This document shows positions 1-64,000 of a stretch of 64,000 bases of DNA, piece after piece (within the stretch, counting starts at the first letter, position 1; the number at the start of each line of letters is the position of its first letter). The stretch covers positions 1 through 64,000 of the forward strand of contig NZ_CP049332.1 in NCBI RefSeq assembly GCF_011064285.1, read 5' to 3'. The notes below the pieces were generated by a model. It had not been told where the DNA came from, did no database searches, and worked only from the letters and a program-made list of their open reading frames with translations. Made by a program: the position numbers and the translations under genes. This DNA is from Vibrio ziniensis (GTDB lineage Bacteria > Pseudomonadota > Gammaproteobacteria > Enterobacterales > Vibrionaceae).

Positions 1-2
1 GA

Positions 3-95
3 CGCCTAGAAGTTGAGAGCGCACTTAAGCAATTCGATGGCCTGATCCAACCATTTCGATTTACTCAGCAAGGAACAGAATCATGGAGCGTCTAA
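3..95 (+). CDS. hddA: C-terminal end of a GHMP kinase, probable heptose 7-phosphate kinase (partial)
   Basis: Only the last 30 codons are present; the gene starts left of the window. The open frame from position 3 ends in a TAA at 93-95 and overlaps the gmhA start by 13 bases. Its last residues (LIQPFRFTQQGTESW) resemble the end of GHMP-family sugar kinases, where an aromatic-rich beta strand precedes a glycine. The identification leans on context: gmhA and hddC follow directly, and HddA is the kinase acting between them in GDP-D-glycero-alpha-D-manno-heptose synthesis. The fragment is too short for certainty. Confidence 0.55.
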   Translation, partial: RLEVESALKQFDGLIQPFRFTQQGTESWSV

Positions 96-667
96 ACTTA
101 GTTAAACGAAATATCGCTTCGTCCATAGAAACCAAACAAGCTCTATTAGCTAACGACATTGTTATAAAAAATATAGTTAATACCGCTGAATTATGTCTCG
201 AAGCTTATAATAAAGGTAACAAAGTTATACTAGCAGGTAATGGTGGCAGCGCAGCAGACGCACAACATATTGCAGCAGAGTTTGTAAGTAGATTTGAGTT
301 TGACCGAGCTGGATTACCTGCGCTTGCATTAACAACTGATACTTCGATATTAACAGCAATTGGTAATGATTATGGGTTTGAAAAGCTATTTGCGAGGCAA
401 ATCCAAGCGAACGGCCAATCAGGTGACGTGTTCATTGGCATTAGTACTTCAGGAAACTCCGCTAACATATTAGCAGGATTTGAAGCAGCTAAAGAGAAAG
501 GTATTACTACTATTGGACTAGCTGGTGCTGGCGGGAAAATTCAGGACGCATGCGACATCTGCATATCCGTCCCTTCTATGCACACTCCAAGAATTCAAGA
601 ATGTCACATTCTTATCGGTCACATAATCTGTGGATACGTTGAAGAGAAATATTTCCGTGGAGAGTAA
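83..667 (+). CDS. gmhA: Sedoheptulose 7-phosphate isomerase GmhA
   Basis: This 194-residue cytosolic enzyme converts sedoheptulose 7-phosphate to D-glycero-D-manno-heptose 7-phosphate, the first step of nucleotide-heptose synthesis. The SIS fold is clear: the phosphate-binding AGNGGSAADAQH lies at residues 51-62 and a second loop STSGNSANI at about 121-129. Zinc and catalytic ligands expected for GmhA are present as H62, E66, Q172 and H180. Length matches the family. It sits between a kinase tail and hddC with overlapping ends, so the three are translated together. This points to heptose for a surface polysaccharide (GDP branch) rather than only for lipopolysaccharide core, which uses the ADP branch; that last step is inference. 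Confidence 0.95.
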   Translation: MERLNLVKRNIASSIETKQALLANDIVIKNIVNTAELCLEAYNKGNKVILAGNGGSAADAQHIAAEFVSRFEFDRAGLPALALTTDTSILTAIGNDYGFEKLFARQIQANGQSGDVFIGISTSGNSANILAGFEAAKEKGITTIGLAGAGGKIQDACDICISVPSMHTPRIQECHILIGHIICGYVEEKYFRGE

Positions 668-1400
668 AGACAATATAACTGCGATAATCTTATGTGGCGG
701 TTTAGGTACGCGTCTTAGAACAATAACTCATGATTTGCTTCCTAAACCAATGGTTGAAGTTGCGAGTCGGCCGTTTCTAGAGTACCTACTAGATTACCTG
801 ATCTCGCAAGGAGTAAAAAAAGCTGTATTAGCAGTTTCATACCATAAAGAACTTATTCTTGAACATTTCGGTAATCAGTATCGTGACCTAAATATTATCT
901 ATTCAGTTGAAGAGCAACCATTAGGAACAGGCGGAGCGATTAAACACGCAATGCAACATTACGTGGATCCTAGCTCTGAATTAGTATTAATTTTGAATGG
1001 TGATACCTTTGTTGAATATGACCTTGATGACATGTTGAATAAAATTGAAAGCATGAACAATAAGTTAGTCATGGCAGTTAAATCATTTCCGAACACAGAC
1101 CGTTACGGGCGGGTAACCGTTAACGAAGATGCTAAGATTACAGCGTTTGAAGAGAAGAAAAGTGGTGAGTCTGGCCAAATTAATGCTGGTGTTTACCTGC
1201 TTGTGACATCATTCATAGATCATTTCCCTCAGCTAACAAAATTTTCATTTGAAACCGACTTTTTAGAAAATAGAGTAGATAAGAATGAAATCTACGCCTC
1301 TAACGTTAGCGGATATTTTATAGATATAGGTGTTCCCAAAGATTATCATTGTGCTCAAATAGATTTTAACAATGAACTGGTTTTTAAGTATGAAGAGTGA
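657..1400 (+). CDS. hddC: Heptose 1-phosphate nucleotidyltransferase (HddC-like)
   Basis: A sugar-1-phosphate nucleotidyltransferase of about 247 residues that would make GDP-D-glycero-alpha-D-manno-heptose. The N-terminus carries the nucleotide-binding signature GGLGTRLR followed by LPKPM; NGDTF in the middle supplies the metal-binding aspartate, and INAGVYLL is typical of the acceptor region. The chosen start is a GTG at 657 that overlaps the gmhA stop by 11 bases; a GTG at 630 in the same frame is also open and would add nine residues. The gene following GmhA is what separates HddC from general glucose-1-phosphate thymidylyltransferases. The downstream acyltransferase overlaps its last codons. 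Confidence 0.85.
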   Translation: MESKDNITAIILCGGLGTRLRTITHDLLPKPMVEVASRPFLEYLLDYLISQGVKKAVLAVSYHKELILEHFGNQYRDLNIIYSVEEQPLGTGGAIKHAMQHYVDPSSELVLILNGDTFVEYDLDDMLNKIESMNNKLVMAVKSFPNTDRYGRVTVNEDAKITAFEEKKSGESGQINAGVYLLVTSFIDHFPQLTKFSFETDFLENRVDKNEIYASNVSGYFIDIGVPKDYHCAQIDFNNELVFKYEE

Positions 1401-2520
1401 AATTGTTAGTCTAACATCAATAAGAGGTATAGCTGCGATTTGGGTTGCCATATTTCATTTTGTAATACCATTTAATCGTGAAGTCGCTTGCATCTCTTGT
1501 CATCTACCTCCACTTGATAAAGCATATTTGTCAGTTGACTTATTCTTCATATTGAGTGGATTTATCATGTGTTATGTTTATATGGATAAATATAAACAAT
1601 GTAAAGAAGATAAAAGAACAAGAAATTTTTATATTAGTTTCATCCAAGCAAGAATCGCAAGAATATATCCACTACACTTAGCTACTCTTATATTTTTCTC
1701 GCTTTGGATCTTAACACTATACACATTAATAGATAACTACAAAATTTCCGAGCGTAACAATATAGAAACTTACATATACAATTTATTTTTAATACATGCT
1801 TGGGGTGTTTGGAATGATGTCACATGGAACTATCCATCATGGTCTATCAGTGCTGAATTATTTGCTTACTTATTATTTCCTATAATCCTTTCTTTGGTCG
1901 GATTTTTTTTGAAAAATAGTTTAATACCGTTAGCTCTGGTCTGTGTTGTATCTATAGAAGCCCGTTCTTGGATTGATTTTGATATCGGTCAGGGAGCCGC
2001 TATTTATAGATGCATCTCTGAGTTTACTTTAGGTATAATCGGTTACTTTATTTATACTAACAACAAAAAAACAATAGAAATATTAGAAAACAATATATTT
2101 CAATTTTTGTTACTGGCTTCGATTATACTCCTTTCATTTACATCCATACGAGACAGCATTATTATAGCGTTATTTTTACCTTTAATTCTATCACTATCTA
2201 ACGATAAGGGTTTCTTATCAAAAATCCTTAACATTAAACCTCTGTATTATTTAGGATTAATATCTTACTCTATTTACTTAACGCATGCTCTTGTAATGAT
2301 GGTGTATAGAGATTTTCGTATTTATTACTTTAAAACATCTGGTTCATTGGGCTTTGAAGTAGAAGTTTTCATTCTAATTATGTTGATATCCACTACAATT
2401 TTTCTGTCTTGGTTTACTTATATTTACATAGAGAAGAAAATGAGAGTTTATTTAAATATGATATTTAAATTAGATATTATAAAAAGGCCACTTTTAGCTA
2501 AACTATTTAAGAATGAATAA
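1390..2520 (+). CDS. Acyltransferase family 3 membrane protein (OafA-like)
   Basis: An integral inner-membrane O-acyltransferase of about 376 residues with roughly ten hydrophobic segments. The N-terminus LTSIRGIAAIWVAIFHF contains the family R-G and the histidine expected for acyl transfer. Such proteins acetylate or otherwise acylate sugars on lipid-linked or exported glycans. The ATG at 1390 overlaps the hddC stop by 11 bases and gives an N-terminus that begins right at the conserved helix; an ATG at 1372 would add six residues. It is one of three family-3 acyltransferases in the first 6 kb, suggesting a heavily O-acylated product. Its acceptor sugar cannot be read from sequence. Confidence 0.85.
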   Translation: MKSEIVSLTSIRGIAAIWVAIFHFVIPFNREVACISCHLPPLDKAYLSVDLFFILSGFIMCYVYMDKYKQCKEDKRTRNFYISFIQARIARIYPLHLATLIFFSLWILTLYTLIDNYKISERNNIETYIYNLFLIHAWGVWNDVTWNYPSWSISAELFAYLLFPIILSLVGFFLKNSLIPLALVCVVSIEARSWIDFDIGQGAAIYRCISEFTLGIIGYFIYTNNKKTIEILENNIFQFLLLASIILLSFTSIRDSIIIALFLPLILSLSNDKGFLSKILNIKPLYYLGLISYSIYLTHALVMMVYRDFRIYYFKTSGSLGFEVEVFILIMLISTTIFLSWFTYIYIEKKMRVYLNMIFKLDIIKRPLLAKLFKNE

Positions 2521-2571
2521 TGCTTTCGTTTTTCATGCGCTAATAACTTAATATTAATTAAGGTGGATTAT

Positions 2572-3471
2572 ATGAAATTCTCAGTAAGTGATGATATCGA
2601 TCCAAAAAGTGAAAGAGCACAATTCCTCTTTGGTCGTGGTGCTTGGCCTGCGTTACACCGCATTAATTATGACATAAATTTAATATATCAAGCTGCTGAA
2701 GAATGGAAGAAGGATTTGGAAGGTATTGAGAAACCTTGGCTAGTCTGGAATGCACATGATGATTGGTGCATTGTTCAACAAAAATTAATAGAAACTGCAG
2801 GATGGACTCCACTTGTCGGCTGTGACCCCCGCATAGGAAAACCAAGTCAGTTGTCAAAAAATGCTGTTTATTACGACTTCAACAAGACATTAAAACTCCC
2901 TTTTGTACATCCAGTATTCGTACTGGAGTTTGTCTTTCTATTTTTAGAGAAATTAGCTTTCTGGCATTCAGATTTATTAATACCTGAACGTAAAATGAAA
3001 ATATTAGCTCAGCAGTTTTCAGAGCTCAAAGATGGACAGACAAGCGCTGTGAAGCTCTGGAGACCTTCTAGATTTTGGAGGGAGCCAGAAAGAGCTTGGG
3101 AGCTAGTAGGATGCACGACCAAATCTGCGTCTCGCCATCAATTCGAAGTCGGTTCAGGTTGGTGGAGCAACGTCTATGCTCATATTAACTGTGAGAGCCA
3201 AAAGGAGTCAGATTTTCGGAGAAAGAAACTATGCTGGGACCATGGAGCCGGCATCAAATACTGGAAAGACAAATATGGTGGTGATCTGCAATATATCCCT
3301 TTGAGCTTTGTAGAAAAAGGGCATTTTTCGCCTACTTCACACCCAAATTTATTTAAAAGACTAAAACATGATATCGGTAGAGATCTTCAAGCTCAGCTAG
3401 AATCACAGTTTGGAGTTTCAGCGGCTTGCAAAAAGGTAGGTATCGATTATATAAAGCTTATTAATAGCTAA
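2572..3471 (+). CDS. Protein of unknown function in polysaccharide locus
   Basis: About 299 residues that I do not recognise. The ATG at 2572 is preceded by a good ribosome-binding site (AAGGTGG); a GTG three codons earlier is in frame. There is no signal peptide and no clear transmembrane helix, only one hydrophobic stretch near the middle (FVHPVFVLEFVFLF). The sequence is rich in Trp, including the pairs KPWLVWNAHDDW, GAWP and SGWWSNVY, and has several aspartate/histidine clusters. It sits between two acyltransferases, so it probably takes part in building or modifying the glycan, perhaps as an unusual transferase. That is inference from position only. Confidence 0.7.
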   Translation: MKFSVSDDIDPKSERAQFLFGRGAWPALHRINYDINLIYQAAEEWKKDLEGIEKPWLVWNAHDDWCIVQQKLIETAGWTPLVGCDPRIGKPSQLSKNAVYYDFNKTLKLPFVHPVFVLEFVFLFLEKLAFWHSDLLIPERKMKILAQQFSELKDGQTSAVKLWRPSRFWREPERAWELVGCTTKSASRHQFEVGSGWWSNVYAHINCESQKESDFRRKKLCWDHGAGIKYWKDKYGGDLQYIPLSFVEKGHFSPTSHPNLFKRLKHDIGRDLQAQLESQFGVSAACKKVGIDYIKLINS

Positions 3472-3530
3472 TTTCATACCATGTAAATAAAACTAATATT
3501 AAATATCACTTAATATAATCAAGGTTCGAT

Positions 3531-4571
3531 ATGAATAGGATTGTAAGTGTTGACACTTTTCGTGTGCTAGCCATAATTTCTGTAATTTCGATACATACGT
3601 CGCCATTTCGAGAATGTCTAGATACTTCGTTTTGTGGGTATTTGGATGTCCTATTTAATCAAGGTGCGCGTTTCGCTGTACCATTTTTCTTCACTATCTC
3701 CGGATATTTCTTTGCTGAAAAGGCTAAACATGATAGAGCAACTATTCCAACCATGATAAGTTATATCAAGAAGTTGATCTTTATTTGGATGTTTTTTTCG
3801 GCGATTTATATTTTTCCTTACAACCTGCTTTCCATTCTTGATCATGGTATACTTGGTCCTGCGAAAGTAGTCTATTGGAACTTATTAAGAATAGCAGAAA
3901 ATCCAGTTTTATTTCTTTTTCAAGGGAGCCAAGCTCACTTATGGTTTTTAGTTAGCCTTTCAATATCAATACTTATAGCGTCATTGTTTATACATTTTTT
4001 CAAACCAAAAAACATTATATATTTAGTATTAATTTCTCTATTTTTATATATTTTTGGAGTACTATCTAAATCATATTCTGAGACACCAATTGGAATTAAA
4101 TTCAACTTTAACACAAGGAATGGTCCATTTTTTAGCACGATTTTCTTTGTTATAGGTTATGTACTTTCAGGTTATAAAATAACAAATAGGCATATTGTAC
4201 GTGGATTCATTATCATGCTTTTAGGTTATGTTATATCTTTTGGAGAAATATATTATCTTAGTTCTATTTATGGAATTCCACCGATAGAACATGACTATGT
4301 TTTTGGCACGTTATTTATTGGTTTGGGGACGTCTCTAATAGCTTTATCAAATCACTCTATACTTAATATAAAAATTTTATCTAAATTTGGGAAATATACA
4401 CTTGGCATATATGGGATTCATTTTGTTTTTGTTAGTTTATTAAGTGATATAGACAAACAAACCTCTAACCCAGCATGGGAAATCGGATACATATTCTTGG
4501 TTTTCCTTCTATCTACTGCCACAACAATAAAATTATCTAATTATAAGAAACTTAATAAATTTTTTGTATGA
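3531..4571 (+). CDS. Acyltransferase family 3 membrane protein
   Basis: A 346-residue membrane protein with about ten hydrophobic helices. The opening VDTFRVLAIISVISIH keeps the D/R and the I-H of acyltransferase family 3, and AHLWFLVSL is a typical mid-protein loop with the family W-F. A ribosome-binding site (AAGG, seven bases before ATG) supports the start. It ends the plus-strand group at the left; the next gene is convergent. It most likely acylates a sugar of the exported polysaccharide. Codon use is AT-rich like its neighbours. It is clearly different in sequence from the other two acyltransferases here. Confidence 0.83.
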   Translation: MNRIVSVDTFRVLAIISVISIHTSPFRECLDTSFCGYLDVLFNQGARFAVPFFFTISGYFFAEKAKHDRATIPTMISYIKKLIFIWMFFSAIYIFPYNLLSILDHGILGPAKVVYWNLLRIAENPVLFLFQGSQAHLWFLVSLSISILIASLFIHFFKPKNIIYLVLISLFLYIFGVLSKSYSETPIGIKFNFNTRNGPFFSTIFFVIGYVLSGYKITNRHIVRGFIIMLLGYVISFGEIYYLSSIYGIPPIEHDYVFGTLFIGLGTSLIALSNHSILNIKILSKFGKYTLGIYGIHFVFVSLLSDIDKQTSNPAWEIGYIFLVFLLSTATTIKLSNYKKLNKFFV

Positions 4572-4724
4572 TAAATGTAAATTTCATTCTCCGTAAGCCT
4601 TCACCAGTACGTACAAATACCTCACATACAAAGCAATTTAACAGTGTGCTTCTAGTGTTCAATGCAAGGTACAGGTGTTTTTGCTTAAAAATATCCATGC
4701 ACCGCTGGCGAACTGCCTGCTCTT

Positions 4725-5735
4725 TTAACGTCCGCCAAGTGCGAATGCGTGAAGTTTAGGGCTAAATTTTTTAAAGTTATGATTAACAATTATACTTAAT
4801 ATCACAGTGATAATAGGAGCAGTTAACCAATAAATAAAATATGGACCATTGGGAAATAATTTTTGGTAAATTAGCCAGATCATTAAGATTAGCGGACCAT
4901 GAGCCAAAAATGTGAAAAAACTGTGGTGGGTAAATTTGCGAACAGTATTACCTATGTTTGTACCCATTATCAATGACATTGATGGCCATACAAGTATGGG
5001 GGAAATTAGCCGTAATGGCTCCCTGTTATCGATCTTATACGCTATCATCCCGGCTGCTATAGACAGAAAAATAGCCAGCAATAATGGTGCGTATTTATCC
5101 AGAGCAGTTAGATCCCACTCTTTGTGTGCAGCTAGCGCACCAAGATAGAAGCTAACTAACATAGAGTTTCTACTGATTAGACCTCCATCTAAGTTAAAGT
5201 AATAGATGACCAGCACAACAATGAAGCCACAATATGGGATAGTTTTCAGCAATGGCCATAGCAGTGGAGATAAAATAGAAAGAACAAATAGATCACGTAG
5301 AAAGCCTGTAGGATAGTTTATTGCGGAGCCGTATAAACTGGTTACGGCGCCGAGCCAGTTTATTAACTCAAAAGGAAATAGTTGCACTGAAAAGTTATAA
5401 TCAAAAAGTGTATGTTTTTGAATGAAATATACAGCTATCGCCAAAGGGAGATTCCATAATATCAAGGGTATTAATATCGAATTAACTTTATTTTTAATTA
5501 ATTTTTGAGGGGATAAATGGAGAGATGATGTGAAGATGATATAACCTGATATCGCAGTTAAAACTGGAATAGTGGCCCTAAAAACTCCAAAAGTAAAAAA
5601 TGCCTTAATATAATCGAATTCAGACATAGTACCAACGTCTTTTAATGGCTGATAAGGCGGTAAGTGTAAAACTATGATACCTATTATCATTAGGAATCTT
5701 GTTACCCAGATTCTGTCACTAATTTCTTTGTCCAT
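4725..5735 (-). CDS. Acyltransferase family 3 membrane protein
   Basis: About 336 residues, multi-spanning. The N-terminus DRIWVTRFLMIIGIIVLHLPPY shows the family arginine and the helix ending in histidine. The preferred start is the ATG at 5735, which has GGAG six bases upstream; upstream in-frame starts would add 4 to 17 residues without a better site. It is the last gene of the long minus-strand operon that begins at 17.5 kb, separated from the flippase by about 96 bases. GC content is slightly higher than in the flippase before it. Probable role: O-acylation of the polysaccharide. Confidence 0.8.
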   Translation of the reverse strand: MDKEISDRIWVTRFLMIIGIIVLHLPPYQPLKDVGTMSEFDYIKAFFTFGVFRATIPVLTAISGYIIFTSSLHLSPQKLIKNKVNSILIPLILWNLPLAIAVYFIQKHTLFDYNFSVQLFPFELINWLGAVTSLYGSAINYPTGFLRDLFVLSILSPLLWPLLKTIPYCGFIVVLVIYYFNLDGGLISRNSMLVSFYLGALAAHKEWDLTALDKYAPLLLAIFLSIAAGMIAYKIDNREPLRLISPILVWPSMSLIMGTNIGNTVRKFTHHSFFTFLAHGPLILMIWLIYQKLFPNGPYFIYWLTAPIITVILSIIVNHNFKKFSPKLHAFALGGR

Positions 5736-5804
5736 TGTTATCTCCATACTAACTAATTGAATGTAGTATATTTCATACTGATACAAGATCGATTATCATG
5801 ACAA

Positions 5805-5818
5805 CTGTGATTTCACAG
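5805..5818. repeat. Short perfect inverted repeat between flippase and acyltransferase genes
   Basis: CTGTGA and TCACAG face each other across two bases in the gap between the flippase (stop at 5832) and the acyltransferase (start 5735). The arms resemble half-sites of a CRP operator, but the spacing is two bases, not six, so a CRP site is unlikely. It could be a weak hairpin in the operon mRNA. Confidence 0.3.
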
Positions 5819-5831
5819 CTAGTGTAGTAGT

Positions 5832-7319
5832 TTACTTAGCATATTTTCGATAAACATATTTATAAAAATTTTTAATACAACTATCTATAAATAACCAATC
5901 TGTTAATTTTTCCTTAAAAATCAATACGCATATATATAATGTTAAAAATAAAATTAAGAAAAATGATACACCAATTATTATTAAATTGACTATAGCTAAT
6001 GAAGAAAAATGGTAGTTTATACTTATATAATCTGCAATACAATAGGATAGTAAATTACAAGATACGATAGGAATAACGGATATAAAGAATCTACTGATAC
6101 TAATTCCTACATGTTTCATTAGTATAAATAGCAAAAATAGAGAGCTCAGAAATCCAAGAACCATTTTGGAAATAATAACAGCTTCTAATCCTCGTTCCTT
6201 TAGCGAAAGGTAATAAATAACACCAAATAGTATGGAACTAACCAGCTCAAACTTGAATAAAAATTTAACTCTTCCCAGTAACGTTATAACTCCAAACATG
6301 ATTCCACATAAGTTGCTATTAATTAATTGAATTGCGATTAATGGCAAAATATTTACTACTATTTTCCACTTGTCAGAATCACCTAGAAACAATTCAACTA
6401 TAGATGTAGATAATAGGAAAAAAATTGTTGCTATCGGTGTAGTCACCAATACACTTATGAACAGAGTTTTTTGAATTTTCTCCCTAAAATCCTTATCATC
6501 GCTTAATAATTGACCAAGACCTGGGAATACAGCATCGGTTATTGGTGATAACAGTAAACTAGAAGGTATAGATATTATTCTTTGAGATATTGTATAAGCA
6601 CCTAATTCAATAACACCGAGCAATTTAGTAATAAGTATCTGATCTATTTTTCCACTAGTATAATTGACCATTCCTTTCAATAATGTCCACTGCGAAAAAG
6701 CTATTTGTTTGTAAAATGATCTTAAGCAAAATTTAGGTCGATATTGATAGAATAAATAGGTTAAAGACGTATATATGAAATAGTGAAAAATAGTACCAAA
6801 AATGAATGCCCAATAGTTACGGATTAAAATAGCTAAAGTTATTGTTAAAGAGAAACTGCACACCTTTGAAATCAGTTCCAGTTTCATAATTTTCTTGAAC
6901 TTCATTTCCTTTTTAGCTAAAATAACCCCAATGTTATTAAGACCTACAAGTACAGGTACTGTAGCCAATAACATCAAAACTTGTGTTAATCTTGGCTCAT
7001 TAAAAAATACAGATGCATAGTGGGAAAATGATAAAATCAGTAAAGAGATAGCTAACTTTACTATTAATTGTAATGTCCATGATGTATCAATATCTTCATT
7101 AGTTAAAGATGTGCTTTTAATAATGTACTCTTCTGTGCCTAATCTTGATAAAATTTCAAAAAAGGCTGTTACTAATGTCGCCGTCGCTACTAGGCCGAAG
7201 TCGCTAGGAGTTAGAATACGAGCAAGAATCAGTGTAGAGACTACTCCCATTACTGATGTTACCCATTTAACTATTGTTATCCATAGTGTTGCACTTAAAA
7301 CTTTAGATACAAAACTCAT
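5832..7319 (-). CDS. Wzx-type polysaccharide flippase (second copy in the operon)
   Basis: A 495-residue MOP-superfamily transporter with about 12-14 membrane helices, expected to flip lipid-linked oligosaccharide across the inner membrane. The N-terminus has STLILARILTPSDFG, the signature of the WzxC-like polysaccharide-export branch. It is clearly related to the flippase at 14860-16368: shared blocks include STLIL-R-L-P-DFG, GT-YIIK and NYWA. It is very AT-rich compared with that copy. It lies directly after the GT4 gene (three bases apart), so it is translated in the same operon. Length is normal. Confidence 0.88.
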   Translation of the reverse strand: MSFVSKVLSATLWITIVKWVTSVMGVVSTLILARILTPSDFGLVATATLVTAFFEILSRLGTEEYIIKSTSLTNEDIDTSWTLQLIVKLAISLLILSFSHYASVFFNEPRLTQVLMLLATVPVLVGLNNIGVILAKKEMKFKKIMKLELISKVCSFSLTITLAILIRNYWAFIFGTIFHYFIYTSLTYLFYQYRPKFCLRSFYKQIAFSQWTLLKGMVNYTSGKIDQILITKLLGVIELGAYTISQRIISIPSSLLLSPITDAVFPGLGQLLSDDKDFREKIQKTLFISVLVTTPIATIFFLLSTSIVELFLGDSDKWKIVVNILPLIAIQLINSNLCGIMFGVITLLGRVKFLFKFELVSSILFGVIYYLSLKERGLEAVIISKMVLGFLSSLFLLFILMKHVGISISRFFISVIPIVSCNLLSYCIADYISINYHFSSLAIVNLIIIGVSFFLILFLTLYICVLIFKEKLTDWLFIDSCIKNFYKYVYRKYAK

Positions 7320-7322
7320 CTT

Positions 7323-8384
7323 CTATTCTTCAACAATCTGTTTTTCGATATGTTCTAGTAACTTACGACATATCACTTCAGGATCAATACATTCACGCTT
7401 TGAATATATAAGTGCATTTTTAGAAAAAAATTCATAATTTTTCTGTTCAAGCATATGTTTGAAACTTTTTTGCCAATCATCTAAAGAAGAATCAACAGGC
7501 AAGTTTATTCCTCCGCTTCCTACAGACTCTGGCAGTCCACCTGTATCACTGGCAAGAACGGGAATTCCACTACAGTGGGCTTCTGTAGCAATCCTTCCCC
7601 AAGTTTCTTGCCAACGGCTAGGCATCAAAATCAATTTCGTTTGTTTATATACTTCTTTCATGTCTTGGAATGGTCCGACGATCGTGATGTTTTCCGGGAG
7701 TTTTTCGTTTTCCATAAATTTTGTTAAAATTTCTCTTCCATTTTTTTTTGCTAATACAAACAGAAATTTAAGATCTGAATTTATTTTTGCCAGTTCAATA
7801 GCTATTTTTAGACCTTTATGAGGGGAAGGGTTAACAAAGGAAATATAATTATTAGATGAATTAACTTTATATGATTCAGGGAATACAACTGGAGGTAAAA
7901 CCAATGAAACATTCTTACTTAAATGTGCTTTTTTTGTAAATTCAGAATTTGCTATATAGGTGATATTCATGGTGTCGAACAATGAATTTTCACAATTCAA
8001 TTCATCAGGAGTATGTAGATAGCTAATAACTGGAATAGAATATTTACTAAGCGCTTTAAGTATTTCAAAATACTTATGACCTCCTTGGAGGATGATAGCA
8101 TCAGGTAAAAAATCTGAAATAACCCTATCAACGTTTTTATATAATTCGAATGCTCTATATGCAGTATAACCATTCATATGGTCACGACTTACAGGGGAAT
8201 GGCTAAAAAATCTTTGAATTTTTGCAGATATCCCTAGTCTAGACACTCCCCCATTTAGACTACATGCTACTGCAACTTTCTGCTTCAAATTTATAAGCTC
8301 TTTACAAATCAAGTCGGTATTAAGCTCCATTCCTCCGTATATCTCTGGTAAATACTTGTGATTGGTAATAAATAATATTTTCAT
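7323..8384 (-). CDS. Glycosyltransferase family 4
   Basis: A 353-residue GT-B fold transferase. The N-terminal domain opens with KILFITNHKYLPEIYGGMEL, the usual glycine-rich acceptor-side loop; the C-terminal domain carries the retaining-GT E-x7-E block as EAHCSGIPVLASDTGGLPE. Enzymes of this family add a sugar from a nucleotide donor to the growing lipid-linked oligosaccharide on the cytosolic membrane face. It is followed almost immediately by the flippase. Donor and linkage cannot be assigned. Confidence 0.87.
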   Translation of the reverse strand: MKILFITNHKYLPEIYGGMELNTDLICKELINLKQKVAVACSLNGGVSRLGISAKIQRFFSHSPVSRDHMNGYTAYRAFELYKNVDRVISDFLPDAIILQGGHKYFEILKALSKYSIPVISYLHTPDELNCENSLFDTMNITYIANSEFTKKAHLSKNVSLVLPPVVFPESYKVNSSNNYISFVNPSPHKGLKIAIELAKINSDLKFLFVLAKKNGREILTKFMENEKLPENITIVGPFQDMKEVYKQTKLILMPSRWQETWGRIATEAHCSGIPVLASDTGGLPESVGSGGINLPVDSSLDDWQKSFKHMLEQKNYEFFSKNALIYSKRECIDPEVICRKLLEHIEKQIVEE

Positions 8385-8433
8385 CAGTTCACCTTAGTGA
8401 CTACTACGTTAATATAATGCTAACTTATGATAA

Positions 8434-9339
8434 CTATTTCCCTTTAACCGTAGCTAATTTGACAAAACTTTCTATACCAAGCATAAATCGTAACTGTTTC
8501 TTTATGTAATTAAAAACACTTTTATCCTCAGGAATGTATGAACTCCATGGTGTATATTTTAAATACTTAAAATACACTCTTTGATAAGGATGGTTGCAAG
8601 TATATATCCATGGCCTAGCATTGCCATTAAAATGGACAATTTTAACATTTTCTCTAATACGAGATAATTCTCTAACACCTAATTTCTTAAACAATTCCTT
8701 TTTAAAAAAAGGAGTAATAGCATTATATGTATAATCTAGAGTTAGTCTTTTTTTATAAAAAACGCCATTCAAAGCATCTTGATCCGGATTCAAAGCAATA
8801 TCACTATTCTTTAGTAAAAAATCTAATATTTTTTGTCTTCCATCTTCAAGTCGCCATTGTTTCAAATTGAAAATAAGCACACCTGAGTTGAAGTACTCAT
8901 ATTCTAAAGGTAGATGGCAACGATTATGGCTCGTCGCAAATGGGATATTGACGGATGCTAAGACATTATCTTTCAGATCTATTTCAAACAGCTCAGAAAT
9001 ACTATCAACGACTATAGTATCTACGTCTAAATACAGGACTTTTTCTACATCATCACCGAAAAATTCGTCAACCCACAACCTTAAATAAATATTCTTTTGA
9101 TAATGACCTATCTGTGGAAAATCAATGAGCTTTTCTTTCTGGAAATCAACTATTTCCAATACAGCATTATCAAAACAATTGACACAAGCCTTTAAATTTT
9201 TTTGACTCGATTCACTCAATCCCATGCCTACAACTACAATAGAAAACCTTTCTCTCGGGTTGTTTTTTAGTAACGAGACCGTGCATACCCCACAGTGTTG
9301 GGCAAATTTTTCATCTGTTGTAAATAGTATATTGTGCAT
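8434..9339 (-). CDS. Glycosyltransferase family 8
   Basis: A 301-residue GT-A transferase. The DxD metal site is in YLDVDTIVV, and NSGVLIFNL and HFNGNARPW are the later GT8 signatures (substrate asparagine and histidine motifs). Family 8 enzymes are retaining glucosyl- or galactosyltransferases in lipopolysaccharide and capsule synthesis. It lies between the sulfotransferase-like gene and the GT4 gene in the minus-strand operon, with short gaps on both sides. Sugar specificity is unknown. Confidence 0.9.
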   Translation of the reverse strand: MHNILFTTDEKFAQHCGVCTVSLLKNNPRERFSIVVVGMGLSESSQKNLKACVNCFDNAVLEIVDFQKEKLIDFPQIGHYQKNIYLRLWVDEFFGDDVEKVLYLDVDTIVVDSISELFEIDLKDNVLASVNIPFATSHNRCHLPLEYEYFNSGVLIFNLKQWRLEDGRQKILDFLLKNSDIALNPDQDALNGVFYKKRLTLDYTYNAITPFFKKELFKKLGVRELSRIRENVKIVHFNGNARPWIYTCNHPYQRVYFKYLKYTPWSSYIPEDKSVFNYIKKQLRFMLGIESFVKLATVKGK

Positions 9340-9363
9340 TTAGTTAACACCGTTACTGCTAGT

Positions 9364-10128
9364 TTATATGATTAACGAAAACTGGGATTTTCTGATCAAT
9401 TCATCCCTAACTCTGACGTAAATGTCCTCAACATCCTTAATCAAGTCGCTTTCTAATTCTATGTCATCATAACTATTGTCACTTTTCGAAACATGGCCGA
9501 TGTCAATTTTGGAAGATGAGTCACCATAATTTTTCTTGCCTGTTAACTCAAATTTTTTATACTCCGACTTTAATTTACTCTTCAGACCAATTCTGTTCGT
9601 TAGAAACTCTAAGGATTCATTCGTTTTATTAACTAAACACTCCGCGTCTATGTATGTGATTTTATTTGTATCTTTTATATTACAAATAATATTTCCGATA
9701 TCACTGACACGTTTAGTATAATAATTTGTGGCACCTTCAACTTGCGCAAACTCATGCTTTGGTTCTAGGTTTCTGTATAGTTTACATATACTTTTTATAG
9801 TTCTTTCTGGAGAACGTAACATAAAAATGAAAGAGCAGTTTTCTCTATTAAGTATAGTTTCATTCAAATAGTGTTCACTATGTAGTATCTTATCAAAATA
9901 AAATTTCGTTGGAACTTCCTTACTATTCGCTGAATGAAACATAATCTTCTGCTTTAACAAACTTTTCCAACTGTAATATCCAGTGTGCATTTCATAATAA
10001 CCAGATATTTCATCTGAACTTCCAAGTAGGTGTCCCAACAGTGTAGTATTAGCCCTCATATGACTAATAAGAAATATATGTTGGCTAGGTATTATTAGTT
10101 TGGGGTAGCGTAATAAACTCTTAATCAT
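9364..10128 (-). CDS. Probable sulfotransferase
   Basis: About 254 residues. SHMRANTTLLGHLLGS near the N-terminus fits the 5'-phosphosulfate-binding loop of PAPS-dependent sulfotransferases (R-S/A-x-T-T-L-L), and FIFMLRSPERTIKSI in the middle fits the 3'-phosphate-binding region (R-x-P...S). The ATG at 10128 has AGGTGG five bases upstream and overlaps the preceding glycosyltransferase stop by a few bases; a GTG at 10137 is also open. In this operon the likely acceptor is the polysaccharide, giving a sulfated glycan. Alternative: a related P-loop transferase with another role. Confidence 0.7.
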   Translation of the reverse strand: MIKSLLRYPKLIIPSQHIFLISHMRANTTLLGHLLGSSDEISGYYEMHTGYYSWKSLLKQKIMFHSANSKEVPTKFYFDKILHSEHYLNETILNRENCSFIFMLRSPERTIKSICKLYRNLEPKHEFAQVEGATNYYTKRVSDIGNIICNIKDTNKITYIDAECLVNKTNESLEFLTNRIGLKSKLKSEYKKFELTGKKNYGDSSSKIDIGHVSKSDNSYDDIELESDLIKDVEDIYVRVRDELIRKSQFSLII

Positions 10129-11032
10129 TCTTTCCACCTACGATAGCTGATTCAAGTTCTTTATCATCTATGATTTTTATATTTTCAGATATGATATCAT
10201 CACAAGAATTAATCATATTATAGTTTTCCCACTCTACTTTCTTTCTCTCTGTTAGAAATTCCTTCGAGCTCCAATGCGAAAACTCATCAATAGCGGTATT
10301 TTTTATTTCATAGACTCTCATATCTAAAAATTTAGTCTTGACTACTTTATAGAACCTTGCCTTCAATACCTCAAGTAATTTATCTTTTTCAAAAAACACA
10401 TCCGAACGGTTAGGGAATATTCGAATTTCATTATTGATATCATTGGTGACGCTAAAAATTAATTTATCTTTTAAATAAATAGTTTGAACTTCTATTTCTA
10501 TAAATACAGGCCATAAAGACGTCAGATTCGATAATACTTGTTTAAATTTTCTTTTATCACAAGGGTGTAGCAGCATATCTGCATCCCATTTACAAACGTA
10601 AGCATAGTGGCATTTAGATAGACACCAGTTGTAATAATATGCCAATGAACTAACTGAATTTTGGGGAGTATTCGCATTTTCATCACCACAGCGGCTCACA
10701 TTATGAGGATACTGATAGATATTTATTGCTTTATCTTTATTCTTCTCTACGAAGTCTTTTACAATGGCAACTGTATTATCTGTACTACCATTATCTACAA
10801 ATATAACTTCATCAAATACATCACATACTGAGTTGAGACAGGCGAGAATTTTATCCTCTTCATTTTTGACCCTAAGCATACATGACACACCTTTGGTCCT
10901 ACTAATTCTGTTCAACTTAAAATCAAAGTCTTTGTATTTTTCAATATTTGTAAAATTTCGTCTAAAATTAGGTCCCAACACTCTCCTAGGAAGTTCGATA
11001 AGAGAGATAGTCTTATTTATAATAGATTTCAT
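10121..11032 (-). CDS. Glycosyltransferase family 2
   Basis: A 303-residue GT-A transferase. GVSCMLRVKNEEDKI and VIFVDNGSTDNT form the nucleotide-sugar-binding strand and loop of family 2, and WDADML supplies the DxD-type metal site. The first 40 residues before the fold are unusual for the family and may contact a partner or membrane. The start overlaps the previous glycosyltransferase stop by four bases, indicating coupled translation. Probable step: addition of one sugar to the lipid-linked repeat unit. Confidence 0.87.
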   Translation of the reverse strand: MKSIINKTISLIELPRRVLGPNFRRNFTNIEKYKDFDFKLNRISRTKGVSCMLRVKNEEDKILACLNSVCDVFDEVIFVDNGSTDNTVAIVKDFVEKNKDKAINIYQYPHNVSRCGDENANTPQNSVSSLAYYYNWCLSKCHYAYVCKWDADMLLHPCDKRKFKQVLSNLTSLWPVFIEIEVQTIYLKDKLIFSVTNDINNEIRIFPNRSDVFFEKDKLLEVLKARFYKVVKTKFLDMRVYEIKNTAIDEFSHWSSKEFLTERKKVEWENYNMINSCDDIISENIKIIDDKELESAIVGGKND

Positions 11033-12033
11033 TTACTCATCCCGGTTAGACATTTAAAATATAAATAGGAAGTAAATAAAAGCCATTTCAATGTAAATCG
11101 CATTCCTAATGCCTGGCGAGAATAAATCAAACCTTCTTTAAACTTTTCCTGATTGTAGAATCCTTCAGCCATTTTCTTTAGAATATACATTTTACCAGTA
11201 GTACAATGGTCAATTATGAGTCGATTATTTGATAACGAGATGCCTTTATCATAGACTCTCATTTGATAGATCAGTTTTTCAGCAAAACTCACTAATGTTG
11301 ACATGTTATCCTTCTTCTTAACATCAGGAATATTGTGCTTAGATACTACGGCAGGGTTATAAAAAATCACCGCAGCATTATCAATAGTTCTTATATAAAA
11401 ATCTCTATCACATTCATATCTGATATTTTCGTCCATTCCGCCAATAACCTGGTATAGGTCTTTTTTGATTATGGTACAGTTTAGATGTGCGAATCCTTTA
11501 CTCTTTAAAAGAAAAGGGATGTCAACTAGGCAGCTTCCTTGATTGTCAGCTGTTTTGTCAGATATTTGATCCCTTAAGTCTTCTATCCATACATCTTGTT
11601 CTTTTCTAGAACCATCTGAATAGTAAGCACTTTGATTGGTATAATAAACATCAACTTCTTTAGATGAATTTAAAATCGACTTGGATGCTCGGGATAAATG
11701 TTGGGGATCTGTCCAATAGTCATCATCATCAAGAAAGCAAACATATTTCCCAGACGCCATACTGACACCATAATTCATTGAATAACTCTGTCCGTGGCCT
11801 AAAGGACGATGTATTAATTCATAAAAACGAACTTTCCCATCTGAGCCATGCTTAGATTTTATAGAATTGTAGCCTTCCAAAAATTCTTTAGTTGAACCAT
11901 CATTAACCACGATAATTTCATAAGAATCAAATTCTTGAGACAATACAGAATCAAGCGCCATTTTGAATAATTGAGGCCGATTCCTTGTTGGAATAACGAC
12001 AGAGAATATTATTTTTTTTGGACGTTCTTCCAT
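11029..12033 (-). CDS. Glycosyltransferase family 2
   Basis: A 334-residue GT-A transferase beginning FSVVIPTRNRPQLF with IIVVNDGSTKEF and a metal-binding FLDDDDYW, all classic family 2 features. A C-terminal segment of about 100 residues is helical and may form the acceptor domain. Its start touches the stop of the deacetylase gene (one base overlap), so the two are coupled. It differs clearly from the following family 2 enzyme, so it is not a recent duplication. Confidence 0.88.
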   Translation of the reverse strand: MEERPKKIIFSVVIPTRNRPQLFKMALDSVLSQEFDSYEIIVVNDGSTKEFLEGYNSIKSKHGSDGKVRFYELIHRPLGHGQSYSMNYGVSMASGKYVCFLDDDDYWTDPQHLSRASKSILNSSKEVDVYYTNQSAYYSDGSRKEQDVWIEDLRDQISDKTADNQGSCLVDIPFLLKSKGFAHLNCTIIKKDLYQVIGGMDENIRYECDRDFYIRTIDNAAVIFYNPAVVSKHNIPDVKKKDNMSTLVSFAEKLIYQMRVYDKGISLSNNRLIIDHCTTGKMYILKKMAEGFYNQEKFKEGLIYSRQALGMRFTLKWLLFTSYLYFKCLTGMSK

Positions 12034-12995
12034 TAACGGTTACTCCCTATCATGTCTTGTGGTCTTACAATTTCAGTATTGTCTAATTCATTAAACCAGG
12101 TGATATAATCAGCAATAGTTTGTTTAAACTTGAGAAGATCATCACCATGCATAACATAAGGTGTTAGTTTCGCTGTAGAGCTTGGGGAATGGAAAGAGAG
12201 CAAAAAGTCTGTTTGACCAATATTTATCTGTGACTCAGTAACCTGCTTCATTTGACTAAAAGTGAAGCCTTCCGGTGATAGGCGATAACGCTTAATCCGC
12301 ATCAACTTGCCAACTAAACGTGTTATCAAACTAGCTTGAATTTTAGTGAATAATTCTGGTCGATTATTCAAATAGCGGCTCACCCAAGGAAACAAAGATA
12401 TTATAGAGCTCGTATGCGGAAAATAAGTTATATGACTATCACAAAATCTTTTATTCGAGTAATGACTAAAGTCAGGGCCATTCTGGCGACTAAAATCACA
12501 GTAAGCACTAATACTCAGATCCATGTTGTACGCCAGCTCTTTTAAAATAGACTGTGTATTGGGACCAATACCATAGCGTCCTGCGAGATAAGTCTTAGGA
12601 CGAGTTCCGGTGGCTTTTTCAATGGCGTCAGTTAATACTTTCAGTTTTGCATATTCTTGTTCTTTAGTAAGGTTCCCTGGATAAGAATACTCTGCCGGTA
12701 CTTCATCATGACTATTTTCAAAAGGTGGACATACCCATGGATGTTGGTGGGCAGCAAACTCTACTTTGTCACCGGAAACGTATTTGTAATGTTCCACGAC
12801 CTTGCAACCACCTTCGCTAGTTACGAATGGATAGTCCATTGCTAATGTCACTTTCCCTCCAAGCTCAATGATGTCATCGACAATTTCAATCAGTGAGTCA
12901 GCATGTGTCACTGTGGTATTTGAACGATAGAAGCCTCTGTTCCAATCAAATTCTTCTTCTGCATGAATAACTATCGCTAACCTTACCTCAGACAT
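12033..12995 (-). CDS. WalW-like polysaccharide deacetylase-type protein
   Basis: A 320-residue cytosolic protein resembling the WalW/WbmS branch of polysaccharide deacetylases. It opens LAIVIHAEEEFDWNR, placing an acidic metal-binding cluster at the start of the barrel; EFAAHQHPWVCPP supplies the H-x-H metal site, and LSFHSPSS gives a late conserved histidine. Canonical NodB deacetylases have a D-D motif at the first site; here it is E-E-E-F-D. The gene overlaps the end of the ATP-grasp/phosphatase gene by 13 bases. Similar genes occur in PEP-CTERM-linked exopolysaccharide loci, where the substrate is not established. Confidence 0.72.
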   Translation of the reverse strand: MSEVRLAIVIHAEEEFDWNRGFYRSNTTVTHADSLIEIVDDIIELGGKVTLAMDYPFVTSEGGCKVVEHYKYVSGDKVEFAAHQHPWVCPPFENSHDEVPAEYSYPGNLTKEQEYAKLKVLTDAIEKATGTRPKTYLAGRYGIGPNTQSILKELAYNMDLSISAYCDFSRQNGPDFSHYSNKRFCDSHITYFPHTSSIISLFPWVSRYLNNRPELFTKIQASLITRLVGKLMRIKRYRLSPEGFTFSQMKQVTESQINIGQTDFLLSFHSPSSTAKLTPYVMHGDDLLKFKQTIADYITWFNELDNTEIVRPQDMIGSNR

Positions 12996-14749
12996 AGCTG
13001 AACCTCTTTAACAATATCTGACAGTCCGTTTACAGCACTACTAATCTTCTGATAGCAACCTTTAATCTCATCGACACTTTTCCCATATGGGTCTTCAATT
13101 TCGGGTATCAGCGGGAGACGAGCTTCGACTAGATCCGCAGCACAAAATGCATGATTTATCCGATAATAAGAACGCAATTTTTGATGGTTACTTTCATCGA
13201 AATAAATCAAAATGTCTGACTCATTAACATCACTTTGTGTTAACCACTTAGATCTATGTTCCGCTATATCATAGTCCAGTTCAGATGCCGCCTTTACTGC
13301 ATCATCTGGACTAAAACGCTGTTCATGCATATGAAATCCAAACGAATCACATTGAATATCTGTATTGATTTCAGCTATCAGCGATTTCATACAAGCTTCG
13401 GCAAATGGGCTACGCATAATATTGCCAAAGCAGACAAACACAATTCGTCTATTACTGTCCGCCAACATCAATTTTCTCAGTTTATGTCGAGTCTGAATTC
13501 GGCGAAGACGCAATCGAATTTTATTATTTTTCAACAGGGCCCCGGCAAAGGTTTTTGATAATATGGTTAACTCAGCAATGAATGGCCCAATGTCTAGACG
13601 ATGAAAACTATCTACTGTTTCTGAAGGGCTCAATATTTTCAATACCTGAAATAGGCGTAACGCTGTCTTTGATATAGCCTTTAAATTAGTCATTTCTTCT
13701 CTTGACTGTTCAAACTCTCTCTTAATTTCATATAAATCAGCAATGAGCGCACGGGCAGTATTTTGATATCGATAAGAAGTAATAGGCGAAGTTGGCAACA
13801 GTCCCTTAACTAGATAATCTGCGTATAATCTAGGGAAATCTACTCCCGAGAAAACAGCTAGGGGAAGTGATCCCCAAAATCGTGCGTTAACCTCTACCAA
13901 AATCCATGCATGAGTATCAGGATTTCTCCGAAATTCAAACATTGCGACTCCTGTAAATCCTGTGTAGTGACACAAGTCTTTCGTCGCTTTAAGTAATTCA
14001 CTACCTAACTCGATGCTTTTTCTATATGAGCTTCCCCCTCCACTTGTTGGCTCCGCAACACGACTATGAGCAAACGCCGCATGCACCTCTCCATTAACAG
14101 AAAATACTGAAACACCTTCACCTCTGCCTGCAAAAAAGGCTTCAATGAGATATACCTGCTCGGAGTAGCTCTGTTTACGGTACTTGTTATATTCTTGCTC
14201 TGAATGCACTATCAAAACTTTTTGGCGTTGGGAAAGATTTGTTTCTTCAAATGATTGCAAAGGTTTTATCACAAACCGTTCGCCAAATTCTTTCACTAAC
14301 TCTGAATAAGATATTTGAGACAGGTAAACCCTTTTTCCTTGCGCAACAGGAATCTGACAAGCTAGAGCTGCTTCTTTGGTTTTCCATTTATCGAACAGAA
14401 TATCAAGGCCAACTGAATTGGAGATCGCGAGCTTAGTCTGTGGCGGTAGATTATCTTTTGCCGACCATAACGGATAAATTGATCTTTCATCACACGGTAT
14501 AACCAGATCATACTGATACCATTCAATCAGTTTTACTACGTTATTGAGCCATTCCGTTTGAGAACAAGACTGGTAGTTATAAAAATATGCAGCTTTTATA
14601 TATTTACTCTTTAGCGCAGCACTGGTTCGGTCATAACAAACTACATGTACTTGATAACCAGCTTGCCCTAAAGAACGAATCACAGATAAAAAGCTCCTTG
14701 TGTCTTCCCCTAAAACCAATACGGATAATTGTTTGCTTTCTGTCGCCAT
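12983..14749 (-). CDS. Fusion of ATP-grasp ligase and low-molecular-weight protein tyrosine phosphatase
   Basis: About 588 residues with two enzymes in one chain. Residues about 5-370 are an ATP-grasp ligase (carbamoyl-phosphate-synthase-like): SVLVLGEDTRSFLSVIRSLG begins the first domain, ERFVIKPLQSFEE the ATP lysine region, and ILVEVNARFWGS the metal-binding E-x-N. The last about 145 residues are a low-molecular-weight tyrosine phosphatase with VCFGNIMRSP as the C-x5-R-S phosphate loop and EDPYGKS with the general-acid aspartate. The second cysteine usual in the loop is replaced by methionine. The ATG at 14749 starts right before the first domain; upstream in-frame codons to 14854 lack a convincing site. 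Possible role: amino-acid or peptide attachment to the glycan plus dephosphorylation of a tyrosine-kinase regulator; both are inference. Confidence 0.85.
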   Translation of the reverse strand: MATESKQLSVLVLGEDTRSFLSVIRSLGQAGYQVHVVCYDRTSAALKSKYIKAAYFYNYQSCSQTEWLNNVVKLIEWYQYDLVIPCDERSIYPLWSAKDNLPPQTKLAISNSVGLDILFDKWKTKEAALACQIPVAQGKRVYLSQISYSELVKEFGERFVIKPLQSFEETNLSQRQKVLIVHSEQEYNKYRKQSYSEQVYLIEAFFAGRGEGVSVFSVNGEVHAAFAHSRVAEPTSGGGSSYRKSIELGSELLKATKDLCHYTGFTGVAMFEFRRNPDTHAWILVEVNARFWGSLPLAVFSGVDFPRLYADYLVKGLLPTSPITSYRYQNTARALIADLYEIKREFEQSREEMTNLKAISKTALRLFQVLKILSPSETVDSFHRLDIGPFIAELTILSKTFAGALLKNNKIRLRLRRIQTRHKLRKLMLADSNRRIVFVCFGNIMRSPFAEACMKSLIAEINTDIQCDSFGFHMHEQRFSPDDAVKAASELDYDIAEHRSKWLTQSDVNESDILIYFDESNHQKLRSYYRINHAFCAADLVEARLPLIPEIEDPYGKSVDEIKGCYQKISSAVNGLSDIVKEVQLCLR

Positions 14750-14859
14750 CGTTATTCCATTAACTTGAGCATTGAATTCTTTATGTATCTGCTGAATTAA
14801 TAATTTTTCACACATTAACCATATGATGAAGTAATGACATTTGCCTTCAGACACTTTAA

Positions 14860-16368
14860 CTATATGAAATTTTTTACCTTTACAGATATAGCAGCTTTCA
14901 ATCGTAAAAGTAGACTATGGAGATAAAAATAATCAGGACTCATCCGTCTGACACTGTATACAACGCCAATCATTACCGGAATAAACACAACTGCACCTAC
15001 AGCTACTGCCAATACTAGATTTATTGGTTCTGAAAAATAAATGTTACTTAAAAGCGCATCGATTGCTTTATACATAATGAGAGCAGGAAAAAAGGGTAAA
15101 ACAAACACCGATAAAACTCGGGTTAGACTCATACCTAAAATCCATTTATAGGCAACAAATAACAGTGCAATAAATAAAACGACTAAAGAGACACGATACG
15201 TCGCATACTGATACAGTGTCGTATTACTTCTCTCTCCTAAATAACTAAAGCCAACTACAATACAAGCCACCATAACTATATCAATAATAACTAATTGTTT
15301 GACTTTACTGAGGCTAATAAGAGCGGTCTGTAACGCAATATTCAAAGGCATAGAAAGCATAAGCAAACTCAATATTCCTAAAATGGGTGCAGCCGTTTGC
15401 CATTGTTCTCCCAACACAACATTAACAATTTCTTTATTCAAAGCATAAATCCCTACAGCAGAAGGCACGACTAGCATATAAGCAACGCTTAAATATTGAG
15501 CTATCTTATCGTGTAACGTGTCTCGGTTATGAGATATCTTAGAAATTCCTGAATATAATGAACTGGTTGCGGGAGCTATCAATTCAGAGAAGGGCAACCA
15601 AGCAAATTCTTGGCTGATTCTATAGGTTCCAACATCACCGCTTGGCAATAGTTTCCCTAGGAGCAAAACATCAATACGAGATCGAATATATCCGGTAATC
15701 GTTGACAACAGCATCCATTTAGAAAAATCCCACTGCTTACCCCACTCATTCATCGACCATCTAGGACGATAAGGGTGAATGAAATATGAACCAATTAGAG
15801 TAAATGTTTCATTTACTACAATTCCAATAATCAAAGCCCAATAGTTCCTTAGCCATAGAGCCAGACAAATTGTAACGGGGAAAACGATAAGCTTTACTGT
15901 CGTCGCTAAGCGAGTTAAAGGAAAATAGTTTAACTCTCGCTCATATTGAACCAATCCAATGTTTTTTAAAGCACCTAACAAAGGAATAACACAACAAAGC
16001 AACAAAACAGGCTGTAATTCTGGTTGCGCCATCCAGTTCGCTAAAGGCTCAGAAAAGGCGACAATAAATAAAGAACAAAAACATTTAAGAGCAAGGTTTA
16101 ATGACCAAGCGCTGTTAAGTAAGTCATCTGTACATTGCTTCGCTTTAATTACATATTTATCAGTGCCAATTTCCGATACAGTGATAAATAAAGCAATAAT
16201 AATACTTGTTAGAGATGCAATACCAAAATCAGCAGGAGACAACAAACGAACAAGGATAAGTGTGCTGATAATACCAATGAGTCGATTCGCCCACTTAGCA
16301 ACAAGATTCCACAGATATCCTATCGCCATTCTTTTATTTAAGCTTTCATCCATATACTTACTTTGCAC
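14860..16368 (-). CDS. Wzx-type polysaccharide flippase (first copy in the operon)
   Basis: A 502-residue inner-membrane transporter of the MOP superfamily with about 12-14 helices. STLILVRLLSPADFG near the N-terminus is the WzxC-type signature, and RNYWALIIGIV is a conserved mid-protein helix. It should translocate the undecaprenyl-linked repeat unit. The acetyltransferase gene ends 22 bases before its start. It shares many aligned blocks with the flippase at 5832-7319 in the same operon. An alternative start a few residues in (MDESLNKRMAIGY) is equally plausible. Confidence 0.9.
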   Translation of the reverse strand: MQSKYMDESLNKRMAIGYLWNLVAKWANRLIGIISTLILVRLLSPADFGIASLTSIIIALFITVSEIGTDKYVIKAKQCTDDLLNSAWSLNLALKCFCSLFIVAFSEPLANWMAQPELQPVLLLCCVIPLLGALKNIGLVQYERELNYFPLTRLATTVKLIVFPVTICLALWLRNYWALIIGIVVNETFTLIGSYFIHPYRPRWSMNEWGKQWDFSKWMLLSTITGYIRSRIDVLLLGKLLPSGDVGTYRISQEFAWLPFSELIAPATSSLYSGISKISHNRDTLHDKIAQYLSVAYMLVVPSAVGIYALNKEIVNVVLGEQWQTAAPILGILSLLMLSMPLNIALQTALISLSKVKQLVIIDIVMVACIVVGFSYLGERSNTTLYQYATYRVSLVVLFIALLFVAYKWILGMSLTRVLSVFVLPFFPALIMYKAIDALLSNIYFSEPINLVLAVAVGAVVFIPVMIGVVYSVRRMSPDYFYLHSLLLRLKAAISVKVKNFI

Positions 16369-16389
16369 CTGTTTAAGCCGCTAAGCTAG

Positions 16390-17535
16390 CTAGAGGCTAT
16401 ACGGTTTTCCATCAGTCCATAGTTTATGTTTTAGTTCTCGTGCATAATTTTCGATCGCTAACAACCAACGATTATGTTCATATTGATATACGGCCAATGT
16501 ACCCGTTTTATTGGCAAAGGTTCTTTTATAGCGCCCCTTTCCGCCCATAAAATCATATCTTTCGGCTCCCTCTTTAATTGCTTTTTCTATTAGCAAGTAA
16601 TGGGAAACCAATCCTGGTTTATAATGAGAGCTCATGTTGGAATGACTGTAATTCATTGCGCAGAAATAAAAATAAATAACACTACGATATTTAAAATTGT
16701 AGACAATACCTATAGTTTCGTTACCCGCTTGAATGTGATGTAATTCAATAACACCTGCTGGTAATCCTGTACGAATAAGTTGAGTGTGAAAAGAAACAAA
16801 CTTTTCATTTGCAAGACCACTTCCCGAACTTTCCCCTCCCCATCTAGCCAAATGATAGGGCCCAGCGAGTTGCAATAGACTCAAAGCATCTTTAACTGTC
16901 TGCATAGTATTAACTGTTATAGGACCGATATCCTCATATTTACGCAAACTACGCGTAATTTGATAACGCGCATTACGAGACAAGGATTTCAATAATGCTG
17001 GCGTTTCACATGAGAAGTCTTTGAGTTCAAGACTATAGCTGTTAGTCTCCCAAATTTTTCGTTCACACAAACCACAGGTATTTAGAGTTGAATAGAGTTC
17101 GGGCTTGCTGGCACCAACAATGAAAGCACCATTCTTCTCAATCCAGTAGGCCACACTAGAAAACATGGCAGAGCGGATTTGTTCACTATTATGGGAAGAG
17201 ACTAGAAAATCATTATATTCAATCCATATCTGATCTTCTGAAAAAATTCCTGTTCGATGCAAATAGTGTTTTACCCTAAATCGATCAATACCCACTTCAC
17301 AAGATTTGGTTACGATAATACCAAGGCCTACTGTGTCTCCATTGAGGCGAGCCTCTAGAACATAGAATTGTCTAACGAAAGAATCTAGCCAGGTACCAAT
17401 CCAGAACCAGCTAAGAAAAAAATTAGCTTGTGACTTTGGTTCTAATCTCAACCAAACCGCTTTAAGCCATTCTTTATCTGGATTTTTGAACCATTCACAC
17501 TGAACATTATTTCTTTCCCTTAAGATCACAGTCAT
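16390..17535 (-). CDS. GNAT/FemAB-like acetyltransferase (BioF2-like)
   Basis: A 381-residue protein with two GNAT-like halves. The C-terminal half contains the region typical of the Acetyltransf_6 (BioF2-like) family: RNARYQITRSLRKYE, later GNETIGIVYNFKY, and the ending SHYLLIEKAIKEGAERYDFMGG followed by YKR. Proteins of this type are frequent in exopolysaccharide loci with an exosortase, and are thought to transfer an acyl or aminoacyl group to a sugar; the substrate is not known. It is the first gene of the long minus-strand operon; its promoter must lie in the roughly 285-base gap shared with prsT. Confidence 0.8.
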   Translation of the reverse strand: MTVILRERNNVQCEWFKNPDKEWLKAVWLRLEPKSQANFFLSWFWIGTWLDSFVRQFYVLEARLNGDTVGLGIIVTKSCEVGIDRFRVKHYLHRTGIFSEDQIWIEYNDFLVSSHNSEQIRSAMFSSVAYWIEKNGAFIVGASKPELYSTLNTCGLCERKIWETNSYSLELKDFSCETPALLKSLSRNARYQITRSLRKYEDIGPITVNTMQTVKDALSLLQLAGPYHLARWGGESSGSGLANEKFVSFHTQLIRTGLPAGVIELHHIQAGNETIGIVYNFKYRSVIYFYFCAMNYSHSNMSSHYKPGLVSHYLLIEKAIKEGAERYDFMGGKGRYKRTFANKTGTLAVYQYEHNRWLLAIENYARELKHKLWTDGKPYSL

Positions 17536-17820
17536 CCCTTAAATAAAACATTAGATTATCAAGACAAACATTAACATCACTATTTCAGATTCTAGGCAGA
17601 AACAGGATCTAATAAAATTTTTGTGCCAGAGTGTGAAAGTATAGAAGTAAATTCAGAACTATACACAAAATAATCTAATCAACTAAATGAAAAATAAAAA
17701 GTTATCATATTTGAGAAATTATAAATAATCTGATCTTACCGCTTGAAAAATTTCATACTAAAGTTCGTAATAGTCTATGCTTTAGAAGCATTTGTCATTT
17801 TATCTCAACTAGGGAAAGAT

Positions 17821-20592
17821 ATGTCGTATTTAAAACAGAGACTCATGAAAAATACTGTAATAGTTTTTGCTACCACTTCCCTATTCTATTGCTATCCGAC
17901 ATTAGCTGATAAATACCTCGATAATGCTCAAAAATATATAGAAAAAAATGAGATTCCTTCGGCAGTCATTGAATTAAAAAACTCTATACAAAACTCTCCG
18001 GACGACGCTAAACCTAGACTGCTTTTAGGTAAAATCTACTTACAACAAGGTGGTTACCTTGAAGCAGAAAAAGAACTAAGCAAAGCATTAGAGTTAGGAT
18101 CACCTAATGAAGAAGTCATTACTTCACTTCTTAATGCCAAATTGAATTTGGGGAAAAATCAAGAGGTCATTAACACCGTTAGTGATAGCCGAGTAAGTGA
18201 TCCTTATATTAATAGTGAACTTTTCGCCCTTAAATCCATGGCAGAATTAAATCTAAATCAAGTAGATTCAGCTAGACAGAGTCTGCAATTAGCCGGAGAT
18301 GCCGCTTTAGATTCGCATTATGTGAAACTTAGTCAAGCAAGATTAGATGCAACCCAAAATAATATCGAGCAAGCAATTCGTTTGGTGGATGAGGTCATTG
18401 ATAAGGACGACACCAATACAGATGCCTGGATACTCAAAGGGCATTTAGAAATGGCTAAACGAGATTTTGCAAAGGCAGCAGAAAGCTATAGCAAAGCTTA
18501 TCAGTTATCACCTAAAGCATCCCAATATACTTTGTTTTTATCTCGAGCGTTAGTTTTAGATAATCAAATGGACAAAGCTCAGCCTTACATTGATAACATA
18601 CTAAAACAAATCCCAAACCAAGTATTAGCTAATGAAATGAAAGCTAGTATTGATTTTTCAAAAAGCAATTTTGAATCAGCTAAGCAGCATGCTGATAGAG
18701 CAATTAACAATGGTTCAGAAAACCTCGTTACTATGCTAATTTCTGGTGTTGCATCTTATAATTTGAAATTGTATGAACAATCGAATCATCGCCTAAAACA
18801 AATCTTACCTCGTTTGCCTGAAGACCATTTCGCCAGACGTTTATATATAGTGACTCAATTAAAACTTGGATATATCGATGAGGCCATTCAAGAGGCAGAA
18901 AGACTAAATGTAGACTCAAAAGAAAACAGTACTTTTCTATCTCAAACGAGTATGGAACTGTCCAAATTGGGACGTGATGAAGAAGCACTAACATTAGCAA
19001 AAAAAGCCTATGAAAGTGACAAGGGTCAGTTTAACGAAATGATGCTTGGGATGGTAAAGCTATCCAGTCACGATTCTAGTGGTATTGAAGATCTTAAGTC
19101 AGCATTAGCAGAACAACCTGATAAAAGAAAAGCCGAAATAGGTATTGGTTACTATTACCTTCAACTAGGAGCAATTGATGAAGCACAAAATGTTGCAGAT
19201 AAGTGGCTTAAAAGTGATACTAACGACGTAGATGCTCTAGTATTGCATGGCACTATTCTTTTATCCCAGTCGCAATCTGACCAAGCAAGTGACGCTTATC
19301 TTAAAGCACTTAGCATCGATCCAGATCACATACAAGGTAACTTGCTATACTCACGGCTTCTAGCCTCCCGTGAGCAGTGGGAACAAGCGTTTCAATATGC
19401 TTATAAAACAAAAACACTCGCACCGAACAACGAGCTAGCGACTAAACTGCTCTTTATCAGTGGTCAAAAAGCAAACAAGGCACCTGAACTACTAAAACTA
19501 ATCAATACGCAGATATCGCAAAATCCAACTAATTTGAATCTTGTGCCACAAAAGGCTATAGCGTTAGTCCTAAACAATGAAACTACCCAAGCGTTGAACT
19601 TGTTAGAAAAGCAACCCGAACAGAATAAAACTGCAAAAATGTGGGCGTTAATAGGTAATATTTATTTTTCTAAAAAGCAGTGGTCAGATGCCGAGCGTGC
19701 GTATCTGAAATGGCTTGATATCGCTCCCACTGATGTCGACGCTCATATTCGAAGTATATTTATTAGTGGTATGACAAAAAAATATGGCTCCGGAATTGCT
19801 CTTGCGAATAATGCTTCACAAATTTTCCCGACAGATATTAGGTTCACAATTTTAAAAATAGATCTCCTCATTAAGTCAGGTAAAACTGATGATGCACAGA
19901 AACTTCTAGATACAATGACATCTAGCGTAAGAGACCTTGAATATACATTAAAACAACAAGCTGTTATTTATATCAGCGATAATTTATTAGACAAAGCGAT
20001 TCCAGTTTTACAAAAGCGCTATAAGACCTACCCTGGTCTTGAATCAGCAAAAGAGCTTTCCCTACTTTATGTCCAAAACAACCAAGCAGAAGAAGCGATA
20101 AAATTCCTTTCAGAAGTAATAAACCAGTACCCCGACAAAGCCAGAGCATTACAACTTCTTCTTGCGGATATTCAGAGTAAACAAAGCTCAGATGAAGCAA
20201 TAGAACAATATAAAGTTATTATCAAACGAGAACCTAATAACGTAATAGCGTTAAATAATTTATCTTGGGTATACATGGGAAAAGAGAATTTCATTGAAGC
20301 TTGTCAGTATTCCAAGAGAGCCTATGATCTTGCGGATGGGCATCCTCAAATTGATGATACACACGGCTACTGCCTATTAAAAAGTGGAGAAATAAAAGAA
20401 GCAGTTTCGATTCTTAAAAAGGCCTATCAAGCGGTAAGTGCTAACCCCGAAATTGCACTGCACTACACTGAGAGTTTAATTGCAGACAATCAAATTCGAC
20501 AAGCGCAGTTAGTATTGGACGGGATAGTGACAAATAACTCAGTATTTTTGGAACAAAAGAAAGCATTGGAAGTTAAATTAAGTAGTTTGTAA
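17821..20592 (+). CDS. prsT: PEP-CTERM system TPR-repeat lipoprotein/periplasmic protein PrsT
   Basis: About 923 residues made almost wholly of tetratricopeptide repeats after an N-terminal export signal (hydrophobic NTVIVFATTSLFYCYP, cleavage near LADK). The ATG at 17821 is preceded by AGGGA six bases upstream; a TTG at 17743 is open but would put 26 extra residues in front of the signal. Length, repeated TPR units (for example PDDAKPRLLLGKIYLQQG, then AEKELSKALELG) and the presence of prsK and prsR nearby match PrsT, a large TPR protein of exosortase/polysaccharide loci. It probably scaffolds polysaccharide assembly or secretion in the periplasm. It begins a plus-strand group with the protease and VanZ-like genes. 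Confidence 0.88.
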   Translation: MSYLKQRLMKNTVIVFATTSLFYCYPTLADKYLDNAQKYIEKNEIPSAVIELKNSIQNSPDDAKPRLLLGKIYLQQGGYLEAEKELSKALELGSPNEEVITSLLNAKLNLGKNQEVINTVSDSRVSDPYINSELFALKSMAELNLNQVDSARQSLQLAGDAALDSHYVKLSQARLDATQNNIEQAIRLVDEVIDKDDTNTDAWILKGHLEMAKRDFAKAAESYSKAYQLSPKASQYTLFLSRALVLDNQMDKAQPYIDNILKQIPNQVLANEMKASIDFSKSNFESAKQHADRAINNGSENLVTMLISGVASYNLKLYEQSNHRLKQILPRLPEDHFARRLYIVTQLKLGYIDEAIQEAERLNVDSKENSTFLSQTSMELSKLGRDEEALTLAKKAYESDKGQFNEMMLGMVKLSSHDSSGIEDLKSALAEQPDKRKAEIGIGYYYLQLGAIDEAQNVADKWLKSDTNDVDALVLHGTILLSQSQSDQASDAYLKALSIDPDHIQGNLLYSRLLASREQWEQAFQYAYKTKTLAPNNELATKLLFISGQKANKAPELLKLINTQISQNPTNLNLVPQKAIALVLNNETTQALNLLEKQPEQNKTAKMWALIGNIYFSKKQWSDAERAYLKWLDIAPTDVDAHIRSIFISGMTKKYGSGIALANNASQIFPTDIRFTILKIDLLIKSGKTDDAQKLLDTMTSSVRDLEYTLKQQAVIYISDNLLDKAIPVLQKRYKTYPGLESAKELSLLYVQNNQAEEAIKFLSEVINQYPDKARALQLLLADIQSKQSSDEAIEQYKVIIKREPNNVIALNNLSWVYMGKENFIEACQYSKRAYDLADGHPQIDDTHGYCLLKSGEIKEAVSILKKAYQAVSANPEIALHYTESLIADNQIRQAQLVLDGIVTNNSVFLEQKKALEVKLSSL

Positions 20593-20617
20593 TCGATAAC
20601 GCATTAGGACTCAAGTC

Positions 20618-21370
20618 ATGATTAGACCAACTCTTGTTCTGGTGCTATTAACACTGGTGAAACCAATCAGTTCATTAGCTGGCCTACCAGAAACTATCGC
20701 CACAATTCAACCTTCGGTAGTGGGAGTGGGAACTTACAATCGATTATCTGAACGGCCTTATAACATACTTGGTACTGGGTTTGTGGTTGGCGATGGGCAC
20801 TATATAGCAACTAATAACCACGTAATCCCCGCAATATTGGAAAGCCAAAATAACGAAAAAGTCATCATATATGCAGGTAAAGGTAACGCAGCTAAAGTAT
20901 ATAATGCAGAAATCGTTACCCGGAACAGTATTCATGATATCGCAATACTGAAAATAGAAGGTTTGCCACTACCCGCTCTTCATCTTTCTAGCAAAATGGT
21001 TAGAGAAGGCGAGGTTTATGCGTTTACCGGCTATCCACTTGGCGCCATTCTTGGTTTATATCCCGTCACACACAGAGGGATCATCTCAAGTATCACACCC
21101 ATAGTCATCCCTGCAAGAAATGAGGCCGAATTAACGGCGAAAAGAATCAAACAACTCCGAGAACCCTATATCGTTTATCAATTAGATGCCGTGGCCTATC
21201 CAGGCAATAGTGGCAGCCCAGTTTATGATCCTGACACTGGTGAAGTCATTGCTGTCATCAACAAGGTATTGGTTAAATCAACCAAAGAGTCAATGCTAAC
21301 GGATCCTAGCGCTATAACCTATGCCATCCCTATTAAATACTTGCGCGATATATTAACCAAACTTCCTTAA
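20618..21370 (+). CDS. Trypsin-like serine protease, exported
   Basis: A 250-residue protease with a signal peptide (MIRPTLVLVLLTLVKPISSLAG). The catalytic triad can be read as H68 in TNNHVIP, D107 in IHDIAILK and S198 in YPGNSGSP, the arrangement of the DegP/HtrA (S1C) protease domain. There is no PDZ domain; length fits a bare protease domain. It follows prsT by 25 bases and is probably cotranscribed. In this setting it may process an exported component or act in quality control; the target is not evident. Confidence 0.88.
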   Translation: MIRPTLVLVLLTLVKPISSLAGLPETIATIQPSVVGVGTYNRLSERPYNILGTGFVVGDGHYIATNNHVIPAILESQNNEKVIIYAGKGNAAKVYNAEIVTRNSIHDIAILKIEGLPLPALHLSSKMVREGEVYAFTGYPLGAILGLYPVTHRGIISSITPIVIPARNEAELTAKRIKQLREPYIVYQLDAVAYPGNSGSPVYDPDTGEVIAVINKVLVKSTKESMLTDPSAITYAIPIKYLRDILTKLP

Positions 21371-21403
21371 TAAATAGGAGGTACCATTGCTGGGAAAAAA
21401 TGT

Positions 21404-21808
21404 ATGCATCGACTAAAAATCAGTTTACTCAGTCTCTACACACTACTGATCGCTTATGTGACATTATCCAGTGACTCTTCATCTGACTCTGTAGTCCCTG
21501 ATCTCAACACTTTTGGCATTTCAAATCTGGATAAATTGGCTCATACCGGAGCCTACGCTCTATTTTACATTCTGGCAGTAACGGGATTTGGAATGAAAAG
21601 ACTTAAGAGTATTAGAGCAATACTCCTAATTTATGGGATGATTCTTGAGATTCTTCAAACTTGGGTACCACAGAGAGAACCGTCATTAGAAGACTTTTTA
21701 GCCAATTTACTTGGGGTAATACTAGGTTCCTTGGTCATGTTTGTGCTAGACAAACTACCAAAAAACCGTTTTACGCTCGCATTACTTCCGAACTCAGATA
21801 AGAGTTAA
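21404..21808 (+). CDS. VanZ-like small membrane protein
   Basis: A 134-residue protein with about four transmembrane helices. DKLAHTGAYALFYIL and the later VPQREPSLEDFLANLLGVILG are the usual VanZ-family motifs (H in helix two; R-x-x-S-x-x-D-x-x-A-N loop). VanZ-like proteins are common in exosortase loci, sometimes fused to exosortases, but their biochemical role is unclear. It follows the protease by 33 bases and closes the prsT group; the next gene is convergent. Confidence 0.85.
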   Translation: MHRLKISLLSLYTLLIAYVTLSSDSSSDSVVPDLNTFGISNLDKLAHTGAYALFYILAVTGFGMKRLKSIRAILLIYGMILEILQTWVPQREPSLEDFLANLLGVILGSLVMFVLDKLPKNRFTLALLPNSDKS

Positions 21809-21879
21809 CGACACCATTATAAGGTTCCCATAATCTTGCAAACGATTAGATTATAATTGAGAAAAAAGTATAATTTGAA

Positions 21880-22818
21880 TTAAGAAGAAGGCTCTTGTAA
21901 TAGGTGTCTTTGGCTAGCAAATTTTCTTGCCGCCAATATACGCTTAATCCGCTGTAGTGGGCCACGATTTCCCCAACGTAATTTTCCTTTTCGGTAAAGA
22001 CATCGAAAGGGATCAAACTGCATGTAGTAAGGTGCAGCCATAGGTTGGCGTTTGTTGAGCAATATAATTACTACTTCCGAAGTTAGTAATCCTGTAGCAA
22101 TATTACAAGCACAAGCTAGAGAAGGACCTGCATGGTCAGAAGAATCTACCTTGTTCGTATCCATATATTTCCAGTGTGTACCCCATGGTGCAACGCCTAC
22201 AGTAAAAGCAATAAGCTGATCAAATAAATCCATGCCATCATGAATATCAAAATATTCTTCAAAACTCATTCCATCTGGCATAAACACATTTAAAGTACCT
22301 GAAAAACCAAGTGGAGCTGCGAAAACAACAGGCTTACCATGTTTTCTAGCTGTGCGATAAAGTAATAAACGAGCTTGCATTGAAAAAAAATCTATTGCAT
22401 CAACAATGACATCCGACTGACTTACAAATTCATCTACATTCTCTGGTTGAATGCCGTTAGTAAACATCGTGATATCCACATCAGGATGAATATCCTTTGC
22501 CATCGCCGACATGACTTCAACTTTAGGCTTATCAATCGTAGACGAAGTTGCTCCTATCTGGCGGTTAATATTTTTAATGCTAAACTCATCAAAGTCTGCG
22601 ATATTGAATGCCCCAATACCCACACGCACTAAATCTATTAGTTCTCGTCCACCTAATCCACCACACCCTGCGACCGCAACACGTGACCTGCGCAGTTTGT
22701 TCTGTTCTTCCTCTGTAACTAACCCAATGTTGCGTGTCACGGCCAATCTATAATATTCTTCGCGGTCCATGGTTACATACCTTTTTGGTTGAAAGTTAAC
22801 ATCTTCGATTAAACTCAT
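21880..22818 (-). CDS. ThiF/MoeB-like E1 adenylyltransferase
   Basis: A 312-residue member of the E1-like superfamily. The nucleotide-binding loop GCGGLGG is at residues 51-57, followed by DFDEFSIKNINRQ (family D-x-D and R for ATP), and VDAIDFFSMQARLLL with the metal aspartate. These enzymes adenylate the C-terminus of a ubiquitin-like protein or a small carboxylate. The two CxxC zinc pairs of MoeB are not visible. An internal ATG at 22770 could be the true start. It follows the acyltransferase by 19 bases, forming a two-gene operon. No ubiquitin-like partner or sulfur-carrier gene is nearby, so the substrate may be a small molecule made by the acyltransferase; this is inference. Confidence 0.87.
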   Translation of the reverse strand: MSLIEDVNFQPKRYVTMDREEYYRLAVTRNIGLVTEEEQNKLRRSRVAVAGCGGLGGRELIDLVRVGIGAFNIADFDEFSIKNINRQIGATSSTIDKPKVEVMSAMAKDIHPDVDITMFTNGIQPENVDEFVSQSDVIVDAIDFFSMQARLLLYRTARKHGKPVVFAAPLGFSGTLNVFMPDGMSFEEYFDIHDGMDLFDQLIAFTVGVAPWGTHWKYMDTNKVDSSDHAGPSLACACNIATGLLTSEVVIILLNKRQPMAAPYYMQFDPFRCLYRKGKLRWGNRGPLQRIKRILAARKFASQRHLLQEPSS

Positions 22819-22837
22819 TCGTTAATTGAATTTTTGT

Positions 22838-23749
22838 CTAGAATGGAAAACACTTCCCAACCCGGTCATATTCAGCCCTTAGAGTACAAAGATCATCTTC
22901 AGGTACATTGACGAGAAAATCAGAGCGTTCTTTGAGAAAATAATGTAACAATTCCTCAGATAGAGGCTCCCCTTCCCCTTTATTTCGATTAAAGCCTTCT
23001 GTGAAGAAAAAACGATGTAGATCCGCATCAAATTCTTTCCCTGAATAGAAATTTTCTGCTTTTTTTTGCGCTTCTTCAATATTCAATCGGTGCCCTTGAA
23101 CTTTTAATTTGTATGCTGCTGAATAAGGAAGCAGTTCTCCCATTGGTTCAAAAAGACATACCTTACGATAAAATTTAATATGCCTTTCAGTGACGGAACA
23201 ACATAGATCCGTGACCTCCTTCATCGCAGCAAACTGGAACAAGAGCTTAAACATATGTAAAAAAACTTTGTATTTTGTGTACTTAGGGTTTACTGAAAAA
23301 GCAATGACTTCAGCCATTCTACGACCTTCAGCCCGTAGCTTAGCGACTTCACTAGCGCAAAATTCTTCCATTGGCAGTCCCATAGGACTATCCAGAACTA
23401 AAGTAACTGTACCTACAATCTGCCCCTTACCGTCAAATTTTTCCGGAGTTTGATCAGACAGAGCCTTGTGATAACAAGCAACGAAAACACGAGTATCCGG
23501 TAGCATATGGTACTTAGTGAAACGGATCCCCTCGTGATCATCACGTTGCAGTCCTGTTTCCACATAATTTTTCCAAACGAGTGAAAAAGCTTGTTCTAGA
23601 GCTTCTTTTCCATCAGCTATTTTATAGGTTACCGCACATATTTCTGGAGCACCCTTATTCTCATCTTTAGATAAACGCACTTCTTTTCTTCTTTCCACTG
23701 GTACTGTTTTTCCATTAAGTTTTTGTGAACTGCTCTTCTCTTGCTCCAT
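22838..23749 (-). CDS. PEP-CTERM/exosortase-associated N-acyltransferase (FeeM-like)
   Basis: About 303 residues related to N-acyl amino acid synthases and autoinducer synthases (GNAT fold). The core runs from QAFSLVWKNYVETGL through DTRVFVACYH, IVGTVTLVLDSP and AEVIAFSVNPKY to FYRKVCLFEPMGE. This matches the family described next to PEP-CTERM/exosortase systems. The ATG at 23749 has AGGAG upstream; 18 further residues would be added by an earlier start that lacks one. The N-terminal 50 residues are charged and probably disordered. It is divergent from the PEP-CTERM protein gene, sharing a 535-base intergenic region, and is the first gene of the pair with thiF. Likely product: an N-acylated amino acid or related lipid; not proven. 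Confidence 0.83.
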   Translation of the reverse strand: MEQEKSSSQKLNGKTVPVERRKEVRLSKDENKGAPEICAVTYKIADGKEALEQAFSLVWKNYVETGLQRDDHEGIRFTKYHMLPDTRVFVACYHKALSDQTPEKFDGKGQIVGTVTLVLDSPMGLPMEEFCASEVAKLRAEGRRMAEVIAFSVNPKYTKYKVFLHMFKLLFQFAAMKEVTDLCCSVTERHIKFYRKVCLFEPMGELLPYSAAYKLKVQGHRLNIEEAQKKAENFYSGKEFDADLHRFFFTEGFNRNKGEGEPLSEELLHYFLKERSDFLVNVPEDDLCTLRAEYDRVGKCFPF

Positions 23750-23990
23750 GAGAAATCTCCTGAATAGAAAAATTGCCCTTATACTAAGGGGGAAGCGCCT
23801 CAATATATTGATTTATAATTGTTACTATTGATAAAAATAATCCTAAATATTTACTATAGCAAAATAGACATAATGCAATTTTTATAATCCGAACACTTTT
23901 TAATAAAAAACAATAATTAATAACTGAATATTACTCAAGAGTTTTCTATAGACGGCGTACATAAGTCTACAATTTAATACCTATTGAGCA

Positions 23991-24012
23991 ACTGTCATTA
24001 TTTTTTACACTT
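23991..24012 (+). promoter_or_regulatory. Candidate activator (PrsR) site, copy 1
   Basis: The element with TATTTTTTACACTT at its right end lies about 225 bases upstream of the sigma-54 promoter. It matches copy 2 at 24133-24153 over the final 14 bases plus partial matches (TG-CA) before. Binding by PrsR is inferred from position. Confidence 0.45.
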
Positions 24013-24132
24013 GAAAATTTTCTAAATCATTTTTTAAGAAAAATATTTTTATATTATTTTCAAGCAGTTACATGACATGCAAATTTAAACAGTTATACAT
24101 TAACTCTAATTAACTGAATATTTGTTAGAGGA

Positions 24133-24153
24133 ATGACAGTATTTTTTACACTT
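24133..24153 (+). promoter_or_regulatory. Candidate activator (PrsR) site, copy 2
   Basis: ATGACAGTATTTTTTACACTT, shown here split as ATGACAG and TATTTTTTACACTT, is a direct repeat of copy 1 and lies 70-90 bases upstream of the sigma-54 promoter. The inverted half AAGTGTAAA at 24182-24190 could pair with it as an operator dyad. Confidence 0.45.
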
Positions 24154-24222
24154 CTACAAAAATATGTCGCTCAACAGAATTAAGTGTAAATAACTACATG
24201 ATTTATAATCTAAATAATTTAT

Positions 24223-24239
24223 CGGCATAGCCATTGCAT
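24223..24239 (+). promoter_or_regulatory. Sigma-54 promoter of the PEP-CTERM protein gene
   Basis: CGGCATAGCCATTGCAT matches the sigma-54 consensus (GG near -24, TTGCA near -12) with the exact 12-base offset between GG and GC. It lies about 45 bases before the ATG at 24285, giving a short leader with AAGAGG as ribosome-binding site. The nearby sigma-54 activator gene prsR supports it. Confidence 0.75.
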
Positions 24240-24284
24240 AATATCCAACCGATGATGAAATCGTACCTTTAAGAGGATAAAAGG

Positions 24285-25133
24285 ATGAAATTTTTAAGCA
24301 AGGTCACCAAATTATTCGTACTCTGTTTCTCGTTGCTTTTGACTGGGCAAGCTTATGCTGGTTATATGACCCTTCAGGATCAGATATGGGGCATAGATCC
24401 TGATGGTGATGGTGATACATCTAACGCAGTCATGCTTCTAAATATGGATTATGACAGCTTCACTTATGTATCATTTAGCGATGCCACACATTTTACTGAT
24501 TACGGCTTTTTGTATTCAACAGATGATAGTGCGCTAAAAGGTATGTACGCTAAAGCAACACTAACAGGTGAGGCATCAGGTTCTAATGCGTCGTTTGACG
24601 CAGGCTCTACAATGAATTGGTATGACGCATCTGATAATCTAATAATGACATTAACGCTCATTTACGGGGATAGCACTAACGTCGCATTGGATCCTGTAGG
24701 AGGCACTATTAGTGGCAGTTTGCGGTTTCAATTTGAGATTACGTACGTAGCAGAAGACTATTTTTATATCTGGGACGGTGTAGACTGGATAGATTTAGCC
24801 GATCTTATCGGAGAAGATAGCCCATACTATATGGAAGCTGGTTCACAGATACAACGCGCAACAAACAATCTCCTAACTGTTGAGCAAAACAGCAGTGACT
24901 TGGCTGGTACAGGACTTAATATTCTGGATGAACTTGACAGTATCACTGGATTGCCAGCAGGTAGCGCACAATCAGCTATCAATACACCTTCTTTTGCCGG
25001 TTTTGTAACATTTAACGATGGTAATGTGTTTGTGGGTGTTGTACCTGAACCTGGAATGCTTAGCCTTATGGGTCTTGCTTTCCTAGGTTTCGCTGGTTTT
25101 CAGTCCCGTCGTAAAAGCCAACAAAATAGCTAA
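24285..25133 (+). CDS. PEP-CTERM sorting-domain surface protein
   Basis: A 282-residue exported protein. It has a signal peptide (KLFVLCFSLLLTGQAYA, cleavage at about residue 25), a middle rich in Asp, Ser, Thr and Tyr with no cysteine in the mature part, and a C-terminal sorting signal: VPEPG, a hydrophobic helix, then the basic tail RRKSQQ. This tripartite end is what exosortases recognise and cleave. The middle resembles small PEP-CTERM proteins linked to floc or biofilm formation, but I cannot assign it to a named family with confidence. It stands alone behind a sigma-54 promoter and before a strong terminator, consistent with high, regulated expression. Confidence 0.92.
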   Translation: MKFLSKVTKLFVLCFSLLLTGQAYAGYMTLQDQIWGIDPDGDGDTSNAVMLLNMDYDSFTYVSFSDATHFTDYGFLYSTDDSALKGMYAKATLTGEASGSNASFDAGSTMNWYDASDNLIMTLTLIYGDSTNVALDPVGGTISGSLRFQFEITYVAEDYFYIWDGVDWIDLADLIGEDSPYYMEAGSQIQRATNNLLTVEQNSSDLAGTGLNILDELDSITGLPAGSAQSAINTPSFAGFVTFNDGNVFVGVVPEPGMLSLMGLAFLGFAGFQSRRKSQQNS

Positions 25134-25165
25134 TAATTAGGTCAAATAGATTTCATCACCCACAC

Positions 25166-25197
25166 GCTGCTTCTTTGTAAAAAGAAGCAGCTTTTCT
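25166..25197 (+). terminator. Rho-independent terminator after the PEP-CTERM gene
   Basis: A perfect 11-base stem (GCTGCTTCTTT with AAAGAAGCAGC) around a GTAA loop is followed by TTTTCTT. It begins 33 bases after the PEP-CTERM stop codon. Confidence 0.92.
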
Positions 25198-25215
25198 TAT
25201 TTCAATTTATCGATC

Positions 25216-25249
25216 CATAGCAGTACAAAAAGTGATAGGTACTGCTATG
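25216..25249. repeat. Perfect inverted repeat upstream of prsK
   Basis: CATAGCAGTAC (25216-25226) and GTACTGCTATG (25239-25249) are perfect complements separated by 12 bases. The element ends about 40 bases before the prsK start and lacks a following T-run, so it looks more like an operator or a leader hairpin than a terminator. Confidence 0.55.
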
Positions 25250-25289
25250 TTAGTAGAATAAATAAGGATTCTGAGTTAAGGATAGAGAT

Positions 25290-27332
25290 TTGAATACATG
25301 GTTTGGTCTTATCGGCTATACACTAACCGCCGTGGGATTTTTTGTTCTATTTTTGTTGCTGCTAACCACTCGTACTCAGCGTCTTCAGCGTACTCTCCTC
25401 ATTATTTCGACTATCACGAGTAGTCTATGGGCAGGAGCCTCTGCCGGAGTGATTTATTATGCCCTTCCTCTGCACTGGTTACTGATTACTGAATCCATTC
25501 GAAACTGTAGTTGGCTTTTACTATTATTCAGTACACTGGCTGACTGCCAATCTATAAAAACCATTATATGGGTTAATCAAAAGCCACGTTGGGTTATTTT
25601 TGCGCTTCTGTGCGCTTCGCTAGCTGAGCTGATTAGTATCATTCTGCCTTGGCTTACCCTCGGTCGTATAATGATGTTACACCTTATTCAGTCAGCTGTT
25701 GGACTATGGTTAGTAGAACAACTGTACCGCCGAACAGAGAAACATGGGCGTTGGACAGTGAAACCATTATGTCTTGGTCTAGGTCTGATGTTTGCCTACG
25801 ATTTCGCCCTTTACGCTAATGGCGTATTAACCAATACCCTTGACCCAGCCTTCTGGTTTGGTCGTGGTTGGGTAATGATATTAACTCAACCACTGATTTT
25901 AATTTCATCACGCCGGGTGACCAACTGGGCAACCCGTGTCTATGTTTCCCGAGATGTGGTCTATCATAGTACTTTATTGGTTGTAGCTGGCATTTACCTG
26001 CTAATCATGGCCGCCACCGGATACTATATTCGTTATATCGGTGGCGATTGGGGCAGCATGGCAAGAAACATTTTTTTTGCGCTAAGCGGCCTACTTTTCG
26101 CTAGTCTCTTTATTTCAGATTCACTCCGGCGACAGCTGAAAGTGTTTATCACCAAGCATTTTTATGCCAACAAATATGAGTATCGCCAAGAATGGATGCG
26201 TTTTGCATCTGTATTGGAAAACAAACAAGAGTCACCTTATAAGGTTGCACTGCAAGCGATAATACAACCCTTTGATTGTGAAAAAGGAATGTTGGTGGCG
26301 CTGGAAGCAGACAAAATAAAACATTATGCCTATTATAATCTTGATGAGGGTTATCCTGACCCGGAATCAGTACTGAAAACTCTGGTTGAAGCCTCTATTC
26401 GCCACCAATGGATTATTGATATCGAAGAGTTGATTAACGGCAGTGATGAAACTCCGTTTATCGTCGAACCAGAACAAATAAAAAGAATAACCAGTTTCAG
26501 CTTTGTTGTTCCGATAACCAATGATAATGGATTTCAATGCGCCTGCTTAATTTCAAACCCGCATTCAACTCAATCATTGAACTGGGAAGACCGAGATCTT
26601 ATGTGGGCGATCAGTACTCAGTTATCGGTCTATCTTAACCTATATCAGACCAATAAAATTATTTCAGAAAACCAACAATTTGACACATTCAACCGTATGT
26701 CTGCATTTTTGGCTCATGACCTAAAAAATGTTTTGGCTCAACTGCAATTACTGGCAAAAAATGGAAAACAGCACCGAGATAATCCTGAGTTTATCGACGA
26801 TGCATTTGAAACTATAGACTCAGCAATAACACGTTTGACAAAAGTGGTAGAACATCTAAGAAGGAAAAATCAGCAAGAGAGCATCACTGCCAACGAAACT
26901 TTCTCAATAGACTCTGTCATTCAATCCGTGTGCAATAGTAGAAGGGCAAACAAGCCTGTACCAGAATATGTTTCACATTGTCTAGAACCTATCTTCATTA
27001 CGGCAGATAAAGAGCGTTTTAGTAATGTTCTTTCTCATATTATCCAAAATGCACAGGAGGCAACTAGCGCAGAAGGATCTGTATTCGTTGAAGCAACTAA
27101 AGATGAGAAATATTGCACTATTAAGATTACCGATAATGGTATAGGAATGAGTGCCGAATTTATCGAAGAACGACTATTTAAGCCTTTTGATACAACTAAA
27201 GGGAATTCTGGGATGGGTATTGGGGCGTACGACGCAAAAAGGTTAATTGAACAGTTACAGGGTTATATTGATGTGCAATCTGAACCCGGTAAAGGATCAT
27301 GCTTTACCATGCGCATCCCCATTCCAAGTTAG
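25290..27332 (+). CDS. prsK: PEP-CTERM system sensor histidine kinase PrsK
   Basis: A 680-residue membrane kinase. The first about 290 residues form seven to nine hydrophobic helices, followed by a GAF-like sensor region (about 300-440), a histidine box AHDLKNVLAQLQ with H476, and a C-terminal ATPase domain with NAQEA, DNGIGM and GNSGMGIGAY. Length and layout match PrsK, partner of PrsR in exosortase systems. The start is a TTG at 25290 with AAGGATAGAGA upstream. prsR follows after 84 bases. The signal sensed by the membrane part is unknown. Confidence 0.92.
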   Translation: MNTWFGLIGYTLTAVGFFVLFLLLLTTRTQRLQRTLLIISTITSSLWAGASAGVIYYALPLHWLLITESIRNCSWLLLLFSTLADCQSIKTIIWVNQKPRWVIFALLCASLAELISIILPWLTLGRIMMLHLIQSAVGLWLVEQLYRRTEKHGRWTVKPLCLGLGLMFAYDFALYANGVLTNTLDPAFWFGRGWVMILTQPLILISSRRVTNWATRVYVSRDVVYHSTLLVVAGIYLLIMAATGYYIRYIGGDWGSMARNIFFALSGLLFASLFISDSLRRQLKVFITKHFYANKYEYRQEWMRFASVLENKQESPYKVALQAIIQPFDCEKGMLVALEADKIKHYAYYNLDEGYPDPESVLKTLVEASIRHQWIIDIEELINGSDETPFIVEPEQIKRITSFSFVVPITNDNGFQCACLISNPHSTQSLNWEDRDLMWAISTQLSVYLNLYQTNKIISENQQFDTFNRMSAFLAHDLKNVLAQLQLLAKNGKQHRDNPEFIDDAFETIDSAITRLTKVVEHLRRKNQQESITANETFSIDSVIQSVCNSRRANKPVPEYVSHCLEPIFITADKERFSNVLSHIIQNAQEATSAEGSVFVEATKDEKYCTIKITDNGIGMSAEFIEERLFKPFDTTKGNSGMGIGAYDAKRLIEQLQGYIDVQSEPGKGSCFTMRIPIPS

Positions 27333-27416
27333 ACATAGCTTATTTTGCATCATGTGGCTTAGAGCATAAGCCAATATTAGATTAACCAATAACTCTAAAT
27401 AGAATAAGGTAAACGA

Positions 27417-28766
27417 GTGAAGGAAACACTACTAGTCATCGAAGATGACATTGGCATCCAAAAGCAGTTGAAATGGACTTTTTCAGACTATAACGTAGTT
27501 CAAGCCTATGACTGTAATTCAGCCATTAATGCATTGCGTCGTCATGAACCTAAAGTAATTACATTAGATCTTGGCTTACCGCCAGACCCAGACAACGCAA
27601 GTGAGGGTCTTGCTACATTAAAAGAGATCCTCACTCTTATGCCAAGGTCCAAAGTTATCGTCATTACCGGAAATGACGACAAAGATATTGCATTAAAAGC
27701 AATAGAAATGGGTGCCCATGATTTCTACTATAAACCCATTGACGACGATATCCTTACAGTTATTGTCAACCGTGCCTTCCTGATTGCAAACCTTGAACTC
27801 GAAAATGAGCAACTCAAACAATTTTCTTTAAATGGTAATGGGTTTATCGGAAACAGCCCTAAGGTTCAACATGTTTGCCGTTTAGTAGAACGTATTGCTC
27901 CTACTAATATCAGTGCGTTACTGTTAGGAGAAAGCGGCACAGGGAAAGAAGTCATTGCTCACTCAATTCACAATTTGAGTATGAGAAAAACTCAGCCCTT
28001 TGTTGCTATCAACTGTGCTTCTATTCCTGAAACCCTTCTAGAAAGCGAATTATTTGGCTACGAAAAAGGAGCCTTTACCGGAGCACAAAAAACAACAAAA
28101 GGTAAAGTAGAAAGCGCAGAAGGTGGAACGCTTTTTCTAGATGAAATCGGCGATATGCCTTTATCCCTTCAGGCCAAGATGCTACGTTTTTTACAAGAAA
28201 AAGTAGTTACGCGTGTTGGTGGTCGAGAAGATATCCCTGTCGATATCCGTATTATATGTGCAACACATCAAAATTTAGAGCATATGGTCAGTGATAAATT
28301 ATTTCGTGAAGATTTATTTTATCGCATAAGTGAGATTACCATACAAATTCCACCACTACGTGAGCGTGATGGTGATATTATATTAATTGCACGTGCTATT
28401 TTGCAGAATCAATGCCAACTTATTGGTAAACAAATTAATGGATTTAATGATGAAGCCGTTGAAGCCCTAATTAACTATCCGTGGCCAGGTAACGTACGTG
28501 AACTGCAAAATAAAGTAAAAGCGGCGAGTATTATGTCCGATGGAAAACAAATAACTGCGCAGGATCTCGCGTTAAAATTGGATAACAATGCGATTACTCT
28601 GGATCTAAACCTAAAAAAAGTCAGAGAAGATGCCGAGAAATGGGCAATTAGCCAAGCAATTGCCATTATGGATGGAAATATGTCAAATACGGCTAACTTG
28701 TTAGGAATTACCAGACCCACGCTATATTCATTAATGGATAAGTATGCGTTAAAGAAAAATACATGA
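27417..28766 (+). CDS. prsR: PEP-CTERM system sigma-54 response regulator PrsR
   Basis: A 449-residue NtrC-type activator. The receiver domain keeps the acidic pair (E9 D10 D11), phospho-site D51 in TLDLGLPP, T84 and K106. The AAA+ domain has GESGTGKE at 171-178 and the sigma-54-contacting GAFTGA at 218-223. A C-terminal Fis-type helix-turn-helix includes NTANLLGITRPTLYSLMDKY. All functional residues are intact, so it should be phosphorylated by PrsK and open sigma-54 promoters such as that at 24223. The start is a GTG with AAGGT upstream. Confidence 0.93.
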   Translation: MKETLLVIEDDIGIQKQLKWTFSDYNVVQAYDCNSAINALRRHEPKVITLDLGLPPDPDNASEGLATLKEILTLMPRSKVIVITGNDDKDIALKAIEMGAHDFYYKPIDDDILTVIVNRAFLIANLELENEQLKQFSLNGNGFIGNSPKVQHVCRLVERIAPTNISALLLGESGTGKEVIAHSIHNLSMRKTQPFVAINCASIPETLLESELFGYEKGAFTGAQKTTKGKVESAEGGTLFLDEIGDMPLSLQAKMLRFLQEKVVTRVGGREDIPVDIRIICATHQNLEHMVSDKLFREDLFYRISEITIQIPPLRERDGDIILIARAILQNQCQLIGKQINGFNDEAVEALINYPWPGNVRELQNKVKAASIMSDGKQITAQDLALKLDNNAITLDLNLKKVREDAEKWAISQAIAIMDGNMSNTANLLGITRPTLYSLMDKYALKKNT

Positions 28767-28823
28767 AGCCAATGCAAAGCTAAGTGCCTCAGTTGAACTA
28801 ATACAAGGAACAGGAAAGCCCTT

Positions 28824-29660
28824 ATGGATACTCAACCATCTCAAAGTAAAAAAACGGATGATAAATTGCATGAGTTATCGGCTCTCAAAGAAAATGAAAA
28901 CTCTCAAAGTTCTCGTTTTTCCAGACGTCGATTTATCCAATCAGGTATCGCCGCCTCTCCTTTATTAATGTCAGTTAAAAGTCCTGTCGCATGGGCCGCA
29001 GATAATTTAACGAATAGTAGTGCTGCTGTTTCAGGCAACACATCCACTTCGTCTGAGCTTGCTACCATTGCAGCAATAAACCCTACTACGTGGGGAGAAA
29101 TTATAAACGGCAATGATTCATTTCTTAAAAATGCGTTAACTGCTTGTGGCATTAAATCCAATACACACTTTTTAGACATGTTCGGTGGTGAGCTTTGTAG
29201 CTTGAACTCGTGTAACGAAAGTGGTTGGAGTTATAAAATATTAACCAATACTATTAGAAAAAGTGATAATCCATTAGCCTGCGAAGCATTACAAAATGCA
29301 TCTGCATGCAAGCTAGTATTGAGAGTTCAAAAATATAATAACTCTAGTCCTGTTACTGGTGATGTGTATGGCTCATCGCAATACAGCATTCAAAGCAGTA
29401 ATAATAAACACTGTTTTGATGTCTCTATCTATGAGCCAGAACTTCATAAAAATCTGATCTGTGGATATTTGAACGGTCTATTTTCGTCTGACTTCATTGA
29501 GTACCCGTTTGATCAGGTATATATTTTTAATACATTTAAGTCTGTAATTTCATCATTGGCGGATAGAATTGCAAAAGATGGTCACGAAAAGAACTTTGAT
29601 CCTTCAATTTACTCCCTTCTTCCATCATTACGATATAATCTGAGTCAGACATGGAAGTAA
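28824..29660 (+). CDS. Tat-exported protein of unknown function
   Basis: A 278-residue protein with a twin-arginine signal: SRRRFIQSGIAASPLL at about residues 33-48, followed by a cleavage region near VAWA-AD. A polar, probably disordered segment (TNSSAAVSGNTSTSS) precedes the folded part, which contains seven cysteines (in TACGI, ELCSL, NSCNE, LACEA, SACKL, KHCFD, LICGY). No enzyme motif is recognised. Its position just before a PqqD-like/HprK-like module and 57 bases after prsR suggests a link with that module, possibly as its exported target. Tat use suggests folding or cofactor loading before export. This is inference. Confidence 0.75.
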   Translation: MDTQPSQSKKTDDKLHELSALKENENSQSSRFSRRRFIQSGIAASPLLMSVKSPVAWAADNLTNSSAAVSGNTSTSSELATIAAINPTTWGEIINGNDSFLKNALTACGIKSNTHFLDMFGGELCSLNSCNESGWSYKILTNTIRKSDNPLACEALQNASACKLVLRVQKYNNSSPVTGDVYGSSQYSIQSSNNKHCFDVSIYEPELHKNLICGYLNGLFSSDFIEYPFDQVYIFNTFKSVISSLADRIAKDGHEKNFDPSIYSLLPSLRYNLSQTWK

Positions 29661-29695
29661 GATAGTTAGAATTGAATTAATGAGGATAAGATATA

Positions 29696-29983
29696 TTGTT
29701 AGATGAGCAGACAAATATCTCACTACATCCTTCTTTCTCCGTTAAAGACTTTACGTTTTTAAGTAAGGATAAAGGTGTTGTTTATTGCCCAGTTAATGGT
29801 GAAACCCTGCTTTGTGAAACTTCAGTTATTCATTACTTAACTCTGCTTGAATCAAAGCCGGAATGCTCTTATCGTCAACTTATGAAAATGTACCCTACTC
29901 AAGCTGAGAATATGATTCAGCAGTTGGCTAACTTGTACGTAATTGAGATTCAAGGGAAAAACATACAGAATGACAATAATTAA
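29696..29983 (+). CDS. PqqD-like peptide-chaperone family protein (HPr-rel-A system)
   Basis: A 95-residue protein resembling the PqqD-type peptide-binding fold: LHPSFSVKDFTFLSKDKGVVYCPVNGETLL forms the beta-hairpin part and SVIHYLTLLESKPECSYRQLM the helices (only short parts quoted as motifs: FTFLSKDKGV and VIHYLTLLES). Start is a TTG at 29696 with GAGG upstream. It overlaps the HprK-like gene by 14 bases. PqqD proteins deliver peptides to modifying enzymes; here the partner is a kinase-like protein rather than a radical SAM enzyme. This gene order matches the set known as the HPr-rel-A system. Confidence 0.75.
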   Translation: MLDEQTNISLHPSFSVKDFTFLSKDKGVVYCPVNGETLLCETSVIHYLTLLESKPECSYRQLMKMYPTQAENMIQQLANLYVIEIQGKNIQNDNN

Positions 29984-30872
29984 GGAGTATCATGTTGCTG
30001 TTGGCCCCTTTATTTTTTCTGTTCATTCAGATATCTCTGCACTCCATTACTATCTGGAAAAGCATTACAAGCACTGCCTGTTAGATATTACAGAAGAACA
30101 TTTTGTCGATTATTATATCGAAGTCATGCAAGGCCGTTGGTATCGTCGTTTATACAAACCACAGGCAATATTCAAATTTAACTATTACGCACCATTTAAG
30201 CCTTTACCGCTGAATCAAGCTCATGCTTTGTTGGAATGGGGGATGAACTGGGTAATTGCTAGTCAAGCACACCAATATTTTATATTGCATGCCGCAACAG
30301 TAGCGAAAGGTGACCAAGGCGTTATCATTTCAGCACCTTCAGGTTCAGGGAAAAGTACACTATGTGCTTACCTCGTTTCACAAGGATGGACTCTTTTATC
30401 TGATGAACTAGCTTTGATTGACCCAGACAGCATGCAATTATATGGTCTAGAACGTCCGATTAGTTTGAAAAATCAATCTATTGAGTTACTTAAAGACTAT
30501 TTCAGCCACGAAAAATTTAGCAAGGTTATAAAAGATACACAAAAAGGAAACATCAGTTTACTGGAACCTGTTCCAAATAATGTAATAGGCTCTAATACTC
30601 CAATAAAACCTTCGCATATCGTTTTTATCAAGTATAACCCAAACGAAAACTGTTACTCAGAGAGTGTTGAGCCGGCTCTTGCTCTAACCGAAATTATTAG
30701 AAACAGCTTTAACTTCAACGTGCTCGATAAAGCTGGTTTTGCCTGTGCCAGAAAGTTAGTCGCTCTCACGCCTGTGTCCTATATCGAATATAATAATTTT
30801 CAGTTATGCGAACGAGAAATTCTTGAAGTGATAAATAGCGCTAAAGAGGACAAGCTTGCCTATGCTAACTGA
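29970..30872 (+). CDS. HprK-related kinase A
   Basis: About 300 residues related to the C-terminal kinase domain of HPr kinase/phosphorylase. The P-loop is APSGSGKSTL at about residues 122-131, followed by WTLLSDELALID, which matches the HprK strand after the loop with an acidic catalytic pair. The ATG at 29970 begins TIIKEYHVAVG; nine more residues are open upstream. Upstream and downstream genes overlap it (14 and 17 bases). No HPr gene is in the window, so the substrate is not the classical one; the PqqD-like protein or its cargo is the natural candidate. Confidence 0.85.
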   Translation: MTIIKEYHVAVGPFIFSVHSDISALHYYLEKHYKHCLLDITEEHFVDYYIEVMQGRWYRRLYKPQAIFKFNYYAPFKPLPLNQAHALLEWGMNWVIASQAHQYFILHAATVAKGDQGVIISAPSGSGKSTLCAYLVSQGWTLLSDELALIDPDSMQLYGLERPISLKNQSIELLKDYFSHEKFSKVIKDTQKGNISLLEPVPNNVIGSNTPIKPSHIVFIKYNPNENCYSESVEPALALTEIIRNSFNFNVLDKAGFACARKLVALTPVSYIEYNNFQLCEREILEVINSAKEDKLAYAN

Positions 30873-31950
30873 TATCCTCACAAATCCACATTCTTTCTCA
30901 GATCTAACTGCACAAGAGCAGTCCAAGCTGATTTCAGAAGCAAGATATTTCAATATGCTAGCTCAGCTAAAGCCCATTTTTGAAAACTGTGGGCTATGGT
31001 CAACTCTCCCCTCAAAAATAAGACAAAATATCAGTTCTGCGTATACGGTTTATAACCATCAGCAGAGTCGATTGCAGTATGAAAAAAGGCACTTCCAGCA
31101 ACTATTCAGTTCACTGAAGATAGAATGGATTTATTTAAAAGGGGCAGCATACCACCTTGCCCAATATTCAGAGTTTAACGGAAGACTAATGAGTGACATT
31201 GACATTCTGGTTACAGAGAGTTCATTGCCGAAAGTTGAAAAAGCGCTACATGCACAAGGATGGTTACAGACCCACATCAATGATTATGATCAGAAGTTTT
31301 ATAGACAATGGTCTCAAGAGATACCCCCTATGCGTCACCTAAAAAGACGAACGGAGCTTGACCTACACTTCAATATTCTTCCTAAAACACTAAAAGAATC
31401 TCCTAGTCCTGACTTATTACTAAGACAAACGCAGGAAATAGTAAACAACGAGGTAAGTTCGGGAAAGATACTTAATCCAGCAGCAATGGTTATACACTGT
31501 GCTATACATCTATTTTACGAAAGTGATTTTAGTAAAGGGGTGCGGGATTTGTATGACCTACATATTCTCCTGACAAAGTTTTCAGCACAGCCCGAGTTCT
31601 GGGAGAAAATAATGTTGCTACAAACTCAAATAGGTAATGGTCGTTCTGTGTACTATGCACTTCGTTACTGCCAGCTCACTTTTCAACTTTCAATTCCACA
31701 AAAGGTAGAAGTCTTTTATCAGCAATATAAGCCTAATTATCTCAAAACGTTAATCAATGATTTTGCCTTTAAACGTGCTCTTATTTCGTCATTCCCAGAC
31801 AATCGATTATCAGGACACCATATAGCGGTATGGATACTATATATACGTGGACATCTAAAACGAATGCCATTGAAATTATTGATACCGCACTTAATTAAAA
31901 AATCAACACAACGATGGATGGAAAACGACCAAAAAGAGGTATTATTATAG
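30856..31950 (+). CDS. Nucleotidyltransferase-fold protein (NTP_transf_5 type)
   Basis: A 364-residue protein with a nucleotidyltransferase signature: WIYLKGAAYHLA then GRLMSDIDILV, where SDIDIL carries the metal-binding D-x-D. RTELDLHFNIL later gives a third acidic residue. This matches the NTP_transf_5 family found with HprK-related kinases and PqqD-like proteins. It overlaps the kinase gene by 17 bases, so the three act together. The molecule being nucleotidylated is unknown. Confidence 0.82.
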   Translation: MPMLTDILTNPHSFSDLTAQEQSKLISEARYFNMLAQLKPIFENCGLWSTLPSKIRQNISSAYTVYNHQQSRLQYEKRHFQQLFSSLKIEWIYLKGAAYHLAQYSEFNGRLMSDIDILVTESSLPKVEKALHAQGWLQTHINDYDQKFYRQWSQEIPPMRHLKRRTELDLHFNILPKTLKESPSPDLLLRQTQEIVNNEVSSGKILNPAAMVIHCAIHLFYESDFSKGVRDLYDLHILLTKFSAQPEFWEKIMLLQTQIGNGRSVYYALRYCQLTFQLSIPQKVEVFYQQYKPNYLKTLINDFAFKRALISSFPDNRLSGHHIAVWILYIRGHLKRMPLKLLIPHLIKKSTQRWMENDQKEVLL

Positions 31951-32044
31951 GCTTAGTTGCTAACTCGCAGGAACAATTTATACAATCCCTACAAACCGTA
32001 TACTTTGTTTACTTTACACGCCGAATATAACTTAGGGATTTACT

Positions 32045-33361
32045 TTGAATTTTCTTAAAAAAAACATTCGTCTTCTTATAAAGTTAGCGATTCCAATTGT
32101 TGTAGTCTATTTCATTTTTTGTGCTGTTTCTAAACAAGCAACGGTCCCTGACCAAAATGCATCTCCAGAACAAGTCAAAAGAGCTGTTGAGTACTATGCG
32201 AGCATATCGGCACGCGTATTCTCTCCGCAAGAAAATATTAACCTAAAACTAACCCAACAGAACATTGATGATGTTTTAACTGTTGCATCTCATATGACCC
32301 CCCGTACGAATGTAAGTGGTAGATTCGCCAATTCTATTGGGTTGTTAAGTATGAGCTTCGACATAGGGAATAGTTGGTTCACTGGTTATATTAATATTAA
32401 TTGCTTTCTCATTTCGGGTAGCGGAGATGGAAGCATTGATTACTGCCTTATCGGGGATGTCTCAGTACCGGGCACCCTAATCAATACATTAATAAATATC
32501 TCAATCAATCTTTTCTTTTCCGATCAAGCTTCAAGCACCATTAAAGAATTAATCAACAACATACAAATAAATGACCAACAAGTTATATTGACTGCAACTA
32601 AAAATTCAGAGTTCAAAACTGATGTTACAATGGGTTTGAAAACAGCAGCCTCCATTGCTAAAAACTTTAAACCTACCAATACACACTTCCCAGAACCAGA
32701 CGTTATTAACGAATATCTGCTACATATTTTAGAAACTAACTGGCCAGCAGGTTCAAAGTCCGTTTCTCTAAGTATTGTTATCGAACAAGCATTTAGACAT
32801 GCTCAAGTTCGTAGCCAATACAATGATCCTAGAGCGGAAAATGAAGCAGCACTTTGGTCAATTGCAATTGCTTTTGGTAACCGTCGTTTTGCAGAGATAA
32901 TTAATGTCAATACGCCCGAAGTACAAACCACATTATCTAAATATCCCCGCCTTATCACCACGTTAAGCCAAAGAGGCGACTTACCTCTTCACTTTTTATA
33001 TTCGGCAGTTATGGAAATATTAGGAAATAGCCATCTGAGTACAAACGTTGGGGAACTAAAAGAGTTGCATGACGCTAACCCAGGAGGGTCAGGTTTTGAC
33101 TTCACGGATTTGGCGGCAGATAAAGCCGGAGCTGCCTTTTCACTTTTTCTAACCAGTGATAAAAACAACGCAATAGGAGGGCAAAACTTGCTATCGAAAA
33201 TGACTAAAGAGAATCTATTTTTCCCTGATATCAACGAATTACCAGCCCCAATAAAAGATAAAGAATTTGATACAGTTCTTGGTTCTACTCAAAGTGATAG
33301 TTATAAGGAAATTAATGCTATTATTGACAAAAAAATAAGTGAGCTCCCTTTATACCGATGA
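32045..33361 (+). CDS. Membrane-anchored protein of unknown function
   Basis: A 438-residue protein with one N-terminal hydrophobic helix (LLIKLAIPIVVVYFIFCAV) and a large remainder likely in the periplasm. The C-terminal half contains a region resembling a loose helical repeat, including DLPLHFLYSAVMEIL, GSGFDFTDLAADKAG and SLFLTSDKNN. I do not recognise the family. The start is a TTG at 32045 with AGGGA upstream. It follows the nucleotidyltransferase gene by 94 bases on the same strand and is the last gene of the PEP-CTERM/exopolysaccharide side. A repeat element follows about 100 bases downstream. An assembly or envelope role fits position only. Confidence 0.75.
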   Translation: MNFLKKNIRLLIKLAIPIVVVYFIFCAVSKQATVPDQNASPEQVKRAVEYYASISARVFSPQENINLKLTQQNIDDVLTVASHMTPRTNVSGRFANSIGLLSMSFDIGNSWFTGYININCFLISGSGDGSIDYCLIGDVSVPGTLINTLINISINLFFSDQASSTIKELINNIQINDQQVILTATKNSEFKTDVTMGLKTAASIAKNFKPTNTHFPEPDVINEYLLHILETNWPAGSKSVSLSIVIEQAFRHAQVRSQYNDPRAENEAALWSIAIAFGNRRFAEIINVNTPEVQTTLSKYPRLITTLSQRGDLPLHFLYSAVMEILGNSHLSTNVGELKELHDANPGGSGFDFTDLAADKAGAAFSLFLTSDKNNAIGGQNLLSKMTKENLFFPDINELPAPIKDKEFDTVLGSTQSDSYKEINAIIDKKISELPLYR

Positions 33362-33465
33362 CTCTAGCAAACGAATAGAAATATCTCAGACTTTGCGATC
33401 AACTTTTAACGTTGAGCATAGCTATATTGGTGTCTTTCACGATAAAAAAAGCTGTTGTTCTACTC

Positions 33466-33635
33466 ATACCCTCCTAGATAAAAATATGATCAGATTGAGC
33501 ATCGGCGAGCAGCGAATGGGTGTCAAACGCAAACGCGCATTCATTCGTCCCTGAAGCTACGCAGAGCCATCCATGGCTCGGAGGGTTTGCTTATCGACGC
33601 CCATTCACTGATCAGGAAATTTTCCAGAATGGTAT
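33466..33635 (+). repeat. Dispersed MITE-like repeat, copy A
   Basis: A 170-base element bounded by imperfect terminal inverted repeats (ATACCCTCCTAGATAAAA at the left; the right end reads TTTTCCAGAATGGTAT). The core includes GTCAAACGCAAACGCGCATT and the palindrome GAGCCATCCATGGCTC (33565-33580). It is closely matched by the copy at 51181-51351. It lies between convergent genes (stops at 33361 and 33668), so its hairpin may also end transcription. The small open frames in it are not genes. Confidence 0.85.
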
Positions 33636-33667
33636 CACTAAGAATACGAAATTTGAGCGGGTCAGAC

Positions 33668-34897
33668 CTAAAAATAATAGTCAAATGATGCTTGGACAAA
33701 ATCATCATTTCTCAAAGAATAAAGAGGGTCGTTCTGGGTATTTGTCTCAGCAAACCAAGCCTCAATAGCTATAGTTATACTATTCGTTAAACGGGTAGAT
33801 GCTTCGAGTTTGTAATACTGACTAGAGCTATTATCGAGATCCTGTGTCATTCCAAACAGCAACTCGCTACTCGCCGCATCATTCAGTGCCAATCGAAAGC
33901 CCGTAAATAAATCATTCTGCCCTACAGCATAAGAATTCTCACCACGTGAATCATATAGGTATTCAGCTAACATGCCTATGTCCCATATAGTCCCAAGAGC
34001 ACCAACAACGGTATATTCGAATCCCCCAACACCTGAGACATATTCGTCAGAGCTATTTTTGTACACTGTTTCCAATTTCCACAGCCAATCTCCAACTGTT
34101 CCTTGAACATCAAGTCCTACATGCTTCATTTGTGGATAATACGGAACTAGAGTTACTCCATCCCATATAAAATAGGGTTCTCGATCTGTACCATCCATAT
34201 AACTCACTCCAATATCCCAATCGCCCAGTGTTGTTGAATAACGAAATGCGTAATCAACATGCTTCTCTTCACTAGAAGACTCATATTGTGCATGGTTAGT
34301 GTCAATTGGAACCGCTGTCCTTAACCGCCCTTGCTCACCTGAAAAAGTTCTTTCTCTAAAATAAGGTAAAATAAACCACTCGGTAACACCCCAATCTTTT
34401 ATTACCGTCAAGTTGATCATTGGTTGACCGAGTTTGTCTTCACCATCTATCGATTCAACTGCATCAGTCTGATTGATAACATCAACCAAATGCTCCGACT
34501 CAGCCACTCCCCAAAACACTTTCCCTAGACCAATTTTTAAACTGTAATCTCCCCAATAAGTTAAATAATGGAGTTCCCTTATATCTGCGTGTGTTCTTTC
34601 ATCATCCATTTCATCGTATCGATAGAACGGAATGAAAGTAATATTTGAGTCTTTTGAAATGCGCCAATTCCATTCGGGTAGCAGATAAGCAGAAGTCTGG
34701 CTAGAGTCCTGATTTTCATCTCCATCTACAAAAAAATACCTATATTCCAGATTAAACTGTCCGCTAAAACGAATATTGCTCTGAGCTAACACAGAAAAAG
34801 AGAACAACCATGCGCCTATCATCCACATGAAACGGAAATGGTAACGCATCCTAAAAAAATTTATTATCTTATTAACAACAATTAGATTCGCAACCAT
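33668..34897 (-). CDS. Outer-membrane beta-barrel protein linked to an RND exporter
   Basis: A 409-residue exported protein. The signal peptide is at MRYHFRFMWMIGAW-LFSFSVLAQ; the ATG at 34897, which overlaps the upstream TAA by one base (TAATG), gives 16 extra residues before it. The mature protein is rich in alternating aromatic/polar strands, with repeated D-W-x and Y-x-Y pairs, and ends in phenylalanine (ASFDYYF), the outer-membrane insertion signature. It follows the LolA-like protein and the RND exporter in one operon; this trio suggests export of a lipid or lipoprotein to the outer membrane. I cannot name the family firmly. Confidence 0.8.
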   Translation of the reverse strand: MVANLIVVNKIINFFRMRYHFRFMWMIGAWLFSFSVLAQSNIRFSGQFNLEYRYFFVDGDENQDSSQTSAYLLPEWNWRISKDSNITFIPFYRYDEMDDERTHADIRELHYLTYWGDYSLKIGLGKVFWGVAESEHLVDVINQTDAVESIDGEDKLGQPMINLTVIKDWGVTEWFILPYFRERTFSGEQGRLRTAVPIDTNHAQYESSSEEKHVDYAFRYSTTLGDWDIGVSYMDGTDREPYFIWDGVTLVPYYPQMKHVGLDVQGTVGDWLWKLETVYKNSSDEYVSGVGGFEYTVVGALGTIWDIGMLAEYLYDSRGENSYAVGQNDLFTGFRLALNDAASSELLFGMTQDLDNSSSQYYKLEASTRLTNSITIAIEAWFAETNTQNDPLYSLRNDDFVQASFDYYF

Positions 34898-35682
34898 TAG
34901 TGCAATCTCGTTAGGACATTTTGATGGAAATCTCTATCTTGTAACCCAGTGTTAAATCTAATGTTTTCTGTTTTCAGCTCGGTACTTTTACCGCTCTGCT
35001 TATTAACCATATCCAAAGTATGAGCTCGCCAGTACTTATTTTGATACAGGGTATAATCCGTTAAGGTCAACACTTTAAGTAGCGAATTTTTGCGATCGTA
35101 GTACTCAATTCTCATCGGACGGTACTCTACTTTATCTAGCCAGATGAGCTCCCTCTTATATCCCGAATTAGAATCAACCGGTGTCTGCTCAACTAGATAA
35201 CAATCTATACCTTCTAGCGATTCATCTTTGATGTACATAAATTGATATTTTTCAATTTCAAATGAACTTAGATCTTCGTAAGAGAACTCACTTCCCATAA
35301 ACGGACCAGATTTATTTTTGGAAGCGATACGTTTAACCCTTTTCAAGGCTGGTAGGTAAAGCCACTGATCATCCGCATCTTTAATATGAGAGTAAGTGAG
35401 AAAAGCACTACCTCTTACATCGCCTGGTTCATCAAAAATAGTTAACCCTTTATCCCCGTCCTCTTTTACTTCCAAAGACATAGTACGCATTTTGCGAATA
35501 CTCTGCTCACCTTGGGAATTTCTAAGAATCATGGTGACTGTCGCTGTGGAATCATTCCACCCTATATCTCTCGCTTTTCGCTCCTTCGCAATTTCCAAGC
35601 CTTTCATTGAATCGGCCAAGGCAACAGCAGGCGTTATAGCTGCTATCAATAAAAGACTCACGAGCTTGATTTTCATTTCCAT
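34897..35682 (-). CDS. LolA-like outer-membrane lipoprotein-sorting family protein
   Basis: About 261 residues with a signal peptide (KIKLVSLLLIAAITPAVALA). The mature part carries the family pattern: MKGLEIAKERKARDIGW, GSAFLTYSH, WLYLPALKRVKRIA, and GPFMGSEFSYEDLSSF. These are typical of the LolA_like proteins that accompany MMPL/RND exporters. It probably carries a lipid between the membranes. ATG at 35682 is chosen because it starts just before the signal peptide; a start at 35727 is open but unlikely. It is coupled to the beta-barrel gene. Confidence 0.87.
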   Translation of the reverse strand: MEMKIKLVSLLLIAAITPAVALADSMKGLEIAKERKARDIGWNDSTATVTMILRNSQGEQSIRKMRTMSLEVKEDGDKGLTIFDEPGDVRGSAFLTYSHIKDADDQWLYLPALKRVKRIASKNKSGPFMGSEFSYEDLSSFEIEKYQFMYIKDESLEGIDCYLVEQTPVDSNSGYKRELIWLDKVEYRPMRIEYYDRKNSLLKVLTLTDYTLYQNKYWRAHTLDMVNKQSGKSTELKTENIRFNTGLQDRDFHQNVLTRLH

Positions 35683-35779
35683 AAAACAAACTTTCCGCGA
35701 GTTAGCAAAGCAAGAAACATTTAGCATTGAGTTTTCCCTTAATATCGGCTGAATAGTTCTGAGTTACGCCATTCAGCAC

Positions 35780-38134
35780 TTAATTTAATTTGCTATCGGT
35801 ATTCACATGAGTACAGTCACGGCGACTGAAAACAATCAATAGGCTTGGTAAAAACAAGAAATCAATTACTAACGCTAAGAATATAATAAGACTGCTCAGA
35901 ATACCCATGTCTGAGTTTAGTCTAAATGTGGACATAGCGAGCACAGAAAAGCCCGCAACCAGAACCACAGTTGTAATCCATAACGCCTGTCCGACATGAT
36001 GAAATGAATAACGAATTGCCTCTTCTGGACCATAACCTTGTTGCCTAGCAGCTTTATACTTGGCCAGGAAATGGACACCATCGTCCACAACAATTCCTAA
36101 TGTTAGCGAAGCAACAACCGATAATGCCAAATTGATTTCCGCGGAAATTAAAGCCCACATACCGAAACCAATGACCGCCGGTACCATGTTGGGAATAATA
36201 CTGATCAAACCTAACTTAAATGAACGTAGGGATAACATCAATAAAACTGAAATCATAAGTAAACTGACGGGCAATGAAATCAGCATACTTTTCATGTTGG
36301 TTGCGCCAATATGTGCAAACATCATAAACGGACTGGATGCTTGAACAATATAAGGATCCTTTGAAGTAGAATTGTGGTTAAACCAATTATAAATACGTTG
36401 CTCTAAGGCGATGGACTCATCACTGCCAAGATTCTTAGTAATCACTTGTATTTTCAATGCCGACTTATCGATATTAATCTGATTATTCAAATCTAGCCCA
36501 TAAGGCAATGACATTTCATACATCAGTAGATATTGAGCGGCCAATTCTTTGTTTTCAGGTAAGCGATAATGAAAACGATCATCGCCATGCATGTTCATAT
36601 TTAATCGTTTTAAAATGTCTGTTAGGGATGTTACATGGTCGACTTCTGGCTGAGCTCTTAGCCATTCAGTAAAAGAATCAACTTCTGTTAAAAACTCTGG
36701 TTCTACAATACCGTGCTCTTCATTACTATCAATGGAAATGCTCACTGAACCCATACCACTGATATGTGTTTGCATAAAATCTGCAGCTTGGCGAAATTCA
36801 CTTTGCTCACTAAAATATTTCGCTGGTTCATCATTAATTCGGTTAAGTGATATCAGCCAAGCAGAGATAACGATAATTACAACCGATCCTACCAATAACA
36901 GATTTTTTTTCGCTACAACAAAAGCACTAAAGCTATCCATATAATTTGGTGCATCGTCATTGTGAAGTGGCAACTGAGCATTAGGGAATAACTTAAGTAA
37001 CGCTGGTAATAAAGTTAGAGCAAATAAGCAAGCTAACATAACACCCAATGCCGCTAAACTACCAAAAGATCTCAATGCTGGTGAATCTGACATATTCATC
37101 ATCAAGAAACCTATGGCTGTCGTTAAAGAAGTGATAATAACAGGAACGAAATTAATTTTTAGGCTATATAAAATTGCTTTACTTTTGCTCTCACCTTTGG
37201 CCATTTGGTGGCGCATAGTCGCAATAATATGAACACAATCTGCAACAGCAAGGGTGAGAACCAATGTTGGTATGTTTACCGATGCTATATTCATTGCCAC
37301 TCCCCACCAAGATGCAAGGCCAATGGCAGTTGTCACTGAGCTAGTAACCACGATCATGGTGGCAAATACACTAAATACAGATCTAAGCATTAGTGTTAGA
37401 AAAACCATAATAACCAATAGCATAATGGGAACCAAGGTCATAATGTCCTTTTTGGCCGACGCAATAAATGAGTAATTCATCGCAACTAGCCCAGCCTTGT
37501 AAAAGTGAACATCAGGATATTTTTCTTGATATTCCAGCAAGAATTGACTGACATAGTCATACACTTCAACTATTTCAGCAGTCATATTCTTATTTGGTAG
37601 CTGTACTGTAATATTAATAACCGACACATCGCCGTTTGAGGAAACAATTGCGTTCTTTGTTTCGGGCGCATTTAATGCTATCAATCTGACTTTATGGATA
37701 TTTTCAGTCGAGAATTCGAAAGAATCAGCAACAAGATCATCGACTAAGAGTTCATCTTCTGTAGCTTCGGTATGCTGATAATTGGTCAAGGAATCTACCC
37801 TACTGGAATAAGGCGTTTGCCAAGCAGCATCCGTTAGCTGCTTTATCAATTTAAGAGTGTTTGGCGTAAATACGTTGCCACTGTTTGGAGCAATGACTAT
37901 AGCCATACTGTCTGTCTTTGAAAAACGCGATTGAATTATTTCAAACGCCTGCAACTGAGGATTAGAAGGGTCAAAGAATACATTGTATTCGCCTTTGAAT
38001 GTAAGCTGCGACAAGCCTATTGAAGCTGAAAATATCAATATAATACAGATAATTAAGACCATCTTTGGAAACTTAATCATAATCGCAAGCGCTGCTTCGA
38101 ATTTACTACTTACGCGGGTATTACTCTCTTCCAT
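35780..38134 (-). CDS. RND/MMPL-family exporter
   Basis: A 784-residue inner-membrane transporter with 12 predicted helices in two halves, each with a large periplasmic loop. Helix blocks such as TLVLTLAVADCVHIIATM and LTLGIVVDDGVHFLAKY contain the D-x-x-H pattern typical of MMPL/SSD-type RND proteins (proton relay aspartates). Class members export lipids, hopanoids or other hydrophobic compounds. It leads the operon with the LolA-like and beta-barrel proteins. Substrate is unknown; adjacency to the N-acyl product genes 12 kb away is not evidence of a link. Confidence 0.9.
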   Translation of the reverse strand: MEESNTRVSSKFEAALAIMIKFPKMVLIICIILIFSASIGLSQLTFKGEYNVFFDPSNPQLQAFEIIQSRFSKTDSMAIVIAPNSGNVFTPNTLKLIKQLTDAAWQTPYSSRVDSLTNYQHTEATEDELLVDDLVADSFEFSTENIHKVRLIALNAPETKNAIVSSNGDVSVINITVQLPNKNMTAEIVEVYDYVSQFLLEYQEKYPDVHFYKAGLVAMNYSFIASAKKDIMTLVPIMLLVIMVFLTLMLRSVFSVFATMIVVTSSVTTAIGLASWWGVAMNIASVNIPTLVLTLAVADCVHIIATMRHQMAKGESKSKAILYSLKINFVPVIITSLTTAIGFLMMNMSDSPALRSFGSLAALGVMLACLFALTLLPALLKLFPNAQLPLHNDDAPNYMDSFSAFVVAKKNLLLVGSVVIIVISAWLISLNRINDEPAKYFSEQSEFRQAADFMQTHISGMGSVSISIDSNEEHGIVEPEFLTEVDSFTEWLRAQPEVDHVTSLTDILKRLNMNMHGDDRFHYRLPENKELAAQYLLMYEMSLPYGLDLNNQINIDKSALKIQVITKNLGSDESIALEQRIYNWFNHNSTSKDPYIVQASSPFMMFAHIGATNMKSMLISLPVSLLMISVLLMLSLRSFKLGLISIIPNMVPAVIGFGMWALISAEINLALSVVASLTLGIVVDDGVHFLAKYKAARQQGYGPEEAIRYSFHHVGQALWITTVVLVAGFSVLAMSTFRLNSDMGILSSLIIFLALVIDFLFLPSLLIVFSRRDCTHVNTDSKLN

Positions 38135-38276
38135 GAGCCTAGCCTTTAACCGTGAGTATTATAAACAGATATAATAAAAGTGGAATTTATACCCATCTAT
38201 ACAAAATTGAATTCAATACCATATTAGCAGAAAAAGATAACACTATGTTTACCAAGTAAAATCAAATAAATCAGTA

Positions 38277-38463
38277 ATACCAATCTGAACAATTTATTGT
38301 TCAGTGATTGAGCATTAATAAGCATACCCTCTGAGCCAAGGAAGGCTCGGCCGAGTATCATGGACGCTTTCTTATAAAATAGTAGGGATGCGAGTTTGCG
38401 TTCGGGACCTAATGATTGCTGCACCGATACTTAACCTGATCATATTTTTACTTGGAACGGTAT
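38277..38463 (-). repeat. Dispersed MITE-like repeat, copy C (opposite orientation, diverged)
   Basis: A 187-base element bounded by ATACC at the left and GGTAT at the right. Read on the minus strand it aligns with copies A and B: the left part (CAATCTGAACAATTTATTG then TTCAGTGATTGAGC) corresponds to their right end and CTGATCATATTTTTA to their left end. The palindromic core has GAGCCAAGGAAGGCTC (38333-38348). It is more diverged than A versus B. Confidence 0.7.
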
Positions 38464-38625
38464 AAACGTGTTTGAACTGTCCAATAACCTAAATTCAATG
38501 AGAACTTAGATAACTAGTTACTTTGTAGCGTTCAAACCATCATAACAAAATGTAATGTCTTTTGGCTATTTCCTTCCAACCCGAGTGCTGGATAGAGTGC
38601 AAATAAAGGATTATTTAGAATAGAT

Positions 38626-38661
38626 AAATAGCCAACTTCTTAATATAAAGCATGGCTATTT
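38626..38661. terminator. Probable bidirectional terminator after the lateral flagellar operon
   Basis: AAATAGCCA (38626-38634) and TGGCTATTT (38653-38661) form a 9-base stem with further inner pairing (CTT/AAG). It lies 17 bases beyond the stop of the last gene of the flgB operon; a TTTTTAT follows on the plus side. Confidence 0.6.
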
Positions 38662-38677
38662 TTATAATAGGAGTGAT

Positions 38678-39730
38678 TTAATAGATATCCGCTAACAGCG
38701 CAACAACTGTATGCCGATGAACATTAGCCTGCACATTTAAAGCTTGAAAAGTTTTGCTGAAATCCTCAGACACTTTATTAAACTGAGCCAGTTTCTGTGA
38801 TATTTGTTCGTCAGAAAGTAAATGTAGTTGGTTTCTCATCGACTGCATCTGTGTGTCGACATCACTTTGATACTGTTTAGCCTGTTCGACACTGGTCTGC
38901 GTTTTTTGCAAGTGTTTGTTAACCTTACTGATACTCTGCTTTATACCATCTCGTGAACTTAGGTCAAACCGCAACTCCGCAATACCATCAGGCTCAGATT
39001 TCAAGTTCAGCATATTCGCCTGACCTGCCGGGAAACGATGTCCCTGTCCAGTAACCCCGACTTTCTGTTCCATTTGCTTGTAAGCATTTTCTTTTGCTTC
39101 AAACACAATAGTTCCATCTTCCGCCACACTGGCACGCATTCCCATTGGAATTAGATTCCGGTCTAACATTTTAACCGTTCTTCGACCGTCTGATGAACCA
39201 TCAAACTGAATCATAACTGAACTACCTTGAGGAAAATCCAAACGAATCTGTTCAGCTTTATTCTGTAGGCGATTGATATTCAATCCAGGAATAGAAAAAC
39301 GACGAACGTCTTCACCATTGAGTTTCAGATTAAGTTCGTTGTCGATAACGCGTTTCCCATCAAAACGGGATTGCTGTAAGACAGCTTCAATCTGCACTTT
39401 AGAACGAGTTAAGTTCTCTTTTAGATTCGGGACATTATCCGTTCCCTGATTCATTGCCTGAGTCAGATCACGCTTAATGTTTGTCAGTTCCTTTCCAACA
39501 AACTGCAACGATTTTGCAGCTATTTGTACTGCAGTCGCCTGTTGCTGCCCCTGAGAAAGCAATACTCCCGAAATAGAATAAACCGATGTGTTACCAGCAT
39601 CGGTGTAACGTGAAGTTTTAGGTGCGGGAAGCTTTCCTGCATCGGAAGCTCGCGACGGAGTAACAGTCGTTCTTTCCTGACCTGTTAGCCGAATCCCATG
39701 AGGGCGAACTTCACCTGTGCTCATTCCCAT
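38678..39730 (-). CDS. Flagellin-like filament/hook-associated protein of unclear role
   Basis: A 350-residue protein directly after flgL (12-base gap) in the lateral operon. After a 45-residue basic, proline-containing lead it has flagellin-type heptad helices: SISGVLLSQGQQQATAVQIA, LTQAMNQ, and QQSRFDGKRVIDNELNLKLN, the last matching the flagellin F-D/N-G-K pattern, and C-terminal helices (SVEQAKQYQSDVDTQMQSM). The N-terminus is not that of a standard flagellin, which begins at the helix. It may be a lateral hook-associated, minor filament or assembly protein. It has no signal peptide, as expected for flagellar type III export. Name is not assigned. Confidence 0.75.
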   Translation of the reverse strand: MGMSTGEVRPHGIRLTGQERTTVTPSRASDAGKLPAPKTSRYTDAGNTSVYSISGVLLSQGQQQATAVQIAAKSLQFVGKELTNIKRDLTQAMNQGTDNVPNLKENLTRSKVQIEAVLQQSRFDGKRVIDNELNLKLNGEDVRRFSIPGLNINRLQNKAEQIRLDFPQGSSVMIQFDGSSDGRRTVKMLDRNLIPMGMRASVAEDGTIVFEAKENAYKQMEQKVGVTGQGHRFPAGQANMLNLKSEPDGIAELRFDLSSRDGIKQSISKVNKHLQKTQTSVEQAKQYQSDVDTQMQSMRNQLHLLSDEQISQKLAQFNKVSEDFSKTFQALNVQANVHRHTVVALLADIY

Positions 39731-39742
39731 TTTTATAAACCT

Positions 39743-40633
39743 CTAAATACGATCAAACAGCGATAAGCCATCTATTTTTACATAACTGGCTTGCGTCGCT
39801 TGCAAAGCAGCCATGAAGCTGTTCAAGCGAACGGAAGCTTCACCATAATCTAACGCTGACAAATCATCCGTCACTTTGTCCACAAATAGCTTATTGTCAG
39901 CATGAGAACTGTCTAATAAGTCTAGCTGATTTTGGCGTCCTCCCAGCTCAGTAATCGCACCTTGCACATTGGAAAACGTTGCATCTAAGTCCGCTAAAGC
40001 ACTTTCAACCTGATTACGGAAATTTGCTGTTGGAACCTGAAATTCTGCAATTAAAGCATCCAACGAAGTCAACATATTACTACCACCACCAAGATCAAGG
40101 ATGTCCTGAGCAGTTATGTTCGATTCCATCGTTACACCTTTTGCAACCGTCACTACTCGTTTATCACTGTTACCTTGAAGATTATAACCGCTGTCTAATG
40201 AAGCTACATTGGTTGCGGTTCCTGAAAACAGATAATGACCTTCCTCATCCTGAGCATTAAATGACGCTGCAACAGAAGCTCGCAGGTTTTCTAATTCAGT
40301 AATAACACCTGCACGGTCATCTGTCGTCATAGTGCCGTTTGCACCCCAAAGTAACCGTTCACGCATATTCTGCAAACTGTCACTGACCGAGCTTAAGTAG
40401 ACCTCTTGACTTGACAGTGTTGTTTTTACATTAGCAATATTGCTTTGATATTGGGTAATGGCGCTATCCTGACGCTCTAAGTTCAGAAGTTTGATTGATG
40501 CCATCGGGTCATCGGACAGTTTTGTCATTCGATCGCCAGTTGCCATTTGCTGCATGACCTTACCTAACCCTGCATTGTTAGTTTGCAGACTTTGCAGCAT
40601 CATTTGACTAAATTGTGTATCACTGATTCTCAT
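39743..40633 (-). CDS. flgL: Lateral flagellar hook-filament junction protein FlgL
   Basis: A 296-residue hook-associated protein, second of the two hook-filament adaptors. MRISDTQFSQMMLQSLQ begins it, followed by GDRMTKLSDDPMASIKLL and RQDSAITQYQSNIANVK, typical of the flagellin/FlgL N-terminal helix; the C-terminus (ALDYGEASVRLNSFMAALQAT) is the partner helix. It follows flgK by ten bases and is close to the end of the operon. Length is normal. Confidence 0.93.
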   Translation of the reverse strand: MRISDTQFSQMMLQSLQTNNAGLGKVMQQMATGDRMTKLSDDPMASIKLLNLERQDSAITQYQSNIANVKTTLSSQEVYLSSVSDSLQNMRERLLWGANGTMTTDDRAGVITELENLRASVAASFNAQDEEGHYLFSGTATNVASLDSGYNLQGNSDKRVVTVAKGVTMESNITAQDILDLGGGSNMLTSLDALIAEFQVPTANFRNQVESALADLDATFSNVQGAITELGGRQNQLDLLDSSHADNKLFVDKVTDDLSALDYGEASVRLNSFMAALQATQASYVKIDGLSLFDRI

Positions 40634-40642
40634 GATGATTCC

Positions 40643-42016
40643 TTAAAACAGCTGTAACACTGAATCAAATAACTGATTCGCGGTACTGATTACTTTCATA
40701 TTTGCGTTGTGAGCATTGGCAAAGTTCATGAGATTCGCGGCTTCTTCATCACTGTTGACTGCACTAATGTTATCTCTGGCCGCAATTGCCTGATTATTCA
40801 TACTCACTTTTGCCTGATAATCAGAATCGGCTTGACGGGCTTTAATTGCCACATCACCAACCATACCTGTAAATGCATCGTTCAATGACACGGAACCAAA
40901 TCCAGTAATGGCAAATGCACGATTACTAATGTCGATAAGCGTGGTTAAATTATCACTGTTACCCGGATTACCATCACCAGACAGTCCTAGTTCGTTAGGC
41001 GTAATATCAGTAATAGTCAGACTTGAAGACGGGTTAGCGGCATCGTAACTAAACAGAGCCTTACCTGCGATGCCGTTGAGATCCAGCCCCATTGCCAGCT
41101 CTGAATTAAATGCATCAGCCATGGATACAGCCATGTCATCTACTGCAGTCATATAAGGTTTAAGAATGTTAGTTTGATACTCTTTAATTGCGCCCAGCTC
41201 ACCACCCACATCGCTAGTTACCGTAAAGCTTTGTTTATCGAAATCAACTTGCAAAGTTGCCATATAAGCATCATTCATATCCGGAACGGAAGTAAGAGAG
41301 CCAGCTTCGCTTCCCATGACTAGTGGCTGACCTGATTTCAATGTCACTTGCATACTACCGTCAGCTTGTTCAGTAGTTTTTACTTCCACCAGCTTTGACA
41401 ACTCCCCAACTAACAAATCACGAGTATCTAACAGCTGTGCAGCGTTAGCGCCTGTCCCTCGACTTTCGACAATTTGCTTATTGATATCAGCGATATTGCT
41501 CATTAGGCTATTTGCCTCAGCAATAGCGGCATTACGTTGATCGCTGAGGTTTTTATGTTGGTTGTAAAGTGACTCAGTTAACGTATTAAAGCGTCGTGAC
41601 ATCGCCTCTGCTTCATTCAAGATTTGCTGACGTAGCGGTAGAGATTCTGGTTTTGAGGTTGCATCATGCAAAGCTGCGAATAAATTATCCAAACCAGCGG
41701 ACAGGCTAAAACCATCTGCATCTAACGTATTCTCGAGGTAACTTAAACTCTCTGTATAACGTGATGAATATGACTCTCCGCTTCCTGTAGACCATGTTTG
41801 TTTAACAATGAATTGGTCTGTTACGCGACGAATGCTTGTTACTTCAACGCCCGTTCCCGCACTTAATCTGTCATGTTGCGAGCCACCGAGAGTACTCATC
41901 AATGCCTGTTGACGACTATAACCTGCGGTGTTTACGTTTGCGACGTTCTGGGCAGTGACATCCAGTGCAACACGGTTAGCATTCAGACCACTTAATGCGA
42001 TATTAACCAGATTCAT
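40643..42016 (-). CDS. flgK: Lateral flagellar hook-associated protein FlgK
   Basis: A 457-residue hook-filament adaptor that is secreted through the flagellar export gate. The N-terminus (NIALSGLNANRVALDVTAQN then VANVNTAGYSRQ) is the conserved flagellar rod/hook motif, and the C-terminal SVNSDEEAANL-type block here reads AVNSDEEAANLMNFANA, typical of FlgK. It is shorter than polar FlgK of vibrios, as is common for lateral versions. It lies between flgJ and flgL. Confidence 0.94.
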   Translation of the reverse strand: MNLVNIALSGLNANRVALDVTAQNVANVNTAGYSRQQALMSTLGGSQHDRLSAGTGVEVTSIRRVTDQFIVKQTWSTGSGESYSSRYTESLSYLENTLDADGFSLSAGLDNLFAALHDATSKPESLPLRQQILNEAEAMSRRFNTLTESLYNQHKNLSDQRNAAIAEANSLMSNIADINKQIVESRGTGANAAQLLDTRDLLVGELSKLVEVKTTEQADGSMQVTLKSGQPLVMGSEAGSLTSVPDMNDAYMATLQVDFDKQSFTVTSDVGGELGAIKEYQTNILKPYMTAVDDMAVSMADAFNSELAMGLDLNGIAGKALFSYDAANPSSSLTITDITPNELGLSGDGNPGNSDNLTTLIDISNRAFAITGFGSVSLNDAFTGMVGDVAIKARQADSDYQAKVSMNNQAIAARDNISAVNSDEEAANLMNFANAHNANMKVISTANQLFDSVLQLF

Positions 42017-42021
42017 ATTTG

Positions 42022-42546
42022 TTAACGCTCCAATTTGCGAATTAATGGCTGACTAAAAGCATTAGTCGTTGTCAATTCAGTTGTTCCCTGCAAATTAGAG
42101 GCGACCACTTCCGTCGTTAAATTAACTGGTTTAACAACATTTTTATCTAGTTCGCTGTTATTGTGGGGCAAGCGTTGAGAAGCTGAAGCAAAATCAACAA
42201 TATTAGATTCTAAACCCTTACTGTCAGGTGATAATTGTTTGACTAACATATCCGCGATACCTGAACTTTGCTTTTTCGCCATCTCAATAGACATCTGCCC
42301 ATCATACATATCGCGAAAAACACCCTGCTGCTTACTAGAAAACGGACTATCTTCGTCAGCCATTACGTCACTACTGCTACGCATCTGACGTAATACCAAT
42401 TGCAGAAACATTGCTTCAAATTGCTTAGCCACTGTTTCCAATGCCCCCTTATCATCCGAAGCCTGTTTGATATTGGCTAAAACATTGTTGTCATGATAGA
42501 GAATGGAACTACTCTGAGTTCTATCATTAGAAAGATCTATCTTCAT
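42022..42546 (-). CDS. flgJ: Lateral flagellar rod-binding protein FlgJ, no muramidase domain
   Basis: A 174-residue protein matching only the rod-binding half of FlgJ: VAKQFEAMFLQLVLRQMR, then SPFSSKQQGVFRDMYDGQMS, conserved in FlgJ N-terminal domains. The C-terminal glucosaminidase half found in enteric and polar FlgJ is missing, and the last about 60 residues are low-complexity. The wall-cutting role is probably taken by the transglycosylase encoded after flgN at 50330. It lies between flgI and flgK. Confidence 0.9.
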   Translation of the reverse strand: MKIDLSNDRTQSSSILYHDNNVLANIKQASDDKGALETVAKQFEAMFLQLVLRQMRSSSDVMADEDSPFSSKQQGVFRDMYDGQMSIEMAKKQSSGIADMLVKQLSPDSKGLESNIVDFASASQRLPHNNSELDKNVVKPVNLTTEVVASNLQGTTELTTTNAFSQPLIRKLER

Positions 42547-42555
42547 GGTTTTTCC

Positions 42556-43680
42556 TTATATCACGACCAACTCAGCATTTAATGCTCCAGCCTCATGCAA
42601 TGCTTGTAATATTGACATTAAGTCTGTTGGCGTTGCACCAAGGCTATTAACTGCGCTGACAATAGTATTGAGTTCTGTACCGACAGGCCAAATCATCATA
42701 TTGGATTTCATTTCATCAATATTTACGTCTGACTGTTGAACCACTTCAGTATTTCCAGAACCGGCAAACGCATTTGGCTGACTAACTTGTTGAGATTCAT
42801 TAATGCTTACTGTTAGGTTCCCATGGCTAACTGCGGCTTCGCCCACTTTTACATTCTTACCAATAACGACGGTACCTGTACGTGAATTGAAAACAATACG
42901 TGCAGGCTTGCGACCTTCAGAAACACTGATTTCTTCCAGTATTGACATCATGGTGACACGCTGTTGAGTATCTTTCGGTGCACGCATTTCTACTTTGGCG
43001 TTATTAATCGCGACCGCAACCTTAGGCCCAAACGTATCATTAATTTCACGCACAATGTTTTTTGCAGTAGTGAAGTTAGGCTTACGCAAATTTAATGTAA
43101 TTTTGTCCTGTTCATTAAAATCCGTTGGAATCTCTCTTTCTAGAGTTGCCCCATTTGGCACCCTGCCTGTTGTCGCTGTATTAATTGTTATTTTTGAACC
43201 ACTTCGGCCTTCTGCAGATACGCCACCGACCACAACATTACCTTGCGCAACGGCATAGACTTCACCATCAACACCACGTAGTGGTGTCATTAATAATGTA
43301 CCGCCACGTAAACTCTTTGCATCACCGATGGACGCAACAACGATATCCAGAGTTTGCCCCACTCCTGCCATTGCACTCACTGTTGCTGTAACGCTGACTG
43401 AAGCAACGTTACGCAATTTTGGATCGGTAGATTCATCAAGCTGTACCCCGAATTGGCGTAACATGTTGGTAATAGACTGAGAAGTAAACTTAACCTGATT
43501 GCGGTCACCGTTCCCATCTAAGCCCACCACCATACCGTAGCCAACTAATTGGTTTTCACGAATTCCCTGAACGTCAACCAGATCCATCAATGCAATTTCA
43601 ACTTCTGCCTGAACATTAGGGACCGAACCCAAAGTGAGTACTAACACTACCGAGGAAAAAAATAGATTTAGTGATTTCAT
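42556..43680 (-). CDS. flgI: Lateral flagellar P-ring protein FlgI
   Basis: A 374-residue periplasmic ring protein. Signal peptide KSLNLFFSSVVLVLTLG-SVPNVQA; mature part begins EVEIALMDLVDVQGIRENQL and contains LVGYGMVVGLDGNGDRN, canonical in FlgI, and TDLMSILQALHEAGALNAEL at the end. The ATG at 43680 overlaps the flgH stop in TAATG; five extra residues are open upstream. Forms the bushing in the peptidoglycan layer. Confidence 0.95.
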   Translation of the reverse strand: MKSLNLFFSSVVLVLTLGSVPNVQAEVEIALMDLVDVQGIRENQLVGYGMVVGLDGNGDRNQVKFTSQSITNMLRQFGVQLDESTDPKLRNVASVSVTATVSAMAGVGQTLDIVVASIGDAKSLRGGTLLMTPLRGVDGEVYAVAQGNVVVGGVSAEGRSGSKITINTATTGRVPNGATLEREIPTDFNEQDKITLNLRKPNFTTAKNIVREINDTFGPKVAVAINNAKVEMRAPKDTQQRVTMMSILEEISVSEGRKPARIVFNSRTGTVVIGKNVKVGEAAVSHGNLTVSINESQQVSQPNAFAGSGNTEVVQQSDVNIDEMKSNMMIWPVGTELNTIVSAVNSLGATPTDLMSILQALHEAGALNAELVVI

Positions 43681-44357
43681 TAGAATGGCATCCATGGGCT
43701 ATTAAAGAATTGAGTCAGCCACCCTGAAGCATTACTATCAGCGAGTGCACCACGACCAGAATAAGTAATACTCGCATCACCAATGCGTTGAGAAGAGACC
43801 TGATTGCTACGTGTAATATCTTCCACACGAACAATTCCGGTAAGGCGAATGAATTCATCGCCCTGATTTAAACGAATCCATTTTTCCCCTCGGATTCGAA
43901 GAACTCCGTTAGGTAATACTTCTCCAACAGTTACCGTTATCGCGCCTTGCAATTTGTTACCTTGAGAGCTCGAAGCTGTACCATCAAAACTGCGATCACC
44001 GTCGATCGATGCGCTTAAATCATTAAAAGATTTATTACCAATGGTTGGTACACCGAAGCCAATACTAGCTGTTTTGCCATATTGCGTATCAGCGCTTTTG
44101 CTTGATTCCGTTTCCTCTGAGAGCAACACAGTCAAAACGTCACCGACACGGTATGCTCGTCTATCCTGAAACAATGTCATTGAATAGTTATGGCGATAAA
44201 GACTGCCTGATTTTGGTTGTGGCAGAGAGTAATCCAAAGTTGGAGGACCATATTTTTCATTATCAGGTGATGGGGGAGTAAACTCTTCTCTCCCTGCACA
44301 ACCCGATAGAACTAAAAGGCTTAGTAATCCAAGCTGTGCTACTACTCTGCTCTTCAT
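43680..44357 (-). CDS. flgH: Lateral flagellar L-ring lipoprotein FlgH
   Basis: A 225-residue outer-membrane lipoprotein. The lipobox LVLSGC ends the signal peptide, and DRRAYRVGDVLTVLL, ITVTVGEVLPNGVLRIRGEK and GIVRVEDITRSNQVSS are the usual FlgH blocks. It ends in SGWLTQFFNSPWMPF, also typical. It forms the outer-membrane ring of the rod. Located between flgG and flgI. Confidence 0.95.
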   Translation of the reverse strand: MKSRVVAQLGLLSLLVLSGCAGREEFTPPSPDNEKYGPPTLDYSLPQPKSGSLYRHNYSMTLFQDRRAYRVGDVLTVLLSEETESSKSADTQYGKTASIGFGVPTIGNKSFNDLSASIDGDRSFDGTASSSQGNKLQGAITVTVGEVLPNGVLRIRGEKWIRLNQGDEFIRLTGIVRVEDITRSNQVSSQRIGDASITYSGRGALADSNASGWLTQFFNSPWMPF

Positions 44358-44367
44358 CGCTTATTCC

Positions 44368-45153
44368 TTATATTGACTGTGAAACATACTTCAGCATGTC
44401 ATCAGCCGCTGATACAACTTTGGCATTCATTTCATACGCACGCTGCGTGGTAATCATGTCAACCATTTCTTCAACCACCTGCACGTTAGAACCTTCAAGA
44501 ACACCTTGCTTGATGCTGCCTACACCATCTTCACCAGCAATTAATTCTTCAGCCTGACCACTGGCATCCGTTTCACGAAACAGGTTGCCACCTAGCGCTT
44601 CCAAACCTGCTGGATTGATAAATCTTGCTAATGTAATCTGCCCTAGTTGCTGCGGTGTTGAATCCGCTGCAGTCGTAGTTGTCACCGTGCCATCGACACC
44701 TACCGACAAAGAGATCGCATCATCTGGAATTTGGATTTGCGGTTGTAGAGGCAAACCTTGGCTATTCACCATTAGGCCTTCCGAGTTGACATGGAACTGG
44801 CCATTACGGCTATACATAATCTGACCATCTGAGTTTTCTATCTGGAAAAAACCTTGTCCCATAACTGCCAGATCCATTTCTTGGCCTGTGTTTTGAGTGT
44901 TGCCTTGTGTAAATACTTTTTGCGTACCGACAACACGCACACCACTACCTAATTGCATCCCTGTTGGCAGTTGGTTCACCTGATCAACTGGTGCGCCCGG
45001 TTGACGCTGAATGCTATAAAATAGGTCTTCAAACACCACACGGTCACGTTTAAAACCAACCGTGTTAATGTTTGCTAAGTTGTTAGAAATTGCGGTCATC
45101 TTGGTATCTTGTGCCGCCATACCTGTTTTACTGACCCATAGAGCTGAGTGCAT
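44368..45153 (-). CDS. flgG: Lateral flagellar distal rod protein FlgG
   Basis: A 261-residue rod protein. SALWVSKTGMAAQDTKMTAI then SNNLANINTVGFKRD are the rod-family N-terminal motif, and VVEEMVDMITTQRAYEMNAK the C-terminal one. GAPVDQVNQLPTGMQLGSGV is specific for FlgG. Exported without a cleaved signal. It lies between flgF and flgH. Confidence 0.95.
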   Translation of the reverse strand: MHSALWVSKTGMAAQDTKMTAISNNLANINTVGFKRDRVVFEDLFYSIQRQPGAPVDQVNQLPTGMQLGSGVRVVGTQKVFTQGNTQNTGQEMDLAVMGQGFFQIENSDGQIMYSRNGQFHVNSEGLMVNSQGLPLQPQIQIPDDAISLSVGVDGTVTTTTAADSTPQQLGQITLARFINPAGLEALGGNLFRETDASGQAEELIAGEDGVGSIKQGVLEGSNVQVVEEMVDMITTQRAYEMNAKVVSAADDMLKYVSQSI

Positions 45154-45180
45154 TAGAAGTTCTCCTTACTGCGCAATATT

Positions 45181-45915
45181 CTATTTAGCGCTAACTAACT
45201 TATTACCAGCCTGAGCCAGTGTTTCTGCTGTTTTCATCATTCGGACTTGCATTTCAAAGTTGCGTGTCAGTGACATAACGCTCAGTAACTCATCAATCGC
45301 AGAAACGTTACTACCTTCGATATGTTCTGAATTTAGCTGCACTGTTTCATCAGCATTCAGAGCTACACCGTCAACGGTATGTAATAAACTGTCGCTTTCT
45401 TTCTGTAACTGACCATCAGCTGGATTGACCAACTTCAGTGTACCGACCATGATGTCAGCACCACCACCAGGAGGCGTTACGGAAATCACACCACGCTCAC
45501 TGATTTCAACTTGCTGATATTCCGGCAACGTAATTGGAGCGCCGTTGTCATCCAAAACAGCGAAGCCATTGATAGTCAAAGCACCCGTTGTATCGACGGA
45601 GATGTTGCCTGCGCGCGTATATGCTTCGCTACCGTCCGGAGTCTGAACGGCCAGAAAGCCTGCCCCCATAATCGCAACATCGAGTGCTCGCCCTGTTTTT
45701 ACAATGTCACCACTGTCAAAACGGGTCGAAGCAGAGTTGGTCACAACCAACGTTCGGCCATCAAAACCGGAACCCAGTAGTGGTACACTGCTAACACGTT
45801 CCATATCAGCACGGAAACCGGCTGTATCAGCGTTAGATAAGTTGTTAGAACGTACGTGCTGTGCTTTAAGAACCCGACTGGCCCCTGAAGTAGCGGTATA
45901 AAGCAAACTATCCAT
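45181..45915 (-). CDS. flgF: Lateral flagellar proximal rod protein FlgF
   Basis: A 244-residue rod protein. It begins LLYTATSGASRVLKAQHVRS with NNLSNADTAGFRADME, and ends with LLSVMSLTRNFEMQVRMM, the pattern of FlgF. The middle (GRALDVAIMGAGFLAVQTPD, GSEAYTRAGNISVD) is the shared rod/hook core. Located between flgE and flgG. Confidence 0.93.
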   Translation of the reverse strand: MDSLLYTATSGASRVLKAQHVRSNNLSNADTAGFRADMERVSSVPLLGSGFDGRTLVVTNSASTRFDSGDIVKTGRALDVAIMGAGFLAVQTPDGSEAYTRAGNISVDTTGALTINGFAVLDDNGAPITLPEYQQVEISERGVISVTPPGGGADIMVGTLKLVNPADGQLQKESDSLLHTVDGVALNADETVQLNSEHIEGSNVSAIDELLSVMSLTRNFEMQVRMMKTAETLAQAGNKLVSAK

Positions 45916-45926
45916 TTCCGATCCCG

Positions 45927-47123
45927 TTAAATTGCATTAAACAGAGCCTGTGTCAGCTTATCTTCCGTAGAGATAGTTTTCGCATTCGCCTGATAGTTGC
46001 GTTGCGCCGTCATCAAGCTAACCAACTCACCGGTCAAATCAACGTTTGAACCTTCAAGCGCACCTGCTGATAGATCACCTAGTGTACCGGTACCAGGAAC
46101 GCCTCTGATTGGCGAACCTGAACTATAGCTTTGAGTCCAAGCGGTACCATTCACTTTTACCAAGCCTTGAGGGTTAGCAAAATTTGCCAAAACAACTTGA
46201 CCTTGTAGTTGAGACTCACCATTGGTATAGGTCGCATAGACCATGCCGTTGTCTTCAATACGTACACCACTCAATTCACCTGAGGTATAACCATTAGGGT
46301 TATTTGTACTCACACTAAAATCGGCACCAAACTGAGTGCTTCCTGTCATGCTGATATCAATGCTCATAGCATCAGCGCCTGCTGCTGGGAAAGCGACGTT
46401 GAATGACCCGGTTGGTGATAACAGAGTACCGTCGGTATTAAAAGTCACCGCTTGTGTTGTCACTGGAGTGGCACTACCGTCCACTTGAACATTGATTTCC
46501 CAAGCGTTGTCACCCGTTTTAGTAAAATACTGTGTAACCGTATGGCTGTTACCTAAAGAGTCATAAACCTTTGAGGTGTAAGAAGAGTTAAATGAATTTG
46601 GATCAGATGAATCAAATGGATATACCACTTGGTCAATCGCATCAGCGCTCGCATTAAAGTTAGAAACAAACTCCAGAGAATCTGTTGCTTTAGCCGCAAG
46701 AGAAGAAGTAACAATTTTGATATCACCAACCGAACCACTCATTAGAGTGTTGTTCGCATCCACACCGTAACCTTGTAGAGCCGCCCCCGTATTGCTCACG
46801 ATATTGTTGTTTTTATCTGTACTAAAAACACCAGAGCGGGTGTATTGAATCTGTCCTGCAGAATCTTGGGTGATGAAAAAGCCACTGCCGTTAATTGCCA
46901 GATCCATAGCACGACCGGTATTAGTGATTGAACCATTGGTATCAAAATCTTGAGACGTAGCAGCTACTTCTACACCGCCAGGCTGCAATCCATTATAAAC
47001 AGCCGAAAACTCAGTTCTGGCACCTTTGAATCCGTATGTTGATGCGTTAGCAATATTATGGCTGATCGTGCTTAATTCTGTGTTGGTCGCATTCAAGCCG
47101 CTAAGAGCAATATTAAAACTCAT
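45927..47123 (-). CDS. flgE: Lateral flagellar hook protein FlgE
   Basis: A 398-residue hook subunit. FNIALSGLNATNTELSTISH with NIANASTYGFKGAR is the N-terminal axial motif, GRAMDLAINGSGFFITQDSA the core, and LVSLMTAQRNYQANAKTIST the C-terminal helix. The long middle (about residues 140-290) is the variable outer domain. Located between flgD and flgF. Confidence 0.95.
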   Translation of the reverse strand: MSFNIALSGLNATNTELSTISHNIANASTYGFKGARTEFSAVYNGLQPGGVEVAATSQDFDTNGSITNTGRAMDLAINGSGFFITQDSAGQIQYTRSGVFSTDKNNNIVSNTGAALQGYGVDANNTLMSGSVGDIKIVTSSLAAKATDSLEFVSNFNASADAIDQVVYPFDSSDPNSFNSSYTSKVYDSLGNSHTVTQYFTKTGDNAWEINVQVDGSATPVTTQAVTFNTDGTLLSPTGSFNVAFPAAGADAMSIDISMTGSTQFGADFSVSTNNPNGYTSGELSGVRIEDNGMVYATYTNGESQLQGQVVLANFANPQGLVKVNGTAWTQSYSSGSPIRGVPGTGTLGDLSAGALEGSNVDLTGELVSLMTAQRNYQANAKTISTEDKLTQALFNAI

Positions 47124-47150
47124 AATAAACCTCAGTTTCCTTATATGGCA

Positions 47151-47828
47151 TTAGCCGCCAAATTGAGTGATTTGATAAAAAGGTACACTTCCTACACCTG
47201 CAACATTGACCATGGCAGAACCGCCGTTAGCTGGAATTCGTACCTGTTCAACTTCACCAGCGAGCAATACATTAGGAGTTGGTTGGCCGTCTTGTACCTG
47301 AACAGTAATACTGTATGTACCTTCGTTAAGCCCTAACTTTTCAGGATCAATAGAGAACGCAACCTCTCCAGCAGCGTGTGCGCCAAGAGGTACTTTCGTT
47401 GTTTCGCCATATTGATCAGTGATAAGTAAGTTGACTTGGCTGGATGCATAATCCAGTTCAACTTTCCCATTCTGTGGGTCGCTATCTAGCTCGAACTCAT
47501 TACTCGATATGTAAACCGTCTGCCCAACCAAACCTGCGGTAGAAAGCACCTGCATGTTGTCTAACAGCACAGTGTTGTTCTGCATAACGGTAGACATGTT
47601 TTCCATACTTTGTACTTGAGAAAACTGGGCTAGTTGACCTACATATTCCGTACCATCCATTGGGTTCAATGGATCCTGGTTCTGAATCTGAGCTACCATC
47701 AGGCTAATGAATTCATTCTCAAGTGATGTAGCGCTGTTAGCGTCCAGTGTGTTGGCACTAACTGAGGTAGTTGTTGTAGCACTTCCAGTGGTATCTCCGG
47801 AGAGAGCTGTATATTGTGCAATTGTCAT
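47151..47828 (-). CDS. flgD: Lateral flagellar hook-capping protein FlgD
   Basis: A 225-residue scaffold that caps the growing hook and is lost afterwards. LENEFISLMVAQIQNQDPLN and PMDGTEYVGQLAQFSQVQSM are the FlgD N-terminal signatures; the C-terminal half is an Ig-like/tudor fold. It overlaps flgC by one base and precedes flgE. Confidence 0.95.
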   Translation of the reverse strand: MTIAQYTALSGDTTGSATTTTSVSANTLDANSATSLENEFISLMVAQIQNQDPLNPMDGTEYVGQLAQFSQVQSMENMSTVMQNNTVLLDNMQVLSTAGLVGQTVYISSNEFELDSDPQNGKVELDYASSQVNLLITDQYGETTKVPLGAHAAGEVAFSIDPEKLGLNEGTYSITVQVQDGQPTPNVLLAGEVEQVRIPANGGSAMVNVAGVGSVPFYQITQFGG

Positions 47829-48262
47829 TAGTTACCCTGTCCTAATCTAAGTAATCCCTGTTGCATACTCTTAACGTTAGTCAGTACTTCAACGTTGGTT
47901 TCAAAACTGCGCGTCGCGGACATCATGTCAGCCATCTCAGCAACAACATCAATATCTGGGTAGTAAACATAACCGTCAGCATCTGCCAGTGGGCTACTTG
48001 GCTCAAATCGCTTTTCTGCCTGCCCCTGATTCTGAACAACATCAACAATACGAACTTCCGCACTTGGATAAGCATTGTCGCTAGCGGTCAGTTGACTTTT
48101 GTTATAAACCGTTGCAAACACCGGCTTTAAAGCTTTATAGGCGTCATTGGGATTTGCAGATACTGCATCCGCATTCGCCAAATTGCTCGCTACCGTGTTA
48201 AGGCGAACGGTCTGTGCATTCATTGCAGAACCTGCAATGGCATAGATATCAGTAAATGACAT
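47828..48262 (-). CDS. flgC: Lateral flagellar proximal rod protein FlgC
   Basis: A 144-residue rod protein. FTDIYAIAGSAMNAQTVRLN and VASNLANADAVS are the N-terminal motif, YYPDIDVVAEMADMMSATRS with FETNVEVL the C-terminal one. It follows flgB by two bases and overlaps the flgD start. Confidence 0.94.
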   Translation of the reverse strand: MSFTDIYAIAGSAMNAQTVRLNTVASNLANADAVSANPNDAYKALKPVFATVYNKSQLTASDNAYPSAEVRIVDVVQNQGQAEKRFEPSSPLADADGYVYYPDIDVVAEMADMMSATRSFETNVEVLTNVKSMQQGLLRLGQGN

Positions 48263-48264
48263 GA

Positions 48265-48627
48265 TTAACGTCCTTCTATCGCTTTCGCTAAACCTTGAAA
48301 TTTCATATTGAGAAAAGTCAGGCTTGTTTGAAAATCCATGTTGTTCTGAGCAAATTTTCCTTGCTCAACCCCAAGTTCAACCGTGTTACCGTTCTTACTG
48401 TTCTGATAAGGAATCGAATATTGAGTCTCCACCTGTAAAGAAGGAACCGCAGGATCAACACCCAATTTGCCGACTGAATCGATAACTGTTGTAAAACTCA
48501 GGTCCTTAGCCAGATATCCCGGAGTGTCAACATTCGCTAGGTTACCTGCGAGAACTTTGGTACGCTCAACGCGAAAATTAAGTGCCTCGGGATGTACGCC
48601 TAACGCAGTTTCAAATGAAATAGCCAT
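48265..48627 (-). CDS. flgB: Lateral flagellar proximal rod protein FlgB
   Basis: A 120-residue rod protein that leads the operon. The motif RTKVLAGNLANVDTPGYLAK and the C-terminal FAQNNMDFQTSLTFLNMKFQ are typical of FlgB. A sigma-54-like promoter lies about 40-55 bases upstream, and the gene is divergent from flgA. Confidence 0.94.
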   Translation of the reverse strand: MAISFETALGVHPEALNFRVERTKVLAGNLANVDTPGYLAKDLSFTTVIDSVGKLGVDPAVPSLQVETQYSIPYQNSKNGNTVELGVEQGKFAQNNMDFQTSLTFLNMKFQGLAKAIEGR

Positions 48628-48666
48628 GCATTGTCCTTACAGGTTGGCTTATACTTTCTGTAGATA

Positions 48667-48683
48667 TAACAAGATGTGTGCCA
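48667..48683 (-). promoter_or_regulatory. Sigma-54-like promoter for the flgB operon
   Basis: On the minus strand TGGCACACATCTTGTTA has a perfect -24 box (TGGCAC) and the correct spacing to a -12 box that is TTGT instead of TTGC. It would start transcription about 30 bases before flgB, and the locus encodes a LafK-type sigma-54 activator. The mismatch at -12 makes this a good but not certain site. Confidence 0.6.
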
Positions 48684-48717
48684 TAAATTTAATCAATATT
48701 TATCAATGAGTTATTAC

Positions 48718-49503
48718 ATGGAAAGGAAGCGGAACTTCCGCATATCGGAAACAAACCATAGCGAAGAGGAAGTAATTTTTTCCTCTGTTCCATTTTGGAT
48801 GATAATGATGTTCGTGTTGCTCTTGCTGAGTACGGAGACTCAAGCAGCCAACATGACGGAACAAAAGATTCAACAGCTAGTGGAAAGCCAGCTTAAACAG
48901 GAAATAGTTGGATTAGCAGAGCAAAGAAAGTGGGCGGAATACCAAACCGATTGGCAAGTATGGGTGCCTAGTTCAGCAAACCACCTTAAAGAATGTCACT
49001 CACCTTTGATTATTTCCGGTCAAGATAACCAGTCAATCCCAGTCGGTAACTTAAAACGCTCGCTGACTTGTGATGACGGAAGCATAAGTTGGAGTATTAA
49101 CGTAACAGTAAAAGCCTCGTTAACACTTCCGGTTGTTGTGCTACAGACACCGTTATCACGAGGTCAAACTATTGATGCATCTATGCTAAAAATAGAGACT
49201 CGCACCCTGACACATCAGGATGATTTTTTCACTCGAATTTCTGATGCAACAGGAAAAGACGCGACGCGACGCATGCGAGTCGGACAAATTCTAGACCCCA
49301 TGCTACTCAACAGCCCCCCCCTAGTGATGAAAGGTAACCAAGTCATCATCGTCGCATCGAAAAATGGTGTTAATGCATCAACCCAAGGTGTCGCCTTACA
49401 GGATGGCGGATTAGGAGATCAAATCGAAGTACGTAATAGTTCATCGCAAACCGTTATCCATGCCGTGGTAACAGGGCTAAATCAGGTAAACACCCAGTTT
49501 TGA
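48718..49503 (+). CDS. flgA: Lateral flagellar P-ring assembly chaperone FlgA
   Basis: About 261 residues, exported to the periplasm to assist FlgI ring assembly. A hydrophobic segment (FWMIMMFVLLLLSTETQA) lies unusually about 30 residues in, so the true start is uncertain: ATG at 48718 is chosen, with earlier in-frame starts to 48676 and a later ATG just before the helix possible. The C-terminal SAF domain (VVVLQTPLSRGQTIDASMLK, ATGKDATRRMRVGQIL, VKGNQVIIVASK-like VMKGNQVIIVASK) is clear. It starts the flgA-flgM-flgN group, divergent from flgB. Confidence 0.9.
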   Translation: MERKRNFRISETNHSEEEVIFSSVPFWMIMMFVLLLLSTETQAANMTEQKIQQLVESQLKQEIVGLAEQRKWAEYQTDWQVWVPSSANHLKECHSPLIISGQDNQSIPVGNLKRSLTCDDGSISWSINVTVKASLTLPVVVLQTPLSRGQTIDASMLKIETRTLTHQDDFFTRISDATGKDATRRMRVGQILDPMLLNSPPLVMKGNQVIIVASKNGVNASTQGVALQDGGLGDQIEVRNSSSQTVIHAVVTGLNQVNTQF

Positions 49504-49590
49504 TCAAAAAAAACATTTTTTAATTTAATAATGAATTGTCCCCTGTCGCCTACTAATAGTAACAAAGCAATTTGACCTAAGAGCTGAACC

Positions 49591-49869
49591 ATGAAAATCG
49601 ATAAAGTATCGGGCGCACATGTCCCTCAATCAACATTACAGAATGCCAAAAAGCCTGCAGAGCTTAGCCAACCAACGAAAATCAGCGAACCTGCAATGAA
49701 TGCAAATACCGCTGCACTGGAAAAGGCTCAATCAGATATGGCTTCACTACCAGACATCGATATGGAAAAGGTTGCCCAAGTTCGAGCTGCATTAGCCCGC
49801 GGTGAGCTGGATTTGGACAGTAAAGCATTATCACAAGCGATGATGCAGTTCCACACTGGACACGAGTAA
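49591..49869 (+). CDS. flgM: Lateral anti-sigma-28 factor FlgM
   Basis: A 92-residue protein. The C-terminal SLPDIDMEKVAQVRAALARG and ELDLDSKALSQAMMQF are typical of the sigma-28-binding part of FlgM; the N-terminal half is polar and probably unstructured, as in other FlgM proteins. It would hold the lateral sigma-28 until hook completion, when it is exported. Located between flgA and flgN. Confidence 0.88.
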   Translation: MKIDKVSGAHVPQSTLQNAKKPAELSQPTKISEPAMNANTAALEKAQSDMASLPDIDMEKVAQVRAALARGELDLDSKALSQAMMQFHTGHE

Positions 49870-49889
49870 CAGGTAACTAGGAGCGACTC

Positions 49890-50333
49890 ATGGCGACTAA
49901 CCGTGGACAATATATCCAAGATTTCATGGCGACCATTAGTGAAGACTTGAAGCTCTATAGCTTGCTTCATACATTAATCACCGAACAGAAGTTATTGTAT
50001 ATTGAATTTAAAGGTGACGAACTGGCAAAAAATATACAACAACAGGTGCCTTTACTTAACCGATTAAATAAAAATGCTTCGCAACGAACAAAATGCCTAA
50101 AAAGCCTGGGGTTATCCAATGGCTCACATTCGGCTTTGCGTTTGTTTAATGCGTTACCTGAGAGCGTTAGACCTAAATATACCAAACAGTGGCACTCGCT
50201 GAATCAATTGGTAGAACAGTGTAAAAAATTAAATCAGGAAAACGGTCAAAGTTCTGCAGCTTTTCATGAGCTTCTGAGCGACTTGACTCACTCTTCACTA
50301 ACATACGAAGAACGCATCACTGAAGTATTATGA
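49890..50333 (+). CDS. flgN: Lateral flagellar export chaperone FlgN
   Basis: A 147-residue helical protein that would chaperone FlgK and FlgL. No strong motif is visible, but size, helical content, charged ends and position after flgM identify it. GAGCG lies upstream as ribosome-binding site. Its stop overlaps the transglycosylase start by four bases. Confidence 0.8.
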   Translation: MATNRGQYIQDFMATISEDLKLYSLLHTLITEQKLLYIEFKGDELAKNIQQQVPLLNRLNKNASQRTKCLKSLGLSNGSHSALRLFNALPESVRPKYTKQWHSLNQLVEQCKKLNQENGQSSAAFHELLSDLTHSSLTYEERITEVL

Positions 50334-51049
50334 TCTACCCGTTTAAAGTTACACAGTGCCTTATATGTCCAATATTATATGGGGTTATTGTCAGTATTGT
50401 GCTACTACTTGGTACGCCCGCTTGTCTGGCTCAGACCTTTAGCAAAGAGGTCGCGAGTCAGGAAGCCCTGCTAACACCTTATAAAAAGCAGATTGATTTA
50501 CGCATAAAAGCCCATCAACCAATTACCGACTTCATATTAAATCAACTCAAGCAAAACTCCTTACCTAACCAATTGGTTTTACTGCCAATGCTTGAATCGT
50601 CTTATAATGCTGAAGCCATATCTCATGCAGGGGCGCGGGGATTATGGCAACTCATGCCGGCTACAGCTGAGCGTTTTGGTTTGACAACTTCCCCAAACGA
50701 TCAACGACTTAATGTTGCTGCCAGTACTAAAGCAGCACTGAGCTATATCAAATTCCTCTATAACAAATTTGATGGCAACCTAACATTGACTCTTGCTGCT
50801 TACAATGCAGGTGAAGGACGCGTTGAGCGGGCGATAGCACGAGCGGGAAGCCGTGAATTTCATAAGCTACGTTTACCTCAAGAAACCATTCAATATGTTC
50901 ACCGTTTTTATGCACTAGTGAACTTAATTAACGTACCATCGATAAATCAACACTCATTCCGTCCGTTGATGCTTTTTAGTTCGAACAATCAAGTGACGAC
51001 TCAGCCCATTATCAATTTGCAGCCTCTGCCGCCATTAATTCAGCTATAG
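50330..51049 (+). CDS. Exported lytic transglycosylase of the lateral flagellar locus
   Basis: A 239-residue enzyme with a signal peptide (VIVSIVLLLGTPACLAQ-type segment). The SLT domain shows the catalytic glutamate in LLPMLESSYN, then AISHAGARGLWQLMPATAE, and later LTLAAYNAGEGRVERAI. Such enzymes cut peptidoglycan so that the rod can pass. The gene overlaps flgN, so it belongs to the flagellar operon and may replace the missing muramidase half of FlgJ (42022). A repeat array begins at its stop codon. Confidence 0.87.
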   Translation: MIYPFKVTQCLICPILYGVIVSIVLLLGTPACLAQTFSKEVASQEALLTPYKKQIDLRIKAHQPITDFILNQLKQNSLPNQLVLLPMLESSYNAEAISHAGARGLWQLMPATAERFGLTTSPNDQRLNVAASTKAALSYIKFLYNKFDGNLTLTLAAYNAGEGRVERAIARAGSREFHKLRLPQETIQYVHRFYALVNLINVPSINQHSFRPLMLFSSNNQVTTQPIINLQPLPPLIQL

Positions 51050-51351
51050 AACCATTCTAAGTGCAAATGTGATTAGATGCCGAGAACAGGCATCGAGTGC
51101 GAAGATGTATCAATTCGTCCATGAAACTCTGCCGAGTCTCCCTTGGCTTGAAAAGTTTGCTCATCAAAGCCCAATCACTGATACCATCCTAGATAAAAAT
51201 GTGCTCAAACTGAGCATCGGTAGAACAGCGAATAGGCGTCAAACGCAAACGCGCATTCATACGTCCCTGAAGCTCCGCCGAGCCATCCATAGCTCGGAGG
51301 GTTTGCTTATCGACGCATGTTCACCGATCAGGAAATTATCCAGAATGGTAT
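51050..51351 (+). repeat. Tandem pair of dispersed repeats (copies B' and B)
   Basis: Copy B' (51050-51180) starts at the transglycosylase stop codon with ACCATTCTAAGTGCAAATGT and lacks its right terminal repeat. Copy B (51181-51351, 171 bases) is complete: ATACCATCCTAGATAA at the left and TTATCCAGAATGGTAT at the right are inverted with two mismatches. The core palindrome in B is GAGCCATCCATAGCTC (51280-51295). B matches copy A (33466) very closely; B' is more diverged. Confidence 0.85.
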
Positions 51352-51486
51352 GAACAATGCCTTTTCCAGATTAGTATAGGAACTTCACAAACATCCCACG
51401 AACAAAACATATGAAGTACTTGTCAAAGTACTTCATAGAGAATCACAACGGATAATAGTAAGGAAACAAAAAGGAGTTGACCAGAT

Positions 51487-51927
51487 TCACAAAGCTTTCT
51501 GGCGATAGCGGGAATTAAGAATATCTTCGATATTCTTTTGTTCTTTGCGAGCTTTTTCGTATTGCTGTTTTCTATTCCAGCGTTCTAATACCTGCTCTAA
51601 ACCTTTAACGCGCGCATGTTTGCTTTGCAGCACTTCCTGGACTGAGTTACATTGAGCTTCCATCACGGCCTGCTCTTGTTCATGGTGGCGTAACAATTTT
51701 TGCAGCAGTAGATCAACTCGGTTAAAGTTCATCAACAATGCACTGTTGAGCTTTATTGCTCCAAAGGTTGAGTCACCCGTGGTTGACTTCAGGTTGGCTA
51801 ATTGTTCAAGCTGACTTTTCAAATATTGATGTTTTTGACGCATCGTATCCAATTGCTGTCCAATGCGATCTCGATTCTTTTCTTCAACTTGCTGCAACTT
51901 ACCAACAGCTCGTATCTTGTCCTTCAT
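51487..51927 (-). CDS. fliJ: Lateral flagellar export protein FliJ
   Basis: A 146-residue coiled-coil protein with long heptads (AVGKLQQVEEKNRDRIGQQL, LEQVLERWNRKQQYEKARK). FliJ links the FliI ATPase to FlhA. It follows fliI by 34 bases at the end of the minus-strand operon. Sequence conservation is low, so the call rests on position and coiled coil. Confidence 0.85.
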   Translation of the reverse strand: MKDKIRAVGKLQQVEEKNRDRIGQQLDTMRQKHQYLKSQLEQLANLKSTTGDSTFGAIKLNSALLMNFNRVDLLLQKLLRHHEQEQAVMEAQCNSVQEVLQSKHARVKGLEQVLERWNRKQQYEKARKEQKNIEDILNSRYRQKAL

Positions 51928-51961
51928 AATCGGCTCCTGAATATGTCCTGCTCTATGAAAC

Positions 51962-53308
51962 TCATTGTCCTTGGAACAATTGCGCTAGCTGCGTCAAACT
52001 ATCTTGATAGTTAACTGATTCTTTTGCAGATTGCTGAAGATAAGCTTTCAAACGTGGGTACATTGCAACGGCCCGATCCAAATCTGGGTCCTGACCGGGA
52101 TGATATCCCCCAAGTGGCAACAGTTCTTTGACCTGCAAATAGTTAAAATAGAGTTGACGAAACTGATTAGATATCAGGTGATGAGCCTCTTGCGTACATG
52201 CCGACATACAGCGACTTATTGAGGCGTTAACATCAATAGCTGGGTAATGTCCTTGCTCTGCAAGCTGACGGGAAAGTACCACGTGACCATCAAGAATAGC
52301 CCTAGCGGAATCGACAACCGGGTCCTGCTGATCATCACCTTCAGCTAATACCGTATAGATTGCTGTTAAACTGCCATCCGGATTTTCACTGTTACCCGCA
52401 CGCTCTAGCAACTGAGGTAGCACACTAAAAACGGAAGGTGGGTAACCTCGAGAAGCCGGTGGTTCGCCTAAAGAAAGCGAAATTTCCCGCTGCGCCATCG
52501 CATAACGGGTTAAAGAATCCATCATTAGCAACACATCTTTGCCTTTGTCACGAAAATACTCAGCAACGCGATGGCACAACAGTGTTGCACGTAATCTCAT
52601 TAAAGGGGACTCATCAGCAGGAGCTGCGATAATAATCGCCTTTTTACGCGCCTCTTGCGTAAGATTTCGTTCGATAAATTCACGAACTTCTCGACCTCGT
52701 TCACCGATCAGACCAACGACAATAACATCAGCTTCCGTGTTCTGAGATATCATTCCCATCAAGACACTTTTACCAACGCCACTACCGGCCATTAAACCAA
52801 TACGCTGTCCCTTACCAACGGTCAAAAGCCCATTAATCGTCCTGACACCGACATCTAACGGAGTATCAACGGGTCTGCGTTTGAGGGGGTTAATCGGATT
52901 GGGTTCAAGCGAAATGCGTTCGCCTCCGCGCAGTTCAGGACCACCATCCAAAACCTCTCCAAGCCCATTGACTACACGGCCTAGCCACTGACTGCTCATT
53001 TGAACAGTGCTGTCACCTTCTAGTGGTACGACTTTTGCGCCAGCAAACAATCCACCGAGACGGCGAATCGGCATTAAATAAGCGATATTATGATCAAAAC
53101 CCACAACCTGAGCTTCAATCATGCTTCCTTCAGCGGTTTCGACCATGCACCGTTGATCCAGTTTAAAGCGACAACCTACTGCCTGAAGCATCAATCCGTT
53201 AACTTTTACCAACCTTCCTGTGACTCGAGCGACAGGCACAGCATCTAAAGAAGCGATCGCATCACTCAAACGTTCCGACAAGAAACTATGAGTACGAACA
53301 TTACTCAT
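51962..53308 (-). CDS. fliI: Lateral flagellar export ATPase FliI
   Basis: A 448-residue ATPase of the type III export apparatus. Walker A is GLMAGSGVGKSVL, followed by VIVVGLIGERGREVREFI and LLMMDSLTRYAMAQREISL with GEPPASRGYPPSVF, all FliI hallmarks. The ATG at 53308 overlaps fliH by eight bases and has GAGAG upstream; an in-frame start at 53341 would add 11 residues. Located between fliH and fliJ. Confidence 0.96.
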   Translation of the reverse strand: MSNVRTHSFLSERLSDAIASLDAVPVARVTGRLVKVNGLMLQAVGCRFKLDQRCMVETAEGSMIEAQVVGFDHNIAYLMPIRRLGGLFAGAKVVPLEGDSTVQMSSQWLGRVVNGLGEVLDGGPELRGGERISLEPNPINPLKRRPVDTPLDVGVRTINGLLTVGKGQRIGLMAGSGVGKSVLMGMISQNTEADVIVVGLIGERGREVREFIERNLTQEARKKAIIIAAPADESPLMRLRATLLCHRVAEYFRDKGKDVLLMMDSLTRYAMAQREISLSLGEPPASRGYPPSVFSVLPQLLERAGNSENPDGSLTAIYTVLAEGDDQQDPVVDSARAILDGHVVLSRQLAEQGHYPAIDVNASISRCMSACTQEAHHLISNQFRQLYFNYLQVKELLPLGGYHPGQDPDLDRAVAMYPRLKAYLQQSAKESVNYQDSLTQLAQLFQGQ

Positions 53309-54044
53309 AGTTACTCTCTTTCTCTGGCAACCCTTCTTCAAGCATATGTTGCTTTACGTTATCCATACATGACTGCAAACGAGAATCACAACTTGCATCG
53401 GCCTCTGCTTCATCAGTTACTAAGTGGCATCCACCTACGGGCAGATCCTTATCAGCGACCAGTTTCCAATTATCAGGCAGATCTGAATTAATCTGTGTAA
53501 TGCGTTCTAAATCTTGTGGATTCAAATGGACAACAACACTTTCCGCTTTTCCAGGCATCGCATTCAACGTTTCATTAACTAGTGCAAGGATCTGTTGAGG
53601 CATAAGTGTCAGTTCAGCTCTGATCACTTGCTGAGCAACTTTCTGCACCAATTCACAAATAATGTGGCGTTGTTGTTGCTCTTGTTCCATTTGCCATTGT
53701 GAGAGAGACTGGAATATTTCATTAACTGGTTTAATAGCATCGGTAAACCGCTGTTTACCTGACTGTTCGCCGGAAAGAAAGCCTTTCTGAAAGCCTTCTT
53801 TCTGACCTTCAACTATACCCTGTTGTTTACCCTGCTCTATTCCCTGACGTAGACCTTCATCGAAACCTTGCTGTAAACCTTGTTGGAAACCAGTTTCTAG
53901 CTGCCGCTGCACATCCGCTTGCGAACCTAATCGGTCTTCATCTAAAGCAAATTCATCATTCACTATTAGTGGCTGAGCAAGCGGAGGAAAACGGTGTATC
54001 CGATAACTATCTGCGGGAAGACGCATGATCTTTTCTTTCTTCAT
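53301..54044 (-). CDS. fliH: Lateral flagellar export regulator FliH
   Basis: A 247-residue protein that regulates FliI. A glycine-spaced repeat (GLQQGFDEGLRQGIEQGKQQ, then GIVEGQKEGFQKGF) is the FliH GxxxG segment; the C-terminal region (HIICELVQKVAQQVIRAELT) is the V-ATPase E-like domain. Located between fliG and fliI. Confidence 0.92.
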   Translation of the reverse strand: MKKEKIMRLPADSYRIHRFPPLAQPLIVNDEFALDEDRLGSQADVQRQLETGFQQGLQQGFDEGLRQGIEQGKQQGIVEGQKEGFQKGFLSGEQSGKQRFTDAIKPVNEIFQSLSQWQMEQEQQQRHIICELVQKVAQQVIRAELTLMPQQILALVNETLNAMPGKAESVVVHLNPQDLERITQINSDLPDNWKLVADKDLPVGGCHLVTDEAEADASCDSRLQSCMDNVKQHMLEEGLPEKESNYE

Positions 54045-54047
54045 GCC

Positions 54048-55067
54048 TTACTCCACCGTTGGTTCCTGATAGAGCTGCAGATCAATTTCACCTGCATCAT
54101 TCAGTTCACGAACGATTTGCATAATTTCCTGACGGGCACTGTCTACACGACTACGAGGAATCGCGCCGCGAACCTGCATGTCATCTTCGAGAGATTTAAC
54201 CATACGCTGAGGCATAGAACGTTTAATCGATTGTTGCAGTGTAATTTCTGCACCTTTAAGTGCAGCCGCCCACAAATCAATAGGTACTTGTTGAACAAGA
54301 CGATCCATTGTGTCTTCGCTTTGGCGTCCTAACACCATGAAATCAAACATATTCTGTTCAATTTCACTTACCACATCTTCATCATGCAGTTTAAGCATTT
54401 CCATCAATGAGGCTCTGTCTCCATCAAAACGGTTAATGATATCAGCAACTTGTTTAACACCTGACAACGGCGCACTTTGTGTCACAGATATTTGTTCGAT
54501 GCAACGCTCAATCAGCTCATTCAAATCGCCTGCAACTCTATGATCAATATCCTGAATCCTTGCAATTCGGAATAGCAGTTCATCATGATAGTCCTGCGGT
54601 AAACTCTTTAGTACCGCAGAGGAACTCTCTGGCGGTAAATAGGCGAGAAAAATCGCCTGCATCTGTGGGTGTTCCTCAGCGATGAAACGCGCAAGGATTT
54701 CAGCATCGACCCACTGTAAACGCTGCATACTATTACGTATTTCATCACCGTAGAGGTCATTCAATAACCCTTTCGCCAAATCGTTACCCAATGCCTTACG
54801 CAACGTATTAGACAAGTAATCTTTCGATGCTCCACGGATACCACTGTGCTGACGGAAATCATCAAAAAACTTTTGAATAACATTTTTGGCTTTATCACTT
54901 TTTATACCACTGAGCTTAGCCATAGCGCGTGTGACGCGCTGAGTTTCGTCGCGGCTGAAATGACGTAGCACTTTCGCTGCGGCGTCTTCACCCATACCCA
55001 ACAGCACTAAAGCTGTTTGCTCTACGTAGTTAAGATCTTGATTCTGCGTTGATTGTGCTGTGTTCAT
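54048..55067 (-). CDS. fliG: Lateral flagellar motor switch protein FliG
   Basis: A 339-residue rotor protein. LSQxxKAAVLL is replaced here by LNYVEQTALVLLGMGEDAAA at the N-terminus; later EEHPQMQAIFLAYLPPESSS (the E-H-P-Q motif) and VDLWAAALKGAEI-type PIDLWAAALKGAEITLQQSI with SMPQRMVKSLEDDM are typical of the FliG middle and C-terminal domains. It overlaps the fliF end by 38 bases on the same strand. Confidence 0.93.
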   Translation of the reverse strand: MNTAQSTQNQDLNYVEQTALVLLGMGEDAAAKVLRHFSRDETQRVTRAMAKLSGIKSDKAKNVIQKFFDDFRQHSGIRGASKDYLSNTLRKALGNDLAKGLLNDLYGDEIRNSMQRLQWVDAEILARFIAEEHPQMQAIFLAYLPPESSSAVLKSLPQDYHDELLFRIARIQDIDHRVAGDLNELIERCIEQISVTQSAPLSGVKQVADIINRFDGDRASLMEMLKLHDEDVVSEIEQNMFDFMVLGRQSEDTMDRLVQQVPIDLWAAALKGAEITLQQSIKRSMPQRMVKSLEDDMQVRGAIPRSRVDSARQEIMQIVRELNDAGEIDLQLYQEPTVE

Positions 55068-56778
55068 TCACGTTTACCCACTGTTTCAGTATCTCTGCAA
55101 CACGCTGCGGCTCTTCATTGGCAATAAGCTGCAAATGTTTCAATTGGATTTCTAAAGGCGATCCCGGAGGTGGTAGCATTTCACTACTCACTTCTAAACC
55201 ATTAGATGTAGCAATACCTTTTTCTGCTAGTCTGCGATTTAGTTTTTCCTCGTATTCACGATCTGCCTTAGTCTGTACGTCTTCATACGTTGGTTCATCC
55301 TGTAGTGACGGAACGTCAAGGTCCAACTTACGGCGATCAGCGCCAGTCAAGTGCATGACCAAAGGTCTTAATACAAACAAAATCATGACTAACCCTAACA
55401 AACCGCCGATTACATAACGTAAGGGTTGTTGAATTGTCGGGTCCTGCCACCAAGGAATTGCTGGTGGCGCTTCAATTTCAATAGGAGTGAAGTTGAAGCT
55501 TTTCAGACTGAAGCTATCGCCACGTTCAGCATTAATACCAACAGCTTCCATAATCATATCCGAAAGTTCCGCTTTCTCCTGTTCAGTCCACGCACTTCCG
55601 TCCGGAGCGACCACGGAATTCAGTAATACAGAAACATTCAGTTTTTTGATTTGACCTTGTTGATACTGCGTACGACGCACGCTAGAGCCCACGGCATACT
55701 GACGTTTAATTTCAGAACGGGCATTAGTATTTTGGCTGTCTTGAGTTGGCAGTTCACCAGTGAGAGGAGGCTGATTGCTAAGAGAACCAGGTACACCGAG
55801 TGCTATCTGGTCGACAGAATTATTCTGTACTGTGTGCTCATTGCTTACAATCGGGTTATTATCAAGAATTTCCTGTGTTTCTTCTACACGACTAAAATCC
55901 ATATCAGCAGCAACTTGAACTCTGAAGTTGCTCGAACCAACAATCGGCGTAAGCATATCAGCCGCACGTTTGATAATTTGCTTCTCAACATTGCGCTGAT
56001 ATTCAAGGTACCTAGCATTCACTTTGCCAGTTTCCGCCGACCCCACATCAGCACTCAACAAACGTCCATACTGATCTATCACAGATACCGATTCCGGCTT
56101 CAGACCGATAACACTACCTACCACCAGATTGACAATCGCTTCCACTTGTTCTGGTTTCAAATCTGAACCTGGTTTCAATTCCACCATTACCGACGCCGAT
56201 GGAGTTTCACCCTGCTGACGGACGAACAACGTCTGACGAGGAATCGCTAGGTGAACCCGGGCATTAGCCACGGCATTTAACGCGATAATGGTACGGACCA
56301 ACTCACCTTCAAGCCCGTGACGGTAACGTGCCGTTTCCATAAACTGGCTGGTACCCAATGAGCTATCTTCTTTTAATGAGTCGAGGCCCATTGGAAGCTT
56401 AGCTTTAATACCTTTAGCCGCGAGCAGCATACGCGACCTTGCGACTTCGTCTTCAGAAACAAGCACCTGACCATTCTGTTCCTGTAATCGGTAGTTAATT
56501 CCTTCCGCTTCCAATATAGATACCACTTCACCTACATCGAATTGTTCATTATGACCGTATAAAGGGCGGAAACTCTGAGATGCACTCCAAAGTGCAACCA
56601 CAATAAGCGCAGCAACAATAGCAGCCAGTACTGCCGACAATACTAAGTTGCGTTGGCTACTCGACCAGATTTTTTTCAATTTACTGCCAAAATCATTCAT
56701 CCCTTTAGCTGAAGAGATGTTTGCTTGGTTAGAACTGATACTCAGTGCACCAGCCGTTTGCGTTTGAAGTTCAGACAT
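55030..56778 (-). CDS. fliF: Lateral flagellar MS-ring protein FliF
   Basis: A 582-residue membrane ring protein. One helix near residues 45-65 and another near 450-470 bracket a large periplasmic part with two ring-building domains; NYRLQEQNGQVLVSEDEVAR and GVPGSLSNQPP are typical FliF pieces. The C-terminal cytoplasmic tail binds FliG. Located between fliE and fliG. Confidence 0.95.
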   Translation of the reverse strand: MSELQTQTAGALSISSNQANISSAKGMNDFGSKLKKIWSSSQRNLVLSAVLAAIVAALIVVALWSASQSFRPLYGHNEQFDVGEVVSILEAEGINYRLQEQNGQVLVSEDEVARSRMLLAAKGIKAKLPMGLDSLKEDSSLGTSQFMETARYRHGLEGELVRTIIALNAVANARVHLAIPRQTLFVRQQGETPSASVMVELKPGSDLKPEQVEAIVNLVVGSVIGLKPESVSVIDQYGRLLSADVGSAETGKVNARYLEYQRNVEKQIIKRAADMLTPIVGSSNFRVQVAADMDFSRVEETQEILDNNPIVSNEHTVQNNSVDQIALGVPGSLSNQPPLTGELPTQDSQNTNARSEIKRQYAVGSSVRRTQYQQGQIKKLNVSVLLNSVVAPDGSAWTEQEKAELSDMIMEAVGINAERGDSFSLKSFNFTPIEIEAPPAIPWWQDPTIQQPLRYVIGGLLGLVMILFVLRPLVMHLTGADRRKLDLDVPSLQDEPTYEDVQTKADREYEEKLNRRLAEKGIATSNGLEVSSEMLPPPGSPLEIQLKHLQLIANEEPQRVAEILKQWVNVNEHSTINAESRS

Positions 56779-56781
56779 GTT

Positions 56782-57138
56782 TTATACCGGCATCTTCATA
56801 ATATCTTCAAATGAACCAACCACTTTATTACGCACTTGCAATAAAGCATTAAATGATAGGCTGGCTTTCTGGCTAGCAATCATAGCTCCAACTAAGTCAT
56901 CACTTTGACCCGTTTCTACTGCGGTCATTTTGTTGCTCGCAATTGCCTGATGTTCATTAACCTTGTTAAGTACATCTGTCATTGCTGTCGAAAACGACAT
57001 TGGCTCGTTAACAGGTTGAAAATCGACAGGGTTAGCACTAATTACAAACTCTGGCGTGGCCTGTACTCGCATTGCATCCATTTTCGCAAGCAACATTTGC
57101 TCTGCTGACATTGCATTTCCAATCGGTAGATCTGCCAT
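56782..57138 (-). CDS. fliE: Lateral flagellar hook-basal body protein FliE
   Basis: A 118-residue junction protein between MS ring and rod. The C-terminal segment VGAMIASQKASLSFNALLQV then RNKVVGSFEDIMKMPV is characteristic of FliE. It lies between lafK and fliF. Confidence 0.94.
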   Translation of the reverse strand: MADLPIGNAMSAEQMLLAKMDAMRVQATPEFVISANPVDFQPVNEPMSFSTAMTDVLNKVNEHQAIASNKMTAVETGQSDDLVGAMIASQKASLSFNALLQVRNKVVGSFEDIMKMPV

Positions 57139-57150
57139 GTTTATTCTCCT

Positions 57151-58482
57151 TTAGGCCGCCGAGCCCAATACTGTCTGGAGATCGATACCCTGATCTCTCA
57201 TCGCTGCTAACTTATAACGTAATGCTCGGGTTGATACGCCCAGAGCATTTGCTGTTTTGGTTCTGTTACCGCCAAACTGACGCAATTTATCTAAGATGTA
57301 TTGATATTCAGCCTGCTTTTTTGCTTCTACATGACCAAATGAAGTATCCGGTACCATTTGCTGGCTAACAGAATTAACGTCAATTGGAAGCATCAAATCT
57401 TGAGCAGTAATATAGTCACCGTGACGCATGACTAATGCTCGTTGCATAACGTTTTCAAGTTCACGAATATTGCCTGGCCAGTCATACTGACTTAGTGCAA
57501 TTTTTGCGTCCTGAGAAAGAAAGCAAGAACTCGTTTCTTGGTATTTTTTAATAAAGAACTGACTGATTGGCAGGATATCTTCTTTACGTTCACGTAATGG
57601 TGGCCAATGCAATGGCAACACATCCAAACGGTAGTACAGGTCTTCACGAAACTGACCTTTCTGCACTTCTTCACGAAGATCTTTATTGGTCGCGGCAATC
57701 ACTCGGATATCCAGTTTGATCGCTTTATGGCTTCCCACTCGTTCCACTTCACGTTCCTGAAGAACACGCAGTAGCTTCGCTTGAACGGCTGGTGACATTT
57801 CACCGATTTCATCTAGCAAAATCGTGCCACCATTCGCTTCTTCAAATTTACCGCTTTGAGAAGCTAACGCTCCGGTAAAAGCTCCTTTGACATGACCAAA
57901 TAACACAGCTTCTAACATCGACTCCGGAATTGCTGCACAGTTAACAGCAACAAATGGGCCGCTAGAGCGTTGAGATTGTTCGTGAACATAGCGAGCCAAA
58001 ACTTCTTTACCCGTTCCAGATTCACCGGTAATTAGCACGCTAGCGCTAGTACACGCTGCGCGGTGAGCCAATTGCAGAACTTGTTTACTACGCCATGATT
58101 CCGCAACGATGTTAGCCATAGGCTTTTCAAGAGCTTCCACACGACGAATCAAATTTAATAGCTGGCTCGATTCAAAAGGACGTAATAAATAATCTGTTGC
58201 GCCAGCTTTCATTGTTTCTGCAGCGATAATGCCTTGGTCTTGCTCGACTATCGCAATAGCCACACCGGAACCAACCTGCTTTTGGTGACAAGCGACCCAA
58301 TCGTGTACAGAAATATCACTCAAGTTTGAACTTACAATTGTAATCGCTGCTGGGCTCTGCAACAGAGCACTACGACCTGTGCGTTCATGGCGCACCTGAT
58401 AACCAGCTATCGTCAAAACTTCAATGACAGATTGAGCTAACAGTTCATTAGGCTCTACTAATAAGATATCTAATCTAGACAT
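57151..58482 (-). CDS. lafK: LafK-type sigma-54 activator of lateral flagella
   Basis: A 443-residue activator. The first about 115 residues resemble a receiver domain, but the phospho-aspartate site is S51/S52 in TIVSSNLSD and the conserved lysine is arginine (RPF), so it is probably not phosphorylated. The AAA+ domain has GESGTGKEV at about 143-151 and GAFTGA, and the end is a Fis-type helix-turn-helix (KTANALGVSTRALRYKL). The ATG at 58482 has GAAGG upstream; 20 more residues are open. Position with fliEFGHIJ and motY matches LafK of the Vibrio lateral system. Confidence 0.92.
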   Translation of the reverse strand: MSRLDILLVEPNELLAQSVIEVLTIAGYQVRHERTGRSALLQSPAAITIVSSNLSDISVHDWVACHQKQVGSGVAIAIVEQDQGIIAAETMKAGATDYLLRPFESSQLLNLIRRVEALEKPMANIVAESWRSKQVLQLAHRAACTSASVLITGESGTGKEVLARYVHEQSQRSSGPFVAVNCAAIPESMLEAVLFGHVKGAFTGALASQSGKFEEANGGTILLDEIGEMSPAVQAKLLRVLQEREVERVGSHKAIKLDIRVIAATNKDLREEVQKGQFREDLYYRLDVLPLHWPPLRERKEDILPISQFFIKKYQETSSCFLSQDAKIALSQYDWPGNIRELENVMQRALVMRHGDYITAQDLMLPIDVNSVSQQMVPDTSFGHVEAKKQAEYQYILDKLRQFGGNRTKTANALGVSTRALRYKLAAMRDQGIDLQTVLGSAA

Positions 58483-58492
58483 TACTTGACCT

Positions 58493-59431
58493 TCACTGAT
58501 TAATTGGTGCTGGAGGAGAAGCTTGAACAACACTTTCGTCATTTTTAACGATACGAATCACTACGCGGCGATTTTTTGAGCGTCCTTGCTCTGTGTCATT
58601 ACTAGTCATCGGATATCGGGAACCATGTGCTCGAATCTGCATTTTATCTTTACCTATTCCTAGTTTATCCAAATATTGTGCCACTTCTTCAGCACGCTGC
58701 TTAGAAACGTTAATATTCATCAGCCTTGAACCAGTACTATCGGTGTGGCCATCAATTAATACTTGTGAGATTTGATCATCCCATCGGATGTAACTTACAA
58801 GATTATTTAAAATTAGAAGCTGGTCTGTACTCAGCGTTTTTTGACCACTTGCGTAATACACATAGGTGTCTTTTGCTTCAGCGTAAGTGATTGAAGGAAG
58901 CTTCTTCTTACATTCAAGAAACTCAGAGATCGCTTGTTGAACACGAATCGACGGTAATATCAAATCTACTGATTGAGAGCCCGAGCTATCTTTCAACGAA
59001 AGTTTGAGCCACTTACCTTCTTCAATAGATTTCAATAATTTGTCTATATTTGAACGAAATGAAAAATGCGTAGGCGAACTCGCGTAGCCCTGGCTCATTA
59101 AAGTGACTTGCTCTGGTTCAATCCAAGGGGGAGTCAACGTAGAAAGGCTTGCATATTTCCACGACTCCGATTTATTGGAAGACTTGAAGTCAAATGTAAT
59201 CTGGTGATTTCGTTCAGAGCGGAAATAAAACTTCCCATGCGGAACTTCCGTATGGATTAAATTACAAGCAGCTCGTTCCTCTTTATAATTCCACGCAGAC
59301 AAATCCATAGGCACATCTATTACTTCATCAGCATAAGATACAAAAGAAGAAGCCATCATCAGTAAAGAAAAAACGACAACAAACATTTTATTTACATTTA
59401 ACAAGCTAAGCATCTCAACTTTTATTGACAT
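58493..59431 (-). CDS. motY: Lateral flagellar motor protein MotY-like (OmpA domain)
   Basis: About 312 residues, exported. After a hydrophobic leader (MFVVVFSLLMMASSFVSYA) the N-terminal domain resembles MotY (WNYKEERAACNLIHTEVPHG), and the C-terminal part is an OmpA-like peptidoglycan-binding domain (VLIDGHTDSTGSRLMNINVS and GRSKNRRVVIRI). It stabilises stator units. The start is uncertain: ATG at 59431 is chosen; others at 59413 and upstream to 59494 are open. It leads the minus-strand fliE operon together with lafK. Confidence 0.9.
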   Translation of the reverse strand: MSIKVEMLSLLNVNKMFVVVFSLLMMASSFVSYADEVIDVPMDLSAWNYKEERAACNLIHTEVPHGKFYFRSERNHQITFDFKSSNKSESWKYASLSTLTPPWIEPEQVTLMSQGYASSPTHFSFRSNIDKLLKSIEEGKWLKLSLKDSSGSQSVDLILPSIRVQQAISEFLECKKKLPSITYAEAKDTYVYYASGQKTLSTDQLLILNNLVSYIRWDDQISQVLIDGHTDSTGSRLMNINVSKQRAEEVAQYLDKLGIGKDKMQIRAHGSRYPMTSNDTEQGRSKNRRVVIRIVKNDESVVQASPPAPINQ

Positions 59432-59942
59432 TAATCTGACACAGGAAAATATCAGAAGAACAACATGAATAAAACGATTTATATATTTCAACACTGATTA
59501 AATATATAAATCAATACAAACTAATAGTTAGAATAAAAACACTATTAAAGGTATGTAATGCAAACAGCAATAGTTGAAGGTTAAAAACGAGATTTTCGTT
59601 CACAAACCATCACCAAAAGAAATTCAATTGAGCCACAAATAACCTAACACAATGAATCGGCATGAATCACAAAAACATTAGGGGACTCATTTAAAACCTG
59701 TATTAACAGCATGTTATAAAAATAAACACGACACGAGCCAGATTAAAATTCACTCAAACTGCATAAATTTTGCGCAATCATATCCAGTCTTACCCCACAA
59801 AAAAAGGTGAATTTGATCACAAATCTTATTTTGCGATCAGCTTCACATAATCAATTTTTTTGAGTAAAAATATATCTTTTTTAATGATTAGAATGCGCCA
59901 TTAAACCACCCTGTTAAATTGTCATGGAACGGTAAAATATAA
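59432..59942. promoter_or_regulatory. Divergent promoter region between motY and fliM
   Basis: About 510 bases without a credible gene. The best single site is a CRP-like palindrome at 59803-59824. I found no sigma-54 match with correct spacing for either direction. The two operons transcribed outward are both structural lateral-flagellar genes. Confidence 0.5.
59803..59824. promoter_or_regulatory. Candidate CRP operator
   Basis: GGTGA (59806-59810), six bases, then TCACA (59817-59821), with A-rich flanks, matches the CRP consensus TGTGA-N6-TCACA at nine of ten arm positions. It lies about 120 bases upstream of fliM in the divergent region. Binding is inferred. Confidence 0.45.
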
Positions 59943-60743
59943 ATGTCAAAAAAAAATCATAATATAAATTCAGAAGTAAAAACTCTAAATGTAGAATTAT
60001 TAGGCAAACCAATTCATATCATTCGTGACAGGTTAGAAAAAATCATTAATGACTCTAGTAATGGATTAATATCTGAATTGCAAAATTGGCTTAATAGCCA
60101 ATTTATTGATATCAATACTAAATCATTAGAAATATTTGAATTGCAAGCCACAAGCTTTAATATGAGAGCGGTTTCACAGTACAGTCATGAAGCAAGTGGC
60201 TCTTTATTTATTCATTTCGATGAAAAAACACTAATTAAATTTTCAGATCGTTTTTATGGCACGGATATTGTACGTAAACACAGCGTAATAACTAGCAGTG
60301 ACAAACGTCTGCAAGATAGAGTTGGAAAACTCATATGTCAGTGGATTGCACCAAAAGAAATGTGGCAAGCCAAAGATGAGGACATTTCTTGTGGGATTGG
60401 ACTAAAAGCTGAGCTGAATGTATCCATCGGCACGGAACATTGTGGTGAGTTGACACTTATTTTTGATAACCAACTGGTACAAACACTGATTGCTCAACTT
60501 GACTTACAGCCGAACGAAGATCTGAAACCTCAGTTTCAACGCTCACTAAAAAATACACCAGTAAAACTGAATGTGTTGTTAAGCAAGAAATCGATGCCTC
60601 TTAGTGACGTACTGAGTCTTTCACCACAAGACATTCTTCCAATTGAGCTACTGTCTACTGCCCCCGTCAGTATCGGTAACGCACCACTGTTTACAGGTAG
60701 AGTTGCTGAACAAGATGGTCAACTCGTTTTAATTTTGAACTAA
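59943..60743 (+). CDS. fliM: Lateral flagellar motor switch protein FliM (short form)
   Basis: A 266-residue switch protein, shorter than the usual 330-350. The C-terminal SpoA-like domain is recognisable (about residues 195-262: TPVKLNVLLSKKSMPLSDVL). The N-terminus (MSKKNHNINSEVKTLNVE) lacks the EIDALL-type peptide that binds phospho-CheY in polar FliM, and the middle domain appears reduced. It is followed by fliN after 16 bases and starts the fliMNPQR-flhB operon. Confidence 0.85.
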   Translation: MSKKNHNINSEVKTLNVELLGKPIHIIRDRLEKIINDSSNGLISELQNWLNSQFIDINTKSLEIFELQATSFNMRAVSQYSHEASGSLFIHFDEKTLIKFSDRFYGTDIVRKHSVITSSDKRLQDRVGKLICQWIAPKEMWQAKDEDISCGIGLKAELNVSIGTEHCGELTLIFDNQLVQTLIAQLDLQPNEDLKPQFQRSLKNTPVKLNVLLSKKSMPLSDVLSLSPQDILPIELLSTAPVSIGNAPLFTGRVAEQDGQLVLILN

Positions 60744-60759
60744 GATAAGGACTCCTTAA

Positions 60760-61125
60760 ATGAGCGACTCTTTAGACTCTTTGAACTTTGATGACGATGA
60801 ACTGAACTTTGCTCAGTTTCACCTTGATGAATCCAACGAGGATATCGTGATCAAAGATGCCCCAAAAACAGAAAGAGACTTAAGCTTTTTCAAAAATATT
60901 CCTGTCACAGTAACACTTGAAGTTGCCAGTAAAGAACTTTCTCTGGGCGAGTTGATGAAGGCGGGTGAAGGTTCAGTAATTGAACTGGATAAGCTTAACG
61001 GTGAACCGCTAGATGTTAAGGTCAATGGTTCATTATTAGGCCATGCTGAAGTTGTTATCGTAAACGAAAAGTACGGTTTACGCCTGATTGACATTATCGA
61101 CTCAGCTTTGACAACTGTCGGCTAA
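60760..61125 (+). CDS. fliN: Lateral flagellar motor switch protein FliN
   Basis: A 121-residue rotor protein. IPVTVTLEVASKELSLGELM, GSVIELDKLNGEPLDVKVNG and GHAEVVIVNEKYGLRLIDII form the complete SpoA/FliN domain. It lies between fliM and fliP. Confidence 0.94.
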   Translation: MSDSLDSLNFDDDELNFAQFHLDESNEDIVIKDAPKTERDLSFFKNIPVTVTLEVASKELSLGELMKAGEGSVIELDKLNGEPLDVKVNGSLLGHAEVVIVNEKYGLRLIDIIDSALTTVG

Positions 61126-61140
61126 TCACAGGTCTTCTCG

Positions 61141-61899
61141 ATGAATAAGCCGCTTTCTTTATTTAGGTTAGGTGTACTGGCGTTAGTATTGTCGTTGTTT
61201 TCTCTACCAACACTGGCTGTAGAAAATGGTTTGACAATTTTCAGTGTTACTGACGGTAACACTCAGGAAGAGTACAGTGTAAAACTGCAAATACTGTTAC
61301 TTATGACAGCATTAAGTTTTATACCTGCTTTTATTATGATGGCCACCAGTTTCACACGCATCATCGTAGTCCTCGCCATCCTTCGTCAGGCTCTTGGCCT
61401 TCAGCAAAGTCCACCAAACAGAGTATTGGTTGGTATCGCGCTTGCGCTTACGATTTTGATCATGCGCCCTGTATGGAGTGACGTATACGAACACTCTTTT
61501 AAGCCATACGATCAGGGTGAAATTACCTTAATGGAAGCGTTTTCAGTTGCAGAAAAGCCAGTACGTAACTTCATGCTTGCTCAAACTCATCAAAGTTCTC
61601 TTGAGCAAATGTTACGTATTGCTAACGAGCCTTTAGATCAGAATATAGAAGACATTTCATTTGCTGTTGTTCTACCGGCATTTGTGATCAGCGAATTGAA
61701 AACCGCCTTTCAAATCGGCTTTATGCTGTTTATCCCTTTTCTAGTAATCGATTTAGTGATTGCGAGTGTGCTCATGGCCATGGGGATGATGATGCTATCC
61801 CCGCTTATCGTTTCCTTGCCGTTCAAATTAATCATCTTTGTACTTGTAGATGGCTGGGCAATGACCGTCGGCACTCTTTCAGCTAGCTTTGCTCCATAA
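61141..61899 (+). CDS. fliP: Lateral flagellar export gate protein FliP
   Basis: A 252-residue membrane protein with a cleavable signal peptide ([17 protein letters not shown]). [20 protein letters not shown] and [20 protein letters not shown] are FliP hallmarks, as is [20 protein letters not shown] with [18 protein letters not shown]. It forms the core of the export channel with FliQ and FliR. Located between fliN and fliQ. Confidence 0.96.
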
Positions 61900-61914
61900 G
61901 CCAAGGATTATTGA

Positions 61915-62184
61915 ATGACTCCTGAATACGTCGTCACCATTATCTCCCAGGCAGTTTGGTTAATTATTCTCATTGTTGCTGTGCTGGTCATACCGGGGCT
62001 TATTGTTGGTCTTAGTGTTGCTGTATTTCAGGCAGCAACGCAGATCAACGAACAAACGTTAAGCTTCTTACCTCGCCTTATCGTCACATTGTTGATGGTG
62101 ATTTTTGCAGGACACTGGATGATCCGCCAGATTATGGAGTTATTTGAATACCTGTTTCTGAACATACCGGGAATGCTTGGCTGA
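61915..62184 (+). CDS. fliQ: Lateral flagellar export gate protein FliQ
   Basis: An 89-residue membrane protein with two helices. TPEYVVTIISQAVWLIILIV and GLIVGLSVAVFQAATQINEQ then TLSFLPRLIV are the conserved FliQ blocks. Its last base pair overlaps the fliR start (one base). Confidence 0.95.
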   Translation: MTPEYVVTIISQAVWLIILIVAVLVIPGLIVGLSVAVFQAATQINEQTLSFLPRLIVTLLMVIFAGHWMIRQIMELFEYLFLNIPGMLG

Positions 62185-62960
62185 TGGAATTTACGTTCAG
62201 CGAGATATCTAGCTGGTTAGGTCAATTATGGTGGCCCTTTTTCCGTATTGGGGCGGCTTTTATATCAATGCCAATCTTTGGCGACTTACTTATCCCTGTC
62301 TGGATAAGAACTTTGCTTGCCCTCTCTATTACAGTGATCACCGCCCCACTGATGCCAGCTATGCCTGAAGTTGGGCTATTCTCTATGACATCGCTATTTC
62401 TTGCCTTTGAGCAAGCAGTTTGGGGATTGCTGTTTGGATTAATCATCCACATGTTGTTTACCGTATTCACAATGTTGGGGCAGATTGTTTCTTTGCAAAT
62501 GGGTTTAGGCATGGCAATGATGAATGACCCTGTTAATGGATTATCAGTTCCCATTCTTGGGCGCATTTTCCTAATATTTACCACTTTATTATTCCTAGCT
62601 CTGGAAGGTCATCTATTAGTTATTGACGTATTGATTCAAAGCTTCGAAGTATGGCCGGTCGGTTCAGGAATCTCTGTATTGTCTATCAAAACGATTGTTG
62701 CAGTATTTGGTTGGATGTTTTCAGCGGCACTTGCTTTGGCTCTACCAGCCATTGTAGCAATGCTACTGGCTAACATTAGCTTTGGCGTCATGAACCGAGC
62801 AGCACCAAGCCTTAATGTGTATGCATTAGGTTTTCCTATGACCATGTTATTGGGACTATTAACTGTTTTACTTTCAATCAGTGGGATCCCCGGGAGCTAC
62901 ACCGAGCTAGTTCATGACGCTTTACGTTTTCTTAATCAATTTATGGTGGGGAATGCATGA
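62184..62960 (+). CDS. fliR: Lateral flagellar export gate protein FliR
   Basis: A 258-residue membrane protein with six helices. FRIGAAFISMPIFGDLLIPV and IVSLQMGLGMAMMNDPVNGL are typical of FliR. It overlaps flhB by four bases and follows fliQ directly. Confidence 0.95.
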   Translation: MEFTFSEISSWLGQLWWPFFRIGAAFISMPIFGDLLIPVWIRTLLALSITVITAPLMPAMPEVGLFSMTSLFLAFEQAVWGLLFGLIIHMLFTVFTMLGQIVSLQMGLGMAMMNDPVNGLSVPILGRIFLIFTTLLFLALEGHLLVIDVLIQSFEVWPVGSGISVLSIKTIVAVFGWMFSAALALALPAIVAMLLANISFGVMNRAAPSLNVYALGFPMTMLLGLLTVLLSISGIPGSYTELVHDALRFLNQFMVGNA

Positions 62961-64000
62961 GCGAATCAACATCTCAAGATAAAACCGAAAAGGCTTCCCC
63001 TCAGAAGATAAAAAAAGCCAGACAGCAAGGACAGATCCCCCGAGCGAAAGAATTTACTGCATCTGTTATTTTCCTTGCTGTCGCTTATTATTTTGCTTCA
63101 CAGCTGCCTTCCATATGGAAAACCATCACTGGTATTTTTCGTTACAACATGGCACTCACACATCTGGAGCTGGAAAACCCTCTCATTATGGTTGAAAAGC
63201 TCGAACACAGTTTGGTCATTTTGGTCGAACTATTAGTCCCGATGTTTGTTGTAATCATGATTACGGCTGTGGGTGGCAGCATGATTCTAGGTGGTTGGTT
63301 TTTCCGTCCGGCCAATCTGTTACCTAAACTGAATAAACTGAGTCCGTTCGCAGGTTTTAAACGTATGTTTTCTACCCGTTCGTTAATTGAGTTACTCAAA
63401 TCAACGCTAAAAGTTTCAGTGATCTCATTAGTATTGTACTGGTACATGAACAGCAATCTACAATCGTTACTATCGATGCAACAACTCCCACTTAATCAAG
63501 GAGTAGTGTTGATCATGAATATTCTATTTGATGGATTACTAATGATGGGTGGTGTTCTGCTTCTTTTTGGTCTGATAGATATTCCATACCAACGCTGGGA
63601 ACATCTAAAAGAGCTAAAGATGACGAAGCAGGAGCTCAAAGAAGAGTATAAAAGTAACGAAGGTAGACCAGAAGTCAAACAACGTATTCGCCAGATTCAG
63701 CAGCAATTTGCCCGACGTCGTGTTGATAAGATGGTACCTAAGGCCGATGTAGTCATTGTGAACCCTACACATTACGCGGTCGCTTTAAAATACGACACAT
63801 CGCTATCCGAAGCTCCCTTTGTGATCGCTAAAGGTGTCGATGAAACGGCTATGCACATTCAGCGAATTGCTCGGGAAAATAATGTAGAAATCATTAATTC
63901 ACCTCCGCTAACGCGTTCAATTTACTATACAACCGCTATTGAACAGGCCATACCAAGCCAGCTTTATGTCGCGGTGGCACACATTTTAACGTATGTGCTG
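62957..64000 (+). CDS. flhB: Lateral flagellar export gate protein FlhB (cut by the window edge)
   Basis: The ATG at 62957 overlaps the fliR stop, and the frame is open to the right edge (348 codons). The N-terminus is charged (KTEKASPQKIKKARQQGQ), followed by four helices and the cytoplasmic domain. NPTH at residues 269-272 is the autocleavage site that switches export from hook to filament substrates, and the linker KMTKQELKEEYKSNEGRPEV is conserved. Because no stop is reached, the last residues and flhA, expected next, lie outside the window. Confidence 0.96.
   Translation, partial: MSESTSQDKTEKASPQKIKKARQQGQIPRAKEFTASVIFLAVAYYFASQLPSIWKTITGIFRYNMALTHLELENPLIMVEKLEHSLVILVELLVPMFVVIMITAVGGSMILGGWFFRPANLLPKLNKLSPFAGFKRMFSTRSLIELLKSTLKVSVISLVLYWYMNSNLQSLLSMQQLPLNQGVVLIMNILFDGLLMMGGVLLLFGLIDIPYQRWEHLKELKMTKQELKEEYKSNEGRPEVKQRIRQIQQQFARRRVDKMVPKADVVIVNPTHYAVALKYDTSLSEAPFVIAKGVDETAMHIQRIARENNVEIINSPPLTRSIYYTTAIEQAIPSQLYVAVAHILTYVL

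Follow-up and report, generated by a model that had tools for sequence, protein, structure and literature searches.

A Tat-signal protein accompanies the HPr-rel-A kinase cassette of Pseudomonadota and is its likely substrate

Introduction

What does the HPr-rel-A cassette modify? Curated models for this cassette are already known. They cover its PqqD-like protein (TIGR04353, PqqD_rel_X) and its HprK-related kinase (TIGR04352, HprK_rel_A); the PqqD-like gene stands before the kinase gene and a transferase gene after it. In the literature searched, with subscription journals mostly outside its coverage, we found no paper on the cassette or on the protein described below, and none naming a substrate. 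A stretch of 64,000 nucleotides of Vibrio ziniensis DNA (NZ_CP049332.1, positions 1 to 64,000; the window) contains the same kinase with a PqqD-like gene before it and a transferase gene after it. The module of the window adds a gene for a protein with a twin-arginine (Tat) signal, which we call the companion and which the NCBIfam models do not cover (44 of 59 companions scanned). A preliminary description of the locus had named this protein as a candidate substrate. We analyzed the four genes, their distribution and the conservation of the companion, and genomics supported that candidacy well.

Results

Four genes lie directly downstream of prsR

Family scans placed prsK and prsR at 25290..28766 on the plus strand. 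They encode regulators of the XrtA/PEP-CTERM system (PrsK, 633 bits against a cut-off of 300; PrsR, 688 bits against 502.6) and are context outside the module. The prsR gene itself (27417-28766) is directly upstream of the companion gene (28824..29660, plus strand), which encodes a 278-aa protein with an RR signal, supported by 14 homologues and a structural model. After a gap of 35 bases, three more plus-strand genes follow: a 95-aa PqqD-like protein (29696..29983), the HprK-related kinase A (29970..30872) and a nucleotidyltransferase-fold protein (30862..31950). The PqqD-like ORF starts with TTG. The kinase ORF was called from TTG 29943 and the nucleotidyltransferase ORF from TTG 30856; ATG 29970 and ATG 30862 are the likelier starts. 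With these ATG starts, the last three genes overlap by 14 and 11 bases, just as the preliminary description had them, tightly spaced after prsR with the last three overlapping. All four genes are real. Further 3', a 438-aa ORF (32045-33361) matched no family over cut-off and had no relatives in the other 66 loci scanned.

Exopolysaccharide genes surround the module. In addition to PrsK and PrsR, family scans found PrsT and a PEP-CTERM protein in the window, which also encodes polysaccharide flippases and a glycosyltransferase. XrtA is on the same contig (C2:1431770-1432540). The PEP-CTERM protein (24285-25133), upstream of prsK, is weakly like the flocculation protein PepA. Its gene is adjoined by genes for VanZ-like, ThiF-like (PRK08223) and FeeM-like N-acyl amino acid synthase proteins (21404-23803).

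The kinase and the nucleotidyltransferase keep their catalytic residues

The kinase matched TIGR04352 with 280.3 bits (cut-off 200), which agrees with its earlier assignment as the HPr-kinase-like protein of HPr-rel-A. His107, Lys128, Asp145 and Glu146 (numbered from ATG 29970) were kept in all 67 kinases, and the alignment contained only one invariant Asp. Lasso kinases have a His-Lys-Asp-Asp motif, according to the available part of PMC9266682. By our own reading and placing on the alignment, Glu146 would take the place of the second Asp, giving Asp-Glu in the window kinase versus Asp-Asp in the lasso kinases.

The last protein matched PF14907 with 140 bits (cut-off 31.2). Its LKG motif, DxD motif and a third Asp were invariant in 10 of 10 aligned sequences, in agreement with the resemblance to a D-x-D nucleotidyltransferase first described. 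Of 67 loci, 56 have such a gene close to the kinase, L090 being a doubtful case; some of the 11 others have too little downstream sequence. In 8 of the 56, the starts of the kinase and the nucleotidyltransferase are over 2 kb apart and a further gene lies between the two. Asparagine-synthase-like ORFs (N-terminal MCG) were seen by eye 3' of the cassette in L045, L069, L072 and L083.

The 95-aa protein has a predicted PqqD/RRE-like fold

The window 95-aa protein matched no NCBIfam or Pfam family, TIGR04353 included. It shares a profile family with small ORFs located 5' of the kinase in other HPr-rel-A loci (50 of the 67, counting the window), and 11 of 16 aligned members of this family matched TIGR04353. 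The window protein is too divergent for that model. Its structural model (pLDDT 84) is a sheet plus three helices, as in PqqD and lasso B1, and aligned with PqqD and with the recognition elements (RREs) of lasso systems. This prediction agrees with the PqqD-like fold ascribed to it, and we regard it as a predicted peptide-binding protein.

The companion co-occurs with the kinase

Of 398 Pseudomonadota genomes, 61 scored above the TIGR04352 cut-off, counting that of the window; among 60 relatives, two did so in addition to the window. We fetched 60 other loci, of which 58 came from the 398-genome sample and two from the set of relatives. This count leaves out the window as well as G227 and G242, which are fragments at contig ends. 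An RR-signal companion was found for all 60. It was beside the cassette in 54 and elsewhere in the genome in six (L038, L047, L062, L083, L084 and L090). In 53 loci, 45 of them recognized by profile and eight by motif and eye, the RR-signal ORF immediately preceded the cassette on the same strand; in L081, it was beside the cassette but inverted. The preliminary description had proposed checking for this co-occurrence and would have given up its reading if such modules nearly always lacked a Tat gene; the opposite was found.

We compared three sets of companions: A1 (15 sequences of the window type), A2 (a profile of 30 companions) and A3 (13 companions). The A2 profile matched 50 of 398 genomes, and the kinase was present in 49 of them (Fisher 4.5e-50), where matches of A2 rows to themselves are by construction, the rows being drawn from kinase loci. 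The absence of A2 from 336 of the 337 kinase-negative genomes is not by construction, with at most nine first-pass candidates scored per genome. The single A2-positive genome without the kinase is G278. Its match is a Tat protein that, from its sequence, reads as a lytic transglycosylase. Twelve kinase genomes had no A2 match: 11, window's included, carry other companion types at the locus, and in G242 the sequence stops inside the kinase at a contig end. In G227, the A2 match is on the contig of the kinase fragment. XrtA was over cut-off in 35 of 398 genomes, 25 of them with the kinase (Fisher 2e-15); 36 of 61 kinase genomes had no over-cut-off XrtA, seven of these having a weaker exosortase match.

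The same was seen within the genus of the window. Among 227 genomes, the kinase was over cut-off in seven and the A1 companion was present in the same seven; some A1 rows may derive from these seven, and the 220 double blanks are independent of that. In five of the six other carriers, the companion is at the kinase locus. It is unlinked in G502, and that of G451 is divided between two frames. Given this near-perfect co-occurrence, we consider it close to certain that the companion is a fourth component of HPr-rel-A. G238, a genome with 8% contamination, has two companions, one linked and one unlinked (L127 and L087), possibly one module with several substrates.

The RR signal region is the best-conserved part of the companion

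The window companion has an N-terminal SRFSRRRFIQ stretch and three parts: a conserved leader (residues 30-57), a Ser-rich, low-confidence segment (58-78) and a folded domain (79-278). The RR pair was invariant in all A1 (15/15), A2 (30/30) and A3 (13/13) sequences. In A1, mean pairwise identity was 75% in residues 30-57, 44% in 58-78 and 34% in 79-278. In A2, it was 53% in the signal, 24% after it and 51% in the last eight columns. Such conservation of the RR signal region, higher than in any other part of the companion, would be expected if a peptide-binding protein reads it as a leader. Beyond hydrophobicity and the RR motif, Tat signals as such require little. That something else also reads the signal is therefore a natural explanation for this unusual conservation. 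By A1 identity and invariant columns, the region SRFSRRR...SPVAW (28911..28994, plus strand) is the proposed RRE-binding leader.

The A1 alignment also placed a Ser/Thr-rich segment, including SGNTS, directly after the signal (28995..29057, plus strand). It is the proposed phospho-acceptor region. In A2, a Ser three residues past the ALA of the signal was found in 26 of 30 sequences, followed by a Cys column (29/30), and a C-terminal [ST]C[WFY]xS[FLI]-like motif kept its Ser in 30 of 30. Pattern searches found the post-signal Ser/Cys arrangement in 55 of 59 companions and the C-terminal motif in 38 of 59. The window companion has neither by pattern, though its post-signal stretch is Ser-rich. 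By a loose test, at least one Ser was present in the post-signal stretch of all 59. An SGNxS or CSxSGxxS stretch recurs after the signal in A1 and A3 companions and in L104-L106, L108 and L109, and gamma-type companions have an SPGYWKN-like motif.

The mature part looks different between companion types, and no domain common to them was evident. In the window model, mean pLDDT was at least 71 in 18 of the 20 ten-residue blocks of residues 81-278. This domain had no PDB fold match at E <= 0.001. At E <= 0.1, neither Pfam nor NCBIfam gave a family for the window companion, which argues against membership in a well-known enzyme family, the other finding that would have told against the preliminary reading. 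The NCBIfam scan (44 of 59 companions) gave no row for the window, two single-member marginal rows for A2 and one for A3, none of them naming a known companion. The Pfam scan (window and A2) gave none for the window and three single-member marginal rows for A2. The preliminary description had called the protein cysteine-rich, with a Tat signal and seven cysteines. The RR and all seven Cys are present in the window protein; cysteine richness is not a trait of the family, in which 59 companions (82-287 aa) contain two to nine Cys.

Discussion

A proposed maturation pathway and its alternatives

We think it probable that the four genes form one substrate-plus-maturation unit, and the companion is likely its substrate. 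In the cytoplasm, the companion would be bound at its RR signal region by the PqqD/RRE-like protein and phosphorylated by the HprK-related kinase on a Ser. This Ser most likely lies in the short Ser-rich stretch after the signal; an alternative site, in families having one, is a conserved Ser close to the C-terminus. The PF14907 enzyme would next put a sugar or a nucleotide on the phosphate. The folded, modified companion would exit via the Tat pathway and act in the exopolysaccharide matrix produced under the XrtA/PrsK-PrsR programme. For the chemistry, this is a well-founded guess by analogy with related systems; in the second step, the phosphate may be glycosylated instead of nucleotidylated. 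A more specific version is possible but less probable than not: HPr-rel-A would be a RiPP-like maturation system for whole proteins, with the Tat signal as the RRE-read leader, and its product would be a sugar-capped phospho-glycoprotein that joins or primes the XrtA exopolysaccharide. We know of no other case of the same leader being read by a modification system and by the Tat pathway.

TorD and DmsD are Tat proofreading chaperones. The PqqD-like protein could likewise be the proofreading chaperone of the companion, with the kinase and the nucleotidyltransferase modifying another target, e.g. an exopolysaccharide sugar or lipid. The conserved signal and the exopolysaccharide genes around the module of the window fit this reading. 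In addition, locus L123 (G319, about 4557-5312) has an unlinked companion followed, as judged by eye, by a PqqD-like ORF, whereas the kinase locus of the same genome (L047) has no PqqD-like ORF. This arrangement suggests a companion/PqqD pair away from the kinase. However, the companion accompanies the kinase throughout, also where the two are unlinked, and peptides are the reported targets of HprK-like kinases that are paired with an RRE and an NTP-transferase (PMC9266682 and PMC13381572, available parts). We consider the chaperone reading unlikely.

Alternatively, the companion could be an ordinary co-regulated Tat-exported matrix protein, linked by a shared exopolysaccharide function and untouched by the module. 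The diversity of companions (82-287 aa) and the exopolysaccharide/PEP-CTERM neighbourhood of the window companion are in its favor. Against it, over-cut-off XrtA was found in only 14 of the 50 A2 genomes, compared with the kinase in 49, so the companion tracks the kinase, not XrtA. The 10 XrtA genomes without the kinase had no A2 match. The signal region being the best-conserved part also argues against an untouched matrix protein, which we regard as quite improbable. That the companion is instead an enzyme or regulator of the module, e.g. a periplasmic phosphatase or anchor, is the least probable of all, since the window companion has no enzyme family or PDB fold match and the companion types share no evident mature domain, although its mature domain models as folded and A1 has an invariant His208 and a nearly invariant Leu-Asn.

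Because essentially every kinase has a companion, the module, taken as substrate and maturation unit, offers a defined test with a single substrate, binding protein, kinase and transferase. If true, the proposal would widen the HprK/RRE/NTP-transferase chemistry of lasso and linear polyphosphorylated peptides (LPPs) to whole exported proteins of Pseudomonadota. It would suggest why the substrate uses the Tat pathway, being modified in the cytoplasm before export. It would also strengthen the recurring link of this chemistry to exopolysaccharide loci.

Comparison with known systems

The preliminary description had called the system undescribed. This stands for the Tat companion, which as a fourth component looks undescribed in the literature searched; it does not stand for the chemistry, which has described relatives in Bacillota. 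No paper was found in that literature on HprK with PqqD and exopolysaccharide, or on PF14907. The exosortase and twin-arginine papers searched contained no HprK-related kinase term, and the best 20 of 44 matches in the RiPP/PqqD literature contained no twin-arginine translocation. Among the matches listed for the recognition-element/RiPP literature (best 20 of 373), HprK was found only in PMC13381572. The main texts of RRE-Finder and of a 2025 RRE paper had no match for HPr, kinase, Tat or TIGR04353.

The window shares its genomic neighbourhood with the XrtA/PEP-CTERM system with PrsK, PrsR and PrsT (PMC1569441, available part), whose main text does not contain HPr. The companion differs in bearing an RR signal and lacking any PEP-CTERM match.

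Two HprK/RRE/NTP-transferase sets come closest: that of paeninodin lasso peptides and that of the LPPs of Bacillota. In paeninodin and pseudomycoidin (PadeK, ThcoK, PsmK, PsmN), the kinase targets one Ser of the precursor, as proposed for the window kinase. According to the available part of PMC9266682, PadeK phosphorylates the C-terminal Ser of the lasso precursor before maturation; attachment of one or two hexoses to the phospho-Ser requires PsmN, which either acts directly or serves as a nucleotidyltransferase ahead of a host enzyme. The lasso substrate is a peptide, whereas the window module would act on a protein that carries a Tat-type signal. Neither lasso cyclase C nor peptidase B2 had a match in window ORFs of at least 120 aa within 12 kb.

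The available part of PMC13381572 describes LPP clusters (LppA/K/B/S/D/N), which combine an HprK-like kinase with an RRE and an NTP-transferase and were detected in loci for capsular polysaccharide. Their precursors (35-200 aa) have a conserved N-terminus and a variable remainder. LppK phosphorylates Ser3 of the core, and lppN deletion caused no detectable change. As for a role of LPPs, the authors of that paper speculate on biofilm formation. Its main text had no match for twin-arginine, exosortase or proteobacteria. The window module has in common with LPP clusters the HprK-like kinase, a discrete RRE (here by model and profile), the NTP-transferase and a polysaccharide-locus neighbourhood, and A1 and A2 companions likewise combine a conserved N-terminal region with a variable rest. 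Within 12 kb, window ORFs of at least 120 aa had no match to an LPP-type SipW-like signal peptidase and, beyond overlapping frames, none to an ABC transporter such as the MsbA-like pump. LPPs are mainly from Bacillota, whereas HPr-rel-A was found here in Pseudomonadota, and the LPP leader motif YxxPxVLxHQxIxFETxxS was not found in companions, which have the RR signal instead. We propose the mechanism above because the module shares three enzymes, the precursor architecture and the kind of neighbourhood with LPP clusters, with a Tat-type signal replacing the leader. The best reading is that the module is the Pseudomonadota counterpart of the LPP and paeninodin sets, with a Tat signal doubling as the leader. 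If so, the Tat type would be the second half of a pattern, beside the LPPs of Bacillota, that ties HprK-type peptide phosphorylation to polysaccharide loci.
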